A stretch of 64,000 bases of DNA from Fimbriimonadia bacterium (GTDB lineage Bacteria; Armatimonadota; Fimbriimonadia; Fimbriimonadales; JABRVX01): contig JABRVX010000040.1 in assembly GCA_039961735.1 (NCBI GenBank), positions 1-64,000 on the forward strand, written 5' to 3'. The notes under the pieces were generated by a model that worked only from the letters and a program-made list of their open reading frames with translations, did not search any database and had not been told where the DNA came from. Shown one piece after another: positions 1 to 64,000 of the stretch. A program made the position numbers and the translations under genes. Position 1 is the first letter of the stretch, and every line of letters starts with the position of its first letter.

Positions 1-68
1 TCGACAGCGATGAGGAGCCGATCGGCTGCTTGCTGATCGAGATGGTCAACGCCGCGCTCTGGAACTAA
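1..68 (+). CDS. 3' end of an unidentified gene (partial)
   Basis: Only the last 21 codons are inside the window, in the frame that begins at base 3 and ends at a TAA at 66-68. The visible tail reads DSDEEPIGCLLIEMVNAALWN broken at the window edge, an acidic then amphipathic stretch with no motif I can assign. It is followed at once by a strong hairpin, which supports this being a true gene end. Function cannot be inferred. Confidence 0.45.
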   Translation, partial: DSDEEPIGCLLIEMVNAALWN

Positions 69-93
69 TCCAGAACAGTTAGAGGCGAATAAC

Positions 94-123
94 TCCGGGG
101 GACCGCTTCGGCGGTCCCCCGGA
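94..123 (+). terminator. Strong GC hairpin with TTCG tetraloop downstream of the partial gene
   Basis: A perfect 13-bp stem (94-106 with 111-123) closes a TTCG tetraloop, one of the most stable RNA loops. It lies 26 bp after the stop codon of the upstream gene and 62 bp before the smc -35 box. The downstream bases are only mildly U-rich, so it resembles an intrinsic terminator without a classical U tract. Confidence 0.65.
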
Positions 124-184
124 ACGTTTAACGGCCTGATGTCCCGGTCGGCAGGTCTCCAGCCAGCCAAATGTTGACGATCGG

Positions 185-213
185 TTGACAGAAGCCACAA
201 CCCGTGGTATGCT
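185..213 (+). promoter_or_regulatory. Sigma-70-type promoter of smc
   Basis: TTGACA at 185-190 is separated by exactly 17 bp from TATGCT at 208-213. Transcription would begin near 220, leaving a leader of roughly 17 nt that carries a GGAAG ribosome binding site (226-230) ahead of the TTG codon at 237. The promoter overlaps the upstream in-frame GTG at 204, so that GTG cannot be the start on this transcript. Confidence 0.75.
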
Positions 214-236
214 TTGACCGTCTACGGAAGGCCCCC

Positions 237-3200
237 TTGTACCTACGCAAGCTCAAGCTCTACGGATTCAAATCGTTTGCCGACCGCACCGAACTCGAGT
301 TCGACCCGAAGCTGCTCGCTATCGTCGGACCGAACGGCTGCGGAAAGAGCAACATCGTTGACGCCATCCTGTGGGGCCTCGGCGAGCACAATCCACGCAA
401 TCTGAGAGCCGAATCCGCAGCCGACGTGATCTTCGCCGGATCGGCGCGCCGCAAGGGCCTGGGATACGCCGAAGTTCAGTTGCTCTTCGATAACGAAGAC
501 GGCGCACTGCCCTTCCCGGCCGCAGAAGTTGCCGTGACCCGACGGGTGACTCAGGACGGTCAAGGTGAGTACCTGATCAACGGCAAGTCGTGCAGGCAGA
601 AGGACATCGTGGACCTGTTTGCCGATACCGGCCTTGGCCGCACCGGCTACGCCATCGTAAGCCAGCGAGAAGTGGATGCCGTTCTCAGTGCGCATCCCGA
701 GGTACGCCGGGCGCTACTCGACGAGGCGGCGGGCGTCCAGAGGTTCCGTGCGCGGCGTGAGGACACGGTAAAGCGCCTAGAGCAGGCGTCCTACCACCTT
801 CAGCGTGCTCAGGATCTGCTGAACGAGATCGAGCGGCAGATCAAGCCGATGGAAAGCCAGGCTGCCGATGCTATCGCATACCGCGAGGCGCGGGACCGGC
901 TCCGCCAGCTCGAGGTCGGCCTGCTGCTGCGCGATGTCCATAGGCTGGCGGAAAGCACCAAGAGACTGGAAGCCGATCTCGGCGACCTCGCCCTCGAACT
1001 GGATCGGGTGGATACCGCAATCCTGGAGGGCGAGCAGCGAGCGCGGGTCATCGCCGACTCCGTCGTGGACGCCGAGAAGGAGCTGGATCGCGTGCGCGGC
1101 CTTCAACAGGCTGCTCACACCGAGGCCGAGCGCGCGGATAGCAAGTTGGCGCTTGCAACCCAGCGCCTCGATTCCCTGCGCGCACTTTTGACCTCACACG
1201 AGGAACACGCCGTTGCCGCTGCCTCCGAAGCCCAAAGGCTCACCGAGGAGCTAGCGCGTGCAGAGGAACGCTTGGAGCGCGCGAAACAGGAGTTGGCCGC
1301 CCACGCTCCCAGTCTGGACGCTGAGCTCCTCGAGAGGCTGAATGCCGAGCTTGCAGCCAGGCTCGAAGAGCTAGCGGCGGTGCGTCGTGCCGAGATGGAG
1401 TACAACCGCCTGGAGGCGGAGCGAAAGCAGGGCGTGCTCCAGATCTGCAGGCTTCGTGACGAGGCAACCGAGCTTCGACGACGGCAAAACAACCTGTCTG
1501 CCCTCTCTTCCGAGCTTCAACAAGCCTACGAGCAGGCCTCGAACGCACTGAGCCATGCACAAGTAGAGGCAGAGGCCGCGGCGCAGGAAGCTGAACAACT
1601 GACGGAGCAGCGGCAACAACTCCTTGCCGAAGTGGCGTCGGCCGAGAGAGAGCATGCCGCCCGACGCGCCACCTTACAGGCGCTGCACAGCGCAATCCCC
1701 GGCGATGCGTGCGGGATTCTACTGGAACAGGGCTTGGCGGAAGGCGCACCCAGACTCGCGGCGAAGATCCGGGTGGGGTCCGAGTACCGCAAGGCCCTGG
1801 ATGCCGCTCTCGGCCCATCTGCCGCCGCGCTCCTTTCCCAGTCCCCCGAGAGTGCCGACCGTCTTCTGGACGCACTTGCAACACTCGACCGCGGGCGCGG
1901 AATGGTTGCCTATCCTACAAGAGCAGAGGCCGGCCATCAGGAGGCATTGCGTGCGGAGGCCGCCGCTGCGGGCGCGCTGGGTCTGGCAGAAGACTTCGTG
2001 GAGGCCGAGGAACCCTGCCGCGGCGTGGTTCGGCGCCTGTTGCATGGGATCGTCGTGGCTCGGGATCGTTCCTCAGCTCGAGACCTAACGAACCTCCATG
2101 GAGACTGGCGACGCATCGTCACACTCAGCGGAGAAGTTATTTATCGAGAAGGCCTTGCCGAAGCGGGTGACTTCCTCGGCAGGGTGGTAATCGAAGCGGA
2201 ACTGCGCGAGATCGCTGAGCAGGCGGAGGCAGACAAGGTCAAGGTCGAGGCCCTGCAGATACGAGTCCGCGAAGTCGAGCAGAGTCTTGGGATCGCCCTT
2301 TCCAAGCGCTCGGAAGCCAACCGCAGGTTGGAGGAGGCTCGCGAGGCTGCGGAGCAGTCGGGAGCCAAGGTGCAGGAAGCGCAAGGAGAGCTGCGCTTCC
2401 TCTCCGAGCGCGTAGAGCGCCTGGAGGCGCAGATCCACGAGCAGTCTCAACGACTGCAGCAAGACATCGAGCCTGTTGACCCGCACGCAGTGGAGAAACT
2501 GGAGGTGGAGATCTCTGACCTGCGAGCACAAATTGCGTCGTTGGAGGCCGATGCTCGGCGCTCGGACCGCGACCGCGAGGTGCTGGCCGAACGCGTGCGA
2601 GAGACGGAGTCAGAGGTGGCCCGCCTCAAGACCCGTTTGGCCGAGTCGGAAGTGGCTCGTGAGGAGGGACTAGCCAAACAGCAGGAGCTGACCCGCCAGA
2701 TCGAGCAAGCTGAGGCCGAGAGACTCGAGCTGGAGGCTCTGCGCAGAGCTGCCGAAGCGGCAAAGCAGGAAGCGGACAGCGCGTACGAGGCAGCCCGAGT
2801 AGCCCGCGCAGAACTGCTCGAGGAGAGCTTCCAGGCCACAGAAACCGTGAAGTCGCTGCGGTTGGACCGTGAGGCGATGCTCAATCGTAACCACGACTTG
2901 GAGCTGGAGCGAGCAAAGGCAGAGATTCGTCGGTCCAACGCGCTAAAGTCCCTCGCAGAAGAGCACGAGATCAGCGAAGAGGAAGCGGAGGAGATGCTGC
3001 GTGACTTCCGGCTGCCAGAAGGCGCGATATCGGAGGCCGCTGCGCTGCGCCGAGAGCTTCGGCGGCTCGGCGATGTGAACCTCGGTGCGGTCGAAGCGCT
3101 CGAGGCCCTGAAGGAACGCAGGGATTCCCTGGTCACCCAAAGAGACGACCTGCACGAGTCACGCGATCGCATCCTTGCTGCGATGCAGGAGATCGAAGCC

Positions 3201-3686
3201 GCCACGAAGAGCCGATTCCTCGAGACCTTCGAGGCAGTCAGTCGAGAGTTCGAAGCGGTGTTCGCTCGACTCTTCGCTGGAGGAATCGGACAACTCAAGC
3301 TGACCAACCCGGACGACGTGATGTCTAGTGGGGTGGACATCGAAGTGCAGCTCCCGGGGAAGCGCCGCCAGAAGATGGAGCTTCTCTCCGGCGGTGAGCG
3401 GGCGCTTACTGCCATTGCCTTGCTCTTCTCACTCTTGCGCGTGCGCCCAAGCCCGTTGTGCATCCTGGACGAGGTGGACGCCCCCCTCGACGGACGAAAC
3501 GTCGAGCGGTTCTGCGAGATGCTGCGCGAGTTCGCAGAAGAGATGCAGTTCCTGGTCGTCACGCACAACGCCGTCACCATCGAAGCCGCTCAGGTCTGGT
3601 ACGGCGTGACGATGCAGGAGCCGGGAGTCAGCACCGTCGTTCCGTTCGGCCGCGGCGCGCGCGCCGTGGTGTCCGCCTCGGTTTGA
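237..3686 (+). CDS. smc: Chromosome segregation protein SMC
   Basis: SMC is the ATP-driven coiled-coil protein that, as a dimer with ScpA/ScpB, organises and segregates the chromosome. The product is 1149 residues, normal for bacterial SMC. It has a Walker A GPNGCGKS at about residues 31-38, a long coiled coil, a globular hinge at about 487-640, a second coiled coil, then the ABC signature LLSGGERA near 1049 and Walker B ILDEVDAPLD near 1075. I place the start at TTG 237 because it gives the family N-terminus (M-YLRKLKLYGFKSF), has GGAAG six bases upstream and lies downstream of the promoter. A GTG in frame at 204 lies inside the promoter spacer. The stop overlaps the next gene's TTG start (TTGA), so the two may be translationally coupled. 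scpA and scpB are not in the window. Confidence 0.96.
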   Translation: MYLRKLKLYGFKSFADRTELEFDPKLLAIVGPNGCGKSNIVDAILWGLGEHNPRNLRAESAADVIFAGSARRKGLGYAEVQLLFDNEDGALPFPAAEVAVTRRVTQDGQGEYLINGKSCRQKDIVDLFADTGLGRTGYAIVSQREVDAVLSAHPEVRRALLDEAAGVQRFRARREDTVKRLEQASYHLQRAQDLLNEIERQIKPMESQAADAIAYREARDRLRQLEVGLLLRDVHRLAESTKRLEADLGDLALELDRVDTAILEGEQRARVIADSVVDAEKELDRVRGLQQAAHTEAERADSKLALATQRLDSLRALLTSHEEHAVAAASEAQRLTEELARAEERLERAKQELAAHAPSLDAELLERLNAELAARLEELAAVRRAEMEYNRLEAERKQGVLQICRLRDEATELRRRQNNLSALSSELQQAYEQASNALSHAQVEAEAAAQEAEQLTEQRQQLLAEVASAEREHAARRATLQALHSAIPGDACGILLEQGLAEGAPRLAAKIRVGSEYRKALDAALGPSAAALLSQSPESADRLLDALATLDRGRGMVAYPTRAEAGHQEALRAEAAAAGALGLAEDFVEAEEPCRGVVRRLLHGIVVARDRSSARDLTNLHGDWRRIVTLSGEVIYREGLAEAGDFLGRVVIEAELREIAEQAEADKVKVEALQIRVREVEQSLGIALSKRSEANRRLEEAREAAEQSGAKVQEAQGELRFLSERVERLEAQIHEQSQRLQQDIEPVDPHAVEKLEVEISDLRAQIASLEADARRSDRDREVLAERVRETESEVARLKTRLAESEVAREEGLAKQQELTRQIEQAEAERLELEALRRAAEAAKQEADSAYEAARVARAELLEESFQATETVKSLRLDREAMLNRNHDLELERAKAEIRRSNALKSLAEEHEISEEEAEEMLRDFRLPEGAISEAAALRRELRRLGDVNLGAVEALEALKERRDSLVTQRDDLHESRDRILAAMQEIEAATKSRFLETFEAVSREFEAVFARLFAGGIGQLKLTNPDDVMSSGVDIEVQLPGKRRQKMELLSGGERALTAIALLFSLLRVRPSPLCILDEVDAPLDGRNVERFCEMLREFAEEMQFLVVTHNAVTIEAAQVWYGVTMQEPGVSTVVPFGRGARAVVSASV

Positions 3687-5653
3687 TCCGCTCGGACCGC
3701 ATCGGAGTGGACGTGGGCGGCACGTTCACCGACGTAGTTGCGCTGCTGAATGGCGAACTCGTCACTTGCAAGGTGGCTTCCACGCCCGTCAACCCGGACG
3801 CATCGGTCCTCAACGCGATTCGCAGCCTCAGCCCCCCGCCGTTCGTTCTGCTGCACGGGACTACCGTCGCAACCAACGCAGTACTCGAGCGCAAAGGAGC
3901 GCGAACCGCTTTCGTCACGACCCAAGGTTTCCGAGACCTTCTGACCATCGGCAGGCAGACGCGGCGGAGCCTGTACGACCTAGAGCCTCAGCCCACACCC
4001 ACGGTCGTGCCCCGCGATCTGTGCTTCGAGCTTCCCGAGCGCATGACTTACGATGGCAAGGAGCTCGCTAGACCCACTCGTAGCGACTTGGGCCGGCTCA
4101 GCAGACGGCTACGGAAGCACGCGGTGCAAGCAGTCGCAGTATGTTTTCTTTACAGCTACATCTATCCCGAACACGAGCGGTTCGTCGGTTCAGCGCTCAC
4201 GCGCCGCTTCGTCTCGTTATCCCACCGAATCGCCCCCGAGTTTCGGGAGTACGAGCGGGCGTCCACCACCGCCATCAACGCATATGTCGGCCCGACCATG
4301 GCGGCCTATCTCCGGCGACTCGAATCCGATGCGCAGGGTCTCGGTGCCCAGCGCGTTCGCATCATGCACTCCAGCGGAGGTGCTCTGTCGGTTAGCGAAG
4401 CGATCGAGAGGCCGGTGACGACGCTGCTGTCGGGGCCCGCCGCGGGAGCGGTGGCCGCGTGGGAGGTGGCTCGACAGGCAGGCATTTCGCACGCCGTCAG
4501 CTTCGATATGGGTGGTACATCCACGGACGTGGCTATGCTGGCCGGCGGCCCGGTGGCCCGGCCTGGCGGCGAGATTGGCGGTATGCCCATTCGCGTCCCG
4601 ATGATGGACATCCACACGGTTGGCGCTGGAGGGGGATCGCTCGCTTGGGTGGATAACGCCGGGGCACTGAGGGTCGGTCCGCAGAGCGCAGGCGCCGATC
4701 CAGGTCCGGCGGCGTATGGGCGTGGGACAGACCTCACTGTCACTGACGCGAACATCGTGCTTGGAAGGCTCGTCCCCGAGGCCTTCGCAGGTGGCGAGAT
4801 GCCGCTAGACCCCGGCAGATCGCTCGCCGCAGCCGAATGCCTGGGGAAGCAGCTCGGTCTGAGCGCTGAGGACACCTGCCACGCAGTCGTCGATCTCGCA
4901 AACGCACACATGGCCCGTGCCATTCGAACGGTCTCGGTTGCGCGGGGCTACGAGCCGGACAGCCTGTCGCTAGTGGCATTCGGAGGATGTGGGGGGTTGC
5001 ACGCCTGCGCGCTGGCCGACGCAATCGGCATCCAGCGGGTGCTCGTACCTCCGCAGCCTGGGCTGCTGTCCGCTTTCGGGCTGCTCTTCGCGCCGGTGAT
5101 GCGCGAGGCGGTGCGGTCCGTGATGCTGCGGGGCGAGGTGCAACCCGCAGAGTTGAGCGACCTCTGCGAGGACCTGGTTGAGGAGGCATCTGCGCCCGTC
5201 CTTTCCGAGCGGTCCGGCCGCGCAGCGCCTCGCGTTGCACTCTCCGCCGACCTGCGGTACGAGGGACAGTCATGGGAACTTACACTGCCCCTAGATCCTG
5301 CCAGACCCTTGTCCTGCATCGCCGCTTTTCACCGCCTGCACCGCAGGCGATACGGAGTGTCCGACCCCAGCGCTCCCGTGGAGTGGACCGCCCTGCGCGC
5401 GCGAGTGGAACTTCCCAGTACTGCTCCCCCGAGCTTCGGCACTCCGCGCTTGTCCGTTTCTGTGCCGAAGCGCACCTCACTCGGCGAGCGACTGCCCGTT
5501 GTCCGACGCGATGCGATGCCGGCGACGGCAAGAGGCCCAGTGGTAATCGCCCAAGGCGACTCCACGCTGTACCTGCCAAAGGGCTGGCGCGCCGGGGTGC
5601 ACGCCTCGGGAACGCTCGTCGTAACCCGCGACTTAACTAACGGACCCCCGTAG
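3683..5653 (+). CDS. Hydantoinase/oxoprolinase (HyuA) family protein
   Basis: This 656-residue protein belongs to the HyuA/acetone carboxylase beta family, which uses ATP to open or carboxylate cyclic amides, hydantoins or ketones. The N-terminal actin-fold phosphate motif [13 protein letters not shown] is at about residues 7-19. The central domain carries LSGPAAGAV and [11 protein letters not shown], typical of the second nucleotide site, and [17 protein letters not shown] marks the C-terminal module. The frame stays open about 75 codons upstream, but that part lies inside smc and resembles nothing, so I take TTG 3683, which overlaps the smc stop. HyuA normally works with a HyuB subunit, and no hyuB is adjacent, so the substrate is unknown. 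It could be a stand-alone family member with a different role. Confidence 0.88.
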
Positions 5654-5691
5654 CTTGCGTAAGCCTGCGCGTTTGTGTCAGAACACCGAAG

Positions 5692-6150
5692 ATGGCAGGT
5701 GCGGAGAAGCGCCCGCTGGGGGCGCACATGGTGGATGTGGGACACAAAGCGGTTACCTCGCGACATGCCGTCGCCAGGGGGTCGGTTTTTTTGCCCCCAC
5801 AGACTCTGACCGCACTGCGAGAAGGAAGGCTTCCCAAGGGCGACGTTCTGGGCGTTGCGCAGACAGCGGGCATCATGGCAGCGAAACGGACGGCCGATCT
5901 ACTGCCTTTGTGCCACAACCTCCCTCTCGATCATCTATCAGTTGACCTCGAGATCGCCAATGATGGAGTCGTGATAGAAGCTAGAGCGGCGGCGCCCGGC
6001 AAGACCGGAGTGGAAATGGAAGCGTTGACCGCGGTAGCAGTTGCTGCTCTTACTGTTTATGATATGTGCAAGTCTGCCGGTCCCGGTATTCGAATCACCG
6101 AGATTACACTCATCGAAAAAACCGGAGGTCAGACCGATTGGCGGTTGTAA
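5692..6150 (+). CDS. moaC: Cyclic pyranopterin monophosphate synthase MoaC
   Basis: MoaC converts the MoaA product (3',8-cyclo-GTP) to cyclic pyranopterin monophosphate, the first stable intermediate of molybdenum cofactor synthesis. The protein has 152 residues, close to the family norm of about 160. It shows the family marks MVDVGHK near the N-terminus, [15 protein letters not shown] around residues 63-77 and [13 protein letters not shown] with YDMCKSAG near the C-terminus, which include the catalytic Lys and Asp regions. ATG 5692 is preferred over the ATG 12 codons later because MoaC proteins usually have about a dozen residues before MVDV. It overlaps the next gene by 13 bp. moaA is not in the window. 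Confidence 0.96.
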
Positions 6151-6641
6151 ATATTCACGATATCACGTTTGCCTTGCTAACCGTGAGCGACTCGCGAGCG
6201 GCAGGAAAAGGAGTAGATCTCTCCGGAGTGGAGCTTGCACGCTGGGTCGAAATGGCTGGCGGCTTCGTCGCGCAACAGCAAGTCGTTGGCGATACGCAGA
6301 CGATGATAAGTCGCGCCATCCTCAGTATGTGCGGCTCCTGTGACGTGGTGATAACCACGGGTGGTACTGGATTGGGCCCGCGCGACGTGACGCCTGAAGC
6401 AACGAAGTCCGTCATTGAAAGGGAAGTGCCCGGAATAGCCGAGATGCTCCGTGCCGTCGGGATGAAGAACAACCAATACGCGTGCCTCTCACGCGGTGTC
6501 GCAGGTACAGTAGGCAACTCACTCGTGATCAACCTGCCCGGATCACCAAAGGCCATCAATGAGAGCATGGAAGCGCTTCTCGACATCCTGCCGCACGCCG
6601 TTGCGCTGTTGCGAGGCCGCACGGATCATCCGGAGCAGTAG
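6138..6641 (+). CDS. mogA: Molybdopterin adenylyltransferase MogA/MoaB
   Basis: This 167-residue protein adenylylates molybdopterin ahead of molybdate insertion. It has the MoCF-biosynthesis fold marks [36 protein letters not shown] (the GGTG pterin/AMP-binding loop) and [11 protein letters not shown]. The start is TTG 6138, inside the end of moaC, because a very good GGAGGT (6124-6129) lies eight bases before it. The next in-frame ATG codons are too far inside the fold. Overlap with moaC predicts coupled translation. The family name could equally be MoaB; the two cannot be separated reliably by eye. Confidence 0.93.
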
Positions 6642-6644
6642 CGT

Positions 6645-7421
6645 GTGGTTCTAGTAGACACCCACTGCCACCTGAACACGCCGGAGAGCTATCCCGACCT
6701 CGATGATGTGCTATGTCGCGCAAGAAACGCCGGCGTGGCTGCATTCGTGGTGGTAGGAATTGACGAGGAACACACTCCTCTCGCGCTCCGGATAGCCGAG
6801 GAGCACCATGACGTGCTCGCAGTAGTGGGAATGCATCCGAACAGCGCGTCCAGCTTCGACGAAACCCAGCATGAGTGCTTCTTCGAGTGGATACGCCACC
6901 CACGCGTGGTAGCGATCGGCGAAACGGGCCTCGACCTGTACCGCGATCGCACATCCCTAGAAGATCAGATGTCGGCGCTCGAGTGGCACCTGTGCCAAGC
7001 CGACGAGACCGGCCTACCTCTCGTGTTCCACTGCCGCAACGCGTATGACGAACTGCTCGGAGCCCTTGAGACTCGTGGGACGGCCATGCGCGGAGTCCTG
7101 CATTGCTTCTCGGGGACTATGCAGCACGCAGAGCGCGCGCTCGCCCTAGGTCTGCACCTCGGTTTCGATGGTCCTGTCACGTATAAGAACGCGCAACTGA
7201 CCCGGGAGATCGTGTGCATGTGCCCGGCCGATCGCATGTTGCTCGAGACCGACTGCCCGTACCTCCCCCCCGAGCCGCACCGCGGGAAGCGCAACGAGCC
7301 GGCCTATCTGCCTCTGATCGCCGCCGCCGTAGCATCGGCACGCGGGGAGACGGCGGAACAGGTAGCTAGGCAGACTACCCGCAACGCAGAGGCGCTCTTC
7401 GGGATCCGTGTGGCCGGCTAG
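6645..7421 (+). CDS. tatD: TatD family metal-dependent deoxyribonuclease
   Basis: TatD-type enzymes are TIM-barrel metal-dependent hydrolases with DNase or 3'-5' exonuclease activity, linked to DNA repair. All expected ligands are visible over 258 residues: DTHCHLN (HxH) at the N-terminus, the Glu of GETGLDLY, PLVFHCRNA, GVLHCFSGT and the Asp in LLETDCPYLPP. The start is GTG 6645, three bases after the mogA stop, with a CGGAG element nine bases upstream. It ends convergently with the FAD oxidase gene, the two overlapping by 4 bp (CTAG). Confidence 0.94.
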   Translation: MVLVDTHCHLNTPESYPDLDDVLCRARNAGVAAFVVVGIDEEHTPLALRIAEEHHDVLAVVGMHPNSASSFDETQHECFFEWIRHPRVVAIGETGLDLYRDRTSLEDQMSALEWHLCQADETGLPLVFHCRNAYDELLGALETRGTAMRGVLHCFSGTMQHAERALALGLHLGFDGPVTYKNAQLTREIVCMCPADRMLLETDCPYLPPEPHRGKRNEPAYLPLIAAAVASARGETAEQVARQTTRNAEALFGIRVAG

Positions 7422-8776
7422 TCGGGCAGGACCTTACCCGGATTGAGAATCGCGGTGCGGTCCAGCACCTCCTTCAGCCGGCGCATCACGGCCAGCGTAG
7501 CATCCGAGTACATCTCTCGCATCATCGCTCGCTTCTCCACTCCGATGCCGTGCTCTCCCGAGATACTCCCGCCGACGCGAATACACTCTGCAAGCACCTC
7601 CCGACCGGCCCGAGCGACCGCATCTGCCTGCCCAGGGGCCGACTCGTCGAACAGCAGGATCGGATGGAGGTTGCCGTCGCCCGCATGAAACACGTTGGCG
7701 TGCTGAAGTCCGTGGCGCTCGGCAATCGCGTTCGCCCTTCGGAGCATGGTCGCGAGCTTGGACCGAGGCACCGCCCCGTCATGCGACGCGTGGCTCGGAG
7801 CGAGATGCCCGAACGCCGCTACGGCCTTCTTGCGAACCTGCCACAAGTAGGCGCGCTCTTCGGGGCTCGCGGCGGAGCTGATGCGGCTGGCGCCTGCGGT
7901 GCGCAGCATCCCCTCTGCTGCCTGCACCGCGTCCCGAACCGGCACCTCTGCTCCCTCGAACTCCACGAGGAGCGCTACCTGCGCATCCTCCCCCGCATCG
8001 AAGCCAAAAGCCGATTTGGCAGCCTTCAGAACCGGTTGGTCCAGCATCTCCAGTGCGCTAGGAGGCAGCGAGTGCCCCATCAGGCGGCACACCGCGTCGC
8101 ACGCGGCGTCCAGGTCCGGCAACACCGCCCACAGCGTGGCCGTGGCAGCAGGCATCGGGAGTACGCGAACGCAGGCTTCGGTAATGGTGCCTAGCGTGCC
8201 CTCGCTCCCAGCGAAGAGGCCGATCAATTCCGCGGCTTCGCGATCCGTTAGCCGTACGACCTCGCCGTCAGCGAGTACCACGGTCAGCCCCAGGATGTGC
8301 TGGGCGGTGGTCCCATAGCGCAGGGTGTGCGGGCCGCCGGCGTTGGCAGCGATGTTGCCTCCCAGCGTTGCCACTGCCTGCGACGAGGGGTCGGGCCCGA
8401 AGAACAGGCCGTGCGGTTCCACCGCCCGGTTGATCGCGAGGTTCGTGACACCCGCTTCCGCCGACACGCGCCGGTTCTCGACGTCCACTTCCAGGATTCG
8501 CGTCATCCGTGCCAACGACAGCACGATGCCGCCGCGAACGGGCGTGGCGCCGCCCACCAGTCCGGTCCCGGCACCCCGAGGCACGATGGGCAGCGCGTGA
8601 CGATGGGCGAAGCGGCATAGGTCCGACACCTGCTCTGTGCTATCGGGAAGCACAACGGCTGCAGCTGTGCCCTTAGCCAGCGTGTAGGCGTCGCACTCGT
8701 AGGTCGCTACCTCGGCCTTCGCGTGGATCACGCCGTCGCGCCCGACGATGCGCGCTAGCTCTCGGGCCAAGTTCAC
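7418..8776 (-). CDS. glcD: FAD-binding oxidase, glycolate oxidase GlcD type
   Basis: The 452-residue product is an FAD-linked 2-hydroxyacid oxidase/dehydrogenase of the GlcD/D-lactate dehydrogenase class. The N-terminal PCMH-type FAD domain carries PRGAGTGLVGGATP near residue 67 and TLGGNIAANAGGP near 137. The C-terminal FAD-oxidase domain contains HAGDGNLHP and ends SGEHGIGVEKR...LNPGKVLPD. The substrate is probably glycolate or D-lactate, but sequence cannot decide which. No glcE or glcF (electron-transfer subunits) are adjacent. The GTG start overlaps the stop of the upstream gene (GTGA), so the two are likely co-translated despite unrelated functions. Confidence 0.93.
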   Translation of the reverse strand: MNLARELARIVGRDGVIHAKAEVATYECDAYTLAKGTAAAVVLPDSTEQVSDLCRFAHRHALPIVPRGAGTGLVGGATPVRGGIVLSLARMTRILEVDVENRRVSAEAGVTNLAINRAVEPHGLFFGPDPSSQAVATLGGNIAANAGGPHTLRYGTTAQHILGLTVVLADGEVVRLTDREAAELIGLFAGSEGTLGTITEACVRVLPMPAATATLWAVLPDLDAACDAVCRLMGHSLPPSALEMLDQPVLKAAKSAFGFDAGEDAQVALLVEFEGAEVPVRDAVQAAEGMLRTAGASRISSAASPEERAYLWQVRKKAVAAFGHLAPSHASHDGAVPRSKLATMLRRANAIAERHGLQHANVFHAGDGNLHPILLFDESAPGQADAVARAGREVLAECIRVGGSISGEHGIGVEKRAMMREMYSDATLAVMRRLKEVLDRTAILNPGKVLPD

Positions 8777-9369
8777 GGTTCGGGTGCCAGCGCCGCCGCG
8801 TGGCCGTCCGCGTACACGATGTGGTTTTTGCCTTCGTGGCGTCCGGGCTTGGGCAGCAGCCTCTTGGGGTCACCGTGCGCGTTCTTGGACGTATCTGTGG
8901 AGTCGAAGAGCATCGGCGTCTGTCCGGCGGCCTTCCACTCTTCGACGTTCTGTTTCAACGGCCGGAGCTGCTCGGAGAGAGATGCGTTCATCGCATACCC
9001 GTACACACCCTCGCCGAGCCCCAGTTCTGGGCACTGAAACAACTTCCAGGCCTCCTCCTCCAGCATGTCGTCCGCCTTGGCGTAACGGAACAGCTCGTCC
9101 ATCCATACGTCCTTGGGGGGGAAGGCATCCGCGCTCTCTAGGTAGAGGGACATCGCGCGACTCAGCTTGTGGAGGTTCTCCATGCAGCCCGTGGTTGCGA
9201 ACGGGCGCTTCGGCTTGAACACCGAGACCCAGATGTCTCCCGGCGTGAAGCCCGTTGCGATGAAGATGCCGAGGAACACGACCGCAGCGAGTAGCACGGC
9301 GAGGCAAGTGCAAGCCATGCATCGCTTGCAGCCTCCTCCAACGCATCCTGCTCTTGCTCCATTGGACAT
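8773..9369 (-). CDS. Pseudopilin-like protein with C-terminal H-x9-DG motif
   Basis: A 198-residue membrane-anchored protein. A Cys-rich N-terminus (CVGGGCKRCMACTC) leads into one transmembrane helix at about residues 19-42. The exported part resembles type II pseudopilin/DUF1559-like proteins: CMENLHKLSRAMSLYLESADAFPP, LFQCPE, and near the end HEGKNHIVYADGHAA, the H-x9-DG signature. The usual prepilin cleavage site is not evident. The start is ATG 9369, preceded by AAGGAGG at eight bases; an in-frame start nine codons upstream has no such site. Such proteins are abundant in Armatimonadota and Planctomycetota, with roles mostly unknown. It is transcribed divergently from the GGDEF gene and coupled to glcD. 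Confidence 0.8.
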   Translation of the reverse strand: MSNGARAGCVGGGCKRCMACTCLAVLLAAVVFLGIFIATGFTPGDIWVSVFKPKRPFATTGCMENLHKLSRAMSLYLESADAFPPKDVWMDELFRYAKADDMLEEEAWKLFQCPELGLGEGVYGYAMNASLSEQLRPLKQNVEEWKAAGQTPMLFDSTDTSKNAHGDPKRLLPKPGRHEGKNHIVYADGHAAALAPEP

Positions 9370-9462
9370 CGCAAGGACCTCCTTGTGCCGCGGCAACCCC
9401 GGAACCCTGAGATTCGACTTCAGATTTGCCGAAACTCAATGGGGAGTAGAACGCAAGTACCT

Positions 9463-10215
9463 ATGATTCGGCTAACGTTGTTCCTGACCTTGATGGCATT
9501 CCTGGCCGGGCTATTGCACGGCCGGGTCGCTTCGATTCTGCCCCACGTCCCCATCGAGGCGCAAACTGCAGTGCTGTGTGTGCTGACCGGTTTCGCTGTT
9601 GCGCTCTTCCTGCGCCTTAGCGAGGCGCACGACAGGCGTAAGCTCCAAGCATCTGTGGACCGTCTGGCTCAGGCCAAGGCGCGGCTCGAGGAACTGGCCT
9701 ACAGCGACCCGCTGACCGGGGTCCCGAACCGCCGCGGTTTCGAGCGGGCGTATCGGCGTCTCGTGCGCCAGGCGAAGCGCAGCCATTCGCATCTCTGCCT
9801 CGCGCTGGTAGACGTTGACGGACTGAAGCGCATCAACGACTCGATGGGGCACAGCGAGGGTGACAAGGCGCTGAGGACCGTCGCGAAGTGTCTCAGCGAC
9901 ACGCTCAGAGGCTCTGACGTGGTGGCCCGCATCGGCGGTGACGAGTTTGCGGCCATCTTGCCCAACACCAGCAGTGAAACCGGTCGAGCCGCCATGGAGC
10001 GGTTCAAGAGCGAATTGAAAATGCTTACCGGCCGCCCCGGCGTCCCTGAGTTCCGGGTAACCGTGGGCGTCGCCTGTACCATGGACGGCTTCGAGGGCCT
10101 GTACGAACGTGCGGACAGCGACATGTACTTCGCCAAACCACAGCGCCGAGACGTTCGCGCCACTGTGGAAGTGCCTAGCGATGCGCCGAATACCGAACCC
10201 ACCGAAGCCGCCTGA
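9463..10215 (+). CDS. Membrane-anchored GGDEF diguanylate cyclase
   Basis: A 250-residue protein that should make cyclic di-GMP from two GTP. Two hydrophobic segments (about residues 1-20 and 30-48) are followed by a short coiled region (KLQASVDRLAQAKARLEELAYSD), which leads into a GGDEF domain starting at DPLTGVPNRRGFE. The active-site motif is intact (ARIGGDEFAAILP), and an RGSD product-inhibition I-site lies five residues before it, so the enzyme should be active and feedback-limited. ATG 9463 is chosen because the hydrophobic segment begins there; ATG 9439 and a start at 9385 are also in frame. It is adjacent to the exopolysaccharide locus, which c-di-GMP often controls; that link is inference. 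Confidence 0.88.
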   Translation: MIRLTLFLTLMAFLAGLLHGRVASILPHVPIEAQTAVLCVLTGFAVALFLRLSEAHDRRKLQASVDRLAQAKARLEELAYSDPLTGVPNRRGFERAYRRLVRQAKRSHSHLCLALVDVDGLKRINDSMGHSEGDKALRTVAKCLSDTLRGSDVVARIGGDEFAAILPNTSSETGRAAMERFKSELKMLTGRPGVPEFRVTVGVACTMDGFEGLYERADSDMYFAKPQRRDVRATVEVPSDAPNTEPTEAA

Positions 10216-10282
10216 CCCTTCCTTCTCCGGTAGACTCGTAGGCACGGCTACTTCCAGGCCGAGAGACGTTGAGGAGAAGACC

Positions 10283-10984
10283 ATGGCAATCCACTTCACC
10301 TTCCTCGGACACGCTGGCGTGTCGGTGCAGACCGCCTCGGGCAAGACCATCCTGATAGACCCTTGGCTGAGCGGCAACCCCGTGGCGACGCAGTCTGTGA
10401 ACGATATCGCGGCGTGCGACCTTCTGCTGCTAACGCACGCTCATGGTGACCACACTGGCGACGTGCTGACGATTGCGAAGAAGTTCCGTCCGGTCGTAGT
10501 TGCCATCTACGACCTTACGACGCTGTTGGGCAACATGGGTGTCGAGAACATGGTGGGCATCAACAAGGGTGGTGGTGTGGATATCAGTGGCATTCGCGTC
10601 ACCGGCACGCACGCATTCCACAGCTCCACGCTCACGATGCCGGACGGCACGGTGGCGTACGCGGGAGAACCTATGGGCTTCGTGGTTGATGCCGAGGGTT
10701 ATCGCTTTTACCATGCCGGCGACACGGCACTGTTCGGCGACATGGAGCTGATCGGCAAGTTCCACTCACCAGAGCTGGCATTTCTGCCCATCGGTGACCA
10801 CTTTACGATGAACGCACGAGAAGCCGCCTATGCAGCCAAACTGCTAGGGGTGAAGAGGGTGGTACCTATCCACTGGGGGACCTTCTCGCTACTGACCGGC
10901 ACCCCGGCTCAGTTGCGCGAACACCTGGCAGGCACCGGCATCGAGTGCGTAGAGCTCAAGCCGGGTCAGTCGCTATCACTGTAG
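10283..10984 (+). CDS. UPF0173 metal-dependent hydrolase (metallo-beta-lactamase fold)
   Basis: The 233-residue protein has the metallo-beta-lactamase fold with the two-metal motif THAHGDHTGD near residues 50-59. Other metal ligands are in GTHAFHSST, FYHAGDTALFGDM and PIHWGTF. Length and order of motifs match the UPF0173/YtkL-like hydrolases, whose substrate is not firmly known. ATG 10283 has GAGGAG just upstream. The C-terminus overlaps the 3' end of the convergent O-antigen ligase gene by 29 bp. Confidence 0.92.
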   Translation: MAIHFTFLGHAGVSVQTASGKTILIDPWLSGNPVATQSVNDIAACDLLLLTHAHGDHTGDVLTIAKKFRPVVVAIYDLTTLLGNMGVENMVGINKGGGVDISGIRVTGTHAFHSSTLTMPDGTVAYAGEPMGFVVDAEGYRFYHAGDTALFGDMELIGKFHSPELAFLPIGDHFTMNAREAAYAAKLLGVKRVVPIHWGTFSLLTGTPAQLREHLAGTGIECVELKPGQSLSL

Positions 10985-12383
10985 ACGAACGCACGCTGGC
11001 GACTGACATCGCGATGGGCACCAGCCAAAGAGCACAGAAGCGATAGTCGAGGTACAGCGAGTCGGTGAGCTGCAGCAACAGGCCGGCAGCGGCCGCCCAG
11101 AAGCCCGCGATGCGCCAGGCTCGATGAGAGTGCTCCGTGTGGATGGTGCGCCACGCCCTTCGCACCAGCGATAGCGCGAACAGCCCGGCGAACAGCGCAC
11201 CGAATACACCTGTGTCTACCAGTATCTGCAGTGGTAACGAGTGGGCGTGTGCGGCGAACTGGAAGATGCCGACGGGCAGGTATGGAATGGATGCGTCGAA
11301 GAAGCGGTAGGGCCCTACCCCTAACAACCAGTTGTCCTGAAGCATCGCAAGCGCCTGCGGGTAGATGAGCGCGCGCGCATGGTCTTCCAGCACTTCCCCA
11401 CCGCTCTGTAGCAGTGCAACCCGTCCGTTTACCTCTGGCACGCTCAGCACGTAAACCACGACGATCCCGACGATGACGAGCCAGGAGAGTAGCCACTTGC
11501 GACGGTGTGTTAGTAGCAGTGCAGTCACCATGAGGGCGAATAGCAGGATGCCCGCGCGAGACAAGGCTACTGCCACGCCCACGGCACCGATCGCGAAGGC
11601 CGCGAGACCTATCCACCGCTCCCACTTTCGATTGGCTATGGAGGCTAAGGTAAGTCCGAGCAGTCCCACCATCACCATCGTCGCCGAGAAGCTGTTCGCA
11701 TTCATGTTGAATGCCTGGCCTCTGGCATACCATACGTCGGCTGCAGATCCCGAAGTGCTCGCCGATAGGTAATTCCAGACTCCCGACGCGCACACTGCCA
11801 GGCCACAGACCAGAAAGGTGAGCCCTGGCAGCCGAGGATTCTGTTCGCACGCCGAAGTCAGTACCACCCACACACATGCGATGCGTAGTAAGTTCATGCC
11901 GGCGAGGAACTCGGCGTCATAGGGTGGGCCGAACTTACCACCACCGAGTACCGCTGCGCACAACAACACACCTAGGAAGGCGAGTCCCCACCCCGAACCG
12001 TAGCTTCCTATCCGGCTTCTTCGGTACCACGCAGGCAATAGGACGGAGAGCGCCAACAGTAATAGTGCGGCATCTAGTGGCGAGACGAGAGCCGGAATGC
12101 GAACGTCTGGCGAGGGCTCGCGCATACTCAGTACGAGCGACCACACCGGATCGTACTCGACGGTGCGCGGGTAGAACACGATGCCAAAGATGGCGGCAGG
12201 AGCTCTCAGGTTAGGTGCGAGGAATGTGGCGACCAGGGCGCACAGCAGCACAACCGTAGCGAGTACCTCGAGCGGTTTCAGAAAGGCGACACAGGGCATC
12301 GCGGTCGCCGCGACCGCTATCCAGAAAAGCGCAGCCCACTGCACGGGCTCCCACGATGGTAGGCGCAGAACCTTAGTACTCAC
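10956..12383 (-). CDS. O-antigen ligase/polymerase (Wzy/WaaL) family membrane protein
   Basis: A 475-residue polytopic membrane protein with roughly 11-12 hydrophobic helices. Its large periplasmic loop (about residues 310-390) carries the Wzy_C-type features GVGPYRFFDASIPYL and FAAHAHSLPLQILVDTGVFGALF, including the conserved AHxxxLQ segment. Members either polymerise repeat units or ligate glycan to an acceptor; in this context polymerase (Wzy) is more likely. It is the last gene of a leftward cluster after the Wzz, Wza, GT4 and flippase genes. A 210-bp gap with a palindromic repeat pair separates it from the flippase gene. The start codon at 12383 is GTG. Confidence 0.85.
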   Translation of the reverse strand: MSTKVLRLPSWEPVQWAALFWIAVAATAMPCVAFLKPLEVLATVVLLCALVATFLAPNLRAPAAIFGIVFYPRTVEYDPVWSLVLSMREPSPDVRIPALVSPLDAALLLLALSVLLPAWYRRSRIGSYGSGWGLAFLGVLLCAAVLGGGKFGPPYDAEFLAGMNLLRIACVWVVLTSACEQNPRLPGLTFLVCGLAVCASGVWNYLSASTSGSAADVWYARGQAFNMNANSFSATMVMVGLLGLTLASIANRKWERWIGLAAFAIGAVGVAVALSRAGILLFALMVTALLLTHRRKWLLSWLVIVGIVVVYVLSVPEVNGRVALLQSGGEVLEDHARALIYPQALAMLQDNWLLGVGPYRFFDASIPYLPVGIFQFAAHAHSLPLQILVDTGVFGALFAGLFALSLVRRAWRTIHTEHSHRAWRIAGFWAAAAGLLLQLTDSLYLDYRFCALWLVPIAMSVASVRSSTVIATDPA

Positions 12384-12400
12384 AGCTCCGCCTCATCACG

Positions 12401-12425
12401 TCATGCCGAGCCTGTCGAAGCATGA
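12401..12425 (+). repeat. Palindromic repeat family 1, locus A left copy
   Basis: A 25-bp unit reading TCATGCCGAGCC then TGTCGAAGCATGA. It matches the units at 20606-20630 and, as reverse complement, 12480-12504, 20683-20707 and 58155-58179. It lies between the flippase and O-antigen ligase genes, about 18 bp before the ligase start codon. Confidence 0.75.
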
Positions 12426-12479
12426 CATCACCAGCCACCGTTGCTTCCTCTGAACTTGGCACAGCGCAACGACCGATCG

Positions 12480-12504
12480 CATGCTTCGACTGGGCTCAGC
12501 ATGA
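12480..12504 (-). repeat. Palindromic repeat family 1, locus A right copy (inverted)
   Basis: Inverted copy of the unit at 12401-12425, with a one-base length difference at the centre. The two arms are 54 bp apart, so a transcript could form a long stem with a large loop. It is in the noncoding gap between two exopolysaccharide genes. Confidence 0.75.
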
Positions 12505-12593
12505 TGGGTCGGGGTGTAGGTCGAGCGTGTGCTACCGACACGGCAGCCCGACACCCACACACAGGGTCCAATCCGCAGGCGCCGAGGAGTGTA

Positions 12594-13952
12594 CTACTCA
12601 ACTAGCACCGCCTTCTCACGTATCGCATCTTCGGCTGTCGGCCTTCGTATAAGACAAGCAACATGTCTCCGCACATGCTTTGGCTCCGCGGCCCACAGCA
12701 TCCACGCCGCTGTCACCAGAGTAGCGACGCTCGTTCCGGCAGCGATTCCGTTCAATCCGAAGAAACGGACCAGCACCAGCTTGATACCGAGGTTGATGCC
12801 GACGCTCCACAGAGCGAGTAGCCACAGTTCGCCGGCACGGCCCTGCGAGTTGAGATATCGAACGGCTAGGTGGATCAGGGACACCGCGACAACCGTCGGG
12901 CTCAACCACATCAGTGCCTCCGCGCAGCGAGTCGCAGCTTCGGCGGTAAAGCGCCCATGTGCGAAAACGCCGTGTACCAAGGGACCTGCGAGCACCGCGG
13001 TTAGTAGTGCGATGGGCAGCGTAAGTAGTACCGTGCCCATAGCCGCTCGTATCAGCCCACCCGCCGCAGCTTCTTGCTGCCCGTTCGCTTTCATTAAGGA
13101 GAACCGTTGAAGCAACACCGTAGCGAACGACGCAGCGAACAGACTTGCCGGTAGGTTGATGAGCACCGTCGCGTAGTTGAGTGCCGAGATGGCTCCTACG
13201 CCCACCCCGCTCGCAAGCGCACGGTTCATCGCGGTGTTCACTTGGATCAGCGCGGTGTAGAAGAGCACCGGAGCAAGGGCGCGGTATGCCGCACCCACCT
13301 TCGTCTCTCCGCGCGATTCGGCTGGTCGTGGCCGAGACGCCACCCATAACTGCAGCACCGCCTGTAGTGCGAGACCGCCTAGCACTCCGTAGGCGAGTGA
13401 TGACACCTTGAACGGGCGCAGGAACAGACACGAAAGCACTACCACGTTGAACACGGTGCCGTGAAGTGCCGGCAGGTGAAATCGTCCGGAAGCGTTGCAC
13501 GCGGCCGCGCCGATGCCGACGAGAGCTGCGAGGGGTACCGAGAGCGACAACACTTGCAGCATTCCTACGCTGCCCAATAGCGCAGGCCGATCCGATGATT
13601 GGGACAAAGCTGCCATGATGGGCCCAGCGAAGGCGAACATCACGCAGGCCACCACGACCGACACGCCGAACAGAGGAAGCCCCAGCCGCCAAGCCCCCTC
13701 ACGCAGCGAGCCGCCCCTTGCCAGCGATGTCGTGAGAAACGGAACGAATGCGACGGCAAGTGCTTCCGGCAGCGCCGTCACCACGATTCCAGGCAGTGTG
13801 TTAGCGAGGAGGTACGCATCCAGCTCGGGACCCACGCCGAACTGCCTCGCCGTGATCATCTCTCTCACGAACCCGAGCAGACGCCCGAATGCGACGAGAA
13901 TCGTCAGCGCACCCGCCACGCGCACGATGCCGGACCAGCGGAAGGGACTCAA
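12594..13952 (-). CDS. MurJ/MviN-type lipid flippase (possible Wzx role)
   Basis: The 452-residue protein has about 12-14 transmembrane helices and the MurJ/MOP start pattern: GALTILVAFGRLLGFVREMITARQFGVGPELDAYLLANTLPG. This is followed by ALAVAFVPFLT, typical of MviN proteins. MurJ flips lipid II for peptidoglycan. Here the gene is embedded in an exopolysaccharide operon and overlaps the upstream GT4 gene by 4 bp, so a Wzx-like role flipping the polysaccharide repeat unit is plausible. A MurJ role cannot be excluded, because no other murJ is visible in the window. Confidence 0.87.
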   Translation of the reverse strand: MSPFRWSGIVRVAGALTILVAFGRLLGFVREMITARQFGVGPELDAYLLANTLPGIVVTALPEALAVAFVPFLTTSLARGGSLREGAWRLGLPLFGVSVVVACVMFAFAGPIMAALSQSSDRPALLGSVGMLQVLSLSVPLAALVGIGAAACNASGRFHLPALHGTVFNVVVLSCLFLRPFKVSSLAYGVLGGLALQAVLQLWVASRPRPAESRGETKVGAAYRALAPVLFYTALIQVNTAMNRALASGVGVGAISALNYATVLINLPASLFAASFATVLLQRFSLMKANGQQEAAAGGLIRAAMGTVLLTLPIALLTAVLAGPLVHGVFAHGRFTAEAATRCAEALMWLSPTVVAVSLIHLAVRYLNSQGRAGELWLLALWSVGINLGIKLVLVRFFGLNGIAAGTSVATLVTAAWMLWAAEPKHVRRHVACLIRRPTAEDAIREKAVLVE

Positions 13953-15193
13953 CTCGCCAACCTGACGACGGCGGCCCCGGTCTGCGGAGCTAAGGTGCTC
14001 TTTGCCAGCGAAGCGTACTGCTGTGCGTGCGCCACATGGTCGTGGTGCGATACCGCATAGTCGCGTGCCGCCGCACCGAGCGACTCACGATACTCGGCAT
14101 CCACTAACAGTAGGGATAGCGCGTCGGCCAGCTCCTCGGCATTCGCGGGAGGCACCACCAAGCCGGTCTGCCCGTCGCGAACCACATCCCCCAGTCCGCC
14201 GGTTCGCGAAGCCACCACCGGGATGCCGGTCGCCATCGCCTCCACCGCACTCAGCCCGAAGGACTCCTCCGCACGATACGTAGGAATCGACGGCATCACT
14301 AACACGTCTGCCGCCCGTAAGAGTGCCGGCATTCGGTCGTGACTGACGACTCCTATCAGCCACACATGTCCGTCCAGACGATGTCGCGCGATCAGGCCCT
14401 CCACTTGGCCTCGTGCCGGTCCGTCTCCGGCGATTACCATGCGGAACTCGTGTCCTCGGTCGCGTAGGATAGCGGCTGCTTCGACCGCATAGGGGACGCC
14501 CTTTACCTCGAGAAGGTTTCCGGCAATCAGCAGAACGGGCACGTCCTCCGACAGCCGGAAGTAACGCCTACAACGATCTCTCTGCCGTGCACTGGCGGCG
14601 GGTGAAAAGCGTTCTACATCCACCGCGTTTGGCAACACCACAGTACGTCGCACCGACCCCCCGATGAGACCGTAGACGTGCGCGCGCATCGACTCTGAAA
14701 CTGCCACAATCAGGTCGGCTGCGAGCAGTCCCTTGCGTTCCATGTCTAAGATGCGACGCTCGCCCGCTGTGGAGGGTATTGCCCAACCCTGAGCCACCTT
14801 CTCATACCCGTATGCGGAGTGAACGGTCAACACCACTTCGGTGTCACTTGCCAGGCGACGCTGCACAGCACGGGCTGCGAACACAGATGCCATGTCCTGA
14901 CAGGCGAATACATCCGGCTTACCTTCCTGCGCGATACGCTTTTGCATCAGGCCGGTCAGCAGCCGCGACTGCATGCCCACCGCCCATTCCACACCCGAGC
15001 CGCTCCGTACAGTATTCACGATACGGAGTGGCACACTTACTACCAGTCGCAGCAGAGTCCGAGGAACCAGATCGAGTGAGATGAGGGAAGAATCGACACC
15101 ATTGAACTGAAGGCCCTGGTGCAGCAGTCGCGCGTGTGTTGCCACCCCCCCCGGCTTGCGTATCAGAGTCTGAGTTAGAATCCAGATCTTCAC
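13949..15193 (-). CDS. Glycosyltransferase family 4
   Basis: A 414-residue GT-B fold retaining glycosyltransferase. The N-terminal half has the acceptor-domain start WILTQTLIRKPGGVATHARLLHQGL. The C-terminal half has the nucleotide-sugar domain VLLIAGNLLEVKGVPYAVEAA, GDGPARGQVE, LVMPSIPTYRAEESFGLSAVEAMATGIPVVASRTGGLGDVV, with the E-x7-E-type donor-binding motif. It should add one sugar to the exopolysaccharide repeat unit on the inner membrane. It overlaps both neighbours (SLBB gene upstream, flippase downstream) by 4 bp. Donor and acceptor cannot be read from sequence. Confidence 0.92.
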   Translation of the reverse strand: MKIWILTQTLIRKPGGVATHARLLHQGLQFNGVDSSLISLDLVPRTLLRLVVSVPLRIVNTVRSGSGVEWAVGMQSRLLTGLMQKRIAQEGKPDVFACQDMASVFAARAVQRRLASDTEVVLTVHSAYGYEKVAQGWAIPSTAGERRILDMERKGLLAADLIVAVSESMRAHVYGLIGGSVRRTVVLPNAVDVERFSPAASARQRDRCRRYFRLSEDVPVLLIAGNLLEVKGVPYAVEAAAILRDRGHEFRMVIAGDGPARGQVEGLIARHRLDGHVWLIGVVSHDRMPALLRAADVLVMPSIPTYRAEESFGLSAVEAMATGIPVVASRTGGLGDVVRDGQTGLVVPPANAEELADALSLLLVDAEYRESLGAAARDYAVSHHDHVAHAQQYASLAKSTLAPQTGAAVVRLAS

Positions 15194-16317
15194 TGCGAGA
15201 ACAACCTTACCAGGCTGAGGGTGAGTACTGCGTTCAGCACCTTGTCCCAGTCGCTGCGTCGGTTCGCTGACACTACCACGATATCACCGTCTTGCACGAT
15301 TGGATTCGCCGTCTCGTCGCCGGTCTTCAGGTAGCGGTGGAAGTCCACCACACGCTTCGGAGCAGTCGGATCGCTTGCACGCAGTATTGCAATGTTGGAG
15401 TTGATGCCAGACTTAAGTACGCCGCCCGCCTGTGCGAGCGCGTCGGACAGCCTGGATTCCCGCTCTTCCGGCAACGGATACCACCCCGGCGAGCCGACTT
15501 CGCCGAATACTGCTACCTTGGATGCAATGGGTGGAATGGTGAGGACGTCGTTCTGCTGGAGCGCGACGTCCTTGTCCACGTCTCCTTCCACTAATACCTT
15601 GTACAGGTTCACTTGGTACTTCTCGCCGCCACCACGCGTGATGTATGCCCGGCTCAGCGATGCGTTCTCCAGGTGGCCGCCCGCGCGGGCCAGCGCTTGC
15701 ACCGTGGTCATCCCCTCGTCAATCTCCACCAGCCCGGGTGTTTTGACCGCCCCTGTCACGTACACGCGAAGGGTCTTCTTCGCCATCACGCTGATGGTGT
15801 CGCCCTCACGTAGGAGCATATTGGCATCATCCGCTCCCTCTCGTAATACTTCGGCCAGGTCCAACGCCACGTCCTCTGCTCCGACCCGGAACAACCTGCA
15901 AACCGCCTGCTCCGCGGGCACCGTCAGCCCTCCGGCTGCCGCGATAGCCTCGCTGACCCGCCACCCTGGCAGCAGGTTCAGCACGCCAGGAGTCTCCACC
16001 AAGCCGATAACGCTCACTCGCTTGGGCCGCGCGGCTACCAGTGTTACGTATACGCTGGGATTGTTCAGGCGCTCGGATGCCCGCTCCGTCAACTCACGCT
16101 GCACTTCCGAGATGCTCTTGCCCAGCACGTTCAACTCTCCCAACAACGGGAAGTTGATCGACCCCGACTCGGGCACTACGAATCTCCCCGCATACTCCTC
16201 GTGCCGCGCGACCGCCACCGAGATCTCGTCGTAGGCGCCGAGAGCATATGTGCCTTCTTCGACCTGCGCGTTAGCCAGGCAGCTCAGACCTAACACTAGC
16301 ATCACTGCCAACCTCAT
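15190..16317 (-). CDS. Polysaccharide export protein with SLBB domains (Wza type)
   Basis: A 375-residue exported protein with a signal peptide (MRLAVMLVLGLSCLANAQ) but no lipobox Cys at the cleavage site, unlike enteric Wza. It has the polysaccharide export (PES) domain YALGAYDEISVAVARHEEYAGRFVVPESGSINFPLLGELNVLGKSISE split over residues 25-75. Two or three SLBB domains follow, recognised by RVSVIGLVETPGVLNL, VYVTGAVKTPGLVEI and VAVFGEVGSPGWYPL, and a short hydrophobic C-terminus could cross a membrane. It should form the outer-membrane/periplasmic channel for the polymer. It overlaps the Wzz-type gene and the GT4 gene by 4 bp each. Confidence 0.91.
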   Translation of the reverse strand: MRLAVMLVLGLSCLANAQVEEGTYALGAYDEISVAVARHEEYAGRFVVPESGSINFPLLGELNVLGKSISEVQRELTERASERLNNPSVYVTLVAARPKRVSVIGLVETPGVLNLLPGWRVSEAIAAAGGLTVPAEQAVCRLFRVGAEDVALDLAEVLREGADDANMLLREGDTISVMAKKTLRVYVTGAVKTPGLVEIDEGMTTVQALARAGGHLENASLSRAYITRGGGEKYQVNLYKVLVEGDVDKDVALQQNDVLTIPPIASKVAVFGEVGSPGWYPLPEERESRLSDALAQAGGVLKSGINSNIAILRASDPTAPKRVVDFHRYLKTGDETANPIVQDGDIVVVSANRRSDWDKVLNAVLTLSLVRLFSQ

Positions 16318-18158
16318 GCCGCAGCCTCCCCCAGCATTTCTTCAGCCCGGGCAACCAGCACCACTCCCAGCACCGTCGCCCGCGATACACGCAGAGCCTC
16401 CAGCATCTCCTCCTCGATCTGGTCGGCAGACGAGCCTTGCTCCACCACCAGCAATACCCGGTCCGCCAATCGAACCGATGGTCCGGCGGTCCACATCGGG
16501 AACTCTGCAAGGACCACGCCGCCGTGTTCTGTCCACTCGAGTACGCGCTCCTCTATGCCCGGCTCAGCCAAGCGGCAACCCGAAATCTCGCCCGAACCTG
16601 CCGTGCCGTCGCCCACCAGCATCGGTTGCGCGCCAGATCGAAGCGCGGCTTCGGCAAGGACACGCCCTAGGCCGCGCACGTCACCCAACACGAGAAGCGC
16701 AAGGTGCCGCCAGGAAGACCCCGCCCCATGGAGCACCAGTCGACTCCAAAGCATGTCGGCTGCGCTCGCAGAGAGCGGAACCTCGTAAAGCCCGAGACAA
16801 GGAAGCTGCAGCAGGTCTCTGGCATCGCGCGCGGTCTTCACCCGGCGGTCCATCCCCTCCGTCAACACGCAGGCGGTCAACGAGAGAACGCAGGCCATCA
16901 GCAGGCCGACCGTGGACCACAGCACGGGCCTGGGTCGGGACTTCCGGGTCGGCGGCGTGGCGGCCTCGATCACTTGGGGTCGGATCGCGCCGGCATATTG
17001 CTGAACCTTCAGCTCCTCGTACCGCGCGGCTAGCCCCCCCCAGACCTTGGTGAGAGCCTCTCGTTCGCGCGTCAACTCCGCAAGGCGATGGGAGAGCCCC
17101 GGGATCGCTGACACTTCGGAGCGCATTCTCCTTACCTGCTCGCGCAGCCCGCGTAGCTTCGCACCCACGGATGCCGCGGTTGCTTCGTTGGCCACCAGCA
17201 TTTCCAGCGCCTTCTGCCTCACTGGATTAGCCTGCTCCTCATACTCGGCGCGGAACAGGTCGCCGTTCACCGCCCCGGCCAAGGCCTCCCTCAGGGACGC
17301 CTCCGCCGCAGCGATCTCCGTCTCGAGAACCTTCACCTCTGGCTGGTTCGGCTTGTACTCGTACAGTGTGGCAGCGCGCCGAGCGTGCAGATCGTTCAGC
17401 TTGGAGCGAAGGCTATCCACCACCGCCGAGGTCCGGAACACCTCTCGTCCCTGAACCTGCGGGCTTAACGCGGCAATCTTCTCTCGAAGTGCGTGGCCCT
17501 CGCTGGCGAGTCGGGTGGCCTCCAGGCGCATGCTCTGCTCGGCCTGCAGCGCTTGGTCTAGCCGCGTCACCGCGCCCTGCATCTCGAGCTCCGGGACGGC
17601 CAAGCGATTTTCCTGTAGCCATGTAGTCAGCTCAGATTCCTTGTCCTCCAGGCGCTTCTCGACCTCGTCCAGTCTGCGCTTCACATCGCCCGCCGCAGTG
17701 TCGGACTCTGCGTCGTGTCGCAGAGCTTGGTCCTCACGGTAGGCATCCACAAGTGCGTTCACGATGTCTGCGGCCTGTTGCGCCGTGTCGCCCTCCGCAC
17801 TCACCTTCACCACATCGGTCAGTTTGGGGTGCATCAGCGAAACTCGCTTCCGCAGGTCTTCCGGTCGCCAATCCAGGTTGAGGCGTTCGATGACTTTCTC
17901 CAGGTTGGGTCGCGCGGCAATCACCTCGAGTTGGGTCTCCGGCGAGGGGCCCGAACTCAGCCCCGTGATCTCAGAAACCACCGCCCCAGCGACCCCGAGG
18001 CCGGACGTAGGAGGGATCAGCAGAGTGGAAGTAGCCGTGTACCGCGGTGGCACGAACAAGATGAGCGCAACGGTCACCGCCAGCACTGTCAGGAAGACCC
18101 CGAGTGCCAATCGGCGGTGCTTGCGGAGTAGGTAGATGTAGTCCTGCGGGAAACGCAA
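16314..18158 (-). CDS. Wzz-type chain-length protein with a degenerate BY-kinase domain
   Basis: The 614-residue protein regulates polymer length and export. A Wzz domain sits at the N-terminus, with one membrane helix (LGVFLTVLAVTVALILFV) and PPRYTATSTLLIPP. A periplasmic coiled-coil region and a second helix (WSTVGLLMACVLSLTACVL) near residue 420 follow. The C-terminal part resembles the cytoplasmic BY-kinase domain (CpsD/Wzc), but the P-loop is missing: LALLVLGDVRGLGRVLAEAALRSG stands where GxxxGKST is expected. The Walker A' Asp is also replaced (VLAEFPMW), and no Tyr cluster closes the protein. TTG 18158 is preferred, with AGGGAGG five bases upstream; TTG 18221 is also in frame but lacks such a site. 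This is the first gene of the leftward operon. Confidence 0.86.
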   Translation of the reverse strand: MRFPQDYIYLLRKHRRLALGVFLTVLAVTVALILFVPPRYTATSTLLIPPTSGLGVAGAVVSEITGLSSGPSPETQLEVIAARPNLEKVIERLNLDWRPEDLRKRVSLMHPKLTDVVKVSAEGDTAQQAADIVNALVDAYREDQALRHDAESDTAAGDVKRRLDEVEKRLEDKESELTTWLQENRLAVPELEMQGAVTRLDQALQAEQSMRLEATRLASEGHALREKIAALSPQVQGREVFRTSAVVDSLRSKLNDLHARRAATLYEYKPNQPEVKVLETEIAAAEASLREALAGAVNGDLFRAEYEEQANPVRQKALEMLVANEATAASVGAKLRGLREQVRRMRSEVSAIPGLSHRLAELTREREALTKVWGGLAARYEELKVQQYAGAIRPQVIEAATPPTRKSRPRPVLWSTVGLLMACVLSLTACVLTEGMDRRVKTARDARDLLQLPCLGLYEVPLSASAADMLWSRLVLHGAGSSWRHLALLVLGDVRGLGRVLAEAALRSGAQPMLVGDGTAGSGEISGCRLAEPGIEERVLEWTEHGGVVLAEFPMWTAGPSVRLADRVLLVVEQGSSADQIEEEMLEALRVSRATVLGVVLVARAEEMLGEAAA

Positions 18159-18358
18159 CCTGTCCTCCCTGATTACACGTGCCGCCACGCCTCCACGCGA
18201 TTGCGTGGGAAAACTTAACAATCTGCTTCAATGGTTGGCACTCCGAGGGGGGTTCTTTAGCCGAGAGTCTTTGGTAGAGGGGCGTATGAGTCGAGGTTCC
18301 GGAAGCGGCCCACCCGCAGCTCCGGTTCGCGCCCGCGCCACTTCGAGGAGGCAAGGCG

Positions 18359-20464
18359 ATGAGCATTCGGGGGATTCTCGCTGCGTTGTTGACGGGCGCT
18401 GTCGTGAGCGGCTGTGCACTGCCGCTCGGCTGGCCCACGGGTTTGGAGAATGCGGGCATCGGCGGGCGAGCCGACCTGCGGGCAGTCTCGGAAGGACTGC
18501 TGACCAAATGGCCGGCCGCTAGGCAGGCACCCGATGGGTACTACCTAATTCAACTCCTCTCCGTGCCGACGGACGCCATGCGCTCCCGGCTGGAGTCGGT
18601 TGGCGCGCGGCTGGACGAGTACGTTCCGCACAACTCCTACTTGGCCCACATACCGGCATCCGCTCTCCCGCGCGTGAGGTCGTTGCCCGGCGTGTGGCAC
18701 GTGACACCTTACGTGCCTGCGCTTCGGGTAAGCCCCGACCTCGCGCAGAAGCTTTCGGCGCCGGTCGCGAGGAGCCCCTTGGCGATAGGCGCGCGCCTCC
18801 GCATCGGGGTCGAGATGTTCTCGGATGCCGACTTGGATGCAGTTCGGGAGCGCCTGCTGCAGTTCGGTGGCAGGTTCTTGGCCGAGACCGAAACGCTGAC
18901 CGGCCCTACGTGGCTGCTGGAGTTGCCTGCCTCCGTCGTGGCCGACCTCGTGTGTGCTCCGGGCGTCAAGTGGGTGACTGAAGCCGAACTTCCGCAGACC
19001 ACGAACAGCATCGCACGTATCCTGTGCGGCGCCGATCCTGGCGGCGTGCGATATGCCACCGAGACCTACCTGTTCGGGGAGGGAGAAGTGGTCGCGGTGG
19101 TAGACACAGGTCTCGATACAGGAGACCCGCTCACATTACACCCGGACTTTGCTGGAAGAATCGTGAACGGCTGGGGGTGGGGCAACGGTAGCTGGGCCGA
19201 CCTCGACGGGCACGGCACCCACACGGCAGGCTCGGTGCTCGGCAGCGGTCTTGCCTCTGGCTCGGACCCGAACGCTCACCAGTATGCCGGCACGTACGCC
19301 GGCATGGCGCCCGAGGCGCAACTCAGCTTTCATGCAGTGGCGGACGACACCGGGTCTCTCGTCGGGCTGTATGGCTTCAACACTATCATGGCCACGGCAT
19401 ACGCGGATGGCGCGCGCGTGTGCAGCAATAGCTGGGGGTCTAACGCTGCGGGCGTCTACGACTACTGGGCCAGGCTTGCAGATAGCTTCGCCGCTGCCTA
19501 TCCGGATTTCCTCATGGTATTCGCAGCGGGCAACGCCGGGACAGACATAGATGGCAATGGTGTCATAGACCTCGGCTCTATCGGCTCCCCCGCACTGGCC
19601 AAGAACGTGCTCGCCGTAGGCGCTAGCGAGAATAACGAGACAGGGCGTACATCGGCCAGCCGACTCAACTGGAACTACTCGCGATTCGGTTACATGGCAG
19701 GACCCATAGCTGGCGATTCGATTGCCAACCACCCGAGCGGTATCGCCGCGTTCAGCAGCCGTGGACCTACGCGGGACGGTCGCATCAAACCCGACCTGGT
19801 AGCACCCGGCACAGCCATCATCTCCACTCGCTCGAGCTTGGCACCTTACGGGTATCACAAGGTGCTCAACGACTACTATGCTATATCGAGCGGCACCAGC
19901 ATGGCGACTCCGCTCGTTGCGGGTGCCGCTGCGGTGGTTCGGCAACACCTGCGCGAGAACCTCGGTATCACGGATCCGCCATCCGCTCTGCTGAAGGCGA
20001 TTCTGATGGCCAGCACGCGTGACCTCTCACCTGGGCAGTATGGCACCGGCACCCAACGCGAGATACCACCGCCGCCGAACAACGTGGAAGGCTTCGGACG
20101 CATGGATGTCGCCGCCGCCACTGGCCCGGCACTACAGGTGTTAGCGGTGAACGACACCATTCGACACGCACGATATGCCGATTACGTGGTGAACGTGCCA
20201 GGAGGCAAGCCGGAGATGAGGGTAGTACTGGTATGGACCGATCCACCGGGCCCTAGCACCTCCAGCTTTCAGTTAGTTAACGACCTGGACCTCAGAGTGG
20301 ACGCGCCCGACGGCACCAGGTACTTCAGCCGTCTACGACGAGATAACATGGAGACGCTGTACTTCGCGAACCCGAAGCCTGGGCAGTGGACGTTCCGGGT
20401 AACGGGTTCGAAGGTCAAAACATCCTCGCAAACCTACTCCCTGGCTCTATTCTGGCGGTGGTAG
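18359..20464 (+). CDS. Lipoprotein subtilisin-like serine protease (S8, Kp43 type)
   Basis: A 701-residue exported protease. The N-terminus (LLTGAVVSGCALP) has a lipobox, so the mature enzyme is likely lipid-anchored at Cys20. A propeptide-like region runs to about residue 220. The catalytic triad is intact: Asp249 (AVVDTGLDTGD), His285 (GHGTHTAGSV) and Ser514 (GTSMATPLVAG), with the oxyanion Asn in FAAGNAG. The C-terminal beta-sandwich (VLVWTDPPGP...LVNDLDLRV...PKPGQWTFRV) is typical of Kp43-type subtilases. ATG 18359 has GAGGAGG seven bases before it. It diverges from the Wzz operon and sits inside the exopolysaccharide locus. It may process surface proteins there; that is inference. Confidence 0.94.
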   Translation: MSIRGILAALLTGAVVSGCALPLGWPTGLENAGIGGRADLRAVSEGLLTKWPAARQAPDGYYLIQLLSVPTDAMRSRLESVGARLDEYVPHNSYLAHIPASALPRVRSLPGVWHVTPYVPALRVSPDLAQKLSAPVARSPLAIGARLRIGVEMFSDADLDAVRERLLQFGGRFLAETETLTGPTWLLELPASVVADLVCAPGVKWVTEAELPQTTNSIARILCGADPGGVRYATETYLFGEGEVVAVVDTGLDTGDPLTLHPDFAGRIVNGWGWGNGSWADLDGHGTHTAGSVLGSGLASGSDPNAHQYAGTYAGMAPEAQLSFHAVADDTGSLVGLYGFNTIMATAYADGARVCSNSWGSNAAGVYDYWARLADSFAAAYPDFLMVFAAGNAGTDIDGNGVIDLGSIGSPALAKNVLAVGASENNETGRTSASRLNWNYSRFGYMAGPIAGDSIANHPSGIAAFSSRGPTRDGRIKPDLVAPGTAIISTRSSLAPYGYHKVLNDYYAISSGTSMATPLVAGAAAVVRQHLRENLGITDPPSALLKAILMASTRDLSPGQYGTGTQREIPPPPNNVEGFGRMDVAAATGPALQVLAVNDTIRHARYADYVVNVPGGKPEMRVVLVWTDPPGPSTSSFQLVNDLDLRVDAPDGTRYFSRLRRDNMETLYFANPKPGQWTFRVTGSKVKTSSQTYSLALFWRW

Positions 20465-20490
20465 GGTAAATCACCATCGGTCCGCTCTTC

Positions 20491-20524
20491 GCGATTCCTC
20501 CACCGTTTGCGGTGGACGGATCGC
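20491..20524 (+). terminator. Imperfect hairpin after the subtilase gene
   Basis: Outer arms GCGAT/ATCGC (20491-20495 with 20520-20524) and inner arms TCCACCG/CGGTGGA close a TTTG loop, 27 bases after the stop codon. No U tract follows, so termination activity is uncertain. Confidence 0.4.
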
Positions 20525-20605
20525 CACGCCCATACGGTCCCGAGAGAGCCTGCACTCGACGAACAGCTGGTGCTAGCGCCAGTCTGCATGCGACTCCGCG
20601 TTCTG

Positions 20606-20630
20606 TCATGCTGAGCCCGTCGAAGCATGA
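20606..20630 (+). repeat. Palindromic repeat family 1, locus B left copy
   Basis: A 25-bp unit, TCATGCTGAGCC then CGTCGAAGCATGA, essentially identical to the reverse complement of 20683-20707. It lies 142 bp after the subtilase stop. Confidence 0.8.
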
Positions 20631-20682
20631 GATCGTGTGCAGCGTGCTTATGGATCTAGTAGGTTAGTACGCGGCCAGGGCT

Positions 20683-20707
20683 GCATGCTTCGACGGGCTC
20701 AGCATGA
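20683..20707 (-). repeat. Palindromic repeat family 1, locus B right copy (inverted)
   Basis: Reverse complement of the unit at 20606-20630, differing only at the outermost base. The arms are 52 bp apart. The spacer shares no visible similarity with the spacers at the other two loci. Confidence 0.8.
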
Positions 20708-21042
20708 CGGGCTGATCCGGTACCCTGCAACACACCCGCTCACGACACGATCTCTCGCTGGGCAGGGTGTCGAGATGCTCGCCGGTATGCGGCGCAGGCG
20801 AGGCTGCTTTCCCGGACCGTCGTTCTCGTCTGAGAAAGTCGCGCAGGAAAGCGCCCCGCCGAGATCTCGGAGTGGTCGGAGAAGAGGGTGGTGCAGCCAG
20901 GCTGGTCACGGCGCAGCGCCATCACCGCTGCCGCAGACCGGGTCGCAGCATCGCGCCTCTCGAAGGTGGTCACGCCGTCGCCGCCAGTTCTCGTCTACAC
21001 GCGAGAATGCCCCGAAGTGCAATAATGTGGGGTCGTTGCGCT

Positions 21043-23313
21043 ATGCCTGAGAAGCCCAAGGTTCTCGTCGTCGGACCCGTCCCGCCGCCTGTTGGTGGCG
21101 TGGAGACGCAAATCTCCACGCTGCTCGAATCTCCCTTGCGCGAGCGCTTCGACCTGGTGCACTGCAATACGAGCAAGGCGCGGCCGAAGCAAACACAAGG
21201 CAAGTTCGACGTCGGGAACATCGTCTGGGCGCTGCGTCACTTCCGGCAGCTTCGTGCGGACATCCGTACGCACAAGCCCGACGTAGTCTACATGCCCGTG
21301 TCCTCGACCCACGCGGGCTTTCTTCGCGATGCGGTGTTCGCGGTCATCGTCAATCGGCATCGCCGTCTGCTAGTCGGCCACGTGCACGGGGGAGACTTCG
21401 ACCGCCTGTATGCCACTGTCAGCCGACCGTTCCAGAAGGTGATTGTTCGAACGCTGAACCGATGCGACGTGGTGTGCGCGCTCGGGACGATGTGGGAGAA
21501 ACTGTTCCGCTCGGTAGGCGTCCGCTCGGCTGTGCGTATCGTGCCGCCGACCAGCTACCATATGGTTTTCGACCGAGGAGAAAAGGTGGCACGCTCACCC
21601 AACGGCCCGAGCGGGAAGGATGGCCAGCCGGTCACCGTGCTATTCGTTGGTCAGGTGGGGCGTCGCAAGGGTGCGTTCGACATCCTGGCTGCGGCAGAGT
21701 CCATCCGAGAACGTGCTCCAAACAGCAGATTGCTGATGGTAGGTCCGGACGAGTTCGCAGGCGAGTGGGAGCAGGTGATGGCGGAGGTGGACCGCCGTGG
21801 TCTGCAGGACTACATCGAGTTCACCGGTCCGCTACAGGGGGACGACTTGCTCGCAGCCTATTCCCGAGGCGACCTGCTACTACTGCCCTCCTATCACGAA
21901 GGCTTCCCCGCGGTGCTGATCGAGGCGGGGGCTTTCGGCGCTCCGGTGGTCACCACCCCGGTCGGCGCAGTCAGAGATTACGTGACAGACGGCGAGAACG
22001 GGTATTTCGTGGAGCCCGGGAACGCCGCACAGATTGCGGATCGTGTCGTCGAACTCTGCAACGACTCGGTGAAGCGCTACCAAATGGGGATATGCAACCG
22101 TGAGCGAGCGAGGAACTATCATCCCGATTCGATCGCAGCCAGGGTCGGCGATGCCATTCAGCTTGCCATGGACCTGCCACCGCAGCGGCGCGCGCTGGGC
22201 AAACGGCCACGCGTCTTGCTGGTTGGCCCGGTTCCACCCCCTGTTGGAGGCGTCGAGTCGGTGACGCGGTGTCTGCTCGACTCGGACCTTCGATTCGACT
22301 TCAACGTCATCCACTGCGACACCTCGCGTCGGCAGACGAAGGAGCACGTGAGTCGCTTAACACTACTTAACGTGCTGTGGGCGTCCTTCTATTCCCTAAG
22401 ATACATTTATCTCGTGCTACGCCACATGCCGCACATCGTGCACATCCCGATGGTCTCGCTGCGTCTGCCGTTCGTCCGCGACGCGGGTCTGACCCTATTC
22501 GGTTGCCTCTGTCGGCGCAAGGTGGTGTTGCACAGCCACGACGGCTACCTGCCGGAGGTGTATGACCGTGCAGGGCCGATATGGCGCAAGCTGATGATCT
22601 GGATTTTCAACCGCTCCGAGCGCCTCGTGACCCTGACGGATTCGTGGAAGCACTTCTTCGAAGAACGAGGCGTGAAGCGACCGATAGATGTGGTCAACAA
22701 TCCACTGGACGACATGTTCGGCGACGTGGCGAGTTATCGTAGTGCCAACTCGGATCGGCCGTGGACGGTGCTCTTCGTGGGCGCCATTTGTCGAGACAAG
22801 GGAGTACCCGATCTGTTGCAAACTGCAAAGCGGGTACTCGAGGTGCGTCCGGACATCCGATTTCGCTTGGTAGGCCCAGGGCGCTTCGTGGGGGAGTGGG
22901 CCGCCATGGTGGCCGAGCGCGGCAAGCTGGGACTGGACGACTTCGTGGAGATGCCGGGCAGCCTCCAAGGAGCCGACCTGCTGCGCGCTTATGCCGACGC
23001 CGACTGCTTCGTCCTTCCCACCTACAAGGAAGGCATGCCGGTAGTGCTTCTCGAGGCGATGGCAGCAGGACTGGTGGTGATTACCACCGACGTAGGTGGC
23101 ATTCTGGACCTGATCGAAGACGGTGTGAACGGTTTCGTCCTGAAGCCGGGCGATGTGGATGGCTTCACCGAGTGCATTCTGGCCATCGCGCAAAACCCGG
23201 AGAAGTATCGGTGGATGGGTGAGGAAAACCGGCGAAAGGTACTCTCACACTATATGGCCCATGCCGTCGCCGAGCAGATGGCCGAGGTGTACCGCAGGGT
23301 GCTGAACCAGTGA
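21043..23313 (+). CDS. Double glycosyltransferase: two family-4 GT domains in one polypeptide
   Basis: A 756-residue protein formed of two complete GT4 units. Unit 1 (about residues 1-385) begins PKVLVVGPVPPPVGGVETQ and carries VLFVGQVGRRKGAFDIL, LLPSYHEGFPAVLIEAGAFGAPVV and TTPVGAVRDYV. Unit 2 (about 388-756) begins RVLLVGPVPPPVGGVESV and carries VLFVGAICRDKGVPDLL, LPTYKEGMPVVLLEAMAAGLVVI and TTDVGGILDLI. Both halves keep the Glu-rich donor motif, so both look catalytically competent. They are clearly homologous but well diverged, so this is an old duplication. ATG 21043 (MPEKPKV) starts exactly at the first Rossmann strand. The stop overlaps the heparinase-type gene (GTGA). It presumably adds two successive sugars to the exopolysaccharide. 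Confidence 0.92.
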   Translation: MPEKPKVLVVGPVPPPVGGVETQISTLLESPLRERFDLVHCNTSKARPKQTQGKFDVGNIVWALRHFRQLRADIRTHKPDVVYMPVSSTHAGFLRDAVFAVIVNRHRRLLVGHVHGGDFDRLYATVSRPFQKVIVRTLNRCDVVCALGTMWEKLFRSVGVRSAVRIVPPTSYHMVFDRGEKVARSPNGPSGKDGQPVTVLFVGQVGRRKGAFDILAAAESIRERAPNSRLLMVGPDEFAGEWEQVMAEVDRRGLQDYIEFTGPLQGDDLLAAYSRGDLLLLPSYHEGFPAVLIEAGAFGAPVVTTPVGAVRDYVTDGENGYFVEPGNAAQIADRVVELCNDSVKRYQMGICNRERARNYHPDSIAARVGDAIQLAMDLPPQRRALGKRPRVLLVGPVPPPVGGVESVTRCLLDSDLRFDFNVIHCDTSRRQTKEHVSRLTLLNVLWASFYSLRYIYLVLRHMPHIVHIPMVSLRLPFVRDAGLTLFGCLCRRKVVLHSHDGYLPEVYDRAGPIWRKLMIWIFNRSERLVTLTDSWKHFFEERGVKRPIDVVNNPLDDMFGDVASYRSANSDRPWTVLFVGAICRDKGVPDLLQTAKRVLEVRPDIRFRLVGPGRFVGEWAAMVAERGKLGLDDFVEMPGSLQGADLLRAYADADCFVLPTYKEGMPVVLLEAMAAGLVVITTDVGGILDLIEDGVNGFVLKPGDVDGFTECILAIAQNPEKYRWMGEENRRKVLSHYMAHAVAEQMAEVYRRVLNQ

Positions 23314-25187
23314 ATCTGGGCTGGACTCTGCGACGCCTGCGTGCAATGTCCGCCGCTGAGATCATCATGCGTCTGCGGCGGAGACTACGCGATCACCTAG
23401 TGCCACCACTTCGCTCTAAGCTATCTGCAGAGCAAGCGTTCGATACGTACTTCCGAGGAGAAAATCCACTCGCGTCCTGGGGTGAGGTGCCAGACGGTGT
23501 GATCTCGTTGCTGCAGGGGCCGCCACCTGCGTTGGAACCCGTGTCGCTAGATGCAGCTCTGCGGCTCGACCTGTTCGGCAAGCAGGTCGTTCTCGATGAC
23601 CCACCCAACTGGCACAAGAACTACGCCACGGGTGCAGAGTGGCCGATTGGCGAGAAGATGGACTTCCACCGCACGGACCTTGCCGGTGGCCCCAAGTGGG
23701 TGTGGGAGATCAACCGGCATAGCATGTTCTCGGCGTTGGCATACGGCTACCACGCTACAGGCGACCTGGCGTACGCCGGGAAGCTGCTGGCGTGGATGGA
23801 GGATTGGGTGGATCGCAACCCCGCAGACAGGGGCATCCACTGGACGAGCGCCTTGGAACTGGCGGTACGGCTCGTAGTGTGGACGTGGTGCCTACGCATG
23901 GTTGCAGCCAGTCCGGAGGGCAGAGGGCTTCTCGCGCGCTCGCCCATGAAAAAGATCGTGGGTTGCATGGCACAGCACGCCGACTACGTCTGCAACAACT
24001 ACTCGTACGGCTCCTCGGGTAACAACCACCTAATCGGCGAGGTCGCGGCCTTAGCCGTTTTCGCGCGGTGTTGGCCGGCGTGGGATAGTGCAGACCAGTG
24101 GCTCGTTTGGGCCCGCGCGATGGCGGAGCACGAGTGCCTGAACCAATTCTGGCCGGATGGTGTCAGCAAGGAGCAGTCGTTCCACTACGTACCTTTCATC
24201 TGGGAGTTCTACCTTCACATGGCACTCGCTGGAATACCTCTGTCGCCAGAAGTGATCGCTCGGCTCGATGCATCCGCGCGGTTCGTGGACGCCATAGCTA
24301 CTTGCTCCGGATTCGTGCCTCAAGTAGGTGACGAAGACGACGGCACGGTACTGCGTCAGTTGCCCGGCGGCTGGCCTCGTTTCGGAGTGATCGGTTCAGC
24401 GCTGGCAACCGAGCTGGGAATACGGCTCGCACGACGCCCCATAGCTGGTCACCCAGAGGATGCAGTGTTAGTATTCCCGGAAGGCGGCTACACCGTCTTT
24501 CGAACACGCTCGCCGGAGATCCATGTGTTGTTCGATCACGGTCCACTCGGGTTCGGCAGTCTTGCGGCTCACGGCCATGCGGATGCACTCTCCGTCGCCG
24601 TATCGCTGGATGGGAGACCCTTGCTCGTGGACCCAGGGGCATATACGTATCACGACGAGCCCGCGTGGCGCGACTACTTCCGCTCGACTCGGGCACATAA
24701 CACCGTGTGCATAGACGGTCGGTCGCAGGCAGAGATGCTGGGCCCGTTCCTGTGGGGCCGTCGCTATGAGGTCCGCGCCACCGCTGGCTCCGCACACACT
24801 TACCATGTCCCAGGCAGGACCACCCCCTTCTACGACGCCACTCACGAGCGATCGGTACGTTTGGAGGGCAGACGCCTCGTCGTGACCGACCGTATCATGG
24901 GAGGTTTCCGAAGCGCAGAGGCCGCTTGGCATTGTCACCCGGACGTGGAGGTCAGCCGTAACGGAGAGAGGGAACTGGTGCTTGCGCAGGATGGCAAGCG
25001 GGTCGCGCGCATGAGCCTGCACTTCGCACCTGCGGACCTATCGCTAGTCCGCGGCAACCCTGCCGACGACAAGCCGACCCCAGGGTGGTATTCTCCCGGT
25101 CTAGGCAGGAAAACACCTACTACCAGCATCCTCGTCCGGCTGCCATCGCGCGCAGAACAGCTCGTTACACACTTCGACTTCGATTAG
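23310..25187 (+). CDS. Heparinase II/III family polysaccharide lyase
   Basis: A 625-residue protein with an N-terminal alpha/alpha-toroid region (about residues 30-340; WVWEINRHSMFSALAYGYHATGD, GSSGNNHLIGE) and a C-terminal beta-sandwich heparinase II/III-like domain. The latter is marked by HVLFDHGPLGFGSLAAHGHADALSV, LLVDPGAYTY and STRAHNTVCIDGRSQ, which include the conserved His and Tyr. No signal peptide is apparent, as in many such enzymes encoded in exopolysaccharide clusters. They are thought to trim or modify the acidic polymer. The GTG start overlaps the double GT gene by 4 bp, tying it to polysaccharide synthesis rather than glycan degradation. It ends directly against the convergent aldo/keto reductase gene. 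Confidence 0.9.
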   Translation: MNLGWTLRRLRAMSAAEIIMRLRRRLRDHLVPPLRSKLSAEQAFDTYFRGENPLASWGEVPDGVISLLQGPPPALEPVSLDAALRLDLFGKQVVLDDPPNWHKNYATGAEWPIGEKMDFHRTDLAGGPKWVWEINRHSMFSALAYGYHATGDLAYAGKLLAWMEDWVDRNPADRGIHWTSALELAVRLVVWTWCLRMVAASPEGRGLLARSPMKKIVGCMAQHADYVCNNYSYGSSGNNHLIGEVAALAVFARCWPAWDSADQWLVWARAMAEHECLNQFWPDGVSKEQSFHYVPFIWEFYLHMALAGIPLSPEVIARLDASARFVDAIATCSGFVPQVGDEDDGTVLRQLPGGWPRFGVIGSALATELGIRLARRPIAGHPEDAVLVFPEGGYTVFRTRSPEIHVLFDHGPLGFGSLAAHGHADALSVAVSLDGRPLLVDPGAYTYHDEPAWRDYFRSTRAHNTVCIDGRSQAEMLGPFLWGRRYEVRATAGSAHTYHVPGRTTPFYDATHERSVRLEGRRLVVTDRIMGGFRSAEAAWHCHPDVEVSRNGERELVLAQDGKRVARMSLHFAPADLSLVRGNPADDKPTPGWYSPGLGRKTPTTSILVRLPSRAEQLVTHFDFD

Positions 25188-26123
25188 CTACGTCCGCTTC
25201 CACCAAAGATGCTGCGAGGTGCCCCATTCCTTGCATGCCGCGCGAATGCGATCCATGTCGGCCGTGGTAAGCGGTCGGAATGCACGCGCAGCTCGCACGT
25301 TCTCCTCCACCTGTTCCATCGTGGTCATACCGCACGTTAGGGTCGCGATCGGTAGTGAGAATGCGTAGTGAAGCATCTCTTGGGAGGACACCACCTTCTT
25401 GCCGGCGTTCTGCCACCCTTTCAGGCTCTTCATGCCTGCCACCGATACGCCCTTCGTGTTAGCATAGGGAATGGTCTCGAGCGCAAAGTCGTTCAGATGG
25501 TAGTCCGCTGCAGACACCGGCACCAGGATGGCATCGAATGGGTAGCGCTTGAGAGCCTCGAGGATCACCTCGGGTTGCGTGTGCCCAGTGATCCCGATGT
25601 AGCGGATCTTTTCCGCTCGCTTCGCCTCCTCCAACGCCTCGATCGGCCCACCCTTTGCCAGCACGGTGTCCAGCGTACGTATGTCGTTGATGGCGTGTAG
25701 GTGCAAAAGGTCAATCATCGAGACCTTCATGCGTTCCAAGGACTCGGTGATGTCCTTGGCGGCAGCCTCCTTGGTTCGGCCCAGTGTCTTCGTCGCCAGG
25801 AAGAACTCCTTGCGCCGCTCGGCAACCCGAGCGACGGCCCGCTCTCCCGCTCCGCGCTGGTAGCTGGGCGCCGTGTCTATGTAATTCACGCCCAGGTCTA
25901 ATGCGCGGCGCAGCATCTTCTCGCACAGGTCCAGGTCGTTCGGCGGAACCTCGGCCATGCCAAAGGCCAGTATGGAGGCCTTCCAGCCCATCTTCCCGGC
26001 GTCTCGCTTCTGCAGATCCCGGCCGGCCGCCTGCGCTTCGCCCGCCCAGCCGAGCCGAGCTGCCACCACGCTCAGTCCCGCAGCGGCGGCCTTACGCAAG
26101 AACTCCCGTCTCGTCGTACTCAT
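25188..26123 (-). CDS. Tat-exported aldo/keto reductase
   Basis: The 311-residue protein starts with a twin-arginine signal (MSTTRREFLRKAAAAGLSVVAARLGWAGEAQAA), so it is folded with cofactor before export. The AKR barrel follows, with the tetrad visible as Asp/Tyr in YIDTAPSYQRGAGE, Lys in FLATKTLG and His in LLHLHAIND. The ending lacks the ferredoxin-like domain found in some relatives. ATG 26123 is chosen because the RRxFLRK motif sits right after it and a G-rich site (GGGGGGT) precedes it; the open frame extends 67 codons further upstream without recognisable content and across the pyr promoter. Substrate unknown. Confidence 0.88.
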   Translation of the reverse strand: MSTTRREFLRKAAAAGLSVVAARLGWAGEAQAAGRDLQKRDAGKMGWKASILAFGMAEVPPNDLDLCEKMLRRALDLGVNYIDTAPSYQRGAGERAVARVAERRKEFFLATKTLGRTKEAAAKDITESLERMKVSMIDLLHLHAINDIRTLDTVLAKGGPIEALEEAKRAEKIRYIGITGHTQPEVILEALKRYPFDAILVPVSAADYHLNDFALETIPYANTKGVSVAGMKSLKGWQNAGKKVVSSQEMLHYAFSLPIATLTCGMTTMEQVEENVRAARAFRPLTTADMDRIRAACKEWGTSQHLWWKRT

Positions 26124-26165
26124 CAGACCCCCCGCAAGCATACCCGCTGTGAGGCACAGGTTCGA

Positions 26166-26195
26166 TTGACTCGCCTTCCGCTTGTCCCGTATACT
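26166..26195 (+). promoter_or_regulatory. Sigma-70-type promoter of the pyr operon
   Basis: TTGACT at 26166-26171 and TATACT at 26190-26195 are separated by 18 bp. Transcription would start near 26202, giving a leader of about 64 nt before pyrR. I could not recognise a PyrR-binding anti-antiterminator or a terminator in this short leader, so PyrR-mediated attenuation here is doubtful. Confidence 0.75.
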
Positions 26196-26265
26196 CGCAG
26201 CGGTTTGCCCCCGCGTCCCGACTTCATATCGCTCTGGACGCGTGAACGGAGCCAGGGAGTACGCC

Positions 26266-26808
26266 TTGAGTACGGAAGACCTCTTGATGGACGCCGACGA
26301 CATCCGGCGAACGATTGTCCGCATCGCTCACGAGGTGCTGGAGCGCAATCGCGGTTCCCAAGATTTGGTGGTTATTGGCATACTCCGCCGGGGGGCGCCG
26401 GTCGCCAAGCGCCTGGCCTTCGAGCTAGCCCGCATCGAGGGCGGGGCCGTCCCGGTGGGAACCGTGGACCCAAGGCCCTATCGCGACGACGTGGAGAAGG
26501 GTGAGACCCCTCCGGACAACACGGACATTCCTTTCAGCATCACCGACAAGAGGGTGATCCTGGTGGACGAGGTGATGCACACGGGCCGCACGGTTCGGGC
26601 TGCGATGGACACGTTGGTCAAGCAGGGCAGGCCCGCTTGTATCCAGCTCGTAGCGCTGATAGACCGGGCACACCGCGAGCTGCCCATCAGCCCCGACTAC
26701 ATCGGCCGTGCCATCGCGACCGAACCGGATGATTTCGTCCGCGTCGAACTTACGGAGCTCGATGGCCAGGACCGTGTGATCGTGGAGAAACGGGAGCAGC
26801 GACGATGA
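26266..26808 (+). CDS. pyrR: Bifunctional pyr operon regulator/uracil phosphoribosyltransferase PyrR
   Basis: The 180-residue protein has the PyrR pattern LMDADDIRRTIVRIAHEVLERN, GILRRGAPVAKRLA, RPYRDDV and the PRPP-binding loop VILVDEVMHTGRTVRAA near residue 97. It senses UMP and in many bacteria binds pyr mRNA to cause attenuation; it also has weak uracil phosphoribosyltransferase activity. TTG 26266 is preferred because AGGGAG lies six bases upstream and the length then matches the family. GTG 26242 and the codon at 26182 are also in frame, the latter within the promoter. It overlaps pyrB by 4 bp (ATGA). Confidence 0.94.
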   Translation: MSTEDLLMDADDIRRTIVRIAHEVLERNRGSQDLVVIGILRRGAPVAKRLAFELARIEGGAVPVGTVDPRPYRDDVEKGETPPDNTDIPFSITDKRVILVDEVMHTGRTVRAAMDTLVKQGRPACIQLVALIDRAHRELPISPDYIGRAIATEPDDFVRVELTELDGQDRVIVEKREQRR

Positions 26809-27716
26809 GCCTGTTGGACATCCGCAGCCTCGAGAGGAGTGAGATCGAGACCTACATTCGGGAGGCTATCAAGTATCGCAACGCCTGTACGTCCGGGGAG
26901 CCGGTGCCTCAGGTTTCCGGCACCGTGTGTCTCCTTTTCTTCGAAGCCAGCACTCGCACGCGTGCCTCTTTCGAGAGTGCGGCTCGCAAACTGGGCCTAA
27001 GTGGGTCCTTCGTGGCTCCCGCGACCAGCTCCATCCAGAAGGGTGAGTCCATTCTGGACACCGTAGTGACTCTGGACTACGCGGGTGTGGACTGCTTGGT
27101 GATCCGCCATCCTAGCCCTGGGGCACCACACAAGGCTGCCGAAGTCTTCGATGGGGGAGTGGTAAATGCAGGGGACGGCTGCCACGAACATCCGACGCAG
27201 GCACTCGCCGACCTGCTTACCATCATCAGCCGGAAGGGTACCGTCGCAGGGCTCACGGTCGCCATCGTAGGTGACATCGTTCACAGTCGGGTGGCTCGGT
27301 CCAACGCTTGGTGTCTGACGAAGATGGGTGCGAAGGTGCGTTTCGTCGGTCCTCTGACGTTGCTGCCGAAGGACTGCAGCTTGCTTCCTGTGGAGCCCTG
27401 TGACAACCTGGCCGCCGGACTGTCGGACGCGGATGTGGTGATGGCCCTGCGCCTGCAACGCGAGCGGATGAACGGTTATGACCTGGGAAGCCTGGCCGAG
27501 TACACCCAGCACTTTCAGATCAACCGCGAGTCGCTGAAATTGGCAAAGGATGACGTGCTGGTCATGCACCCGGGCCCTATCAACCGCGGCGTGGAGCTGG
27601 ACGACTTCGCTGCGGACAGCACCTTCTCGGCGATACACAACCAGGTAGAAAATGGGATCTACGTGCGGATGGCGGTGCTAGCGAACGAGTTCGATAAGCT
27701 GCGAGGAGACGCATGA
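26805..27716 (+). CDS. pyrB: Aspartate carbamoyltransferase catalytic subunit
   Basis: ATCase catalyses carbamoyl phosphate + L-aspartate to N-carbamoyl-L-aspartate, the committed pyrimidine step. At 303 residues it is the normal catalytic chain. It shows FFEASTRTRASFESAARKLG (carbamoyl phosphate site), ATSSIQKGESILDT, HEHPTQALADLLT and MHPGPINRGVE. No pyrI regulatory gene is adjacent, in keeping with PyrR-type operons. Start and stop overlap pyrR and pyrC by 4 bp each, giving tight translational coupling. Confidence 0.97.
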   Translation: MSLLDIRSLERSEIETYIREAIKYRNACTSGEPVPQVSGTVCLLFFEASTRTRASFESAARKLGLSGSFVAPATSSIQKGESILDTVVTLDYAGVDCLVIRHPSPGAPHKAAEVFDGGVVNAGDGCHEHPTQALADLLTIISRKGTVAGLTVAIVGDIVHSRVARSNAWCLTKMGAKVRFVGPLTLLPKDCSLLPVEPCDNLAAGLSDADVVMALRLQRERMNGYDLGSLAEYTQHFQINRESLKLAKDDVLVMHPGPINRGVELDDFAADSTFSAIHNQVENGIYVRMAVLANEFDKLRGDA

Positions 27717-29029
27717 AGACGCTGCTCAAGGGTGGTAGGGTGCTCGATCCGTCCCAGAACCTCGACGTAATCGGCGATCTACTGATCGAGAACGACCAGA
27801 TCGTCGAGATGAACGGGCAGGAGAAGCTGGAGCCGGGTGATACCATCATTGACTGCACGGGTCTGTGGGTGTGTCCCGGTCTCATTGACCTGCATGTTCA
27901 CCTTCGCGAGCCGGGATTCGAGTACAAGGAGACGATTAGCACCGGTACGCAGGCTGCGGCAGCGGGCGGTTTCACTACCATCTGCTGCATGCCGAACACG
28001 GACCCCCCTCTTGACAAGCGGGCCATCATCGAGTACGTAGTGACGCGCGCGGCTTCTTCCGAGAGCGGCGGCATCTTCGTTGCTCCCATCGGAGCGGTGG
28101 CGCGAGGAATGGGCAGTGACCACCTAGCCGAGATCGCATCCATGAAGGAGGCCGGCATTGTTGCGGTGAGCGATGACGCGTTTCCCATTCAGGATGCAGA
28201 GATGATGCATCAGGCGATGCAGTACTGCAAGATGCTCGACCTCCCAATAGCCACTCACTGCGAAGATCTGAGCCTCACACGCGGCGGGGCAATGAACGAA
28301 GGCGCGATGAGCGCCGTGTTAGGTCTGAAGGGTATGCCACGCACGGCGGAAGACATCCAGGTCGCGCGCAACTGCGTGCTCAGCATCTCCACCGGTTGCC
28401 GATTACACGTGTGCCACGTCAGCACTTGGGGCGCCGTCGAGACCATCCGGAAGGCCAAGTCGCTGGGCGCGCCGGTGACCGCCGAGGTGACCCCGCATCA
28501 CCTCATCCTCACCGACAATGCGACCGACGGATTCGACACTAACTGCAAGATGAACCCACCGCTGCGTACGCAGAAGGACGTGGACGCGCTCCGAGAAGCG
28601 CTGGCCGACGGCACCATAGACTGCATCGCCACCGATCACGCCCCCCACTCGCTGCATGAAAAGCAGCTACCATTCTCCGAAGCGCCTTTCGGCATCGTGG
28701 GGCTGGAGAGCGCAGTGGGGCTGATACTAACACATCTGACACATACTGGGGTACTCTCCCCGCTGCAGACGATACGCGCGATGAGTACGGCACCCGCCGA
28801 GGCCTTTGCGCTGGGTGGCGGAACGCTGATCCCCGGAGAGCTCCCCGCCGCACAGATCACGGTGATCGATCCTGACCTAGAGTGGACGTTCGACGTGCGC
28901 AAGACGTTCTCCAAGAGCCGAAACTCGCCCTTCCACGGATGGCAACTTCGCGGAAAAGCCGTGATGACCATCTGGGGCGACGAGGTCTACCGAGACGGCG
29001 TCATGGACGCGCGCGTCTCGACGCAATGA
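27713..29029 (+). CDS. pyrC: Dihydroorotase
   Basis: Converts carbamoyl aspartate to dihydroorotate. The 438-residue length and the metal motif LIDLHVHLREPGFEYKE place it with type I dihydroorotases, with TEVTPHHL-like (VTAEVTPHHLILTD), KMNPPLR and DCIATDHAPHS further along providing His and catalytic Asp. It is the third gene of the pyr operon, overlapping pyrB by 4 bp and ending three bases before carA. Confidence 0.96.
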   Translation: MKTLLKGGRVLDPSQNLDVIGDLLIENDQIVEMNGQEKLEPGDTIIDCTGLWVCPGLIDLHVHLREPGFEYKETISTGTQAAAAGGFTTICCMPNTDPPLDKRAIIEYVVTRAASSESGGIFVAPIGAVARGMGSDHLAEIASMKEAGIVAVSDDAFPIQDAEMMHQAMQYCKMLDLPIATHCEDLSLTRGGAMNEGAMSAVLGLKGMPRTAEDIQVARNCVLSISTGCRLHVCHVSTWGAVETIRKAKSLGAPVTAEVTPHHLILTDNATDGFDTNCKMNPPLRTQKDVDALREALADGTIDCIATDHAPHSLHEKQLPFSEAPFGIVGLESAVGLILTHLTHTGVLSPLQTIRAMSTAPAEAFALGGGTLIPGELPAAQITVIDPDLEWTFDVRKTFSKSRNSPFHGWQLRGKAVMTIWGDEVYRDGVMDARVSTQ

Positions 29030-29032
29030 GTT

Positions 29033-30136
29033 GTGCACAGCCTGTTAGTTCTCGAAAGCGGAGACCGCTTCGTTGGCGAGCCCATAGGTGCGCGCGGACG
29101 CACCACGGGGGAGATCGTCTTCGTAACCGGCATGACGGGTTATCAGGAGGTCCTGACCGACCCCAGTTATGCCGGGCAGATCGTCGTTTTCACGTATCCG
29201 CTGATAGGTAACTACGGTATCAACGCGGATGACTTCGAGAGTGAGGGCGTTCGCCCGAGAGGCATCGTCGTTCTCCAGGCCTGCCACGAACCTTCTAACT
29301 GGAGAAGCAGGCAGACGCTGCCAGAGTTCCTGGCTCAACACGGCCTAGTGTGCATCGAGGGGGTGGATACTCGTGCGGTCACCCGGCTGATTCGCGACCA
29401 GGGAGCGATGAAAGCCACGATTACCACCGACGAAACCGGGGACGAGGCTCTTGCTCGCCTGCGTGCGGAGCCGGACTACGGAACGCAAACATTCGTCGAA
29501 GAGGTATCCACACACGAGCCATACTGTTGGGGACGTTACGGCAAAGAGCCTTTCAGCTCCTATGAAGAAGGTTACCGCTACCAGGTGGTAGTGCTCGACT
29601 GCGGCATCAAGTACAACATCCTGCGCCGGCTTGCCGCGGCAGGGTGCCGATCTCTCGTACTGCCAGCATCCGCATCGGCGCAAGAGATCCTGGCGCTACC
29701 AGCAGACGGCGTGGTGCTCTCCCCCGGCCCCGGCGATCCAGAGTTGCTAACATCCATCGTCGGCACCGTGACGGAGTTGTTGGGTAGAAAGCCGATCCTC
29801 GGCATCTGCCTTGGTCACCAGATTCTCGCATTGGCGCTCGGCGGGCGAACGGCGAAGCTCAAGTTCGGCCATCACGGAAGCAACCACCCAGTGCGGCAGT
29901 TGGCGGATGGCACGGTGCGAATCACCAGCCAGAACCACGGCTACGCGGTACTGGCAGACAGTCTTGCAGGGAGCGGAGCAGAGCTGACACAGATACACGT
30001 TACGGACGAGTCCGTCGAGGGCTTTCGGCACGATGAACTTCGCCTGACCGCCATCCAGTACCACCCCGAGGCGGCTCCCGGTCCTTGGGACAGCAGACAC
30101 TACATCCCCGACTTCCTGGCCAGTCTGGATAGGTGA
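29033..30136 (+). CDS. carA: Carbamoyl-phosphate synthase small subunit
   Basis: The glutaminase subunit that feeds ammonia to CarB for carbamoyl phosphate. The 367-residue protein has the CarA N-terminal domain (GARGRTTGEIVFVTGMTGYQEVLTDPSY) and a class I glutamine amidotransferase domain. The domain has Cys259 in ILGICLGHQ, the glutamine-binding SPGPGDPE, and the His/Glu pair in IQYHPEAAPGP. The start is GTG 29033. carB, normally the next gene, is absent: a convergent radical SAM gene begins 13 bp after the stop, so the large subunit must be encoded elsewhere. Confidence 0.96.
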   Translation: MHSLLVLESGDRFVGEPIGARGRTTGEIVFVTGMTGYQEVLTDPSYAGQIVVFTYPLIGNYGINADDFESEGVRPRGIVVLQACHEPSNWRSRQTLPEFLAQHGLVCIEGVDTRAVTRLIRDQGAMKATITTDETGDEALARLRAEPDYGTQTFVEEVSTHEPYCWGRYGKEPFSSYEEGYRYQVVVLDCGIKYNILRRLAAAGCRSLVLPASASAQEILALPADGVVLSPGPGDPELLTSIVGTVTELLGRKPILGICLGHQILALALGGRTAKLKFGHHGSNHPVRQLADGTVRITSQNHGYAVLADSLAGSGAELTQIHVTDESVEGFRHDELRLTAIQYHPEAAPGPWDSRHYIPDFLASLDR

Positions 30137-30149
30137 ACGGGCCAGGCAC

Positions 30150-31940
30150 CTACCGGCGGGAGCCTACTTCGCGGCGTGTGCGTAGGTAGTCTCGCAGTCC
30201 CACCCACGGCCTTGGATCCAATTGCTCCCGAATGTCGGGACATATGCCGCAGCGCGAACACACACTGACATCGCACGGTGGGTCCTGTTGCCCTCGCAGC
30301 GCGCGCTGCCATTCCTTCCACAGGTACGACTTGGGGAACCCTAGATCTATAATGTCCCACGGAAAGACCTCGTCGAACTCCCTAGGCCGCTGCGCATAGA
30401 ACACAGGGTCCACTCCCGAGCGCCGGAAGGCCTCTCTCGTGGAGCCCTCTGCCAGATACAACTCGTATACCAACGATGACACCCGCCTATCGCCGCGTGC
30501 CAGCGTGGCCTCCAATACCGCCATCCGCGGACTCTCGCCTAACACACGTACGTCCGGGTACTTGCGAAGACGCGAGCGCACGTGTCGAACCTTCGTTTCG
30601 AGCAGTTTGAGAGGGTCCTGTGCCGCCCACATAAAGGGCGCGCCGGGCTTGGGCACATGACAACTGATGGAAAGCGAGATGCGGTCCGGTCGGAACTCGG
30701 ATCGTATCATCTCCGCTGTCTCGCATATCCCCTCCACGTCCTCGATGGTCTCGGTCGGGAGCCCCACCATGTAATACAGCTTCACGCGACGTACGCCGTA
30801 ACGCAACGCAGTCGCCACCGCGTCGCGAATCTGGTCTGCAGTCAGTCGCTTGTTGATGAACTCCCGCAGCCGCTCGGAGCCGGCCTCCGGGGCGATTGTG
30901 ATGGACTTCTGCCCACCCGCAGCCATGTTCTCGACTAGCTTGGGTGTGATCGTATCAGCCCGCAAGGAGCTAACATTGTATGGGATGGAGCGAGACACGA
31001 GGTCGGTGGTTACCCCCTCCGCGTCCGGGTGATCATACACGCTGGCACCAACGAGACCCACTCGCTCACCTACCACCGTGTTCGCGTAGGTCTCCTGCAC
31101 GGTGGCGCCGCTCTTGAACCGTGGAGGAAGAAAGGCATAGCCTACCACGCAGAACCGACAGTGCCGACCGCATCCACGCATAATCTCCGTCAGCCGCATA
31201 TTGGAGAACTCGGTGTTAGGGGTGGTAATCACGCTCGACGTGTTCAGTCGTTCGAGGTCGTTCACCCACACGCGTCGGACGGGCAGGGGCACCTCGGGTC
31301 GCTTCGCCTCGAAGCCTGCTACCGTCCCATCCGAGTGATAGTGAACGTCGTAGAACGAAGGTACGTAAATGCCGGGGATGCTTGCCAACGCCTCGAGCGT
31401 GGCCTGCCTGTCGCCACCTGCTCCCACCACCGCATCGGTCAGCTGAGCCAGGCTCTCCTCCGCCTCTCCAACCAGCATGGCGTCCACGAATTCGGCAATC
31501 GGCTCGGGGTTCAGCACCGTCACCGGCCCGCCTAACAAGACGAGCGGGTGGCGTTCGTCCCGGTCGGCGGCCCTCAACGGAAGCCCCGCCAGGTCCAGGA
31601 TTTGCAGGATGTTCGGGTAATCGGGCTCGTAGCTGACCGAAAAGCCGAGAATGTCGAACTCACGGACCGCCCGCTGTGTCTCTACAGTGAGAAGCGGTGT
31701 TGCCGTACGACGGTACTCCTCGCGGTCCTCGGGGTCTGGAAGAAACACGCGCTCGCACGCCACGCCAGGCATCTCGTTGAAAAGCCGGTACACCACCTGA
31801 AAACCGAGGTTAGACATGCCCAGGTAGTAGGTGTTGGGAAAGGCGAGCGCCACCCGCAGACGCGCGCCGTGGGGACGCAGGATCGTGCCCCGCTCGTCTT
31901 GGAGCAATCTTTGCAGTTTCTCGATCAGCTTACGGGACAT
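30150..31940 (-). CDS. B12-binding-type radical SAM protein (TIGR03960-like)
   Basis: A 596-residue protein. The N-terminal part resembles a cobalamin-binding Rossmann domain (VALAFPNTYYLGMSNLGFQVVYRLFN...DILGFSVSYE...VLLGGPVTVLNPEPI). A radical SAM core follows, with the cluster motif CGRHCRFC at Cys257, Cys261 and Cys264, and SITIAPEAGSERLREFINK. A C-terminal CSRCGICPD may bind a further metal or cluster. Length and layout match TIGR03960 proteins, whose reaction is not established. They often occur with a partner protein (TIGR03936) and ribonuclease G, neither present here. The gene ends 13 bp from carA. Confidence 0.88.
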   Translation of the reverse strand: MSRKLIEKLQRLLQDERGTILRPHGARLRVALAFPNTYYLGMSNLGFQVVYRLFNEMPGVACERVFLPDPEDREEYRRTATPLLTVETQRAVREFDILGFSVSYEPDYPNILQILDLAGLPLRAADRDERHPLVLLGGPVTVLNPEPIAEFVDAMLVGEAEESLAQLTDAVVGAGGDRQATLEALASIPGIYVPSFYDVHYHSDGTVAGFEAKRPEVPLPVRRVWVNDLERLNTSSVITTPNTEFSNMRLTEIMRGCGRHCRFCVVGYAFLPPRFKSGATVQETYANTVVGERVGLVGASVYDHPDAEGVTTDLVSRSIPYNVSSLRADTITPKLVENMAAGGQKSITIAPEAGSERLREFINKRLTADQIRDAVATALRYGVRRVKLYYMVGLPTETIEDVEGICETAEMIRSEFRPDRISLSISCHVPKPGAPFMWAAQDPLKLLETKVRHVRSRLRKYPDVRVLGESPRMAVLEATLARGDRRVSSLVYELYLAEGSTREAFRRSGVDPVFYAQRPREFDEVFPWDIIDLGFPKSYLWKEWQRALRGQQDPPCDVSVCSRCGICPDIREQLDPRPWVGLRDYLRTRREVGSRR

Positions 31941-31953
31941 GGAGATTCCTAGC

Positions 31954-31980
31954 TTGACTAAGCATCCGGTATTGTATCAT
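31954..31980 (+). promoter_or_regulatory. Putative promoter directly before the repeat/dockerin gene
   Basis: TTGACT (31954-31959) and TATCAT (31975-31980) are 15 bp apart, a short spacer. The -10-like box ends six bases before the ATG at 31987, so a transcript would begin at or very near the start codon. No Shine-Dalgarno sequence is present, which fits a leaderless mRNA. Confidence 0.4.
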
Positions 31981-31986
31981 GTAGAC

Positions 31987-33669
31987 ATGAGTTCGTCCCG
32001 GTCACTCGCCGCCGTAGCGGTTCTTTGCCTCGCCTGCGGCCTTTCGGCTCAATCGCTGTTTCACCAGAGGCTGGCGGTCGGCTTGGGTGCGGCGTCTCAG
32101 GGAATCCTGAACGAGAAGGGCCACGCGGCATTCCTGGCGGTCCCAGCCGACGGGCAGTATTACGATCCGTGGATCGCAGGCCGACCCTTCGCCCCCCACC
32201 TGCTTATCGGCGGGCGAACCTGCGAGCTATACGCACTAGACCCGACGGGAACCTTGCTCTGGGGCCTGCAGCGCGACTCGGTGGGGCCCTACAGGCACGC
32301 GTACCTGGATGTGACCGATCTCAGTGCCGAGGTCGGAAGCCTTACGAGCAACGCTAGAGGAGCGGGGTTTATGCCCGCAAGCGGGCAACCGGTTTGGTAT
32401 GACGGTAAGAGGGTGTACGTCGGGACCACCGCCTACAGCGATGCTATCCTCGGTGGGGGCTCGACCTCGATCGGCACCGCGCTGGTAGACGATGCCGGCA
32501 ACATCGCCTGGTCGGGAAGCGGTCCGGCAACGGGTGGGCAGCGCGATGTCTTCTTCAACTCCACGAACCTGAGCGCAGCTGTACTCGGCTCTTCGCGCTT
32601 CGCGGCTCCGGTGGCCACCTCCGGCGGAAAGACCGCCTGGTTCGGATACGGCAGCCTCACCGACGGGAACACCGACTCCTTTGTCAACACTACCAACGTC
32701 AGCCGCGCAGCGCTCGGCACGGACCCGCGCGAGGCCTATCCTAAGGCGGTCAACGCCTTTGGAAAGCTGCTGTGGTCGGGCTGGGGCACTGCGACCTTCG
32801 GCGGGCTCGACGTGTTCCTGGACGGCACCAATCTCAGCATGCCGCTTCTAGGCAACGGGGAGGACCGCTCGGCTACTCCCATTGGGATGAGCCCAACGGC
32901 CTCGGCCCTTTGGATCGGGCAGTCGTTCCAGGCGACCGGAAGCGCTCCTGTGCTCTATCTCAACTCCACCAACTACAGCGGGCCGATCCTGGGGAGCGGC
33001 GGCGACGTGGTGGCCCTCGGGATCACCGATGGCGGAGTTCCTGTCTGGGCCGGCACGGGCGAAGGCACCTCGGGCCGCCGCAACGTCTTTCGCGGAACAG
33101 TCAACGTGACCAAAGCGGCCTACGGGGGCACGAGCCGCTTCAGCTTCCTCATGGCGATGAACCGAAGGGGCCAGGTGTTGTGGAGGGCAGAAGAGCCGGA
33201 AGGCACCCTCACCGTGTGGCTGACATCGCCCAGCCTCCCGACCACCCTCACCGGAACCATCGACCTCGATGGTCTCGCCGACCCACAGCCGCGCGATGTG
33301 GTGTTCGAGTTCTTGGAGCCGGGAACGGGCGACGTGCTGTTCACGCAGGACGTGTACCTGTATGCCGATGGCTCCTTCTACGCCGAACCGCCGCAGACCG
33401 GCCTCTTCGACATTCGCGTGCGCTCCCCGCATTTCGTAAGCCGCGTGGCTCGGGGCATTCCCGTGTGCGAGACGGGCTCGTTCGCCCTTTCGCTGCCGAA
33501 TGGGGATGCGAACTTGGACAACGTGGTGGACCTGAACGATCTGAGCGCGGTGCTGCTGCGCTTCGCCTCTGCGGGCAACGGCGATCCGGTTGACCTGAAC
33601 GAGGACGACACGGTGGACCTGCTCGACCTCAGCATCGTCCTGCTGTCGTTCGCGAAGACCGGCGAGTAG
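31987..33669 (+). CDS. Secreted repeat protein with C-terminal dockerin-type domain
   Basis: A 560-residue protein with a signal peptide (SLAAVAVLCLACGLSAQS). Its body is built of about seven repeats of 43-47 residues with the pattern xNxTNLSxxxLG, then P-x6-G-x3-W-G-x-G-x2-T-x-G-x2-DVF; clear units begin at FNSTNLS, VNTTNVS, LDGTNLS, LNSTNYS and GTVNVT. Spacing and number suggest a beta-propeller, which is inference. A Thr-rich beta domain follows. The last about 60 residues (NGDANLDNVVDLNDLSAVLLRF and DLNEDDTVDLLDLSIVLLSF) are two Ca-binding dockerin-type repeats. ATG 31987 is chosen for the signal peptide. It meets the ABC transporter operon tail to tail, with 4 bp between. Confidence 0.82.
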   Translation: MSSSRSLAAVAVLCLACGLSAQSLFHQRLAVGLGAASQGILNEKGHAAFLAVPADGQYYDPWIAGRPFAPHLLIGGRTCELYALDPTGTLLWGLQRDSVGPYRHAYLDVTDLSAEVGSLTSNARGAGFMPASGQPVWYDGKRVYVGTTAYSDAILGGGSTSIGTALVDDAGNIAWSGSGPATGGQRDVFFNSTNLSAAVLGSSRFAAPVATSGGKTAWFGYGSLTDGNTDSFVNTTNVSRAALGTDPREAYPKAVNAFGKLLWSGWGTATFGGLDVFLDGTNLSMPLLGNGEDRSATPIGMSPTASALWIGQSFQATGSAPVLYLNSTNYSGPILGSGGDVVALGITDGGVPVWAGTGEGTSGRRNVFRGTVNVTKAAYGGTSRFSFLMAMNRRGQVLWRAEEPEGTLTVWLTSPSLPTTLTGTIDLDGLADPQPRDVVFEFLEPGTGDVLFTQDVYLYADGSFYAEPPQTGLFDIRVRSPHFVSRVARGIPVCETGSFALSLPNGDANLDNVVDLNDLSAVLLRFASAGNGDPVDLNEDDTVDLLDLSIVLLSFAKTGE

Positions 33670-33673
33670 AGAG

Positions 33674-35188
33674 TCAAGCCGACATCGTCTCGACACCGGT
33701 CATCAGTCTCATCAGGCCCTCTTCGGTGGCCTGTTCGGCCTGCACCTCGCCGACGATTCGCCCGTTGCGCAGAACCAGAATGCGGTCGCACAAGTTCAGC
33801 AACTCCGGCAACTCGCTGGAGATGACCAAGACCCCTCGGCCGTCGTCTGCCATCGCCCGCACCAGCGAGTGGATCTCCGCCTTCGCCCCGACGTCCACCC
33901 CGCGAGTGGGCTCGTCGAGAAGCAGTACCTGGCACTGCGCCGCCAGCCACTTGGCCATCACCAGCTTCTGCTGATTGCCGCCAGAAAGCCCCGCTGCGAC
34001 CGCGTCCAAAGATGGTGCCTTCACGCTCATTGCCGTGAAGAACCTTGTCGCCAGCTCCCGCTCCGCACGCGCGTTCACCCAACCGCCGCGCGAAAGGGAG
34101 TCCAGTACAGGAAGCGAGATGTTATCCTTGGCAGACATACCTAGCACGAGCCCGTGCCGTTTGCGGTCTTCGGGCACCAGGCCGACCCCCAGCCGCATCA
34201 TCGTGGTCGGGCTGCGCTGCTCGATTGCTTGGCCCGCCACGGCCACTTCGCCCTGGACGAGCGGGTCGAGCCCGAAGATAGCCAGTGCCACCTCGGTCCG
34301 CCCGGAACCTACCAGGCCTGCCAGCCCGACGATCTCCCCGCCGTGCACGGTGAGATTGATGTCGAAGAACCTGCGCGGGCTGGTCAGGCCCTTCACTCGC
34401 AACAGCTCCGGTCCCAACGACACCCTGCTGTTCGTCGGCCTGCTTTCCACCACGCGGCCGATCATCATCCGTATCAGATCATCACGTGTTAGGTCCACGG
34501 CAGGACAGGTGCCTACCACTTGTCCGTCCCGCAGGACCGTCACCGTATCACACAGTTCGAACACCTCCTCCATACGGTGTGACACATAGATGCATGACAC
34601 CCCCTGCGACAGCAGTTCGCGGATCTGCTCGAATAGCACCTGCGTCTCGTATAGCGAGAGGCTGCTAGTAGGCTCGTCGAAGATCAACACCTTCGCGCCG
34701 CGCCCCACGGCACCCGCTACCTGTGCCAACTGCTGCTTGCTGATGGGCAGGTCACCAACCAAGCACCACGGGTCTACATCCAAGTGGATGCGCCGTAGCC
34801 ATGCTCTGGCGCGTCGCTCCATCTCTCTGCGATCCACGAAAGGCCCACGCGCCGGCGGATCGTCCAGACACAGGTTCTCGGCCACCGATAGATTCTCGCA
34901 AAACGACAACTCTTGGTGTACGATGCCGATCCCTGCCCGAATAGCATCCAGCGGCCCGGTGAAATGCACCGGCCTGCCATCCAGCAGGACCTGCCCCGCA
35001 TCCTGCATCAGCAGTCCCGCCAGGACCTTACCCAGTGTGCTCTTGCCTGCGCCATTTTCGCCAACTAACGCATGACAAGAGGCACGCCGCACTTGCAGGC
35101 CGACATCGTCCAGTGCTAACACGCCGGGAAACCGCTTGGTGATCCCCCGAGCCTCGAGCACTACCTCCTCCGAAGGACGGCTAGTCAC
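33674..35188 (-). CDS. Sugar ABC transporter ATP-binding protein (RbsA/MglA type)
   Basis: A 504-residue fused double ATPase that powers uptake of a pentose or galactose-type sugar. The first cassette has Walker A GENGAGKSTLGKVLAG near residue 40 and Walker B VLIFDEPTSSLS. Its signature is unusual (LPISKQQLAQVA instead of LSVGQQQ). The second cassette has the typically degenerate P-loop GLVGSGRTEVALAIFG, then signature LSGGNQQKLVMAKWLA and Walker B VLLLDEPTRGVDVGAK. It follows the binding-protein gene with an 8-bp overlap and is the last gene of the operon. The identity of the sugar cannot be read here. Confidence 0.94.
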   Translation of the reverse strand: MTSRPSEEVVLEARGITKRFPGVLALDDVGLQVRRASCHALVGENGAGKSTLGKVLAGLLMQDAGQVLLDGRPVHFTGPLDAIRAGIGIVHQELSFCENLSVAENLCLDDPPARGPFVDRREMERRARAWLRRIHLDVDPWCLVGDLPISKQQLAQVAGAVGRGAKVLIFDEPTSSLSLYETQVLFEQIRELLSQGVSCIYVSHRMEEVFELCDTVTVLRDGQVVGTCPAVDLTRDDLIRMMIGRVVESRPTNSRVSLGPELLRVKGLTSPRRFFDINLTVHGGEIVGLAGLVGSGRTEVALAIFGLDPLVQGEVAVAGQAIEQRSPTTMMRLGVGLVPEDRKRHGLVLGMSAKDNISLPVLDSLSRGGWVNARAERELATRFFTAMSVKAPSLDAVAAGLSGGNQQKLVMAKWLAAQCQVLLLDEPTRGVDVGAKAEIHSLVRAMADDGRGVLVISSELPELLNLCDRILVLRNGRIVGEVQAEQATEEGLMRLMTGVETMSA

Positions 35189-36206
35189 CCGCTAGGTACT
35201 TCGGATCCACGTCCGAGAAGCCCCATTCCTTCAGTTGTCTGGCCCATTCCGACAGGTTCTCCTTGGACACGCGGACCAGCTCCATCTTGTTGATCGGCGG
35301 AATGTCCTTCTTGTGAATCAGCTTGTCCACGATCATCTCTACGGACACCTTGCCCCATAGATAGGTGGGTTGGGCAAGGAGGACCGGGGCGATGCCCTTT
35401 TCTATGTACGGAAGCTGCGCAGGCAGGCAGTCCACTGCTACCACCTTCACCTTCGAAGGATCCAGGTCGGTTAGCAGCGTCTTCGTGAAGAGCGGCCACC
35501 CGCCGATCATCGCCCAGGCCGTGATCTCGGGGTTGGCTTGCATCACGCGCAGCACCTCGGCGGCGGCATCCTGGGGAGTTTCTGCGTGATGAAAGGTCCC
35601 GATGATCTTAAGACCAGGGTGCTTGGCAGCTTCCTGCATGGCCCCCTGTACGCGCTTCTGCAGGTTAGGAGCATTCTGATTGCCAGCGAGGATCGCCACG
35701 TTCGCCTTCCCGTTCGTCTGCACGGCCAGCTCCGCCATCACCTTGGTGCCGGTTTCGACATCATCCACACCGTAGAAAGCGAAGCGCTTCGAGTCCGGTG
35801 CATCGCTGTCGAAGGTCATGACGGGAATACCCGCGTCCACAGCGTCATTGATGGCACCTGTTACCTTGCCAGCATCGGAACAGGAGATGAGGATCACGTC
35901 GGCACCCTCGTTGACAGCCTGTTGCACACGTTGGGCCTGAATCTGCCCATCCTCTGTAGGAGGTGTGCGCCAGTCAATCTCGATGTTCACACCCGTCTCC
36001 TGCGAAAGTCGTCTTGCCGCATCCTCCGCACCGGTGCGTGCCGAGATGAAGACTGGGTTCGTCGAGCTCTTCGCGATCATCACTATCTTGAGCGACTTAG
36101 GCTTTTCTCCAGTCTTCGGTTCTTGCTTGCTGCATCCGGCGGCAAGCAGCACGATACCACCGAGCGTTGCTAGCACTGCTATGTGCAGTCGTTCCTTCAT
36201 TGTCAT
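35181..36206 (-). CDS. Sugar ABC transporter substrate-binding lipoprotein (RbsB type)
   Basis: A 341-residue periplasmic-binding protein with a lipoprotein signal (ATLGGIVLLAAGC, lipobox LAAGC). The type I fold starts at LKIVMIAKSSTNPVFISARTGAEDAARRL and includes VQQAVNEGADVILISCSDAG, VMTFDSDAPDSKRFAFYGVDD and AWAMIGGWPLF. It delivers the sugar to the membrane permease. Start ATG 36206 has a full AGGAGG about five bases upstream. The gene lies 9 bp after the permease gene and overlaps the ATPase gene, so the order is permease, binding protein, ATPase, all leftward. Confidence 0.94.
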   Translation of the reverse strand: MTMKERLHIAVLATLGGIVLLAAGCSKQEPKTGEKPKSLKIVMIAKSSTNPVFISARTGAEDAARRLSQETGVNIEIDWRTPPTEDGQIQAQRVQQAVNEGADVILISCSDAGKVTGAINDAVDAGIPVMTFDSDAPDSKRFAFYGVDDVETGTKVMAELAVQTNGKANVAILAGNQNAPNLQKRVQGAMQEAAKHPGLKIIGTFHHAETPQDAAAEVLRVMQANPEITAWAMIGGWPLFTKTLLTDLDPSKVKVVAVDCLPAQLPYIEKGIAPVLLAQPTYLWGKVSVEMIVDKLIHKKDIPPINKMELVRVSKENLSEWARQLKEWGFSDVDPKYLAGD

Positions 36207-36215
36207 CGTTACCTC

Positions 36216-37247
36216 CTAAGTCTTCGCCTTAAGCAGTCGCTTCGAACCGAGCCGCGCGCTCACGCGATCAAGCACGACCGCGATGATAATCGCGCAGCCG
36301 ATGATAATCCACTCGTACTTCTGGTCGAAATGCAGCGTGCGGATGGATTGCTGCATGAGCGCGATCAGAAGGGCGCCTAACATAGCGCTGATCGCGCTCC
36401 CTTTGCCTCCCGCAAGACTCGCCCCGCCCACCACCGCAGATGCAATCACATACAGCTCGTAGCCCGTCGCGTCGGCACTAGATGCCGCCCCGAAGTATCC
36501 AGCCGCGATGAACGCCGCGATGCCTGCCGTGAGCCCGGAGATCGTATACACTGCGATCAGTACCCGCTTGATACGTACCCCGGAGTATCGAGCTGCCTCC
36601 ACATTTCCACCCACCGCGAACACACGTCGGCCGCTGACCGTCTTGGTGAGGTACAGCCAGCCGCATACCGCCACCGCTAGCATCACTAACATCGGCACGG
36701 GATAGAGCTGTTTGCCGAGCCCGAGGTTCGCCTTCGCCAGGTCTGTCAGCGAGCTGGGGACGAGGATGCTTTCCGCCCGGCTAGTGACGAACGCGATTCC
36801 GCGATACACCCACATGGTTCCCAAGGTGATGATGAAAGGGTGCACGCCGAGCCAGGTAATCATGATGCCGTTCAGGAGCCCACACAGCGTGCCGAGCCCG
36901 CAGCACACTAAGACCCCGACGCCGATCGCTGCTCCGCCCGTCAGCTCTAGGTCCCTGAGCACCATCGCCGAAAGCACTCCGGCGAGCGCATAGGTGGAAC
37001 CGACGGACAGATCGATCCCGGCGGTGATGATCACCATGGTCACCCCCACCGCCATGATCGCAAAGAAGCTGGCAAAGGTGGCAACCTGCATCAGAGTCGC
37101 GGCATTCAGGAAGTTGTTCACCTCCGCCCCGGTCACGCGGTTGGTGTGGGTACCCGCGAACAGCGTGAGCACCACTCCGAGCGCCAGGATCACCACGAGC
37201 AGCCCGAACTGCTGAGAGCCGACGAGAGCCAAGAGGTTGCGACGCAT
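36216..37247 (-). CDS. Sugar ABC transporter permease (RbsC/MglC type)
   Basis: The 343-residue polytopic protein has about 8-10 helices and the BPD_transp_2 marks FFAIMAVGVTMVIITAGIDLSVGSTYALAG, LLNGIMITWLGVHPFIITLGTMWVYRGIAF and the cytoplasmic loop TVSGRRVFAVGGNVEAARYSGVRIKRV that contacts the ATPase. It is the first gene of the transporter operon. An inverted repeat (37357-37371) lies about 110 bp upstream and might be an operator. Confidence 0.93.
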   Translation of the reverse strand: MRRNLLALVGSQQFGLLVVILALGVVLTLFAGTHTNRVTGAEVNNFLNAATLMQVATFASFFAIMAVGVTMVIITAGIDLSVGSTYALAGVLSAMVLRDLELTGGAAIGVGVLVCCGLGTLCGLLNGIMITWLGVHPFIITLGTMWVYRGIAFVTSRAESILVPSSLTDLAKANLGLGKQLYPVPMLVMLAVAVCGWLYLTKTVSGRRVFAVGGNVEAARYSGVRIKRVLIAVYTISGLTAGIAAFIAAGYFGAASSADATGYELYVIASAVVGGASLAGGKGSAISAMLGALLIALMQQSIRTLHFDQKYEWIIIGCAIIIAVVLDRVSARLGSKRLLKAKT

Positions 37248-37356
37248 CCAGGCTCCGATTCCGCGTTCTTGCCCCGCCTCCTGCCCAGATCGGGTGGTCT
37301 GTTAGCGCGGTGTAAGGGCACACCCCGGTCGGTAACCCACTCCGCGGTTGCCCGTC

Positions 37357-37371
37357 TACCTATCGTAGGTA
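37357..37371. promoter_or_regulatory. Short inverted repeat, possible operator for the sugar transporter
   Basis: TACCTA and TAGGTA flank a TCG centre. It lies in the divergent region between the permease gene and the decayed propeller gene, where a LacI-type or similar repressor site could be expected. No regulator gene is adjacent, and the site is short enough to be chance. Confidence 0.25.
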
Positions 37372-37418
37372 TGTGGCCGCCGCGCCCACCCTCGCGGCAG
37401 CAGGTGAAGGCGACTAAG

Positions 37419-37828
37419 ATGCGGGTACTGATATGCCTGGCCGGGCTTGCGTGCGCGGCAGCCACGACAGGCTCAGGCCCTCAGTGGTTCAGGCGTGGGT
37501 TCTGTGGACTACCCGCCCATCTGCGACATCGTCTCCGGGACCGAGGAGCCCCCGTTCGTCGTTGCAGCCACGGACGGCGCAATCTGTCACTATCGGCCGG
37601 GCATGGTCCACTGGTCGAGCCAAACCGACCGTTTACCATACGTCGGCGGTGCGCAGACCGGCGTTCTCGCCCGACTGGAGGCTCTGCGGTTTGGGCGGCA
37701 AAGTGCACGTGACGATGCCGGGAGATTATGACAATCCGAGACCCATCCTCACCTTCGATACCTATGCCAACGCCATCGCATACTCGCCCGCCGTCTGGCA
37801 CCCCGCCCGCGCCGGAATTGAGCCCTAG
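37419..37828 (+). pseudogene. Frameshifted remnant of a secreted WD40-like beta-propeller protein
   Basis: Three frames carry consecutive pieces of one protein. Frame 1 from ATG 37419 gives a signal peptide, MRVLICLAGLACAAATTGSG. The next piece, in another frame to about 37630, gives PPFVVAATDGAICHYRPG and MVHWSSQTDR. A third frame gives TSAVRRPAFSPDWRLCGLGGKVHV, then YDNPRPILTFDTYANAIAYSP, ending at TAG 37826-37828. The phrases 'AFSPDxRLxxxGG' and 'ANAIAYSP' are typical WD40/propeller blades. Two frameshifts and early truncation indicate decay, unless the assembly has errors here. Confidence 0.45.
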
Positions 37829-38358
37829 CCACCACCCTCGCCCCGTTCTCTTCTTATTCCTCACCACTCGCAGGGGCGGCTTCCTTGTGTGTTTCTCAGG
37901 GATGTCGTGTGCTAGCGAAGGTGGCTTTGGAAGATGCGGCGAGCGATCTTTCGAACCCAGATGTTCGAACGATACGGACATCTCGCGGGTTTGTGAACGG
38001 CTACAACCTGCAGCTGCTGCGGATGCGGCGTGACGTAGTGTCCGATGACAAGATATCCTTTCTCTAGGGATGACAGGCCTGTCCGTGTCTCCCAGTGCTC
38101 GATCGACCTAGCACTTTAGGTGGATGCCGGTCGCTTCACCGGGGACCGAGGGGAGTTCCTACAACTCCCGCAATTCGCACATCGGAATACCGAAGACATG
38201 CCGGTGAGTCTGGCTCCGTGATATGGATTTCTCCTCCCAGGTCGCCCAACCGCTGCACCGGCTCCGCGCGAATCGACGCAGCGGACGGGCGACGACGGAG
38301 AGCGCTCACGACGAAGGATGGCGGCGTGGGCGGGTCGTGTACCCAAGGGAGGAAGACC
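37829..38358. other. 530-bp region without recognisable genes
   Basis: Between the propeller remnant and the second dockerin gene. A 60-codon frame at 37885-38067 and an upstream extension of the dockerin gene frame are open, but neither shows motif content, a ribosome binding site or codon use like the neighbours. It may hold the rest of the decayed gene. Confidence 0.5.
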
Positions 38359-39420
38359 GTGAACCGATTCCAATCTGCAGCTTTTGCGTCACTGCTCCTG
38401 ATGGCCGTGCTGTCCTTCGCGGACAACCCCGTCTACACCGCCCAGTTCGTGCACCCTGCCAACGGTGCCTGCGTGCGCTGGTTCCAAGATGTGACGTTCA
38501 AGGTCACGGGCCCGCCGCCATTGCGCATCACGGTGCGGGACGAAGTCGGCCACTACATCTACGATGAGCGGTGGTATGGCTCGCTGCCGCCGTATATCAC
38601 CATAGGCTTCGACCCCAAAGCGTTGGGGCTGGACGATGGCGAACACACTCTCTTCCTCTGGGCAGGGGACGAGCAGGGCAACGAGGCAAGCGCCTCGTTG
38701 TTCCTCCGTGTGGACACCGTCCCCCCCACCGTACGACTCCTTCAGCCCACACAGGGCGAGGTGGTTAGCGGAGACGTGTGGATCGAAGGCGAGGTCTTCG
38801 ACAATTACATGGGACCCGGGGAGTGGTGGCTGTACATTGACGGCGTGCGCGTCAAGAAGGGCTATGGCCCGAACGTCGAGTACGTCTGGAGCACCGTCGG
38901 AATCGCTGCAGGTAGCACGCATCGCATCCGCATCGTGGCATTCGACCAGTGCGGGAACGCGGCACAGACACCCAACGTCGAGGCGACTATCGCAGCTACC
39001 ATCCGAGGACAGGTCGAACTAGGTCAGTACTACGGTTCGCCGAAGAACAAGGGATTCAAGGTAGTCCTGAAAGAGGGCGATACGGTGGTCGAGACGCTAA
39101 CAACCACGCTGGACGCCCAAGGCCGCTACAGCGTAGTGAGCCACAACATCGGCACGTATAGCATCATGACCAAGCCGAGCCACTGGCTGCAGATCAACCA
39201 CGGGCCTATCCGCCTGGACGGCACAACCGACCTGAATCCGACACATCCCATCAACGGGGACGCGAACGGCGACAACCAAATTGACCTGCGGGACATCAAC
39301 CAGTTGATGTTCGACTGGGATACGGTCCTGTGGCGATCCGACATGGACGGCTCCGGCTCGGTTGACATCTACGACTTGAACCTCCTGTGTCTGAACTTCG
39401 GCCTCTTTGGCGATCGCTGA
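38359..39420 (+). CDS. Secreted Ig-like protein with C-terminal dockerin-type domain
   Basis: The 353-residue protein has a signal peptide (AAFASLLLMAVLSFA). Two Ig/cadherin-like beta domains come next: FVHPANGACVRWFQDVTFKV...HTLFLWAGDEQGN, then PPTVRLLQPTQGEVVSGDVWIEG...HRIRIVAFDQCGNAAQTP. A carboxypeptidase-regulatory-like domain follows (IRGQVELGQYYG...VVLKEGDTVVETLTTTLDAQGRYSV). The tail NGDANGDNQIDLRDINQLMFDWD and DMDGSGSVDIYDLNLLCLNFG forms two Ca-binding dockerin-type repeats. GTG 38359 has AAGGGAGGA just upstream. It is probably a cell-surface or extracellular binding protein; no cohesin or enzyme domain is present. Confidence 0.82.
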   Translation: MNRFQSAAFASLLLMAVLSFADNPVYTAQFVHPANGACVRWFQDVTFKVTGPPPLRITVRDEVGHYIYDERWYGSLPPYITIGFDPKALGLDDGEHTLFLWAGDEQGNEASASLFLRVDTVPPTVRLLQPTQGEVVSGDVWIEGEVFDNYMGPGEWWLYIDGVRVKKGYGPNVEYVWSTVGIAAGSTHRIRIVAFDQCGNAAQTPNVEATIAATIRGQVELGQYYGSPKNKGFKVVLKEGDTVVETLTTTLDAQGRYSVVSHNIGTYSIMTKPSHWLQINHGPIRLDGTTDLNPTHPINGDANGDNQIDLRDINQLMFDWDTVLWRSDMDGSGSVDIYDLNLLCLNFGLFGDR

Positions 39421-39428
39421 GGCCGGAT

Positions 39429-39486
39429 GGGAGCGGCCGCTCCCGTTCCTGCGGTGCGCGGGCTGCCTCGAGGAGGGAGCCCGCGC
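39429..39486 (+). terminator. Two consecutive GC hairpins after the dockerin gene
   Basis: A 16-bp perfect palindrome (39429-39444, GGGAGCGG/CCGCTCCC) is followed by a 9-bp stem GCGCGGGCT/AGCCCGCGC (39456-39464 with 39478-39486). Both lie between the dockerin stop and the histidine kinase gene. Lack of a U tract leaves the mechanism open, but the pair should separate the two transcripts. Confidence 0.5.
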
Positions 39487-39508
39487 CTCGGCATGTGCGC
39501 CGCCTCGG

Positions 39509-39514
39509 TATAAT
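39509..39514 (+). promoter_or_regulatory. Consensus -10 box before the histidine kinase gene
   Basis: A perfect TATAAT ends 11 bases before the ATG at 39526, so the mRNA leader would be about five bases. No convincing -35 box or Shine-Dalgarno sequence is visible. This again suggests near-leaderless translation. Confidence 0.5.
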
Positions 39515-39525
39515 CCCGCCCACAC

Positions 39526-41274
39526 ATGTACGAAACTACGGAGAAGTACGCCTCACTAATCACCGAGCTCGACGGCTCCCCTGAGATCAGGTCCTTCTTG
39601 GACAGGATCAGTGAGGCAGCCATCGCGCTGACCGACGCAGACAACGCTCTGGTGGCCGTGGTGGACTACTTCGCTGGCGTCCTCCGCATCGAAGGCGGTG
39701 CGGGAGCCGATTGGGACGAAAGCAAGCGAAGCGTCGAGATCGGCGTCGGAGACGATAGGGGATTGGGCATCACGGCGTATGTGGCGGCATCCCGCCAGCC
39801 CTACAACAGCGGGGATGTGACCGCGGATGCGCACTACCGCAGCTTCGTGTCTTCCACCCGCAGTGAACTGGCGCTGCCCATTGTGGACAATCACGATCGG
39901 CTCCGCGGTGTGCTGAACGTCGAGAGCGACAAGGGAAACGCCTTCAGCGATCAGCACATCGCGCTGCTGAAGCCACTGGCCGCCCTGTGCGAATTGGCAC
40001 TCCAACTTGGCGTCGAACGGGGCAGACAGGAGGCGTTTATCAGCATGGGCCACGTGCTCGCCTCGGACCCCGACGAGGAGACGCTGCTGCACGAAGTGCT
40101 CCGGATCGCTGCGGAGATGCTGGCGTTCGAGGCGTGTTCCATCTTCGTTTGGAGTTCGGAGGCGCGGGCCTATGTGCTGCGGGCGACGCGCGGCGACCTA
40201 GAGGGTCAGGTCGGGACGGCGATGTACACCGATGGCGAGGGACTGACCGGCAAGGTCGCGGAAACCGGCACAGCCATCCGGCTGGCCAATCCGACGGAGC
40301 ATCCGGACTGGCGAGGGAAGTACCTGGAAATGCCTGCAGAGGAGATCAGCGCCTTTCTCGCAGTGCCAATTCCCGGAAGGGATAGGATGGTCGGGGTGAT
40401 GCGGGTGCTGCGACGGCGCAGGGGCAGCCCGTGGATTGACAACAGCTTCACTGCAAACAACGAGCGGGTGCTGGCAGCGCTAGCCGCCCTGTTGGGCTCT
40501 GGCCTGGGAAGTATCCGAGCCGTACGTCGCCTCGTTCAATCGGAGCGAATGGCGGCTTGGGGCGAGATGTCCGCTCGCAGTGCGCACATGATCGGGAACC
40601 GAGCGTTTGCGATTCAGGGTGACCTGAACGAACTCCGATACGTGATCGAACAGCCGAACCCCGATATGGGGGCGATCCGGGATCTCGTAAATAGCCTCAG
40701 CGCCAACTTAGACCGACTCGAGGAGATCCTTTCCGAATTCCGGGACTTCGTGAAAGCCACCCACCTCGCCCTAGACACCACGGATATCAACGAGCTGGTG
40801 AGGTCAACGCTGGCCGAGATGTTCCCGAAGCGAACGGCAATCGAACTGAAGGTATCGCTGCAGGAAGATCTGCCGCCGGTTCAGTGCGATGCGGGCAAAA
40901 TGCGTAGAGTGGTGTCGGAAATCATCGAGAATGCGCTGCACTTTCAGGAGAGTGGCACCTTCCGCGTGAGCACCGCACTGGCCGAGGAGCAAGACTTCCG
41001 GTCCGCGCGCATGTCCACGCCGGGCCGCCCATATGTGAAGCTAGTCTTTGAGGACGAGGGGCCAGGCGTCCCCGCGGATATGAAGCTGTCCATATTCGAC
41101 CCCTTCCGCACCTCGCGGGTCAAAGGGATGGGTCTGGGACTGTCCATCGCAAAAGGTATCGTGGACGCTCACGGCGGTCGCCTTTACGAGGATGGAGTGC
41201 CCGGCACGGGAGCCCGATTCGTCATACTGCTGCCGGTGGGCAAGACGCCCGAGAGGAAGGCCAAGGATGTGTAG
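39526..41274 (+). CDS. Soluble sensor histidine kinase with two GAF domains
   Basis: A 582-residue cytoplasmic kinase without membrane helices. GAF domain 1 spans about residues 20-160 and GAF domain 2 about 175-330 (TDGEGLTGKVAETGTAIRLANP). A dimerisation helix follows, with the phospho-acceptor at His354 (MSARSAHMIGNRAF), then a HATPase domain. The N box is EIIENALHF, G1 is EDEGPGVP, the F box is FDPFRTSR and G2 is GMGLGLSIAKGIVDAHGG. GAF domains bind small ligands or cyclic nucleotides; the ligand here is unknown. The response regulator gene starts inside its last codons. Confidence 0.93.
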   Translation: MYETTEKYASLITELDGSPEIRSFLDRISEAAIALTDADNALVAVVDYFAGVLRIEGGAGADWDESKRSVEIGVGDDRGLGITAYVAASRQPYNSGDVTADAHYRSFVSSTRSELALPIVDNHDRLRGVLNVESDKGNAFSDQHIALLKPLAALCELALQLGVERGRQEAFISMGHVLASDPDEETLLHEVLRIAAEMLAFEACSIFVWSSEARAYVLRATRGDLEGQVGTAMYTDGEGLTGKVAETGTAIRLANPTEHPDWRGKYLEMPAEEISAFLAVPIPGRDRMVGVMRVLRRRRGSPWIDNSFTANNERVLAALAALLGSGLGSIRAVRRLVQSERMAAWGEMSARSAHMIGNRAFAIQGDLNELRYVIEQPNPDMGAIRDLVNSLSANLDRLEEILSEFRDFVKATHLALDTTDINELVRSTLAEMFPKRTAIELKVSLQEDLPPVQCDAGKMRRVVSEIIENALHFQESGTFRVSTALAEEQDFRSARMSTPGRPYVKLVFEDEGPGVPADMKLSIFDPFRTSRVKGMGLGLSIAKGIVDAHGGRLYEDGVPGTGARFVILLPVGKTPERKAKDV

Positions 41275-41710
41275 AGCACTGGTAATCGACGATGAGCCCG
41301 ATGTACGCAAGGCGGTTCGGCGCCGGCTGGAGCGCTCCGGGGTCAAGGTGTTCGACGCGAGCTCGGCGGCGCAGGGAATTCTGATGATTCGGGAAGCCGA
41401 CCCGCCGTATGACGTCATTATCACCGACATGTCCATGGAGAAGCCGGATTCGGGGATTGACGTGCTGAACGCTGCCGTCGCACGCGACCTATTCGCAGAG
41501 GTGATCGTGCTGACAGCCTATGGCAACGTGGCGAACGCCGTGGAGTGCATGAGACGCGGAGCCTTCGACTACGTGGAGAAGAATTCCCCCGGGGTGGATG
41601 TCTACGAGCTGCTGGCCATCAAGGTCGAGCAAGCAATGGACCGACGCAGGCAATCGCTGCGCACCGTTCGCAAGTGGGAGAGCGTGGCGGAGTCGCTCAA
41701 GAAAGAGTGA
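41267..41710 (+). CDS. Receiver-only response regulator
   Basis: A 147-residue CheY-like receiver with the acidic pair in LVIDDEPDVRK, the phospho-acceptor Asp54 in VIITDMSM, Thr in VIVLTAYGN and Lys in FDYVEKNS. A C-terminal helix (about residues 115-147) has no DNA-binding or enzyme domain, so output must go through protein contact. ATG 41267 overlaps the kinase stop by 8 bp and has AGGAAGG upstream. The pair is an evident two-component system. Confidence 0.93.
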   Translation: MCRALVIDDEPDVRKAVRRRLERSGVKVFDASSAAQGILMIREADPPYDVIITDMSMEKPDSGIDVLNAAVARDLFAEVIVLTAYGNVANAVECMRRGAFDYVEKNSPGVDVYELLAIKVEQAMDRRRQSLRTVRKWESVAESLKKE

Positions 41711-41714
41711 GGGA

Positions 41715-41756
41715 GCGCCGGGCGGACCAGACCTCGAGAGGTTGCCCGCCCGGCGC
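41715..41756. terminator. Bidirectional hairpin between response regulator and small gene
   Basis: A perfect 11-bp GC stem (41715-41725 with 41746-41756) encloses a second small stem, ACCT/AGGT. It lies 4 bp after the response regulator stop and 20 bp from the stop of the convergent 68-codon gene, ideal for terminating both. Confidence 0.6.
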
Positions 41757-41776
41757 CGAAAGCTTTCCGTACGGTC

Positions 41777-41983
41777 CTACGCCGCGGCGACTTCCAGAGG
41801 CTGGATTAGCCGGACCTTATCCAGCATGATCTCGCCGCTGTCCGTGATCAGGCACGAACCGTAGAGGGGAATGTAGATTACATCGAGGATCTCGGCTTCG
41901 GTTCGGATTTCTGCCCCGGTTCGGTCGGAGGAGATGATCTCACACCGGTAGCCGATGTAGGTTTTCGCCTTGATTACCTGCAT
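41777..41983 (-). CDS. Small protein of unknown function (68 residues)
   Basis: The sequence MQVIKAKTYIGYRCEIIS...IPLYGSCLITDSGEIMLDKVRLIQPLEVAAA has balanced composition and alternating hydrophobic strands suggestive of a small beta-rich fold. AAGGTGGG precedes the ATG. Its 3' end faces the histidine kinase/response regulator pair across a shared terminator. I do not recognise a family. Reality of the gene rests on composition, the ribosome binding site and the terminator. Confidence 0.55.
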   Translation of the reverse strand: MQVIKAKTYIGYRCEIISSDRTGAEIRTEAEILDVIYIPLYGSCLITDSGEIMLDKVRLIQPLEVAAA

Positions 41984-42288
41984 CTAGAGCCCACCTTCAA
42001 CGCCAGTGATTACGGTCCCATCGAACCGCCGAGAAGCTCTTGCCACGACGGGGGCTCACTCGGGCTATGCCCTTTTCCCAGGTTGGGGCTGGTAGGTTTG
42101 GGGGATCGGCCGAGGATGAGCGATTTCCATGCCCCGACCCGTCGGCGTGTGGTGGAGCCACGTGACATCACACGGATTCCCGGAGCCCAGGGTCGGGAAT
42201 GGCATCGTCTCTGTAACTAATTACCAGACATCCCTCGCCACTCGCAGAAGGCGGGGCAATGAGAGGAAGGTACCGACGCTCCGGGAGT
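41984..42288. other. 305-bp intergenic region
   Basis: It separates the 68-codon gene from the LolA-like gene. Apart from a 7-bp stem ATTCCCG/CGGGAAT (42176-42182 with 42194-42200), nothing is recognised. A 97-codon open frame from 42129 is Arg/Ser-rich and antisense to the real gene at its end. Confidence 0.5.
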
Positions 42289-43740
42289 CTAGCGGAAGCG
42301 CTTCACCGTGCCTGCAATCTGCAGCAACTCGTCCTTGGATAGCCCCACGCTGGACAACCCGAACCAGGTGTTGTTCTGCTTCCAGACCACCGAGACGCGC
42401 CCGCCAGGCTTGCCTCCGGTGAACAGCGTCCCCTCGACCCCCGCCACGGTCACCTTCTCGGAGTTGCCCAGCGGTCCGCGAGCAGCGAGCGTCGCAGTCG
42501 GGTCGTTGTCCTTGGACTGGACGAAGACGAGAGTCTTCCCGCTGTCGGGGTCTATAAACTCGCTGACGAACATGCCCTCGTTCGGCTGCTGGGCCGCGCG
42601 CCGGGCTTCGCGCAACTCCTGAAGTCGCTGTCGCAATTCCGGCGTCAGGTTCGCCTCCAAACGCTCTCGGTCGGGCGGCGGCGGGCCTTCCATCACCTGG
42701 ATATCCGGCTCTCCACCAGCGGTGGTCACTCGGGCCTGAACGATCACGGCGCGGTCGCGAGGCACTCCGGGCGGCGAATCCATGCCTGCTCCGTCGTCCA
42801 CGATGCTCACGGAAACGCGGTTGCCCTCCGGGTCCACCCAGATGCGCTGCATACCGGGTGGTGGGGGACCTCCCTGCGTGCTACCCGAGAAAGGCCGGAT
42901 GACCTGGGGCTCGTTGCCTCCAACAGAACGCATCGTGCGGTGAACGGTGGATGCGTGGCGGAACTTCTCGGGCGGGGTGACCGTCGCGACCCAACCCAGG
43001 TTCAGCGTCTTGCTGAACTTCTCCATCACGGCTGCGAGTTCTGCTTCGTACTGCGTGCTGTCGCCTAGGCTTCGAACCCTCTCGAGCGCCGTGGCCGACA
43101 CGCCGCCCTGGACCAACGTAGTCCCTTCCGGCAGACCGAACAGCGTGTCTTCCATCGGCTCGTTGAAGGTGGCCTCTGTTACTTCTCGCGAGTAGACGAC
43201 CTTGCCCGCTTCGATGCGGTGGTATCGAAGGACGAGGCCGTACGTTTGGTCAATCCACTGCTTCTCCTGGTGAACGTTACTCCGAGGGTCGGTGGTAGTG
43301 AGAACGTAACACTTTCGGCCAACGACCGTATCTTCGCCTTCGAACTTGGCCGGTCGCTGAAGCTCCTTCTGAAGCAGGGATGCGGGGGCAGAGAACAGCG
43401 CCTTCTTCACGTTCGCCGGGAAGGCGACCTCGATTCGATCGGACGCCGACACGCCAGGTTCGGCAAGCGCAGCATTCAGACTCGGGACGTACAGGAACGA
43501 GCCTTCGCCGGATATGAGACGGACGTGCGGAGTCTTGGCCAGTGCGCCGCCGACTGGGAAGGTGCCCTCGATACGCATCTGCGCGCCCTTGCGGTAGACG
43601 GTGATCTGCTTCTCGGTCACCAGATCGCCCTTTTCGGTGACCACCAGACGCATCGTCTTGGGGTTCTGCCAGTTCGTTTGGGCCTGGGAGGCGACGACCG
43701 CCGTGCCGAGCAGGAATAAGAGGTACGTTGTACGAAACAT
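42289..43740 (-). CDS. Secreted LolA/DUF4412-like protein
   Basis: A 483-residue exported protein with signal MFRTTYLLFLLGTAVVASQAQ. Residues about 25-210 resemble the LolA-like beta fold that binds lipid or lipoprotein: MRLVVTEKGDLVTEKQITVYRKGAQMRIEG, then WIDQTYGLVLRYHRIEAGKVVYSREV. A Pro-rich middle (PPPPGMQRIWVDPEG) leads to a charged helix and a C-terminal domain ending VVWKQNNTWFGLSSVGLSKDELLQIAGTVKRFR, similar in pattern to DUF4367. Function unknown; probably periplasmic or surface lipid-related. It is transcribed alone. Confidence 0.72.
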   Translation of the reverse strand: MFRTTYLLFLLGTAVVASQAQTNWQNPKTMRLVVTEKGDLVTEKQITVYRKGAQMRIEGTFPVGGALAKTPHVRLISGEGSFLYVPSLNAALAEPGVSASDRIEVAFPANVKKALFSAPASLLQKELQRPAKFEGEDTVVGRKCYVLTTTDPRSNVHQEKQWIDQTYGLVLRYHRIEAGKVVYSREVTEATFNEPMEDTLFGLPEGTTLVQGGVSATALERVRSLGDSTQYEAELAAVMEKFSKTLNLGWVATVTPPEKFRHASTVHRTMRSVGGNEPQVIRPFSGSTQGGPPPPGMQRIWVDPEGNRVSVSIVDDGAGMDSPPGVPRDRAVIVQARVTTAGGEPDIQVMEGPPPPDRERLEANLTPELRQRLQELREARRAAQQPNEGMFVSEFIDPDSGKTLVFVQSKDNDPTATLAARGPLGNSEKVTVAGVEGTLFTGGKPGGRVSVVWKQNNTWFGLSSVGLSKDELLQIAGTVKRFR

Positions 43741-43892
43741 TACCGTGGCGACCTCCGTTGACGGTTAACGCTATTGTGACCGGTCACGACTCGAATACGG
43801 TTGGGGTTCCCGCGGGATTCCCTACGCGCCGAACAATCCGAGGCGCGGTCTCCCTGTATTATTGTTGACGATTCTAAGGTCGGGTGGTTGCG

Positions 43893-44447
43893 GTGGCTTC
43901 GTGGTACTACATCAGCGGTCAGGGCCAGATCGGGCCGATAGGCGAGATTCAGGTAAGAAACCTGGTAGAGGGGAACATCATCACTCGCCAGACGCTCATG
44001 TGGAAGCCGGGGATGGCCGAGTGGTTGCCTGCCGGAAGCATCCCGGAGGTGGCAGCGATGTTCTCGCACTTCACACCTCCTTCTCCTCCGCCCGGCACGT
44101 CGGCTCAGGCTCCGTTCCCGTCGCCGGCGGCCCCGGACGCGCAGAACGTTAGGGCGGGCTCGTACGAACCGGTCGAGTATTCGGTGCCCACGGGCAGGAG
44201 CCGCGTGGCCGCCGGGGTGCTGAACATGTTCCTGCCCGGTGCGGGGCGGCTGTACCTCGGTTACTTTCTCATCGGCTTCCTCCAACTCGTGGTCACCGTC
44301 GTGAGCGTTCCCTTGTACTACTACATCCCGTGCACGTGCCTGCCGTTCTGCGTGCCGGGGCACCTGTGGTCGTTCATCGACGGCCTCATGATGCTGGCGT
44401 TCAACACCGTGGACAACGACGCTCGCGGCGTCCCGCTCCGGGACTGA
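43893..44447 (+). CDS. GYF_2 (DUF4339) and TM2 domain membrane protein
   Basis: A 184-residue protein. The N-terminal GYF_2 domain (WYYISGQGQIGPIGEIQVRNLVEGNIITRQTLMWKPGMAEWLPAGSIPEV, interrupted here for length) is a peptide-binding module. A Pro-rich linker is followed by a TM2-type double membrane hairpin: GVLNMFLPGAGRLYLGYFLIG, then GHLWSFIDGLMML. GTG 43893 is preferred, as GYF_2 proteins begin just before WYY; GTG 43884 is three codons earlier. TM2 proteins are common in bacteria with unclear function. Confidence 0.82.
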   Translation: MASWYYISGQGQIGPIGEIQVRNLVEGNIITRQTLMWKPGMAEWLPAGSIPEVAAMFSHFTPPSPPPGTSAQAPFPSPAAPDAQNVRAGSYEPVEYSVPTGRSRVAAGVLNMFLPGAGRLYLGYFLIGFLQLVVTVVSVPLYYYIPCTCLPFCVPGHLWSFIDGLMMLAFNTVDNDARGVPLRD

Positions 44448-44494
44448 CCAGACGCGGACCTGTGGAGTACACTGGGTCGCGAGGTGAACTTGGT

Positions 44495-45244
44495 TTGAGC
44501 TGCCCCAGACCCAGCCTGGCCGTGATCATCCCCGCGTACAACGAGGAGGCGCGCATCGAGGGCACGCTGCGCCGCGTGGCGGAGTACCTGGACGGACGCG
44601 GGGCATCCTATCGCGTGACCGTGGTGAGCGACGGGAGCACGGACGGTACCGAGCACATCGTCCAGACGTTCGCAGAAAGCCACCCCCGTTTCGACCTGCT
44701 GGCCTATACCCCGAACCGCGGCAAGGGCTACGCCGTGCGTCACGGCATGCTGAGTTGCGAGGGGGACCGGATGCTGCTCTCCGACGCTGACCTGGCAACC
44801 CCCATCGAAGAGCTGGAGAAGCTGGAGGCAGCCATGGCGAACGGAGCCGACGTCGCGATTGGGTCTCGCCCCTTGCGAGAAAGCCGGCTGGAGGTGCGCC
44901 AACCCTTCTATCGCGAGTGGCTGGGGCGGGCCTTCAACCGCTTCGTGCAGCTTCTGGGTGTGCCCGGCATTCACGACACGCAATGCGGTTTCAAGTTGTT
45001 CACGCACGAGGCAGCGAAGGACGTGTTCTCGCGCTGCACCTACGATGGTTTCTCCTTCGATATCGAGGCGCTGTACGTAGCCAGACTGCTGAAGTACGAG
45101 ATCGCCGAGGTGCCGATCGTGTGGAGGCACCAGGCCGGCTCCAAAGTCAACCTGCTGCGTGACGGCATGCGGATGACGTGGGACTTGTTGAAGCTTCGCA
45201 CTCGTGGCTCGGCCCGCTACGTCGTTCAGCCCAATGAACGCTGA
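44495..45244 (+). CDS. Family 2 glycosyltransferase, dolichyl-phosphate-sugar type
   Basis: A 249-residue inverting GT-A enzyme. It shows AVIIPAYNEEARIEGTL, VVSDGSTDGTEHIV, NRGKGYAVRHGML, the metal motif LLSDADLATP (DxD), GSRPLRESRLEVRQ, and CGFKLFTHEAAKDVFSR. The arrangement is that of ALG5/DPM1-type enzymes, which transfer a sugar from UDP-glucose or GDP-mannose to polyprenyl phosphate. No membrane helices are visible. TTG 44495 has GAGGTGA seven bases before it. The methyltransferase gene starts within its final codons. Confidence 0.9.
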   Translation: MSCPRPSLAVIIPAYNEEARIEGTLRRVAEYLDGRGASYRVTVVSDGSTDGTEHIVQTFAESHPRFDLLAYTPNRGKGYAVRHGMLSCEGDRMLLSDADLATPIEELEKLEAAMANGADVAIGSRPLRESRLEVRQPFYREWLGRAFNRFVQLLGVPGIHDTQCGFKLFTHEAAKDVFSRCTYDGFSFDIEALYVARLLKYEIAEVPIVWRHQAGSKVNLLRDGMRMTWDLLKLRTRGSARYVVQPNER

Positions 45245-45953
45245 AGAGTACGAGCGGCTCTTCCGCATGGAAGACCGCTACTGGTGGTTCGTGGCTCGCC
45301 GCGAGCTCGGCGTGGGGTTCGTGCGGATGCACGTGCCGCGACACGCACGCATCCTGGACGTGGGCTGCGGGGCGGGTGCTACTGCGCGTGATCTCTCGGC
45401 GCACGGTACGGTTTTCGCCTGTGACCTGAGCGAGCGGGCACTGACTTTCTGCAGGCAGAGGGGACTGAGCGCTCTTGCGCTCGGGGACCTGCAGCGCCTG
45501 CCTTTCCGCACGGGCTCGGTCGAGTGCGTGGTCGCTCTGGACGTCCTAGAGCACGTGTCGGATGACGAAGACGCTCTGAAAGAGATTGCGCGCGTGCTGT
45601 CGCCTAACGGAACACTGGTGCTCAGCACACCCGCCTACCCCCTGCTATGGAGCGGGCACGACGTCGCACTTCATCATTTCCGTCGGTACCGGCGTGCCCG
45701 GCTCAGATCGCTCGTGGAGCGGTCGGGGTTGGAGATCGTGCGGCTCTCGTACGCTGTCTTCTTCCTCTTTCCCCTCGTCGCCATCGCTCGGCTGGTAGGC
45801 CGTATACTGGGTAGGAAGTCGCGGACGGGGCTGTGGTGGCTCGGCGACTGGCCGAACCGGGTGCTGCTTGCGCTAATGCGTTGGGAGAACCGACTCCTTC
45901 GCCGCACCGATCTGCCGTGGGGAGTGAGTCTCGTGTTGGTGGCGCGAAAGTGA
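45234..45953 (+). CDS. SAM-dependent methyltransferase (class I)
   Basis: A 239-residue protein with the SAM motif ARILDVGCGAGATARDL near residue 38, VFACDLSERALTFC, and VVALDVLEHVSDDEDALKEIARVLSPNGTLVLSTPAYP, as in the Methyltransf_11 and UbiE-like families. The C-terminal part has a hydrophobic segment (SYAVFFLFPLVAIARLVG) that may contact the membrane. This architecture is common beside polyprenyl-phosphate glycosyltransferases. It overlaps the GT2 gene by 11 bp and the phosphoesterase gene by 4 bp. Substrate unknown. Confidence 0.9.
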   Translation: MNAEEYERLFRMEDRYWWFVARRELGVGFVRMHVPRHARILDVGCGAGATARDLSAHGTVFACDLSERALTFCRQRGLSALALGDLQRLPFRTGSVECVVALDVLEHVSDDEDALKEIARVLSPNGTLVLSTPAYPLLWSGHDVALHHFRRYRRARLRSLVERSGLEIVRLSYAVFFLFPLVAIARLVGRILGRKSRTGLWWLGDWPNRVLLALMRWENRLLRRTDLPWGVSLVLVARK

Positions 45954-46768
45954 TCGGGACGTTCATTCTCGCCGGGCTGCTCGGCTACGCCAGCTTGGTA
46001 GAGCCCGCGATGCTTTTCCATCGGAGGTTTTCCATTCGGCTCCGTGGGATTCCCGAGGGTTGGGACGGCGCACGCATCCACCTCGTCACCGACTTGCACT
46101 GCAACCGCTGGACGAGCATGGAGTCGCGGATCGCGCGCATCCTGGCAGAACCGGCAGACCTGCTGCTCTTCGGCGGCGACATCGTGAACACCAACGCTGC
46201 GGTCGACAACATCGCGCGGCTGGTGCAGGCCGCTAACGTGACGTACGGCGCCTTCGGCGTGCTTGGCAACGCGGAGCACAAGCGGTGGGTGGACACCGCC
46301 CGGGCGGTGCCGGAGATGGAAGCGGCCGGCTTGCGAATGCTAGGCAACGAGTGGTTGCAGCTCATACGGTCGGGCGATGCGATCGCCTTGTTAGGAGTAG
46401 ACGACCCACACACGGGGCGGGCGGACCTTTCGGCAGCCCTGAGAGACTGCCCGAGCGGGTTTCGGTTGCTGTTGGCCCACGCGCCGCAGGTGTTGATGGA
46501 TCCGATAGTGGGCGAGGTGGACCTCGTGCTGTGCGGACACACCCACGGCGGGCAGGTTCGCGTTCCCGGTGTCGGTGGGCTGCTGGCGCACAGCCTCTTC
46601 GAGTGGCGTTGGTCGGAGGGGCACTTCTACCCTGACCAGGTGCGCCGCGCGCTGGGCTATCCGCGTGCGCCGCACGTGTACGTGTCGCGCGGTGTCGGCA
46701 CCGGATTCATCCACTTCCGCTTCCTCTGCCCTCCCGAGGTACAGACAATCACGCTGCGTAGAGCTTGA
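45950..46768 (+). CDS. Metallophosphoesterase (YaeI/LpxH-like)
   Basis: The 272-residue protein begins with one hydrophobic segment and then has the calcineurin-like motifs HLVTDLHCNRW (D-x-H), LLLFGGDIVN (GD), GVLGNAEHK in place of GNHD, LLLAHAPQV and LVLCGHTHGGQ. GNAEH is an unusual form of the GNH[D/E] motif but keeps the Asn and a nearby His. Similar proteins act on membrane lipids such as UDP-diacylglucosamine or phospholipids. GTG 45950 overlaps the methyltransferase stop. It is third in a GT2-methyltransferase-phosphoesterase operon that looks lipid-linked. Confidence 0.88.
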   Translation: MIGTFILAGLLGYASLVEPAMLFHRRFSIRLRGIPEGWDGARIHLVTDLHCNRWTSMESRIARILAEPADLLLFGGDIVNTNAAVDNIARLVQAANVTYGAFGVLGNAEHKRWVDTARAVPEMEAAGLRMLGNEWLQLIRSGDAIALLGVDDPHTGRADLSAALRDCPSGFRLLLAHAPQVLMDPIVGEVDLVLCGHTHGGQVRVPGVGGLLAHSLFEWRWSEGHFYPDQVRRALGYPRAPHVYVSRGVGTGFIHFRFLCPPEVQTITLRRA

Positions 46769-46852
46769 CCCTATGCCTCCGACGGTTGGGAGCTACGTCA
46801 TACCGCCAACCCCCATGACGCAGCCACCAAGCGCCGTGGACACTGCGGGCTC

Positions 46853-48265
46853 CTATTTGGCGTCTCGCGTGACTGCGGGCCAGTCGTCGGTGCGAAACGG
46901 CGAGGCGGGCAGGCCATTGCCATTGACCAGATTGGGATTCGCTAAGTCGCTCCATGCATAGCGCACTGCCACAGGGTGCTCGATACCGTCGGCCCACACC
47001 ACCACCTGGCTACCATCAATACGTGCGTGCGCAGGCACGAACTTGCGGTCGGCTCCAGCAATCTGAAAGTCGCTAGGCGCCTTTCCGTCCGACGTGGCGA
47101 GTCCCTTCTCAGCATAGCGAAAACTGATACGTGCTTCATGGCCTACTACTGTCATCTTCTCGAACAGCGGTCCGCTGAATGTGACGTTCTTGCCGTAGTC
47201 TTTCGCTAGGGCCCACAATGCGAGCCGGCGCCCCACCTCCTGCTTGTTGCGTGGGTGGATGTCGTTCACGTCACCGATGTCCATGGTGACAACCATACCG
47301 GTGTTGCGTAAGCGCAGCGCATGGGCCTGGGCCTCTCGAAGCTCCGCGCATGCCTCCGGCGCATTGTAGCGATAGGGCGCTATCTGCACGTAGTAGAACG
47401 GGAAATCCCCGCGACCCCAAGCTTTTCGCCAGCCTTGGACCATGGTAGGGAACAGAGTGCGGTACTGCCACGCGCGGCCTACGTTCGACTCGCCCTGATA
47501 CCAGATGACTCCTCGAATGCGATAGGGGATCAGCGGGGCTATCATGCCGTTGAAGAGGTAACTCGGCTTGGCCGCGGGATGAACTCCACTGTCGTCCAGT
47601 CGAGCGAGCAGGGGCCCTAACTCCGAGCCGCGCTCGATTTCGCGCAGTGGAGTCCATGCTTCTGCAGGCGTGCCGCCCCACGACGCGTTAATCATCCCGA
47701 CCGGCACCCCGAGCGCTCTGCGTAGCTCCCGCGCGAAGAAGTAGCCGACTGCGGAGAACCGGCCGACAGTCTCGGGGCCAGCAGCTTGCCATCGCCCATC
47801 GCAGTCGGTAGCGGGGATGGGTGAGCTGGCACGGACCACCGTGAACATGCGGATTCGCGGGTCGTTTGCTTCGGCAACTTCCTTCTCGGCGTTCTCCGAA
47901 GCCGACACCGGCCACTCCATGTTCGACTGGCCCGAGCACACCCACACCTCGCCGATGAGCACGTCGCCCACCTCGACGCGGTTTCTACCCTGCACGACCA
48001 ATGTCAGAGGTTTCGTGGACGCCGCAAGGGGTGGCATGGTGAGAACCCAGCGCCCCGCTGAGTCCGCTGTGGTCGTACGCCTCGAGCTTCCTATCTCGAC
48101 AACGACTCTTTCGCCCTTGTCGGCCCATCCCCACACGGGGAACTGGGCATCCCGTTGCAACACCATTCCGTCCGTGAACAGCTTGGGCAGTCGAACGTCA
48201 GCGGGAGCAGAGGCGGCGAGCGCGAGCACCGCAGCACAGAACGAGAGTGGCCGAGAAGGCGACAT
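46853..48265 (-). CDS. Secreted sialate O-acetylesterase family protein (SASA/SGNH)
   Basis: A 470-residue exported esterase. After a signal peptide (SFCAAVLALAASAPA), the SASA pattern starts at LPKLFTDGMVLQRDAQFPVWGWAD. The nucleophile Ser lies in VWVCSGQSNMEWPV, with INASWGGTPAEAW, GVIWYQGESN and the catalytic Asp/His region DVNDIHPRNK. It should remove O-acetyl groups from sialic acids or other glycans. ATG 48265 is taken from the signal peptide; in-frame starts at 48289 and 48349 exist. Together with the GH95 enzyme 1.4 kb downstream it suggests use of host- or plant-type glycans. Confidence 0.9.
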   Translation of the reverse strand: MSPSRPLSFCAAVLALAASAPADVRLPKLFTDGMVLQRDAQFPVWGWADKGERVVVEIGSSRRTTTADSAGRWVLTMPPLAASTKPLTLVVQGRNRVEVGDVLIGEVWVCSGQSNMEWPVSASENAEKEVAEANDPRIRMFTVVRASSPIPATDCDGRWQAAGPETVGRFSAVGYFFARELRRALGVPVGMINASWGGTPAEAWTPLREIERGSELGPLLARLDDSGVHPAAKPSYLFNGMIAPLIPYRIRGVIWYQGESNVGRAWQYRTLFPTMVQGWRKAWGRGDFPFYYVQIAPYRYNAPEACAELREAQAHALRLRNTGMVVTMDIGDVNDIHPRNKQEVGRRLALWALAKDYGKNVTFSGPLFEKMTVVGHEARISFRYAEKGLATSDGKAPSDFQIAGADRKFVPAHARIDGSQVVVWADGIEHPVAVRYAWSDLANPNLVNGNGLPASPFRTDDWPAVTRDAK

Positions 48266-48335
48266 TGCAGGCACCGGTCCTTCCGTCATCGGTTGGCCCG
48301 ATGCTACCCTACCTGCGGGGGCCTGCCAAAGAACG

Positions 48336-48363
48336 CGACGCCGCAGCACGTGCTGCGGCGTCG
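48336..48363 (-). terminator. 28-bp perfect palindrome, terminator of the Spy-like gene
   Basis: The two 14-base arms CGACGCCGCAGCAC and GTGCTGCGGCGTCG abut with no mismatch. Read leftward, the hairpin is followed by CGTTCTTT, a T-rich tract, 61 bp after the Spy-like stop. This makes a good intrinsic terminator for that gene. Confidence 0.65.
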
Positions 48364-48424
48364 AAGGACAGGACAGCGTGGTGAGAAACGTTACGAGGCC
48401 GGCCTGGAGGTCACGGCTGCAGGC

Positions 48425-48874
48425 TTAGGCCCCCTTGCCGGTCGGCTTACCGGATGGCTTGTTGCCTGGGGCCTTCCCCACACCTCCGGCGCGCTCCCTG
48501 AGTCGCATACCCATCTGATCGAACTTCTTCTGCTGTTCTGCAGTGAGATGCTTGCGAATGGCGGCGTTGGTGTTCTGGCGGATGTTCTGCATCTGCGTGC
48601 GCTTGGCATCCGGCTGAAGGTTGGTGTTCGCCCCGACCTTCTTCATGTCGGCGATGCTCTTGGCGAGGATTGGCTTGATGGCGGTCTGCTGCTTCGCGGT
48701 GAGGTCGAGATGCTTGGTAAGCATCTGCAACCACGTGTCCGCGTCGAACTTCCGCTGGGCCATTCCGTCCGGCGGCTTCGGGCCGGGTGCTTTCTTAGCC
48801 TGGGCGAGGCCGGGGGCGGTCACGGCCAAGGCCATGGCCAGGACCGCGGCGGCAACGATCAGTCTTCGGGTCAT
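48425..48874 (-). CDS. Spy/CpxP-like periplasmic protein with LTxxQ motifs
   Basis: A 149-residue exported protein with signal peptide MTRRLIVAAAVLAMALAVTA. Helices with LTAKQQTAIKPI and LTAEQQKKFDQM carry the LTxxQ motif of Spy/CpxP-type periplasmic chaperones, which protect envelope proteins or restrain envelope stress signalling. A basic Lys/Pro-rich tail (GKAPGNKPSGKPTGKGA) ends it. ATG 48874 has GGAGGAG five bases upstream; the frame opens further to 49000 without sense. Confidence 0.82.
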   Translation of the reverse strand: MTRRLIVAAAVLAMALAVTAPGLAQAKKAPGPKPPDGMAQRKFDADTWLQMLTKHLDLTAKQQTAIKPILAKSIADMKKVGANTNLQPDAKRTQMQNIRQNTNAAIRKHLTAEQQKKFDQMGMRLRERAGGVGKAPGNKPSGKPTGKGA

Positions 48875-49252
48875 CTTCACTCCTCCGCTTCTTCGTGGCG
48901 CCGCGCCCCCAGAAACGGGGGAATACGATGGCGGTCGAACACTCGCCCGACCGACGGATCGCGCTGCCGCGCACCTGTGGGGCACGGCGCCGGGTTTCAC
49001 CCTACCCTCCTGTATACGGTCGAGGAGCGCTCTGGTTCACCCGACGCGCCCGTTCTGCGGTGTCTCTTGGCTGACTCTCCATGGAGTTGCTCTGGGCCGG
49101 GGCGTCGGGGTCGGCTGCGCGAACGTGGCTTCGCCGTCTCGGCGATGGGCTCGGACCGGCGAGGACGCCGGAACCACGAATGCGGGTGCCTGCACATCCG
49201 CATCGCCAGCAGCCCGGCCTCCGAACGGCGAATGGTTTGCCGTCCCCGGCGC
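48875..49252. other. 378-bp noncoding region between Spy-like gene and tRNA promoter
   Basis: No gene is supported. Long open frames on both strands here (for example + strand from 48155) run antisense through real genes and lack any domain. The promoter of the Spy-like gene is presumably in the left part, but I see no clear -35/-10 pair. Confidence 0.5.
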
Positions 49253-49281
49253 TTGACACCAGATGGCTTTTCGGATACACT
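49253..49281 (+). promoter_or_regulatory. Promoter of the tRNA pair
   Basis: TTGACA (49253-49258) is 17 bp from TACACT (49276-49281). The start of transcription would fall near 49288, a few bases before the tRNA-Leu acceptor stem, as expected for a stable RNA operon. Confidence 0.65.
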
Positions 49282-49293
49282 TCGTGATTGCCC

Positions 49294-49378
49294 GCGCGGG
49301 TGGCGGAACTGGTAGACGCGCATGCTTGAGGTGCATGTGAGGAGACTCGTGGGGGTTCGAGTCCCCCCTCGCGCACCA
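49294..49378 (+). tRNA. tRNA-Leu (anticodon GAG)
   Basis: An 85-nt class II tRNA. The acceptor stem is GCGCGGG/CTCGCGC, with a D arm TGGCGGAACTGGTAGACGCG and anticodon stem CATGC/GCATG around loop TTGAGGT (anticodon GAG, reading CUC/CUU). It has a long variable arm and T arm GGGGGTTCGAGTCCCCC. The CCA end is encoded (49376-49378). Confidence 0.96.
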
Positions 49379-49395
49379 TTCGGGCTTTCTAGGTC

Positions 49396-49470
49396 GGGCG
49401 ATTAGCTCAGTGGTAGAGCGCTTCGTTCACATCGAAGAAGTCACTGGTTCGAATCCAGTATCGCCCACCA
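49396..49470 (+). tRNA. tRNA-Val (anticodon CAC)
   Basis: A 75-nt tRNA. The acceptor stem is GGGCGAT/ATCGCCC, the D arm contains TTAGCTCAGTGGTAGAGC and the anticodon stem CTTCG/CGAAG holds loop TTCACAT (anticodon CAC, codon GUG). The T arm is CTGGTTCGAATCCAG and CCA is encoded. It lies 17 bp after tRNA-Leu and is likely cotranscribed. Confidence 0.96.
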
Positions 49471-49655
49471 TCTTCCCTCGGACGAAATTTGGCCGGTCAA
49501 TGCATGCTTCGGGAACCGGCGCGACGCCACAACCAGAAAACCACGGTCTCTCGCGCCACCGGTAGCTGCGCCCCCGTAGCCGCAACGGCGCCGCCAGAAG
49601 GAAGCCACGGGCGAATGGAGAAACCATTCGCATCGCCCGCATCGGAGCCGCACAC

Positions 49656-52127
49656 ATGCTCTGTACATTCCTCGCCACAGGGGGATTGATTGCCATGGCC
49701 TCGACCATCGGCCACATCACGCAGGGAGACGAGCCGCATCCCGCTTCCACCCTGCTCTGGTACCGCACGCCCGCCGCGGTCTTCACCGAAGCCCTGCCCA
49801 TCGGCAACGGACGGCTGGGCGGCATGGTGTACGGTCGCACGGCGCACGAGTTGGTTCGCTTGAACGAGGATACGGTCTGGACCGGGGGCCCCTACGACCC
49901 TCATGGAGCCGGCAAGGGCGCAGCCACGCTTCCCGAGATCCGGCGCTTGGTGTTCGAGGGCAAGGGCCGCGAGGCCGAAGAACTCTTCGAAAAGGAGATG
50001 ATGTCGAAAACCTGGGAGATGGCATCCTACCAGCCTCTCGGCGATCTCGAACTATGGTTTCCGGGGCACGACACCGTAACCGACTACCGCCGTGAGCTGG
50101 ATCTAGACACTGCTATCGCCACCGTCACCTATCGAGTCGGGGAAACCAGCTACCGCCGTGAGTACCTCTGCTCGCCGGTGGATCAGGTGCTGGTAGTGCG
50201 CATAACAGCGGACAAGCCTGGTGCCGTGTCCGTGGATGCAACGTTGCGCGGTCGCACCAACACGAAGTATGCAACCGACGCTGAGTTTCGTATAAGTAGC
50301 GAGAAGCCTGACACGATTATCTTGTCCGGCAAAACGGCATCGTACGCGGAGGCAGGGGGCGTCGTCTATGAAGCTCGCTTGGTGAGCAAGAGCGATGGTG
50401 GCGGCATGTCGCTCGTCCGTACATCGGAACACGACACGCTGCGAGTGCGAAATGCCGATTCGGTGACGCTACTGGTTACCGCCGCCACCAACTTCGGCAC
50501 TTTCCGGGAGTGGGGGAGCGACCCCTCGACAAAGAACCGTGACACGCTGGCCGAGGCCGGTTCTCGCTCCTATGACCGCATCCGCGAGGAACATGTGGCC
50601 GCGCACCGGACGCTCTTTCGCCGTGTCACACTCGATCTGGGCGAAACGACCCACTCGGCGCTGCCTACCAACGAGAGGTTCGCCGCGTTTGCCGAAGGTC
50701 GTGACCCCGCACTGCCGGCGCTCTACTTCCAGTTCGGCCGTTACCTACTCATCTCGTCGTCTCGGCCCGGCGATCAGCCGGCCAACCTGCAGGGTTTGTG
50801 GAACGAGGACATGAACCCGGCGTGGGGCTGCAAGTACACCACGAACATCAACGCCGAGATGAACTATTGGCCGGCCGAGGTATGTAACCTGTCAGAGTGT
50901 CATGAGCCGCTATTCGACCTGATCCGCGACCTATCGATCGCGGGGGCGGAGACCGCTAAGCGCAACTGGGGTGCTTCGGGCTGGGTCCTGGGGCATAACA
51001 CCGACCTGTGGCGTGCGACGGCACCGATCCACGGAGCGTACTGGGCCGCGTGGCACACTGGGGCGGCATGGCTTTGCACACACCTATGGGAGCGCTACCA
51101 GTTCTCGGGCGACGAGGCCTTCCTGGCCACGGTGTATCCGGTCATGAAAGGGGCGGCGCAGTTCTTCCTGGACACGTTGATAGAGCATCCGAAGTATGGG
51201 TGGCTCGTTACGTGCCCCAGTAGCTCGCCGGAGAACGGTCCGGGGGGCGACAAGGCCTGGAAGTGGAACCCCGATGGTACCTACGTGAAGCCCGTGGGCA
51301 TCTGTGCAGGCCCGGCGGTGGACACCCAGATCCTGAGCGAGTTCCTCGCACAGTGTGCCCAGGCAGCGACCATTCTCGAGACCGATGCCGAGTTCCGAGA
51401 CAAGCTCCTGGCCGCGCGAGCGAAGCTACCACCTATGCAGATCGGCAAACACGGTCAGTTGCAGGAGTGGCTCGAGGACCTGGACGACCCGAACGACAAA
51501 CACCGGCACGTCTCGCACATGTGGGGCGTATGCCCAGGAGTGACCATCTCTCCCCACAAGACACCGGATCTCGCGAACGCCGCGAGGCAATCACTGAATA
51601 TGAGGGGTGACGAAGGGCCAGGCTGGTCCATGGCATGGAAGATTAATCTGTGGGCCAGGCTCCTCGATGGCGAGCACGCTTATACGCTGATCCGAAAAGC
51701 ACTCACGCTGTCCGAGGACTCCCTTGTCACGCCCCCACGCGGAGGCACCTATCCCAACCTATTCTGCTGCCACCCGCCCTTCCAGATTGATGGCAACCTC
51801 GGAGCTACCGCGGGAATAGCCGAGATGCTGCTTCAAAGCCACCTCGGAGAGATTCACTTGCTACCCGCCCTGCCCTCTGCTTGGTCTACCGGGTCGTTCT
51901 CCGGGCTGCGGGCGCGCGGTGGCTTCGAGGTGTCCGCACGCTGGGCGGACGGGAAGCTGGTGGAAGCCACCATCCGCTCGTCGAGAGGTGGGGTGGCGAA
52001 CGTGAGGGTAGGGCAGCAAGTAGTGGTAACGCGCGACGGCCAAGCTGTCCTCGCCCGCAAGCCCGAGCCAGGCGTGATTCAGTTCGATACGATTGCCGGT
52101 GAGACGTACCTCCTCCGTGCGAAGTAG
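49656..52127 (+). CDS. GH95 family alpha-L-fucosidase
   Basis: An 823-residue inverting glycosidase that hydrolyses terminal alpha-1,2-fucose (some GH95 members act on alpha-L-galactose). It starts its N-terminal beta domain at [30 protein letters not shown]. The catalytic parts are all present: [16 protein letters not shown] (the paired Asn, near residue 397), [13 protein letters not shown] (the general acid Glu, near 524) and [11 protein letters not shown] (the Asp, near 712). ATG 49656 gives a short hydrophobic start that may be a weak signal; ATG 49695 is an alternative. It follows the tRNA pair but has its own coding context. Confidence 0.93.
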
Positions 52128-52269
52128 GTTTCCGGCTAGCGGACTCGTTCCGGAGGACTACTAGCCGCTTGCGGGTACCCGCCTTCCTTACCGTCATCCC
52201 GCCGCTGTGATACGAGCGGCCCCTCGAAAGCGGGCGTGTTGGGCGACGGAAGGCCCAATCCGTCGCGTG

Positions 52270-52295
52270 TGCTCCTAGCTGCCGCGCTAGGAGCA
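52270..52295 (-). terminator. Hairpin overlapping the end of the ogt gene
   Basis: A 9-bp stem TGCTCCTAG/CTAGGAGCA with an 8-base loop. The stop codon of the convergent ogt gene lies in the right arm. There is no clear T tract on either side. Confidence 0.3.
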
Positions 52296-52769
52296 ACGTA
52301 ACTCGAAATCGAGAAGGTACCGCTTACGGTCGGTGCCGCCTGCGTACCCGGTAAGGCAGCCGCGCGTTCCCACCACCCTATGGCATGGTATGATGATGGA
52401 GATGGGATTCCTCGCGATGGCCCCCGCCACCGCCCGCACGGCATCCGGCCGGCCCAGGCACCTCGCCAGCGCACCGTAGGTGGTGGTAGTCCCGTAGGGG
52501 ACATCCAGCAGCTCATGCCACACCTCGCGCTGGAACTCCGTACCTTCTAAGCAGAGCGGCAGATCGAACTCCCGCAACACCCCGTCAAAGTATGCGCGTA
52601 GCTGCTCCTCCGCTCGACGGAGAATCGGTACGTCCGATCCGAACACCCATTCGGCTGCAGCTACGGGACCGCGCCTGTGATCTTCGAAGTACACCCCCGT
52701 CAGTTCGTCACGGTTCGATAGCAGCAACAGCGGTCCTACCGGAAACGCGACCTTCCTCGCATACACCAC
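52287..52769 (-). CDS. ogt: Methylated-DNA--protein-cysteine methyltransferase
   Basis: This suicide enzyme removes O6-methylguanine lesions by moving the alkyl group to its own cysteine. The 160-residue protein has the active site IIIPCHRVVG with acceptor Cys129, the recognition helix GTTTTYGALARCLGRPDAVRAVAGAIARNP and the C-terminal GGTDRKRYLLDFE. No Ada-type regulatory domain is fused, so Ogt is the closest name. It starts (GTG) one base after the S9 peptidase stop, implying co-transcription. Confidence 0.94.
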   Translation of the reverse strand: MVYARKVAFPVGPLLLLSNRDELTGVYFEDHRRGPVAAAEWVFGSDVPILRRAEEQLRAYFDGVLREFDLPLCLEGTEFQREVWHELLDVPYGTTTTYGALARCLGRPDAVRAVAGAIARNPISIIIPCHRVVGTRGCLTGYAGGTDRKRYLLDFELRCS

Positions 52770-52770
52770 C

Positions 52771-55260
52771 CTAGCCTCCGGGCGCGATGTCCCACTCGGG
52801 CGTGCTCGCAGACACCGTATACCAGGAGACGGCGCGACCGTTCACGTGGGCCTCCCACTCGTGCCCCACGTAGGAGTGTTGACGCACCTCTTGCCCGGGC
52901 GCGAGGTCGTGGTACTTTCGCAGCGACCCCGAGCCCTCCACCCAATACACCGTGACCGGTTTGTCCAGCAGGTTGCGTATCACGATGTCGCACGAGCTGT
53001 CGGCCGGGCCTTTCATCACATACTCGTGTGGCGGCTCCACACCTAACAGGTGTCGCGTGAAATAGTCCCACATGCGACGTGTCACGTAGGGTCCGAAGCC
53101 ATGGCCCGCACCTGGCACGATCAGCATGTCGAAGTCCTTGTTCGCCTTGATCAGTGCATCCGCGAATCGCATGGTGGCAGCCGAAGGGTTGACGTTATCG
53201 TCCAGCTCTCCGTGCACTAACAACAGCTTGCCCTGCAGCTTCGCCGCCTGATCCACGTTGGACTGCTCCGCGTAGTGCGGACCGACCGGGTACCCCATCC
53301 AGAGCTCGTTCCACCACACCTTGTCGGTCCTATGATCGTGATTGCCGGACATGGCCACGGCCACCTTATAGAACTCGGGGTGTGCAATCAGGGCCCGCGC
53401 GGCGTTATAGCCTCCGGCGGACGACCCATAGATACCGACACGTGTCAGGTCCATGTAGGGGTACTTCTCAGCGGCCGCCTTCATCCAAAGGATGCGATCC
53501 GGGAAGCCGCTGTCACCCAAGTTCTTGTAGGCTACGTCGTGAAAGGCCTTGGAGCGGTTCGCCGTACCCATGCCATCAATCTTCACCACGATGAACCCCA
53601 GCTCCGCCAACCCTTGCATCCCACGTTGGGCGCTGAAGGATTTCGGCACGAACGAGCTCTGCGGTCCCGCATAGATGTCCTCGATCACCGGGTATTTGCG
53701 TGTCGGGTCGAAGTTGGATGGCCGAAATATGACGCCCCAGATGTCGGTCTTGCCGTCGCGTCCCTTCGCTACGAACGGTTCCGGCATCTGCCATCCGGTG
53801 GCAAGCAATGCCGAGGCGTCCGCTTTCTCCAGCACGCACACCAGGGATCCATCGGAGGTTCGGCGCAGCTCCGTGATGGGGGGCATGTCTACGCGGGAGT
53901 AGGTATCTATGTAGTACTTGCCGTCGGGAGAAAAGCGTATGGTGTGATCGCCGTTTCCCGGCGTCAGGCATAGCAGCCCCGTACCGTCGAAGTTCACACG
54001 GTAGTAGTGAAGAAGATAAGGGTCCCGGTTCGGCTCTCGTCCACTCGCCGCGAACAGGATCTGCCTTGACTGTTCGTCCACCTTATCGATTCGCCGGACT
54101 ACCCACTCGCCGGATGTGACGCGCGACTTCACCTCACCGGTCTCGGCATCGAACAAGTAGATGTGGTTCCACCCGTCCCTCTGTGACGTCCACAGAATCT
54201 CGTTGGTGGCGTCCAGGTAGTGGATAAATCGTACCGGTGGGTATACGAAGGTATTGGTGGTCTCGTCTATGATGGCACGTGCTTTGCCCGTGCTCGCATC
54301 CACTTCTACCACGCGCTCGCGGCGGAATGCCCGATACGGCTGCTCGTAGGTGAAGCGCTTCCCGTCAGCCTTCCATCGCAGCACCGGCATGCCACCTGAA
54401 TCGATCGGGTCGGTGTCCACCCTCACGCCTTTCTTTGTTTGCGCGTCGAACACCCACATCTCGTGCACGTCCAGCTTGTCGCCCGGCAGCGCGTAGCCGT
54501 ATTGGCGCAGCTTGGGGCGGAACGAGTCGGGCGGTGTGGACTCGACAGCGTACATGGGCAGGATCTCTCCAGGTTGGGTGCGAAGCGCTACCACGTATCT
54601 CGAGTCTGGTGACCAGCGAACCTCTCCGTAGCGGTTCTCGGCCACGCCGTCGGTGGTCAGCGGTGTCTCCGGGCCGTCGGGCAGCTCGCGCAGATAGAGG
54701 TTGTGCTCGCGCACCTCCACCCGCATCTTCCCGTCCGGGGACACGTCGGGTCGCCTCGGCTGGAGCGCGCCTCGACGCGGTGGCTGCTCCCGCGCGGGCG
54801 TGCTGCGAGGCGCCTCTACGGCCCTGCACGCATAGGAACCGAGGTGGCACTTCCACCACTGCGAACCTGCCCGGAACGTCACCTCGGTGCCGTATTCCTC
54901 GGCGTAGCGCTCCAGAATGATGGAGGAGAAGGGGAGCCTCTTCGGGTCGTGCTTGGTGCCCGTGGCTTCGCTCAGAGCCGCAGCCAGCCGCGCGTGGTCG
55001 AAGGCGGGCTTGCGTTCGCCCTTCTCCGGGTCCACCAATATGAACTCGCGCTCGTCGCCGAACTGGTTGAGATACCAGAAGCGCGGCCCGTCGCCGAGCC
55101 AGTGCGGCTGCACGGAGGCCCCGCGAACCAGCCTGCCCATCTCGGGCGAGGCGAACCGCTCGGCCCGCTCGTAGGCCTCGCGCATGGCATCCTGCCCCGA
55201 CACGGGAAGGTAAGCGAGAGCGAGAAGCAGTAGCCCAGCAGAAATTCTCGATACCGTCAT
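52771..55260 (-). CDS. S9 prolyl oligopeptidase-type (DPP IV-like) peptidase with VHL-beta-like C-terminus
   Basis: An 829-residue exported peptidase that releases dipeptides or cuts after Pro. Signal peptide SAGLLLLALAYLPVSGQ is followed by an 8-bladed-propeller-type DPPIV_N region (DVSPDGKMRVEV, EVRWSPDSRYVVALR, WTSQRDGWNHIYLFD, IRFSPDGKYYIDTYS). The alpha/beta-hydrolase domain has Ser614 (GSSAGG), the Asp687/Asp688 pair (HGELDDNV) and His720 (GAGHGF). After the usual end, residues about 750-829 form an extra module with VYWVEGSGSLRKYHDLAPGQ and HSYVGHEWEAH, closely following the beta domain of pVHL. ATG 55260 is chosen from the signal peptide. Confidence 0.9.
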   Translation of the reverse strand: MTVSRISAGLLLLALAYLPVSGQDAMREAYERAERFASPEMGRLVRGASVQPHWLGDGPRFWYLNQFGDEREFILVDPEKGERKPAFDHARLAAALSEATGTKHDPKRLPFSSIILERYAEEYGTEVTFRAGSQWWKCHLGSYACRAVEAPRSTPAREQPPRRGALQPRRPDVSPDGKMRVEVREHNLYLRELPDGPETPLTTDGVAENRYGEVRWSPDSRYVVALRTQPGEILPMYAVESTPPDSFRPKLRQYGYALPGDKLDVHEMWVFDAQTKKGVRVDTDPIDSGGMPVLRWKADGKRFTYEQPYRAFRRERVVEVDASTGKARAIIDETTNTFVYPPVRFIHYLDATNEILWTSQRDGWNHIYLFDAETGEVKSRVTSGEWVVRRIDKVDEQSRQILFAASGREPNRDPYLLHYYRVNFDGTGLLCLTPGNGDHTIRFSPDGKYYIDTYSRVDMPPITELRRTSDGSLVCVLEKADASALLATGWQMPEPFVAKGRDGKTDIWGVIFRPSNFDPTRKYPVIEDIYAGPQSSFVPKSFSAQRGMQGLAELGFIVVKIDGMGTANRSKAFHDVAYKNLGDSGFPDRILWMKAAAEKYPYMDLTRVGIYGSSAGGYNAARALIAHPEFYKVAVAMSGNHDHRTDKVWWNELWMGYPVGPHYAEQSNVDQAAKLQGKLLLVHGELDDNVNPSAATMRFADALIKANKDFDMLIVPGAGHGFGPYVTRRMWDYFTRHLLGVEPPHEYVMKGPADSSCDIVIRNLLDKPVTVYWVEGSGSLRKYHDLAPGQEVRQHSYVGHEWEAHVNGRAVSWYTVSASTPEWDIAPGG

Positions 55261-55387
55261 GGCTCTTCGGTGATTCGTGGCCAGCCATGCCTTCTCCTGG
55301 ATACGGCACGAGCGTCGTAGGACGCCTCTAGCCCGTCCGAGCAGCGGGGCATCATACTTAAGGGGCAATCGAGCCCGAGGAGACGGA

Positions 55388-57991
55388 ATGGCCGAAGCAG
55401 ACGAACGATACGACCCGAAGAGCATCGAACCGAAGTGGCAGTCCCGGTGGGAAGATGCCGATATCTTCCGAACCACGGAAGATCCTGGCAAGCCGAAGGC
55501 ATACGGTCTCGACTTCTTTCCCTACCCCAGCGGGGCGGGAATCTCTGTGGGGCACTGTCGGAACTACATCCCGACCGACGTGTACTGCCGTCTGATGCGA
55601 ATGGCAGGCCACAACGTACTGCACCCCATGGGTTGGGATGCCTTCGGCCTACCTGCCGAAAACGAAGCCATTCAGAAGCGGAGCCACCCGAAAAAGACCG
55701 TTCCGCAGTACATCGCCACCTACAAGCGGCAGATGAAGCTGATCGGCATCGGCTACGACTGGTCGCGCGAAATCAATTCCAGCGACCCGAGCTATTACAG
55801 GTGGACGCAGTGGTGCTTCAACGTGCTCTTTCGACGCGGCCTCGCGTATCGCTCGTTCGCTCCGGCAAACTGGTGCCCCTCCTGCCGCACGGTGTTAGCG
55901 AACGAAGAGGTCCAAGGCGGCTTGTGCTGGCGCTGTGGCTCGCCTGCAGAGAAGAAGCAGTTACCGCAGTGGTTCTTCAAGATAACCGACTACGCGGACC
56001 GCCTGCTATATGACCTCGACGACCTCGATTGGCCAGAAGGCATCAAGATGATGCAACGCAACTGGATCGGGCGCAGCGAGGGCGTGGAGTTCCAGATGGA
56101 GGTGGCAGGCACGGGTAAGTCGTTCCGCGCCTTTACCACACGCATTGACACGATCTTCGGTGTTACCTTCTGTGTGTTTGCACCGGAGCACCCATTGGTT
56201 GCCGAGGTGACAGCGCCCGAGTGTCGGGCGGCGGTCGAGGAGTACGTGCGACAGGCACAGCATGTAAGCGAGATGGACCGCATGGCAGCGGAGCGCGAAC
56301 GCACCGGAGTGTTCACCGGCGCCTATGCAATCAACCCCGTCAATGGGGAGCACGTTCCCATCTGGGTGGCGGACTACGTGCTAATGGGCTACGGCACGGG
56401 TGCGATCATGGCGGTGCCGGGACATGACGAAAGGGATTTCGACTTCGCACGAAAGTATGGGCTGGAGATACGACGTGTCATCTGCCCGCCGGGCAAGAAC
56501 CCGAATGATCCTATCACAGAGGCCGAGCCTGCCGATGGAGTGATGGTGAACTCCGGGGACTTCACCGGGCTACCATCGGACGAAGGCAAGGAGCGATTGG
56601 CAGAGTGGTTCGAGTCGCGCGGTTTGGGCGAGCGAAAGGTGAACTATCGCCTTCGGGACTGGTTGATCTCTCGCCAGCGTTATTGGGGTGCGCCTATCCC
56701 CATCGTTCACTGCACTTCTTGCGGCGAGGTGGCCGTGCCAGACGAGCAGCTGCCCGTGCTACTACCCGATGTCGAGAACTACGAGCCCTCGGGAACTGGC
56801 GAGTCCCCACTGGCAGCGATTCCGGAGTTCGTGGACACGTCCTGTCCTCGATGCGGAAGGGGTGCGAAGAGGGAAACGGACACCATGGGTGGTTTCGCCT
56901 GCTCCAGTTGGTATTTCCTGCGGTTCGCGGATCCACACAATCAGGAAAGAGCGTGGGACCCCGAAAAGGTAGCTTACTGGCTCCCCGTGGATTGTTACGT
57001 GGGTGGCGCCGAACACGCCGTCATGCACCTGCTGTATGCGCGATTCTGGACCAAGGTGTTCTACGACGCAGGTCTGGTGCCGTTCCAGGAGCCTTTCGAG
57101 CGACTCGTCAATCAAGGCATGGTTCTCGCGCAGACCCCTTATCGCCGTCCGCGCGAGGGCGAGCGCCTGCGAGTGGGCGAAGAAGGCATCTTGATCTCGC
57201 GCCCCGAGGCCGAGAGGCTTCCCTCCGATCAGGTGATCTGGAAGTGGGAGAAGATGTCTAAGTCGAAAGGCAACGTGGTGACTCCGGAGGAAGTCGTAGA
57301 CGAGTACGGCGCAGACGCCTTGCGTGTCTACGAGCTGTTCGTCGCCCCGTTCGACATGAACGTGCAGTGGTCCACCGAAGGGATCGTCGGTGCTAACAGG
57401 TTCCTCGGCCGGGTCTGGCGGCTGTTCTGGCAGGCTCGCCCGCTCTTCATCCGTGAGTGGCGTGATCTGCTGGGAGACGAGTTCGACGATCGCTCCAGAG
57501 AGTTGCGACGGAAGACACACACTACCATCAAGCGCGTGTGCGACGATATCCGGGACTTTCGGTTCAACACGGCAGTCGCGGCGATGATGGAGTGGCTGAA
57601 CGCCATCGCAGACTTCGTTCAGGTGGGCACCCCAGAGAGACAGCACCGAGTTGCGCTCAGCGAGGCGGTGGAGGCCTTCATGCGCCTGCTCTCACCCATC
57701 GCACCACACATCGCGGACGAGCTGTGGGAGCGGTATGGCTTTACGGGCTTTCTCTTTCTCGACCAACTGCCTGTCTATGATGAGGCCGTGGCAGCCGCGG
57801 ACGAGGTGACCATCGCCGTGCAAGTGAACGGTAAGCTGCGCGCGACGCTCTCGGCGCCTGCATCGGCATCGAACTCAGACCTCGAGCAGCTCGCGCTCGG
57901 TCATCCCAAGGTGACACCCCACCTAGCCGGCGTCACCGTTCGCAAAGTGATCGTCGTCCCCGGCAGACTGGTCAACATCGTGGCAAACTAG
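55388..57991 (+). CDS. leuS: Leucine--tRNA ligase
   Basis: The class I synthetase charges tRNA-Leu. The 867-residue protein has the HIGH-type motif as PYPSGAGISVGHCRNY near residue 45, a zinc site (CPSC...CWRCG) near 162, an editing domain including MGYGTGAIMAVPGHDERD and a second CxxC pair (CTSCGE...CPRCGR). It also has YVGGAEHAVMHLLYARFWTK and KMSKSKGNVV near 622, then the anticodon-binding and C-terminal domains. The insertion of Ile-Ser in place of the more common Gly-Leu-His before VGH is a normal variant. ATG 55388 has GAGGAG five bases upstream; the open frame before it reads into the divergent gene's leader. Confidence 0.97.
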   Translation: MAEADERYDPKSIEPKWQSRWEDADIFRTTEDPGKPKAYGLDFFPYPSGAGISVGHCRNYIPTDVYCRLMRMAGHNVLHPMGWDAFGLPAENEAIQKRSHPKKTVPQYIATYKRQMKLIGIGYDWSREINSSDPSYYRWTQWCFNVLFRRGLAYRSFAPANWCPSCRTVLANEEVQGGLCWRCGSPAEKKQLPQWFFKITDYADRLLYDLDDLDWPEGIKMMQRNWIGRSEGVEFQMEVAGTGKSFRAFTTRIDTIFGVTFCVFAPEHPLVAEVTAPECRAAVEEYVRQAQHVSEMDRMAAERERTGVFTGAYAINPVNGEHVPIWVADYVLMGYGTGAIMAVPGHDERDFDFARKYGLEIRRVICPPGKNPNDPITEAEPADGVMVNSGDFTGLPSDEGKERLAEWFESRGLGERKVNYRLRDWLISRQRYWGAPIPIVHCTSCGEVAVPDEQLPVLLPDVENYEPSGTGESPLAAIPEFVDTSCPRCGRGAKRETDTMGGFACSSWYFLRFADPHNQERAWDPEKVAYWLPVDCYVGGAEHAVMHLLYARFWTKVFYDAGLVPFQEPFERLVNQGMVLAQTPYRRPREGERLRVGEEGILISRPEAERLPSDQVIWKWEKMSKSKGNVVTPEEVVDEYGADALRVYELFVAPFDMNVQWSTEGIVGANRFLGRVWRLFWQARPLFIREWRDLLGDEFDDRSRELRRKTHTTIKRVCDDIRDFRFNTAVAAMMEWLNAIADFVQVGTPERQHRVALSEAVEAFMRLLSPIAPHIADELWERYGFTGFLFLDQLPVYDEAVAAADEVTIAVQVNGKLRATLSAPASASNSDLEQLALGHPKVTPHLAGVTVRKVIVVPGRLVNIVAN

Positions 57992-58076
57992 CTCCCTCCC
58001 TCTCCCTTCCCAAGGCAGAGGACCGAGGCGAGGGTTCACATGCCTGGTTCATCATCCGAGCAACGACATTCTACTG

Positions 58077-58100
58077 TCATGCTGAGGCCGCCGACGCATG
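58077..58100 (+). repeat. Palindromic repeat family 1, locus C left copy (diverged)
   Basis: A 24-bp unit beginning TCATGCTGAGGCC and ending GACGCATG, the most diverged copy of the family, with several changes in the second half. Confidence 0.6.
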
Positions 58101-58154
58101 CAACCGCATGCCGCACCTTGTCACGTTCAGATGTCACGTGCGCGGCTCCCGGAC

Positions 58155-58179
58155 GCATGCTTCGACAGGCTCAGCATGA
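58155..58179 (-). repeat. Palindromic repeat family 1, locus C right copy (inverted)
   Basis: Reads GCATGCTTCGAC then AGGCTCAGCATGA, the reverse complement of the consensus. It is 54 bp from the left copy, the same geometry as at loci A and B. Confidence 0.75.
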
Positions 58180-58263
58180 CGAACCGGCTCAGCGTTCCTT
58201 GTCACTGTTCTGGTCAGCCCCGTGCAAGTAATGGCGGACATCGCCCGAGGGGTAACGGTTGCA

Positions 58264-58298
58264 GTTATGCCCCACCACCGCGAGTGGTGGGGCATAAC
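58264..58298. terminator. Perfect 15-bp hairpin between convergent genes
   Basis: GTTATGCCCCACCAC (58264-58278) pairs exactly with GTGGTGGGGCATAAC (58284-58298) over a five-base loop. It sits 14 bp before the stop codon end of the metalloprotease gene and could terminate transcripts from both sides. Neither flank has a strong T tract. Confidence 0.5.
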
Positions 58299-58312
58299 GA
58301 TCCTACCGGGTA

Positions 58313-61300
58313 CTACCGCCTGTCGGAGGAGCTACCGCCCAGCAGCTGCTCCAGCAGGCTCGGGGTGCGAGACGGTGCGGGAAGACCAATCACCTGCTGA
58401 GCGTTCAATGCGCGGTCAATGCGCATACGACACTCTGCTAGGTGGATCGGTGCGTATTCGCCCTTCGCGGTCTTCTCGGCTGCCGAGATACGCTCACGCA
58501 GAGCGCGAAGGTGGTGACCCGCCAGAAGCCTGGCGTCCGGAGGCGCCGTGCCCCCGCTGTCCAGGAACAGGTCGAGCAGTATGTCGAGGTGAGTGCGCTG
58601 CAGCTGCCGTCGTAGAGGCGCGATCTCGCTGCCGGAGCCTAACTCCGACCATACCTTCGCGGTCACGCTTTGGAACAGGGTCGCCATCGTCAGCACATCC
58701 GAGCCACCACCCACTTTGAACTCTGTGTTAGCGATGCGGCGCAGCGTGTTCGTGCCGAAGATCCGGCGTAGCGCAGAGCTCTGGATACTCGCGAAGCGGT
58801 CGCGAATCGGGTAGTCGTCCGAACCGCTCATGAACGAGCTGAGGAGGTCGGCGTTCGGATTCGGCGCGAAGCGAGTGTAGTAATGCTTGGGAAAGGCGAA
58901 TGCGTTCTCAGCGAACACATAGGTGTTCAGCAGATCCAATGCCTGCTTCTGCAAGGCTCCCGGCACCGGCGCGATGGTCGGCTGCTCGCCCGGGTCGCCG
59001 CGGAAGTTGTTGTTTCGAGACAACCCGCCGATGTAGCGAGATGCTCCCGCCGCTGCCTGCGCATAAGTACCTAGCAGGAAGCTGAAGTCGCGAGTAAACT
59101 CATAGAAGCTCTGACCCTTCTTCGGCGAGCGCTTGTCCAGATTGAAGAGCATGTAGCGGGACACCTGCATCATGCGAGCGTAGTAGTCGAGCGGCTCCTT
59201 GCCCAGATCGAACCTGCCGACTCTGGGGTCAATGTTGTCCGCTGCTTCGTCCGACTGGTACGCGTGTCCGGGTGCATTGCACTGCGAGGCGATACGCTGC
59301 AACTGCGGCTTTTCTGCCTCCGGCGTCTTCGCGCCGAAGTCCGTGTATCCGTAGACGATAGCCCACTCGTCATAGGTACCGGGCCACCAGTGCCAGTATG
59401 GGGTATTCGGCTGCTTTAGCGCGGAGACGTTGAACGGGATGTAGTCCATGATGGAGGCCGACGTGCCGTACCGTGACACCGTACCCGCATCCTTCAACTG
59501 CTCCAGGGTCAGCTCGGTGCTGCCTGCGAAGTTATGGCGTAGACCCAGGATGTGACCCATCTCGTGGCACACGGTGGAGGCGATGACCGCCTTGATGTAC
59601 TCCTGCTCGTCTACAGCAGGGTTGAACAGCGACAGCATGTTGAGAGCCATCAAGCCGAAGCGGGCCTGCTTCATCATCTGCTGACCCATGCTGCACCGGA
59701 AGGGTCCATGGGCATCGAGGTGGTCGCCATGGTTGTCCTCGAAGTAGTTCGCAGGCTCGACGATGCGCTCACGCTCCACGTTCATGAACCGTGTCATGTT
59801 CGCATCCACGGTGATGTTCGCGTTGAGGATCTCTCCCGTGATAGGGTTCACACGGAACAGAGCAACTGCGTATCCTGCATCTGGCGAAGCCACCCACCGG
59901 ATCGTGTTGTATCGCATGTCCGCGTGGTCACGGTCCGCGTCGTCCGGCATCTGGTGCACGACGATAGCGTCCTTGAAGCCTGCCTTCTCGAAGGCCCGGT
60001 TCCATGAGAGAATGCCGTCACGCACCGCGTCGCGATACTCGAGCGGGATGGCATTGTCCAACCAGAACTCGATGGGCTTCTTCGGGGGCGATAGCGGCGC
60101 GCCCGGGTCCTGCTTCTCCAGCCGCCACCGGAAGATGAGGTTTACCTGCTGGTCCAGCTGTCGATCCTTGGTGAAATCCTGATAGCTGGTGTAGAAGTAA
60201 CCGACGCGCGGGTCGAAGAGCCGCGGCACGTAGCCGCTGTCCGGCAGCATGAACAGGTTGTAGTTCACCTTGAACGGGATGCTGCGTGGATCGGCCAAGG
60301 TGGAGCTGGAGAGCAGCGAAGCAAGTCCGCCCCCACCACTACCACTCCTGGTGAAGTGGTACATGGTTTCCACGTACAGGTTGTCCGGGAAGTTCTTCAG
60401 CGTAGCGATGTACGTCTTGTCACGATCCATCGAGTACCCGCCACCGCCACCGCCGAGACCCGGTATGGACAATCCACCGCCGGAAAAGAGCTGGCTGATG
60501 CCTGCGATGTCACCTCGGAATAGGTCGCTGACGTTGATCAGCACGCTCTTTCGGTCTTCCTGCTTGGCCTCGATCTTGTACGCCTCGAGATATGCATCGG
60601 CAAACGAGCGCTTGACAGCTTTCGCAATGGGAGAACTCTCATCCGCTCGAAAGGCGATGTTCGGCGTAAGCAGCACGATGCGGTCTTCGTCCATGCGGAC
60701 GAACTTGAAGATCAGGTCGTTGATCGGGTCGCCTGCAACCACCTGGTCAGCAGTTCCCGTGCTCGCAGTGGCCTGCAGCATCACCAGCTTGTCTAGCTGG
60801 TCCTCGCGAATTTCCATATACAGCGTGGTTCGCCCCGCCTCGCGCTTGCGGTACAGGGGGAAGAGACCGTCCAGCTTCTCATAGTCCTTTACGGTCTCGT
60901 CTATGTTCTTTTCCTTCTTGGGCTCCGAGGTGGTCTTGCCTTCGTCGGCCGCGAGCGGGCTTCCGCTCGTCCGCTCCGTGCGGCCCTTCACGGTGGCAAG
61001 TGCACCTTCGGGGGCGTCCCCGAAGCGGATGTTCTGTGCCTCGAACTCTCCTACCACGGCATCGCCCGACGACTTCTCGACCCAAAACGTGTTAGTGGCA
61101 GTGATGGCAGGAGAGCTGGACGTCTCGCGATACACCATTTTGATCTTGACCGTTTCCACTCCCTGCACGGTCTCGAATCCCAGCACCTCGAACTCCGCAA
61201 TCGCAGCTTCTTGACCGGTGGCAGCGTCCGCCTTGAACTCGTGCGTCCACTTGTCGCCTACACCCACCGGTTTATCCGGGAAGACCGGGTTGCCTGCGGC

Positions 61301-61714
61301 GAAGAGCCGAACGGCGAACTTGGCCTCTTCGCCTTCGTCCTTGGCAGCCTTATAGCTCACCAGTGTGCCGTTCGGGCGGACAATGACGGTGTCCGCTTCG
61401 TCATCCCTGTCTTCGTCCGGCATGGTCTGGCCCATCATCTTGATCTCGCGGGACTCGACCGTGCGTTCCATGGTGATCTCGCCGTTCGGAGCGACCTTGG
61501 TGAACTTGACTTTCTGGACCTGCGTGCTTTCGATGCTGAGCTTCTGCCCAGCGACCTCCAGCTCGATGGTCATCTTGGTGGAATAGCGTGCCTCGCGCCC
61601 TTCGTCGGCCTTGACGGCCAGCGTTACCTTGTCCTGGCCATAGCCGAGGAGCGCAAACAGCATGAAGATGGCAGCGGCCACGATGCCGAGCCTACTACCG
61701 AGCAAAACTCTCAT
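58313..61714 (-). CDS. Secreted zinc metalloprotease (DUF5117/DUF4953 type)
   Basis: An 1133-residue exported protein. Signal MRVLLGSRLGIVAAAIFMLFALLGYG is followed by a beta-rich domain (about 28-260) and a linker with KTTSEPKKEKN. A DUF5117-like region follows (GLFPLYRKREAGRTTLYMEI...RLFDPRVGYFYTSYQ) with a Gly-rich patch. The catalytic domain has HEMGHILGLRHN at His717-His721, third His nearby, and the Met-turn-like ASIMDYIPFN. The C-terminal part is helical. The zinc and Glu residues are intact, so it should be active on extracellular protein. ATG 61714 has AGGGGGT upstream. Confidence 0.9.
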   Translation of the reverse strand: MRVLLGSRLGIVAAAIFMLFALLGYGQDKVTLAVKADEGREARYSTKMTIELEVAGQKLSIESTQVQKVKFTKVAPNGEITMERTVESREIKMMGQTMPDEDRDDEADTVIVRPNGTLVSYKAAKDEGEEAKFAVRLFAAGNPVFPDKPVGVGDKWTHEFKADAATGQEAAIAEFEVLGFETVQGVETVKIKMVYRETSSSPAITATNTFWVEKSSGDAVVGEFEAQNIRFGDAPEGALATVKGRTERTSGSPLAADEGKTTSEPKKEKNIDETVKDYEKLDGLFPLYRKREAGRTTLYMEIREDQLDKLVMLQATASTGTADQVVAGDPINDLIFKFVRMDEDRIVLLTPNIAFRADESSPIAKAVKRSFADAYLEAYKIEAKQEDRKSVLINVSDLFRGDIAGISQLFSGGGLSIPGLGGGGGGYSMDRDKTYIATLKNFPDNLYVETMYHFTRSGSGGGGLASLLSSSTLADPRSIPFKVNYNLFMLPDSGYVPRLFDPRVGYFYTSYQDFTKDRQLDQQVNLIFRWRLEKQDPGAPLSPPKKPIEFWLDNAIPLEYRDAVRDGILSWNRAFEKAGFKDAIVVHQMPDDADRDHADMRYNTIRWVASPDAGYAVALFRVNPITGEILNANITVDANMTRFMNVERERIVEPANYFEDNHGDHLDAHGPFRCSMGQQMMKQARFGLMALNMLSLFNPAVDEQEYIKAVIASTVCHEMGHILGLRHNFAGSTELTLEQLKDAGTVSRYGTSASIMDYIPFNVSALKQPNTPYWHWWPGTYDEWAIVYGYTDFGAKTPEAEKPQLQRIASQCNAPGHAYQSDEAADNIDPRVGRFDLGKEPLDYYARMMQVSRYMLFNLDKRSPKKGQSFYEFTRDFSFLLGTYAQAAAGASRYIGGLSRNNNFRGDPGEQPTIAPVPGALQKQALDLLNTYVFAENAFAFPKHYYTRFAPNPNADLLSSFMSGSDDYPIRDRFASIQSSALRRIFGTNTLRRIANTEFKVGGGSDVLTMATLFQSVTAKVWSELGSGSEIAPLRRQLQRTHLDILLDLFLDSGGTAPPDARLLAGHHLRALRERISAAEKTAKGEYAPIHLAECRMRIDRALNAQQVIGLPAPSRTPSLLEQLLGGSSSDRR

Positions 61715-62107
61715 TCACGTACCCCCTACGCTTGTGCGTGTCTGCCTACCCTTCAGCCTGCGACCCGTTCCGGTACGTCGGTCTCGCGACTGCGCGAACC
61801 GCGACATCGAACCGGTTACGCGTGCCGAAGCGTACCCGCTTCCAGAACGCGTGCGCCGTGCGAGTGGGACGTACCGCAGGCCACCGAGGTGTTACGAGGG
61901 ACGAAGGAGGGAAGATGCATGCCGCCTAGGTCTCGACAAGGTGATCATATCCCGGCGCGGCACTCGGGTCCACGGTTTGCGTTCGGTGTCTGTATGTCGG
62001 CGGACGCGGGCCAGGGCATGGAGGTTGTGACCGACGGAAGGTGCACCGAGGCGCGGTCGGTCGCGCTGGCCTCGGGCCCTGCCATCACTGCGTCTCAGGG
62101 CGCACTT

Positions 62108-62134
62108 CTGGATTCCCGCCTTCGCGGGAATGAC
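62108..62134 (-). repeat. Palindromic repeat family 2, left copy
   Basis: A 27-bp unit, CTGGATTCCCGCC then TTCGCGGGAATGAC, itself containing a CCCGC..GCGGG hairpin. It matches the reverse complement of 62164-62190 with one mismatch. Confidence 0.75.
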
Positions 62135-62163
62135 GGCTTAGGGCCCTCACTGTGCAACTGATT

Positions 62164-62190
62164 GTCATTCCCGCGAAGGCGGGAACCCAG
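62164..62190 (+). repeat. Palindromic repeat family 2, right copy (inverted)
   Basis: A 27-bp unit, GTCATTCCCGCGA then AGGCGGGAACCCAG. The two arms lie 29 bp apart. The core ATTCCCGC resembles short repeats known in several proteobacteria, but this is likeness of a GC-rich palindrome and not proof of kinship. Confidence 0.75.
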
Positions 62191-62225
62191 TCCCTTGGCG
62201 TACGGCCTCCGCGAGTGACATGGAG

Positions 62226-64000
62226 TCACGAATCGTCTGCCTGCAGCGGCACTTGGACGTACTGCCGTGTCTTGGTCAGGTACAGCCCGCCTTCTATGAC
62301 CTCTTCACCGACAATCTGGCGCCAGCCTGCCGCGTACGCCCGAATCTGCGGCCCGTACTTTTCCACTAGTGCCCCGGGTCCCGTCGCGGGGACGGCATCG
62401 GTCTTGTAGTCGGCCACCACCCAGCCCTCGTCCTCCCGGAATACGAGGTCAATCACGCCTCGCACGATGCGAGGCATCGGTTCCTCGCTCTCCAGATAAG
62501 AGAACGGAAACTCGAGGTAGCAGGATGACGCTGCCCTCGCGCGCTGGATCAGGTCCGACTGCAACGCCGCGCTCACGGTCTCCACTGCCTCGTCCAACCC
62601 ATCGAGGGAGAGATCTTCCTCGACCAGTGCCTCCGTCGCCGCGATACGAAGGTCCAGTGCAGGCTCACCCAGCGCACGCTCCAGCAGCCGGTGAATAGCA
62701 GAGCCCCATCGCATCCCGGTGTCGTCACCCGACGGAGGGAGCCACACCGCCCCCACCGCTTGCTGCTTGGCGGCAACACTCTCGTAGCTCGGCTTGACCG
62801 CCTGCTCGCAACGTTCTCGTATGCGCCCCGCCGCCTCGGCAGGCTCGTGGACGCCGACCCGCCGCATCTCGGCATCCGAGTCGACATACACCGGTTGCCG
62901 CTCCGCCATCTCCGGAAGACCCTCGCTCGCCTCATGGATCGCGCTCCAAAGCGAGCTCTTGGAGAAGCCCTTTTGCGTGCGTTCCGCCGCGATGAATAGC
63001 TTGGACCTCGCCCGCGTGGCGGCCACATAGCGAAGTCGCGTGCGCTCGGCTTGCAGGAACGCGTGTTCCCGCTCCGCGTACTGCGGCCAGCCCGACGGGT
63101 GGGCCAACGTTTGGTTCTGGGATCTACGTTCCTCGGTGACCACGATGTACCCTCGTGGCTCGACGTCGGTTCGGTCGATGTGCACATCAGCCGGGTGGTC
63201 ACGAGCCCCACCCGTACCGGCGAGGAACACCTGCTCGGCCTCCAGTCCCTTCGCCTGGTGCAGGTTCATCACACGCGCGGGCGGTTGCGCTGGATGCACG
63301 GCGGCAACGGCATCCTGTTCGTCCTCGCCCTCTGCTAGCCGGCGCAGTCGCTCCGCGGTGGCAAGCAGCGTCCAATCTTGCGTGACACCGCTGCGAACCA
63401 GCGCCAGCGCCTTGCCGATGCTCCCCGCACGGCGACTTCCGTCTTCGTCGTTTGCTGCGAGTGCCCACACGCCGCAATCCTCCAAAGCCTTCTCCAGCGC
63501 AACGGCAGGGGGATAGCGGGATGCCCAGTCCGCATATTGGTTTAGTCGCTCGAAGCACGCCTTCACGAACTCGGTCTTTCCGGGCTTTCCAAACAAGAAC
63601 TCCCCTCCTGCTCGCGCGTGCTCGAACAGATCGGGATCGGACAGCCCGAAGGCCTCACCACGGAGCACGGCCAGAGTGGCGAGCGGGTTGTCCGGCTCGG
63701 CGAGGGCCCACGCCAGATCCGAAAGCAGCCTCACCTGAGGAACGGCCCGAAGCGCAGCGCCACCCGTGACCTCGTTCGGCACCCCCGCGGCACGGAGCGC
63801 GGCGGAGTAGAGAGAGATATGTTTCTTGTCCGGCGTGATCAGCAGAAAGTCGCACGCCGCGGCCCGGTCACCGCCAATCTCGCTTGCCACGTAGTTGGCG
63901 ATGCGGTCCGTGTGCTCGGCGACGTCAGCCTTTCTCCCGTCTTTCCTGATCTCGACCGAGAACACAGCGGGCTCGCCATCGGGGTCTCCCATGCTTTCCA
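62226..64000 (-). CDS. addA: AddA-like UvrD helicase with PD-(D/E)XK nuclease domain (partial, 5' end missing)
   Basis: The last 591 or so residues of a RecB-family double-strand break repair protein. The visible part has helicase motifs V-VI (VMNLHQAKGLEAEQVFLAG and RLRYVAATRARSKLFIAAE). The C-terminal nuclease follows, with GSAIHRLLERAL, then IVRGVIDLVFREDEGWVVADYKTD, i.e. the D-x(n)-DYK catalytic core, and YGPQIRAYAAGW. The N-terminal ATPase motifs lie beyond the window edge. AddA works with AddB at DNA ends; addB, if adjacent, would be outside. Because only the 3' part is seen, RecB or another nuclease-helicase name remains possible. Confidence 0.85.
   Translation of the reverse strand, partial: ESMGDPDGEPAVFSVEIRKDGRKADVAEHTDRIANYVASEIGGDRAAACDFLLITPDKKHISLYSAALRAAGVPNEVTGGAALRAVPQVRLLSDLAWALAEPDNPLATLAVLRGEAFGLSDPDLFEHARAGGEFLFGKPGKTEFVKACFERLNQYADWASRYPPAVALEKALEDCGVWALAANDEDGSRRAGSIGKALALVRSGVTQDWTLLATAERLRRLAEGEDEQDAVAAVHPAQPPARVMNLHQAKGLEAEQVFLAGTGGARDHPADVHIDRTDVEPRGYIVVTEERRSQNQTLAHPSGWPQYAEREHAFLQAERTRLRYVAATRARSKLFIAAERTQKGFSKSSLWSAIHEASEGLPEMAERQPVYVDSDAEMRRVGVHEPAEAAGRIRERCEQAVKPSYESVAAKQQAVGAVWLPPSGDDTGMRWGSAIHRLLERALGEPALDLRIAATEALVEEDLSLDGLDEAVETVSAALQSDLIQRARAASSCYLEFPFSYLESEEPMPRIVRGVIDLVFREDEGWVVADYKTDAVPATGPGALVEKYGPQIRAYAAGWRQIVGEEVIEGGLYLTKTRQYVQVPLQADDS

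Follow-up and report, generated by a model that had tools for sequence, protein, structure and literature searches.

The 64,000-nt stretch of Fimbriimonadia DNA analyzed here (the window) encodes on its minus strand an S9-family hydrolase that ends in a domain resembling the beta domain of the von Hippel-Lindau protein (pVHL), whose hydroxyproline pocket has a central part in the oxygen sensing of animals and in PROTAC drugs. The locus raises the question of whether this is a true VHL domain and, if so, which ligand its pocket could hold and what it might contribute to the hydrolase. The gene and the domains of its product were assigned as follows:

52771-55491, minus strand: enclosing open reading frame
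52771-55260, minus strand: CDS of an S9-family serine hydrolase with C-terminal VHL domain, putatively secreted, 829 aa
55192-55260, minus strand: signal-peptide-like N-terminus MTVSRISAGLLLLALAYLPVSGQ, assigned from the sequence itself
53878-54753, minus strand: DPPIV_N beta-propeller region (PF00930, 9e-49)
53047-53622, minus strand: Peptidase_S9 catalytic domain (PF00326, 1.7e-44) with Ser614 in GSSAGG, Asp687 and His720
52774-53007, minus strand: VHL beta domain, residues 752-829 (about 78 residues); Pfam match 52855-52995

The reading frame offers an ATG (55258-55260) and an alternative in-frame TTG 77 codons upstream of it, and the ATG was taken as the start because the signal-peptide-like stretch comes directly after it. 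Since the protein opens with this stretch, its export is likely. Of the "secreted S9 peptidase" proposed in an earlier sequence-only reading, the family assignment was thus confirmed by Pfam and secretion stands as likely.

That reading had based a VHL-beta-like C-terminal domain on the strings YWVEGSG...LAPGQ and HSYVGHEW, both of which are present in this frame where they had been reported. The Pfam VHL model (PF01847) matched residues 756-802 of 829 (window 52855-52995) with 26.0 bits in hmmscan and 29.1 bits in the genome search, above its curated gathering cut-off of 21. The same model had no match in any of 14 control genomes and matched in only one of 247 genomes of the Bacteroidota (the phylum of a Pedobacter genome), and it is therefore not noise-prone. 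When the single sequence was searched against PDB sequences, all of the best matches were human pVHL, but they were weak (E 0.05, 25% identity), as would be expected if the resemblance of this small beta domain to VHL had arisen by chance. A profile of 12 relatives, however, recovered pVHL at E 5e-9, followed by the first non-VHL chain at 0.006. In the AlphaFold2 model the domain forms a sandwich of seven strands (pLDDT about 96 over the core), and all Foldseek matches listed for this model in the PDB were pVHL complexes (best TMq 0.71, rmsd 1.9), the beta domain of human pVHL (1LM8, 4AWJ, 7CJB) being alike in predicted fold at a TMq of about 0.7 and an rmsd of about 1.9 in the closest chains. 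Together with the Pfam score and the blank control genomes, the profile and fold results already refute chance similarity, which we consider hardly conceivable. A search of a viral structure library yielded weak matches only. The predicted strands reach residue 825, making the domain slightly bigger than its Pfam match. Both checks suggested in the sequence-only reading, the VHL profile search and the structure prediction, hence came out in favor of a real VHL domain, and its identity can, short of crystallographic proof, be regarded as settled by profile, predicted fold and pocket residues. Unlike human pVHL, the bacterial domain is fused to a putatively secreted hydrolase. The alpha domain with the elongin C-binding box, a feature of the pVHL E3 ligase, is absent, as the protein stops right after the beta domain and has no more Pfam matches.

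According to a review, the hydroxyproline site of pVHL consists of Trp88, Tyr98, His110, Ser111, His115 and Trp117, with the hydroxyl group bonded to Ser111 and His115 (PMC9528729). Alignment with relatives and human pVHL placed five of these positions in the window, all on the minus strand:

52942-52944, minus strand: Trp773, equivalent to pVHL Trp88 (pocket)
52912-52914, minus strand: Tyr783, equivalent to pVHL Tyr98 (pocket)
52873-52875, minus strand: Ser796, equivalent to pVHL Ser111 (hydroxyl contact; Thr in about 90% of relatives)
52861-52863, minus strand: His800, equivalent to pVHL His115 (hydroxyl contact)
52855-52857, minus strand: Trp802, equivalent to pVHL Trp117 (pocket)

All five residues (W773, Y783, S796, H800 and W802) are kept in the window domain, together with an equivalent of pVHL N78, and the agreement with the pVHL pocket that the sequence-only reading had looked for was found to be near-invariant in the S9-linked family. 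A first alignment comprised the window domain and 64 further VHL domains of the source phylum, Armatimonadota, plus human pVHL, the 65 bacterial domains amounting to about 49 effective sequences. Ranked by information, its top seven columns were H115, W88, W117, Y98, N78, F76 and S/T111 (pVHL numbering) and included all five aligned pocket residues; the ranking favors rare residues and the sequences are related, so that no p-value was relied on. Position His110, of which the backbone is used, varies (54% His). In a wider set of 134 bacterial domains including Planctomycetota and Verrucomicrobiota, with a mean pairwise identity of about 30% over the whole set, 91 of the 93 S9-linked domains had the full combination of W, Y, S/T, H and W, the exceptions being L079 (W117F) and L232 (H115A, Planctomycetota). 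Domains linked to HExxH proteins kept His115 in 11/11 cases and the full pocket in 10/11. Those linked to sulfatases (7/7) and sialate esterases (SASA, 3/3) had Ala at position 115, yet kept W88, Y98, T111 and W117, and LRR-linked VHL domains likewise had Ala at 115. In the Planctomycetota sulfatases with C-terminal VHL (L233, L235-L237, L239, L242 and L244), TRPGA replaces the HSYxGH motif and His115 is always Ala; judged by these residues, their domains are a sub-family with an altered pocket.

Since His115 is missing from the sulfatase- and SASA-linked domains, the VHL domain evidently tolerates its loss, and its retention on the peptidases therefore suggests that a ligand with a hydroxyl group is being selected for. 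Among the indirect arguments for hydroxyproline this one is the strongest, and the pocket pattern on the peptidases agrees with the prediction for a domain that recognizes a hydroxylated, proline-like ligand. Several observations speak against a hydroxyproline ligand: 90% of the relatives have Thr rather than Ser at position 111, the Planctomycetota S9-VHL protein L232 has Ala at 115, and the S9-linked domains share ancestry, so that their conservation represents fewer independent events than sequences. In addition, the rim residues that flank the pocket in pVHL differ and are unconserved, and any peptide context would therefore be different as well.

With regard to the hydrolase, the full-length protein matched best, in sequence as well as in fold, the prolyl tripeptidyl aminopeptidase (PTP) of P. 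gingivalis and bacterial DPP-IV. It shares with these family S9B enzymes (PTP structures 2D5L/2EEP) the propeller and alpha/beta hydrolase, the Ser-Asp-His residues and the oxyanion Tyr in YAGP, and its catalytic S614, D687 and H720 are invariant in the alignments. In contrast, the loop carrying the E-E motif, which binds the substrate N-terminus, is missing (a gap of about 12 residues in the alignment with 2D5L), and the residues Y604, W632, Y635 and Y639 of PTP, which we take to line the proline pocket, are replaced by A, H/N, D and W in 127/127 subfamily sequences, an equivalence of positions that rests on an ungapped phmmer alignment with the PTP numbering tied to the variants S603A and E636A named in titles of PDB entries. 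The position of PTP E636 is occupied by Lys (K647) in 127/127 sequences, and the place of the DPP-IV substrate pocket is taken by a subfamily-wide motif, D-x-R-x-D-K-xx-W-N-E-xW-M-G (window 53047-53622). The pocket replacement is common to VHL-bearing and VHL-less members. By these sequence features the hydrolase belongs to an S9 subfamily that is distinct from DPP-IV and to which VHL has been added in some members, and the invariant Lys hints at an unusual specificity, VHL-less members included. The earlier description of the protein as an enzyme that acts at Pro could not be upheld: with the aromatic proline pocket and the N-terminus-binding Glu gone in the whole subfamily, the specificity determinants of DPP-IV and PTP are absent and cleavage at Pro does not follow. 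Another S9 paralog of the same genome (825-aa frame, L256) has canonical YEEE and GWSYGG motifs.

In most relatives VHL lies as an insert ahead of DPPIV_N, after the N-terminal region. The propeller region of the window protein, in contrast, is free of such an insert; here and in 11 other proteins VHL is C-terminal and the insertion site consists of a short linker only. When named genomes were scanned, 80 S9 relatives were obtained, 69 of them without VHL; the closest named relatives were Armatimonadetes MAGs (59-61%), and several loci of the window's own phylum have S9 cores identical to those of Armatimonadetes MAGs. In an IQ-TREE phylogeny of 60 rows, calculated from the S9 core without VHL, the N-inserted and the C-terminal forms fell on different sides of supported branches. 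A single clade for both forms was rejected (AU p=5e-6), as was joining the window's C-terminal clade to the N-inserted form (p 0.0007), and the pairing of S9 and VHL therefore came about no fewer than two times, through separate fusions or through relocation of the domain. A single origin of the C-terminal form stays compatible with the tree (AU p 0.105), and in a larger quick tree this constraint even scored higher (p 0.70); for this reason we claim two separate attachments and not three. A mixed alignment including VHL fragments was dropped due to misalignment of the fragments.

VHL was detected in 63 of the 291 genomes of the Armatimonadota as well as in 56 of the 392 genomes of the Planctomycetota (the phylum of a Planctomyces genome), in both phyla predominantly on a single S9 subfamily. 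Outside S9, VHL was encountered on, among others, HExxH proteins, sulfatases, sialate esterases, LRR proteins, a MORN-repeat kinase, a caspase-domain protein and an ArsR-type regulator. The second VHL domain of the source genome (L001/L061, contig C42 about 20862-21023) forms the C-terminal end of a HEFAH (HExxH) protein that is putatively secreted and gave no Pfam match besides VHL; the same arrangement is found again elsewhere in the phylum and among Planctomycetota (L043, L052, L201, L202 and L210). In L095 (G119:C79) an ArsR-type HTH is followed by a VHL domain keeping W, Y, T, H and W; from its domain composition this protein could possibly be a cytoplasmic regulator that senses a VHL ligand. 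At four loci (L238, L245, L241 and L229) VHL accompanies a Ser/Thr kinase that has MORN repeats, a caspase-domain protein (in two copies) and an F5/8C-NPCBM protein, and there are also adjacent SASA-VHL and LRR-VHL genes.

The genome contains no prolyl hydroxylase of PF13640, the family that presumably holds the known bacterial prolyl 4-hydroxylases, and 54 of the 63 VHL-bearing genomes of the phylum lack PF13640 as well. The ligand is therefore unlikely to depend on a PF13640 hydroxylase of the cell itself, and such an enzyme was discarded as its source. Similarly, hydroxyproline catabolism was dropped as a line of support, since the only PF05544 match is a diaminopimelate epimerase by sequence and the search revealed no hydroxyproline epimerase in the genome. 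With neither enzyme found in the PF13640 and PF05544 searches, any hydroxyproline ligand would most likely be foreign and come from outside the cell. Within the phylum, co-occurrence of VHL and PF13640 was slightly above chance (9/63 versus 11/228, Fisher p 0.02, ignoring genome size and kinship), a signal too weak to use. The genes surrounding the peptidase are the following:

52287-52769, minus strand: O6-methylguanine-DNA methyltransferase (MGMT), directly downstream with operon-like spacing
49656-52127, plus strand: GH95 glycosidase
46853-48349, minus strand: sialate O-acetylesterase (SASA)

The PCHRV motif of the MGMT gene was absent from 10 relative loci, and the pairing of MGMT with S9-VHL therefore seems unconserved. 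A sialate-esterase-like gene is located about 2 kb from the S9-VHL gene of L103. Scanning 80 loci for a sialate-esterase motif revealed no association with S9-VHL, although the scan is insensitive and its motif missed the L103 gene as well. The neighboring GH95 and SASA genes would suit a lifestyle of degrading glycoproteins or polysaccharides, without being proof of it.

The explanation we favor is that the VHL beta domain was attached to this hydrolase as a ligand-binding module. The pocket used by pVHL would hold 4-hydroxyproline, or a very similar hydroxylated ring, within an extended protein chain and thereby tether the enzyme to an extracellular hydroxyproline protein, such as collagen debris or a glycoprotein of plant or algal walls. 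The S9 domain would then cleave this protein. Whether the window domain binds hydroxyproline and tethers the enzyme in this way is, in our judgment from the sequence, evenly balanced; collagen and plant-wall targets are hypothetical. The main rival keeps the true VHL domain and has its pocket accommodate another ligand, e.g. unmodified proline, some other residue that is hydroxylated or glycosylated, or a small cyclic compound. Conservation of the pocket core alone and not of the HIF-contacting rim, the Thr in place of Ser at 111 in most members, and the frequency of VHL without His115 on sulfatases and esterases, which indicates that the family can bind other ligands, would all agree with such a pocket. 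The hydroxyl-contacting S/T111 and H115, on the other hand, accompany the rest of the pocket in 91/93 S9-linked domains and would be needless for plain proline, and we regard another ligand as rather unlikely.

It is also conceivable, albeit improbable, that VHL serves to sort, anchor or pack exported proteins instead of binding substrate. Its C-terminal location on many unrelated and probably exported proteins (sulfatases, sialate esterases, HExxH and LRR proteins) is reminiscent of C-terminal sorting domains, but most S9 relatives have the domain before the propeller and an ArsR-type regulator carries it too, while a packing role leaves an aromatic pocket with His/Thr unexplained.

Bacterial VHL domains as such are already known from Pfam, and a VHL-domain protein of another bacterium, Litorilituus EMK97_00595, was annotated as 'tumor suppressor' in 2022 (PMC9002001); a peptidase fusion is not discussed in the examined part of that paper. 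In the open-licence literature we found nothing on bacterial VHL function beyond this annotation. As far as our searches show, the repeated attachment of VHL to one peptidase subfamily, the selective keeping of its pocket there and the loss of the DPP-IV determinants are apparently undescribed. Tentatively, and with somewhat less confidence than an even chance would warrant, we propose that the VHL fold serves Armatimonadota and Planctomycetota as a mobile unit by which secreted peptidases bind hydroxyproline, and that its attachment happened independently more than once. Hydroxyproline recognition by this pocket would then not be confined to oxygen sensing in animals and may be older. Because natural VHL domains with His115 and others lacking it exist, the ligand question can be put to a direct test. 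If hydroxyproline is indeed bound, these domains would provide small stable binders for hydroxyproline proteins as well as a test of the origin of the VHL domain, and an older or a parallel function of the VHL pocket would be to hold matrix proteins rich in hydroxyproline.
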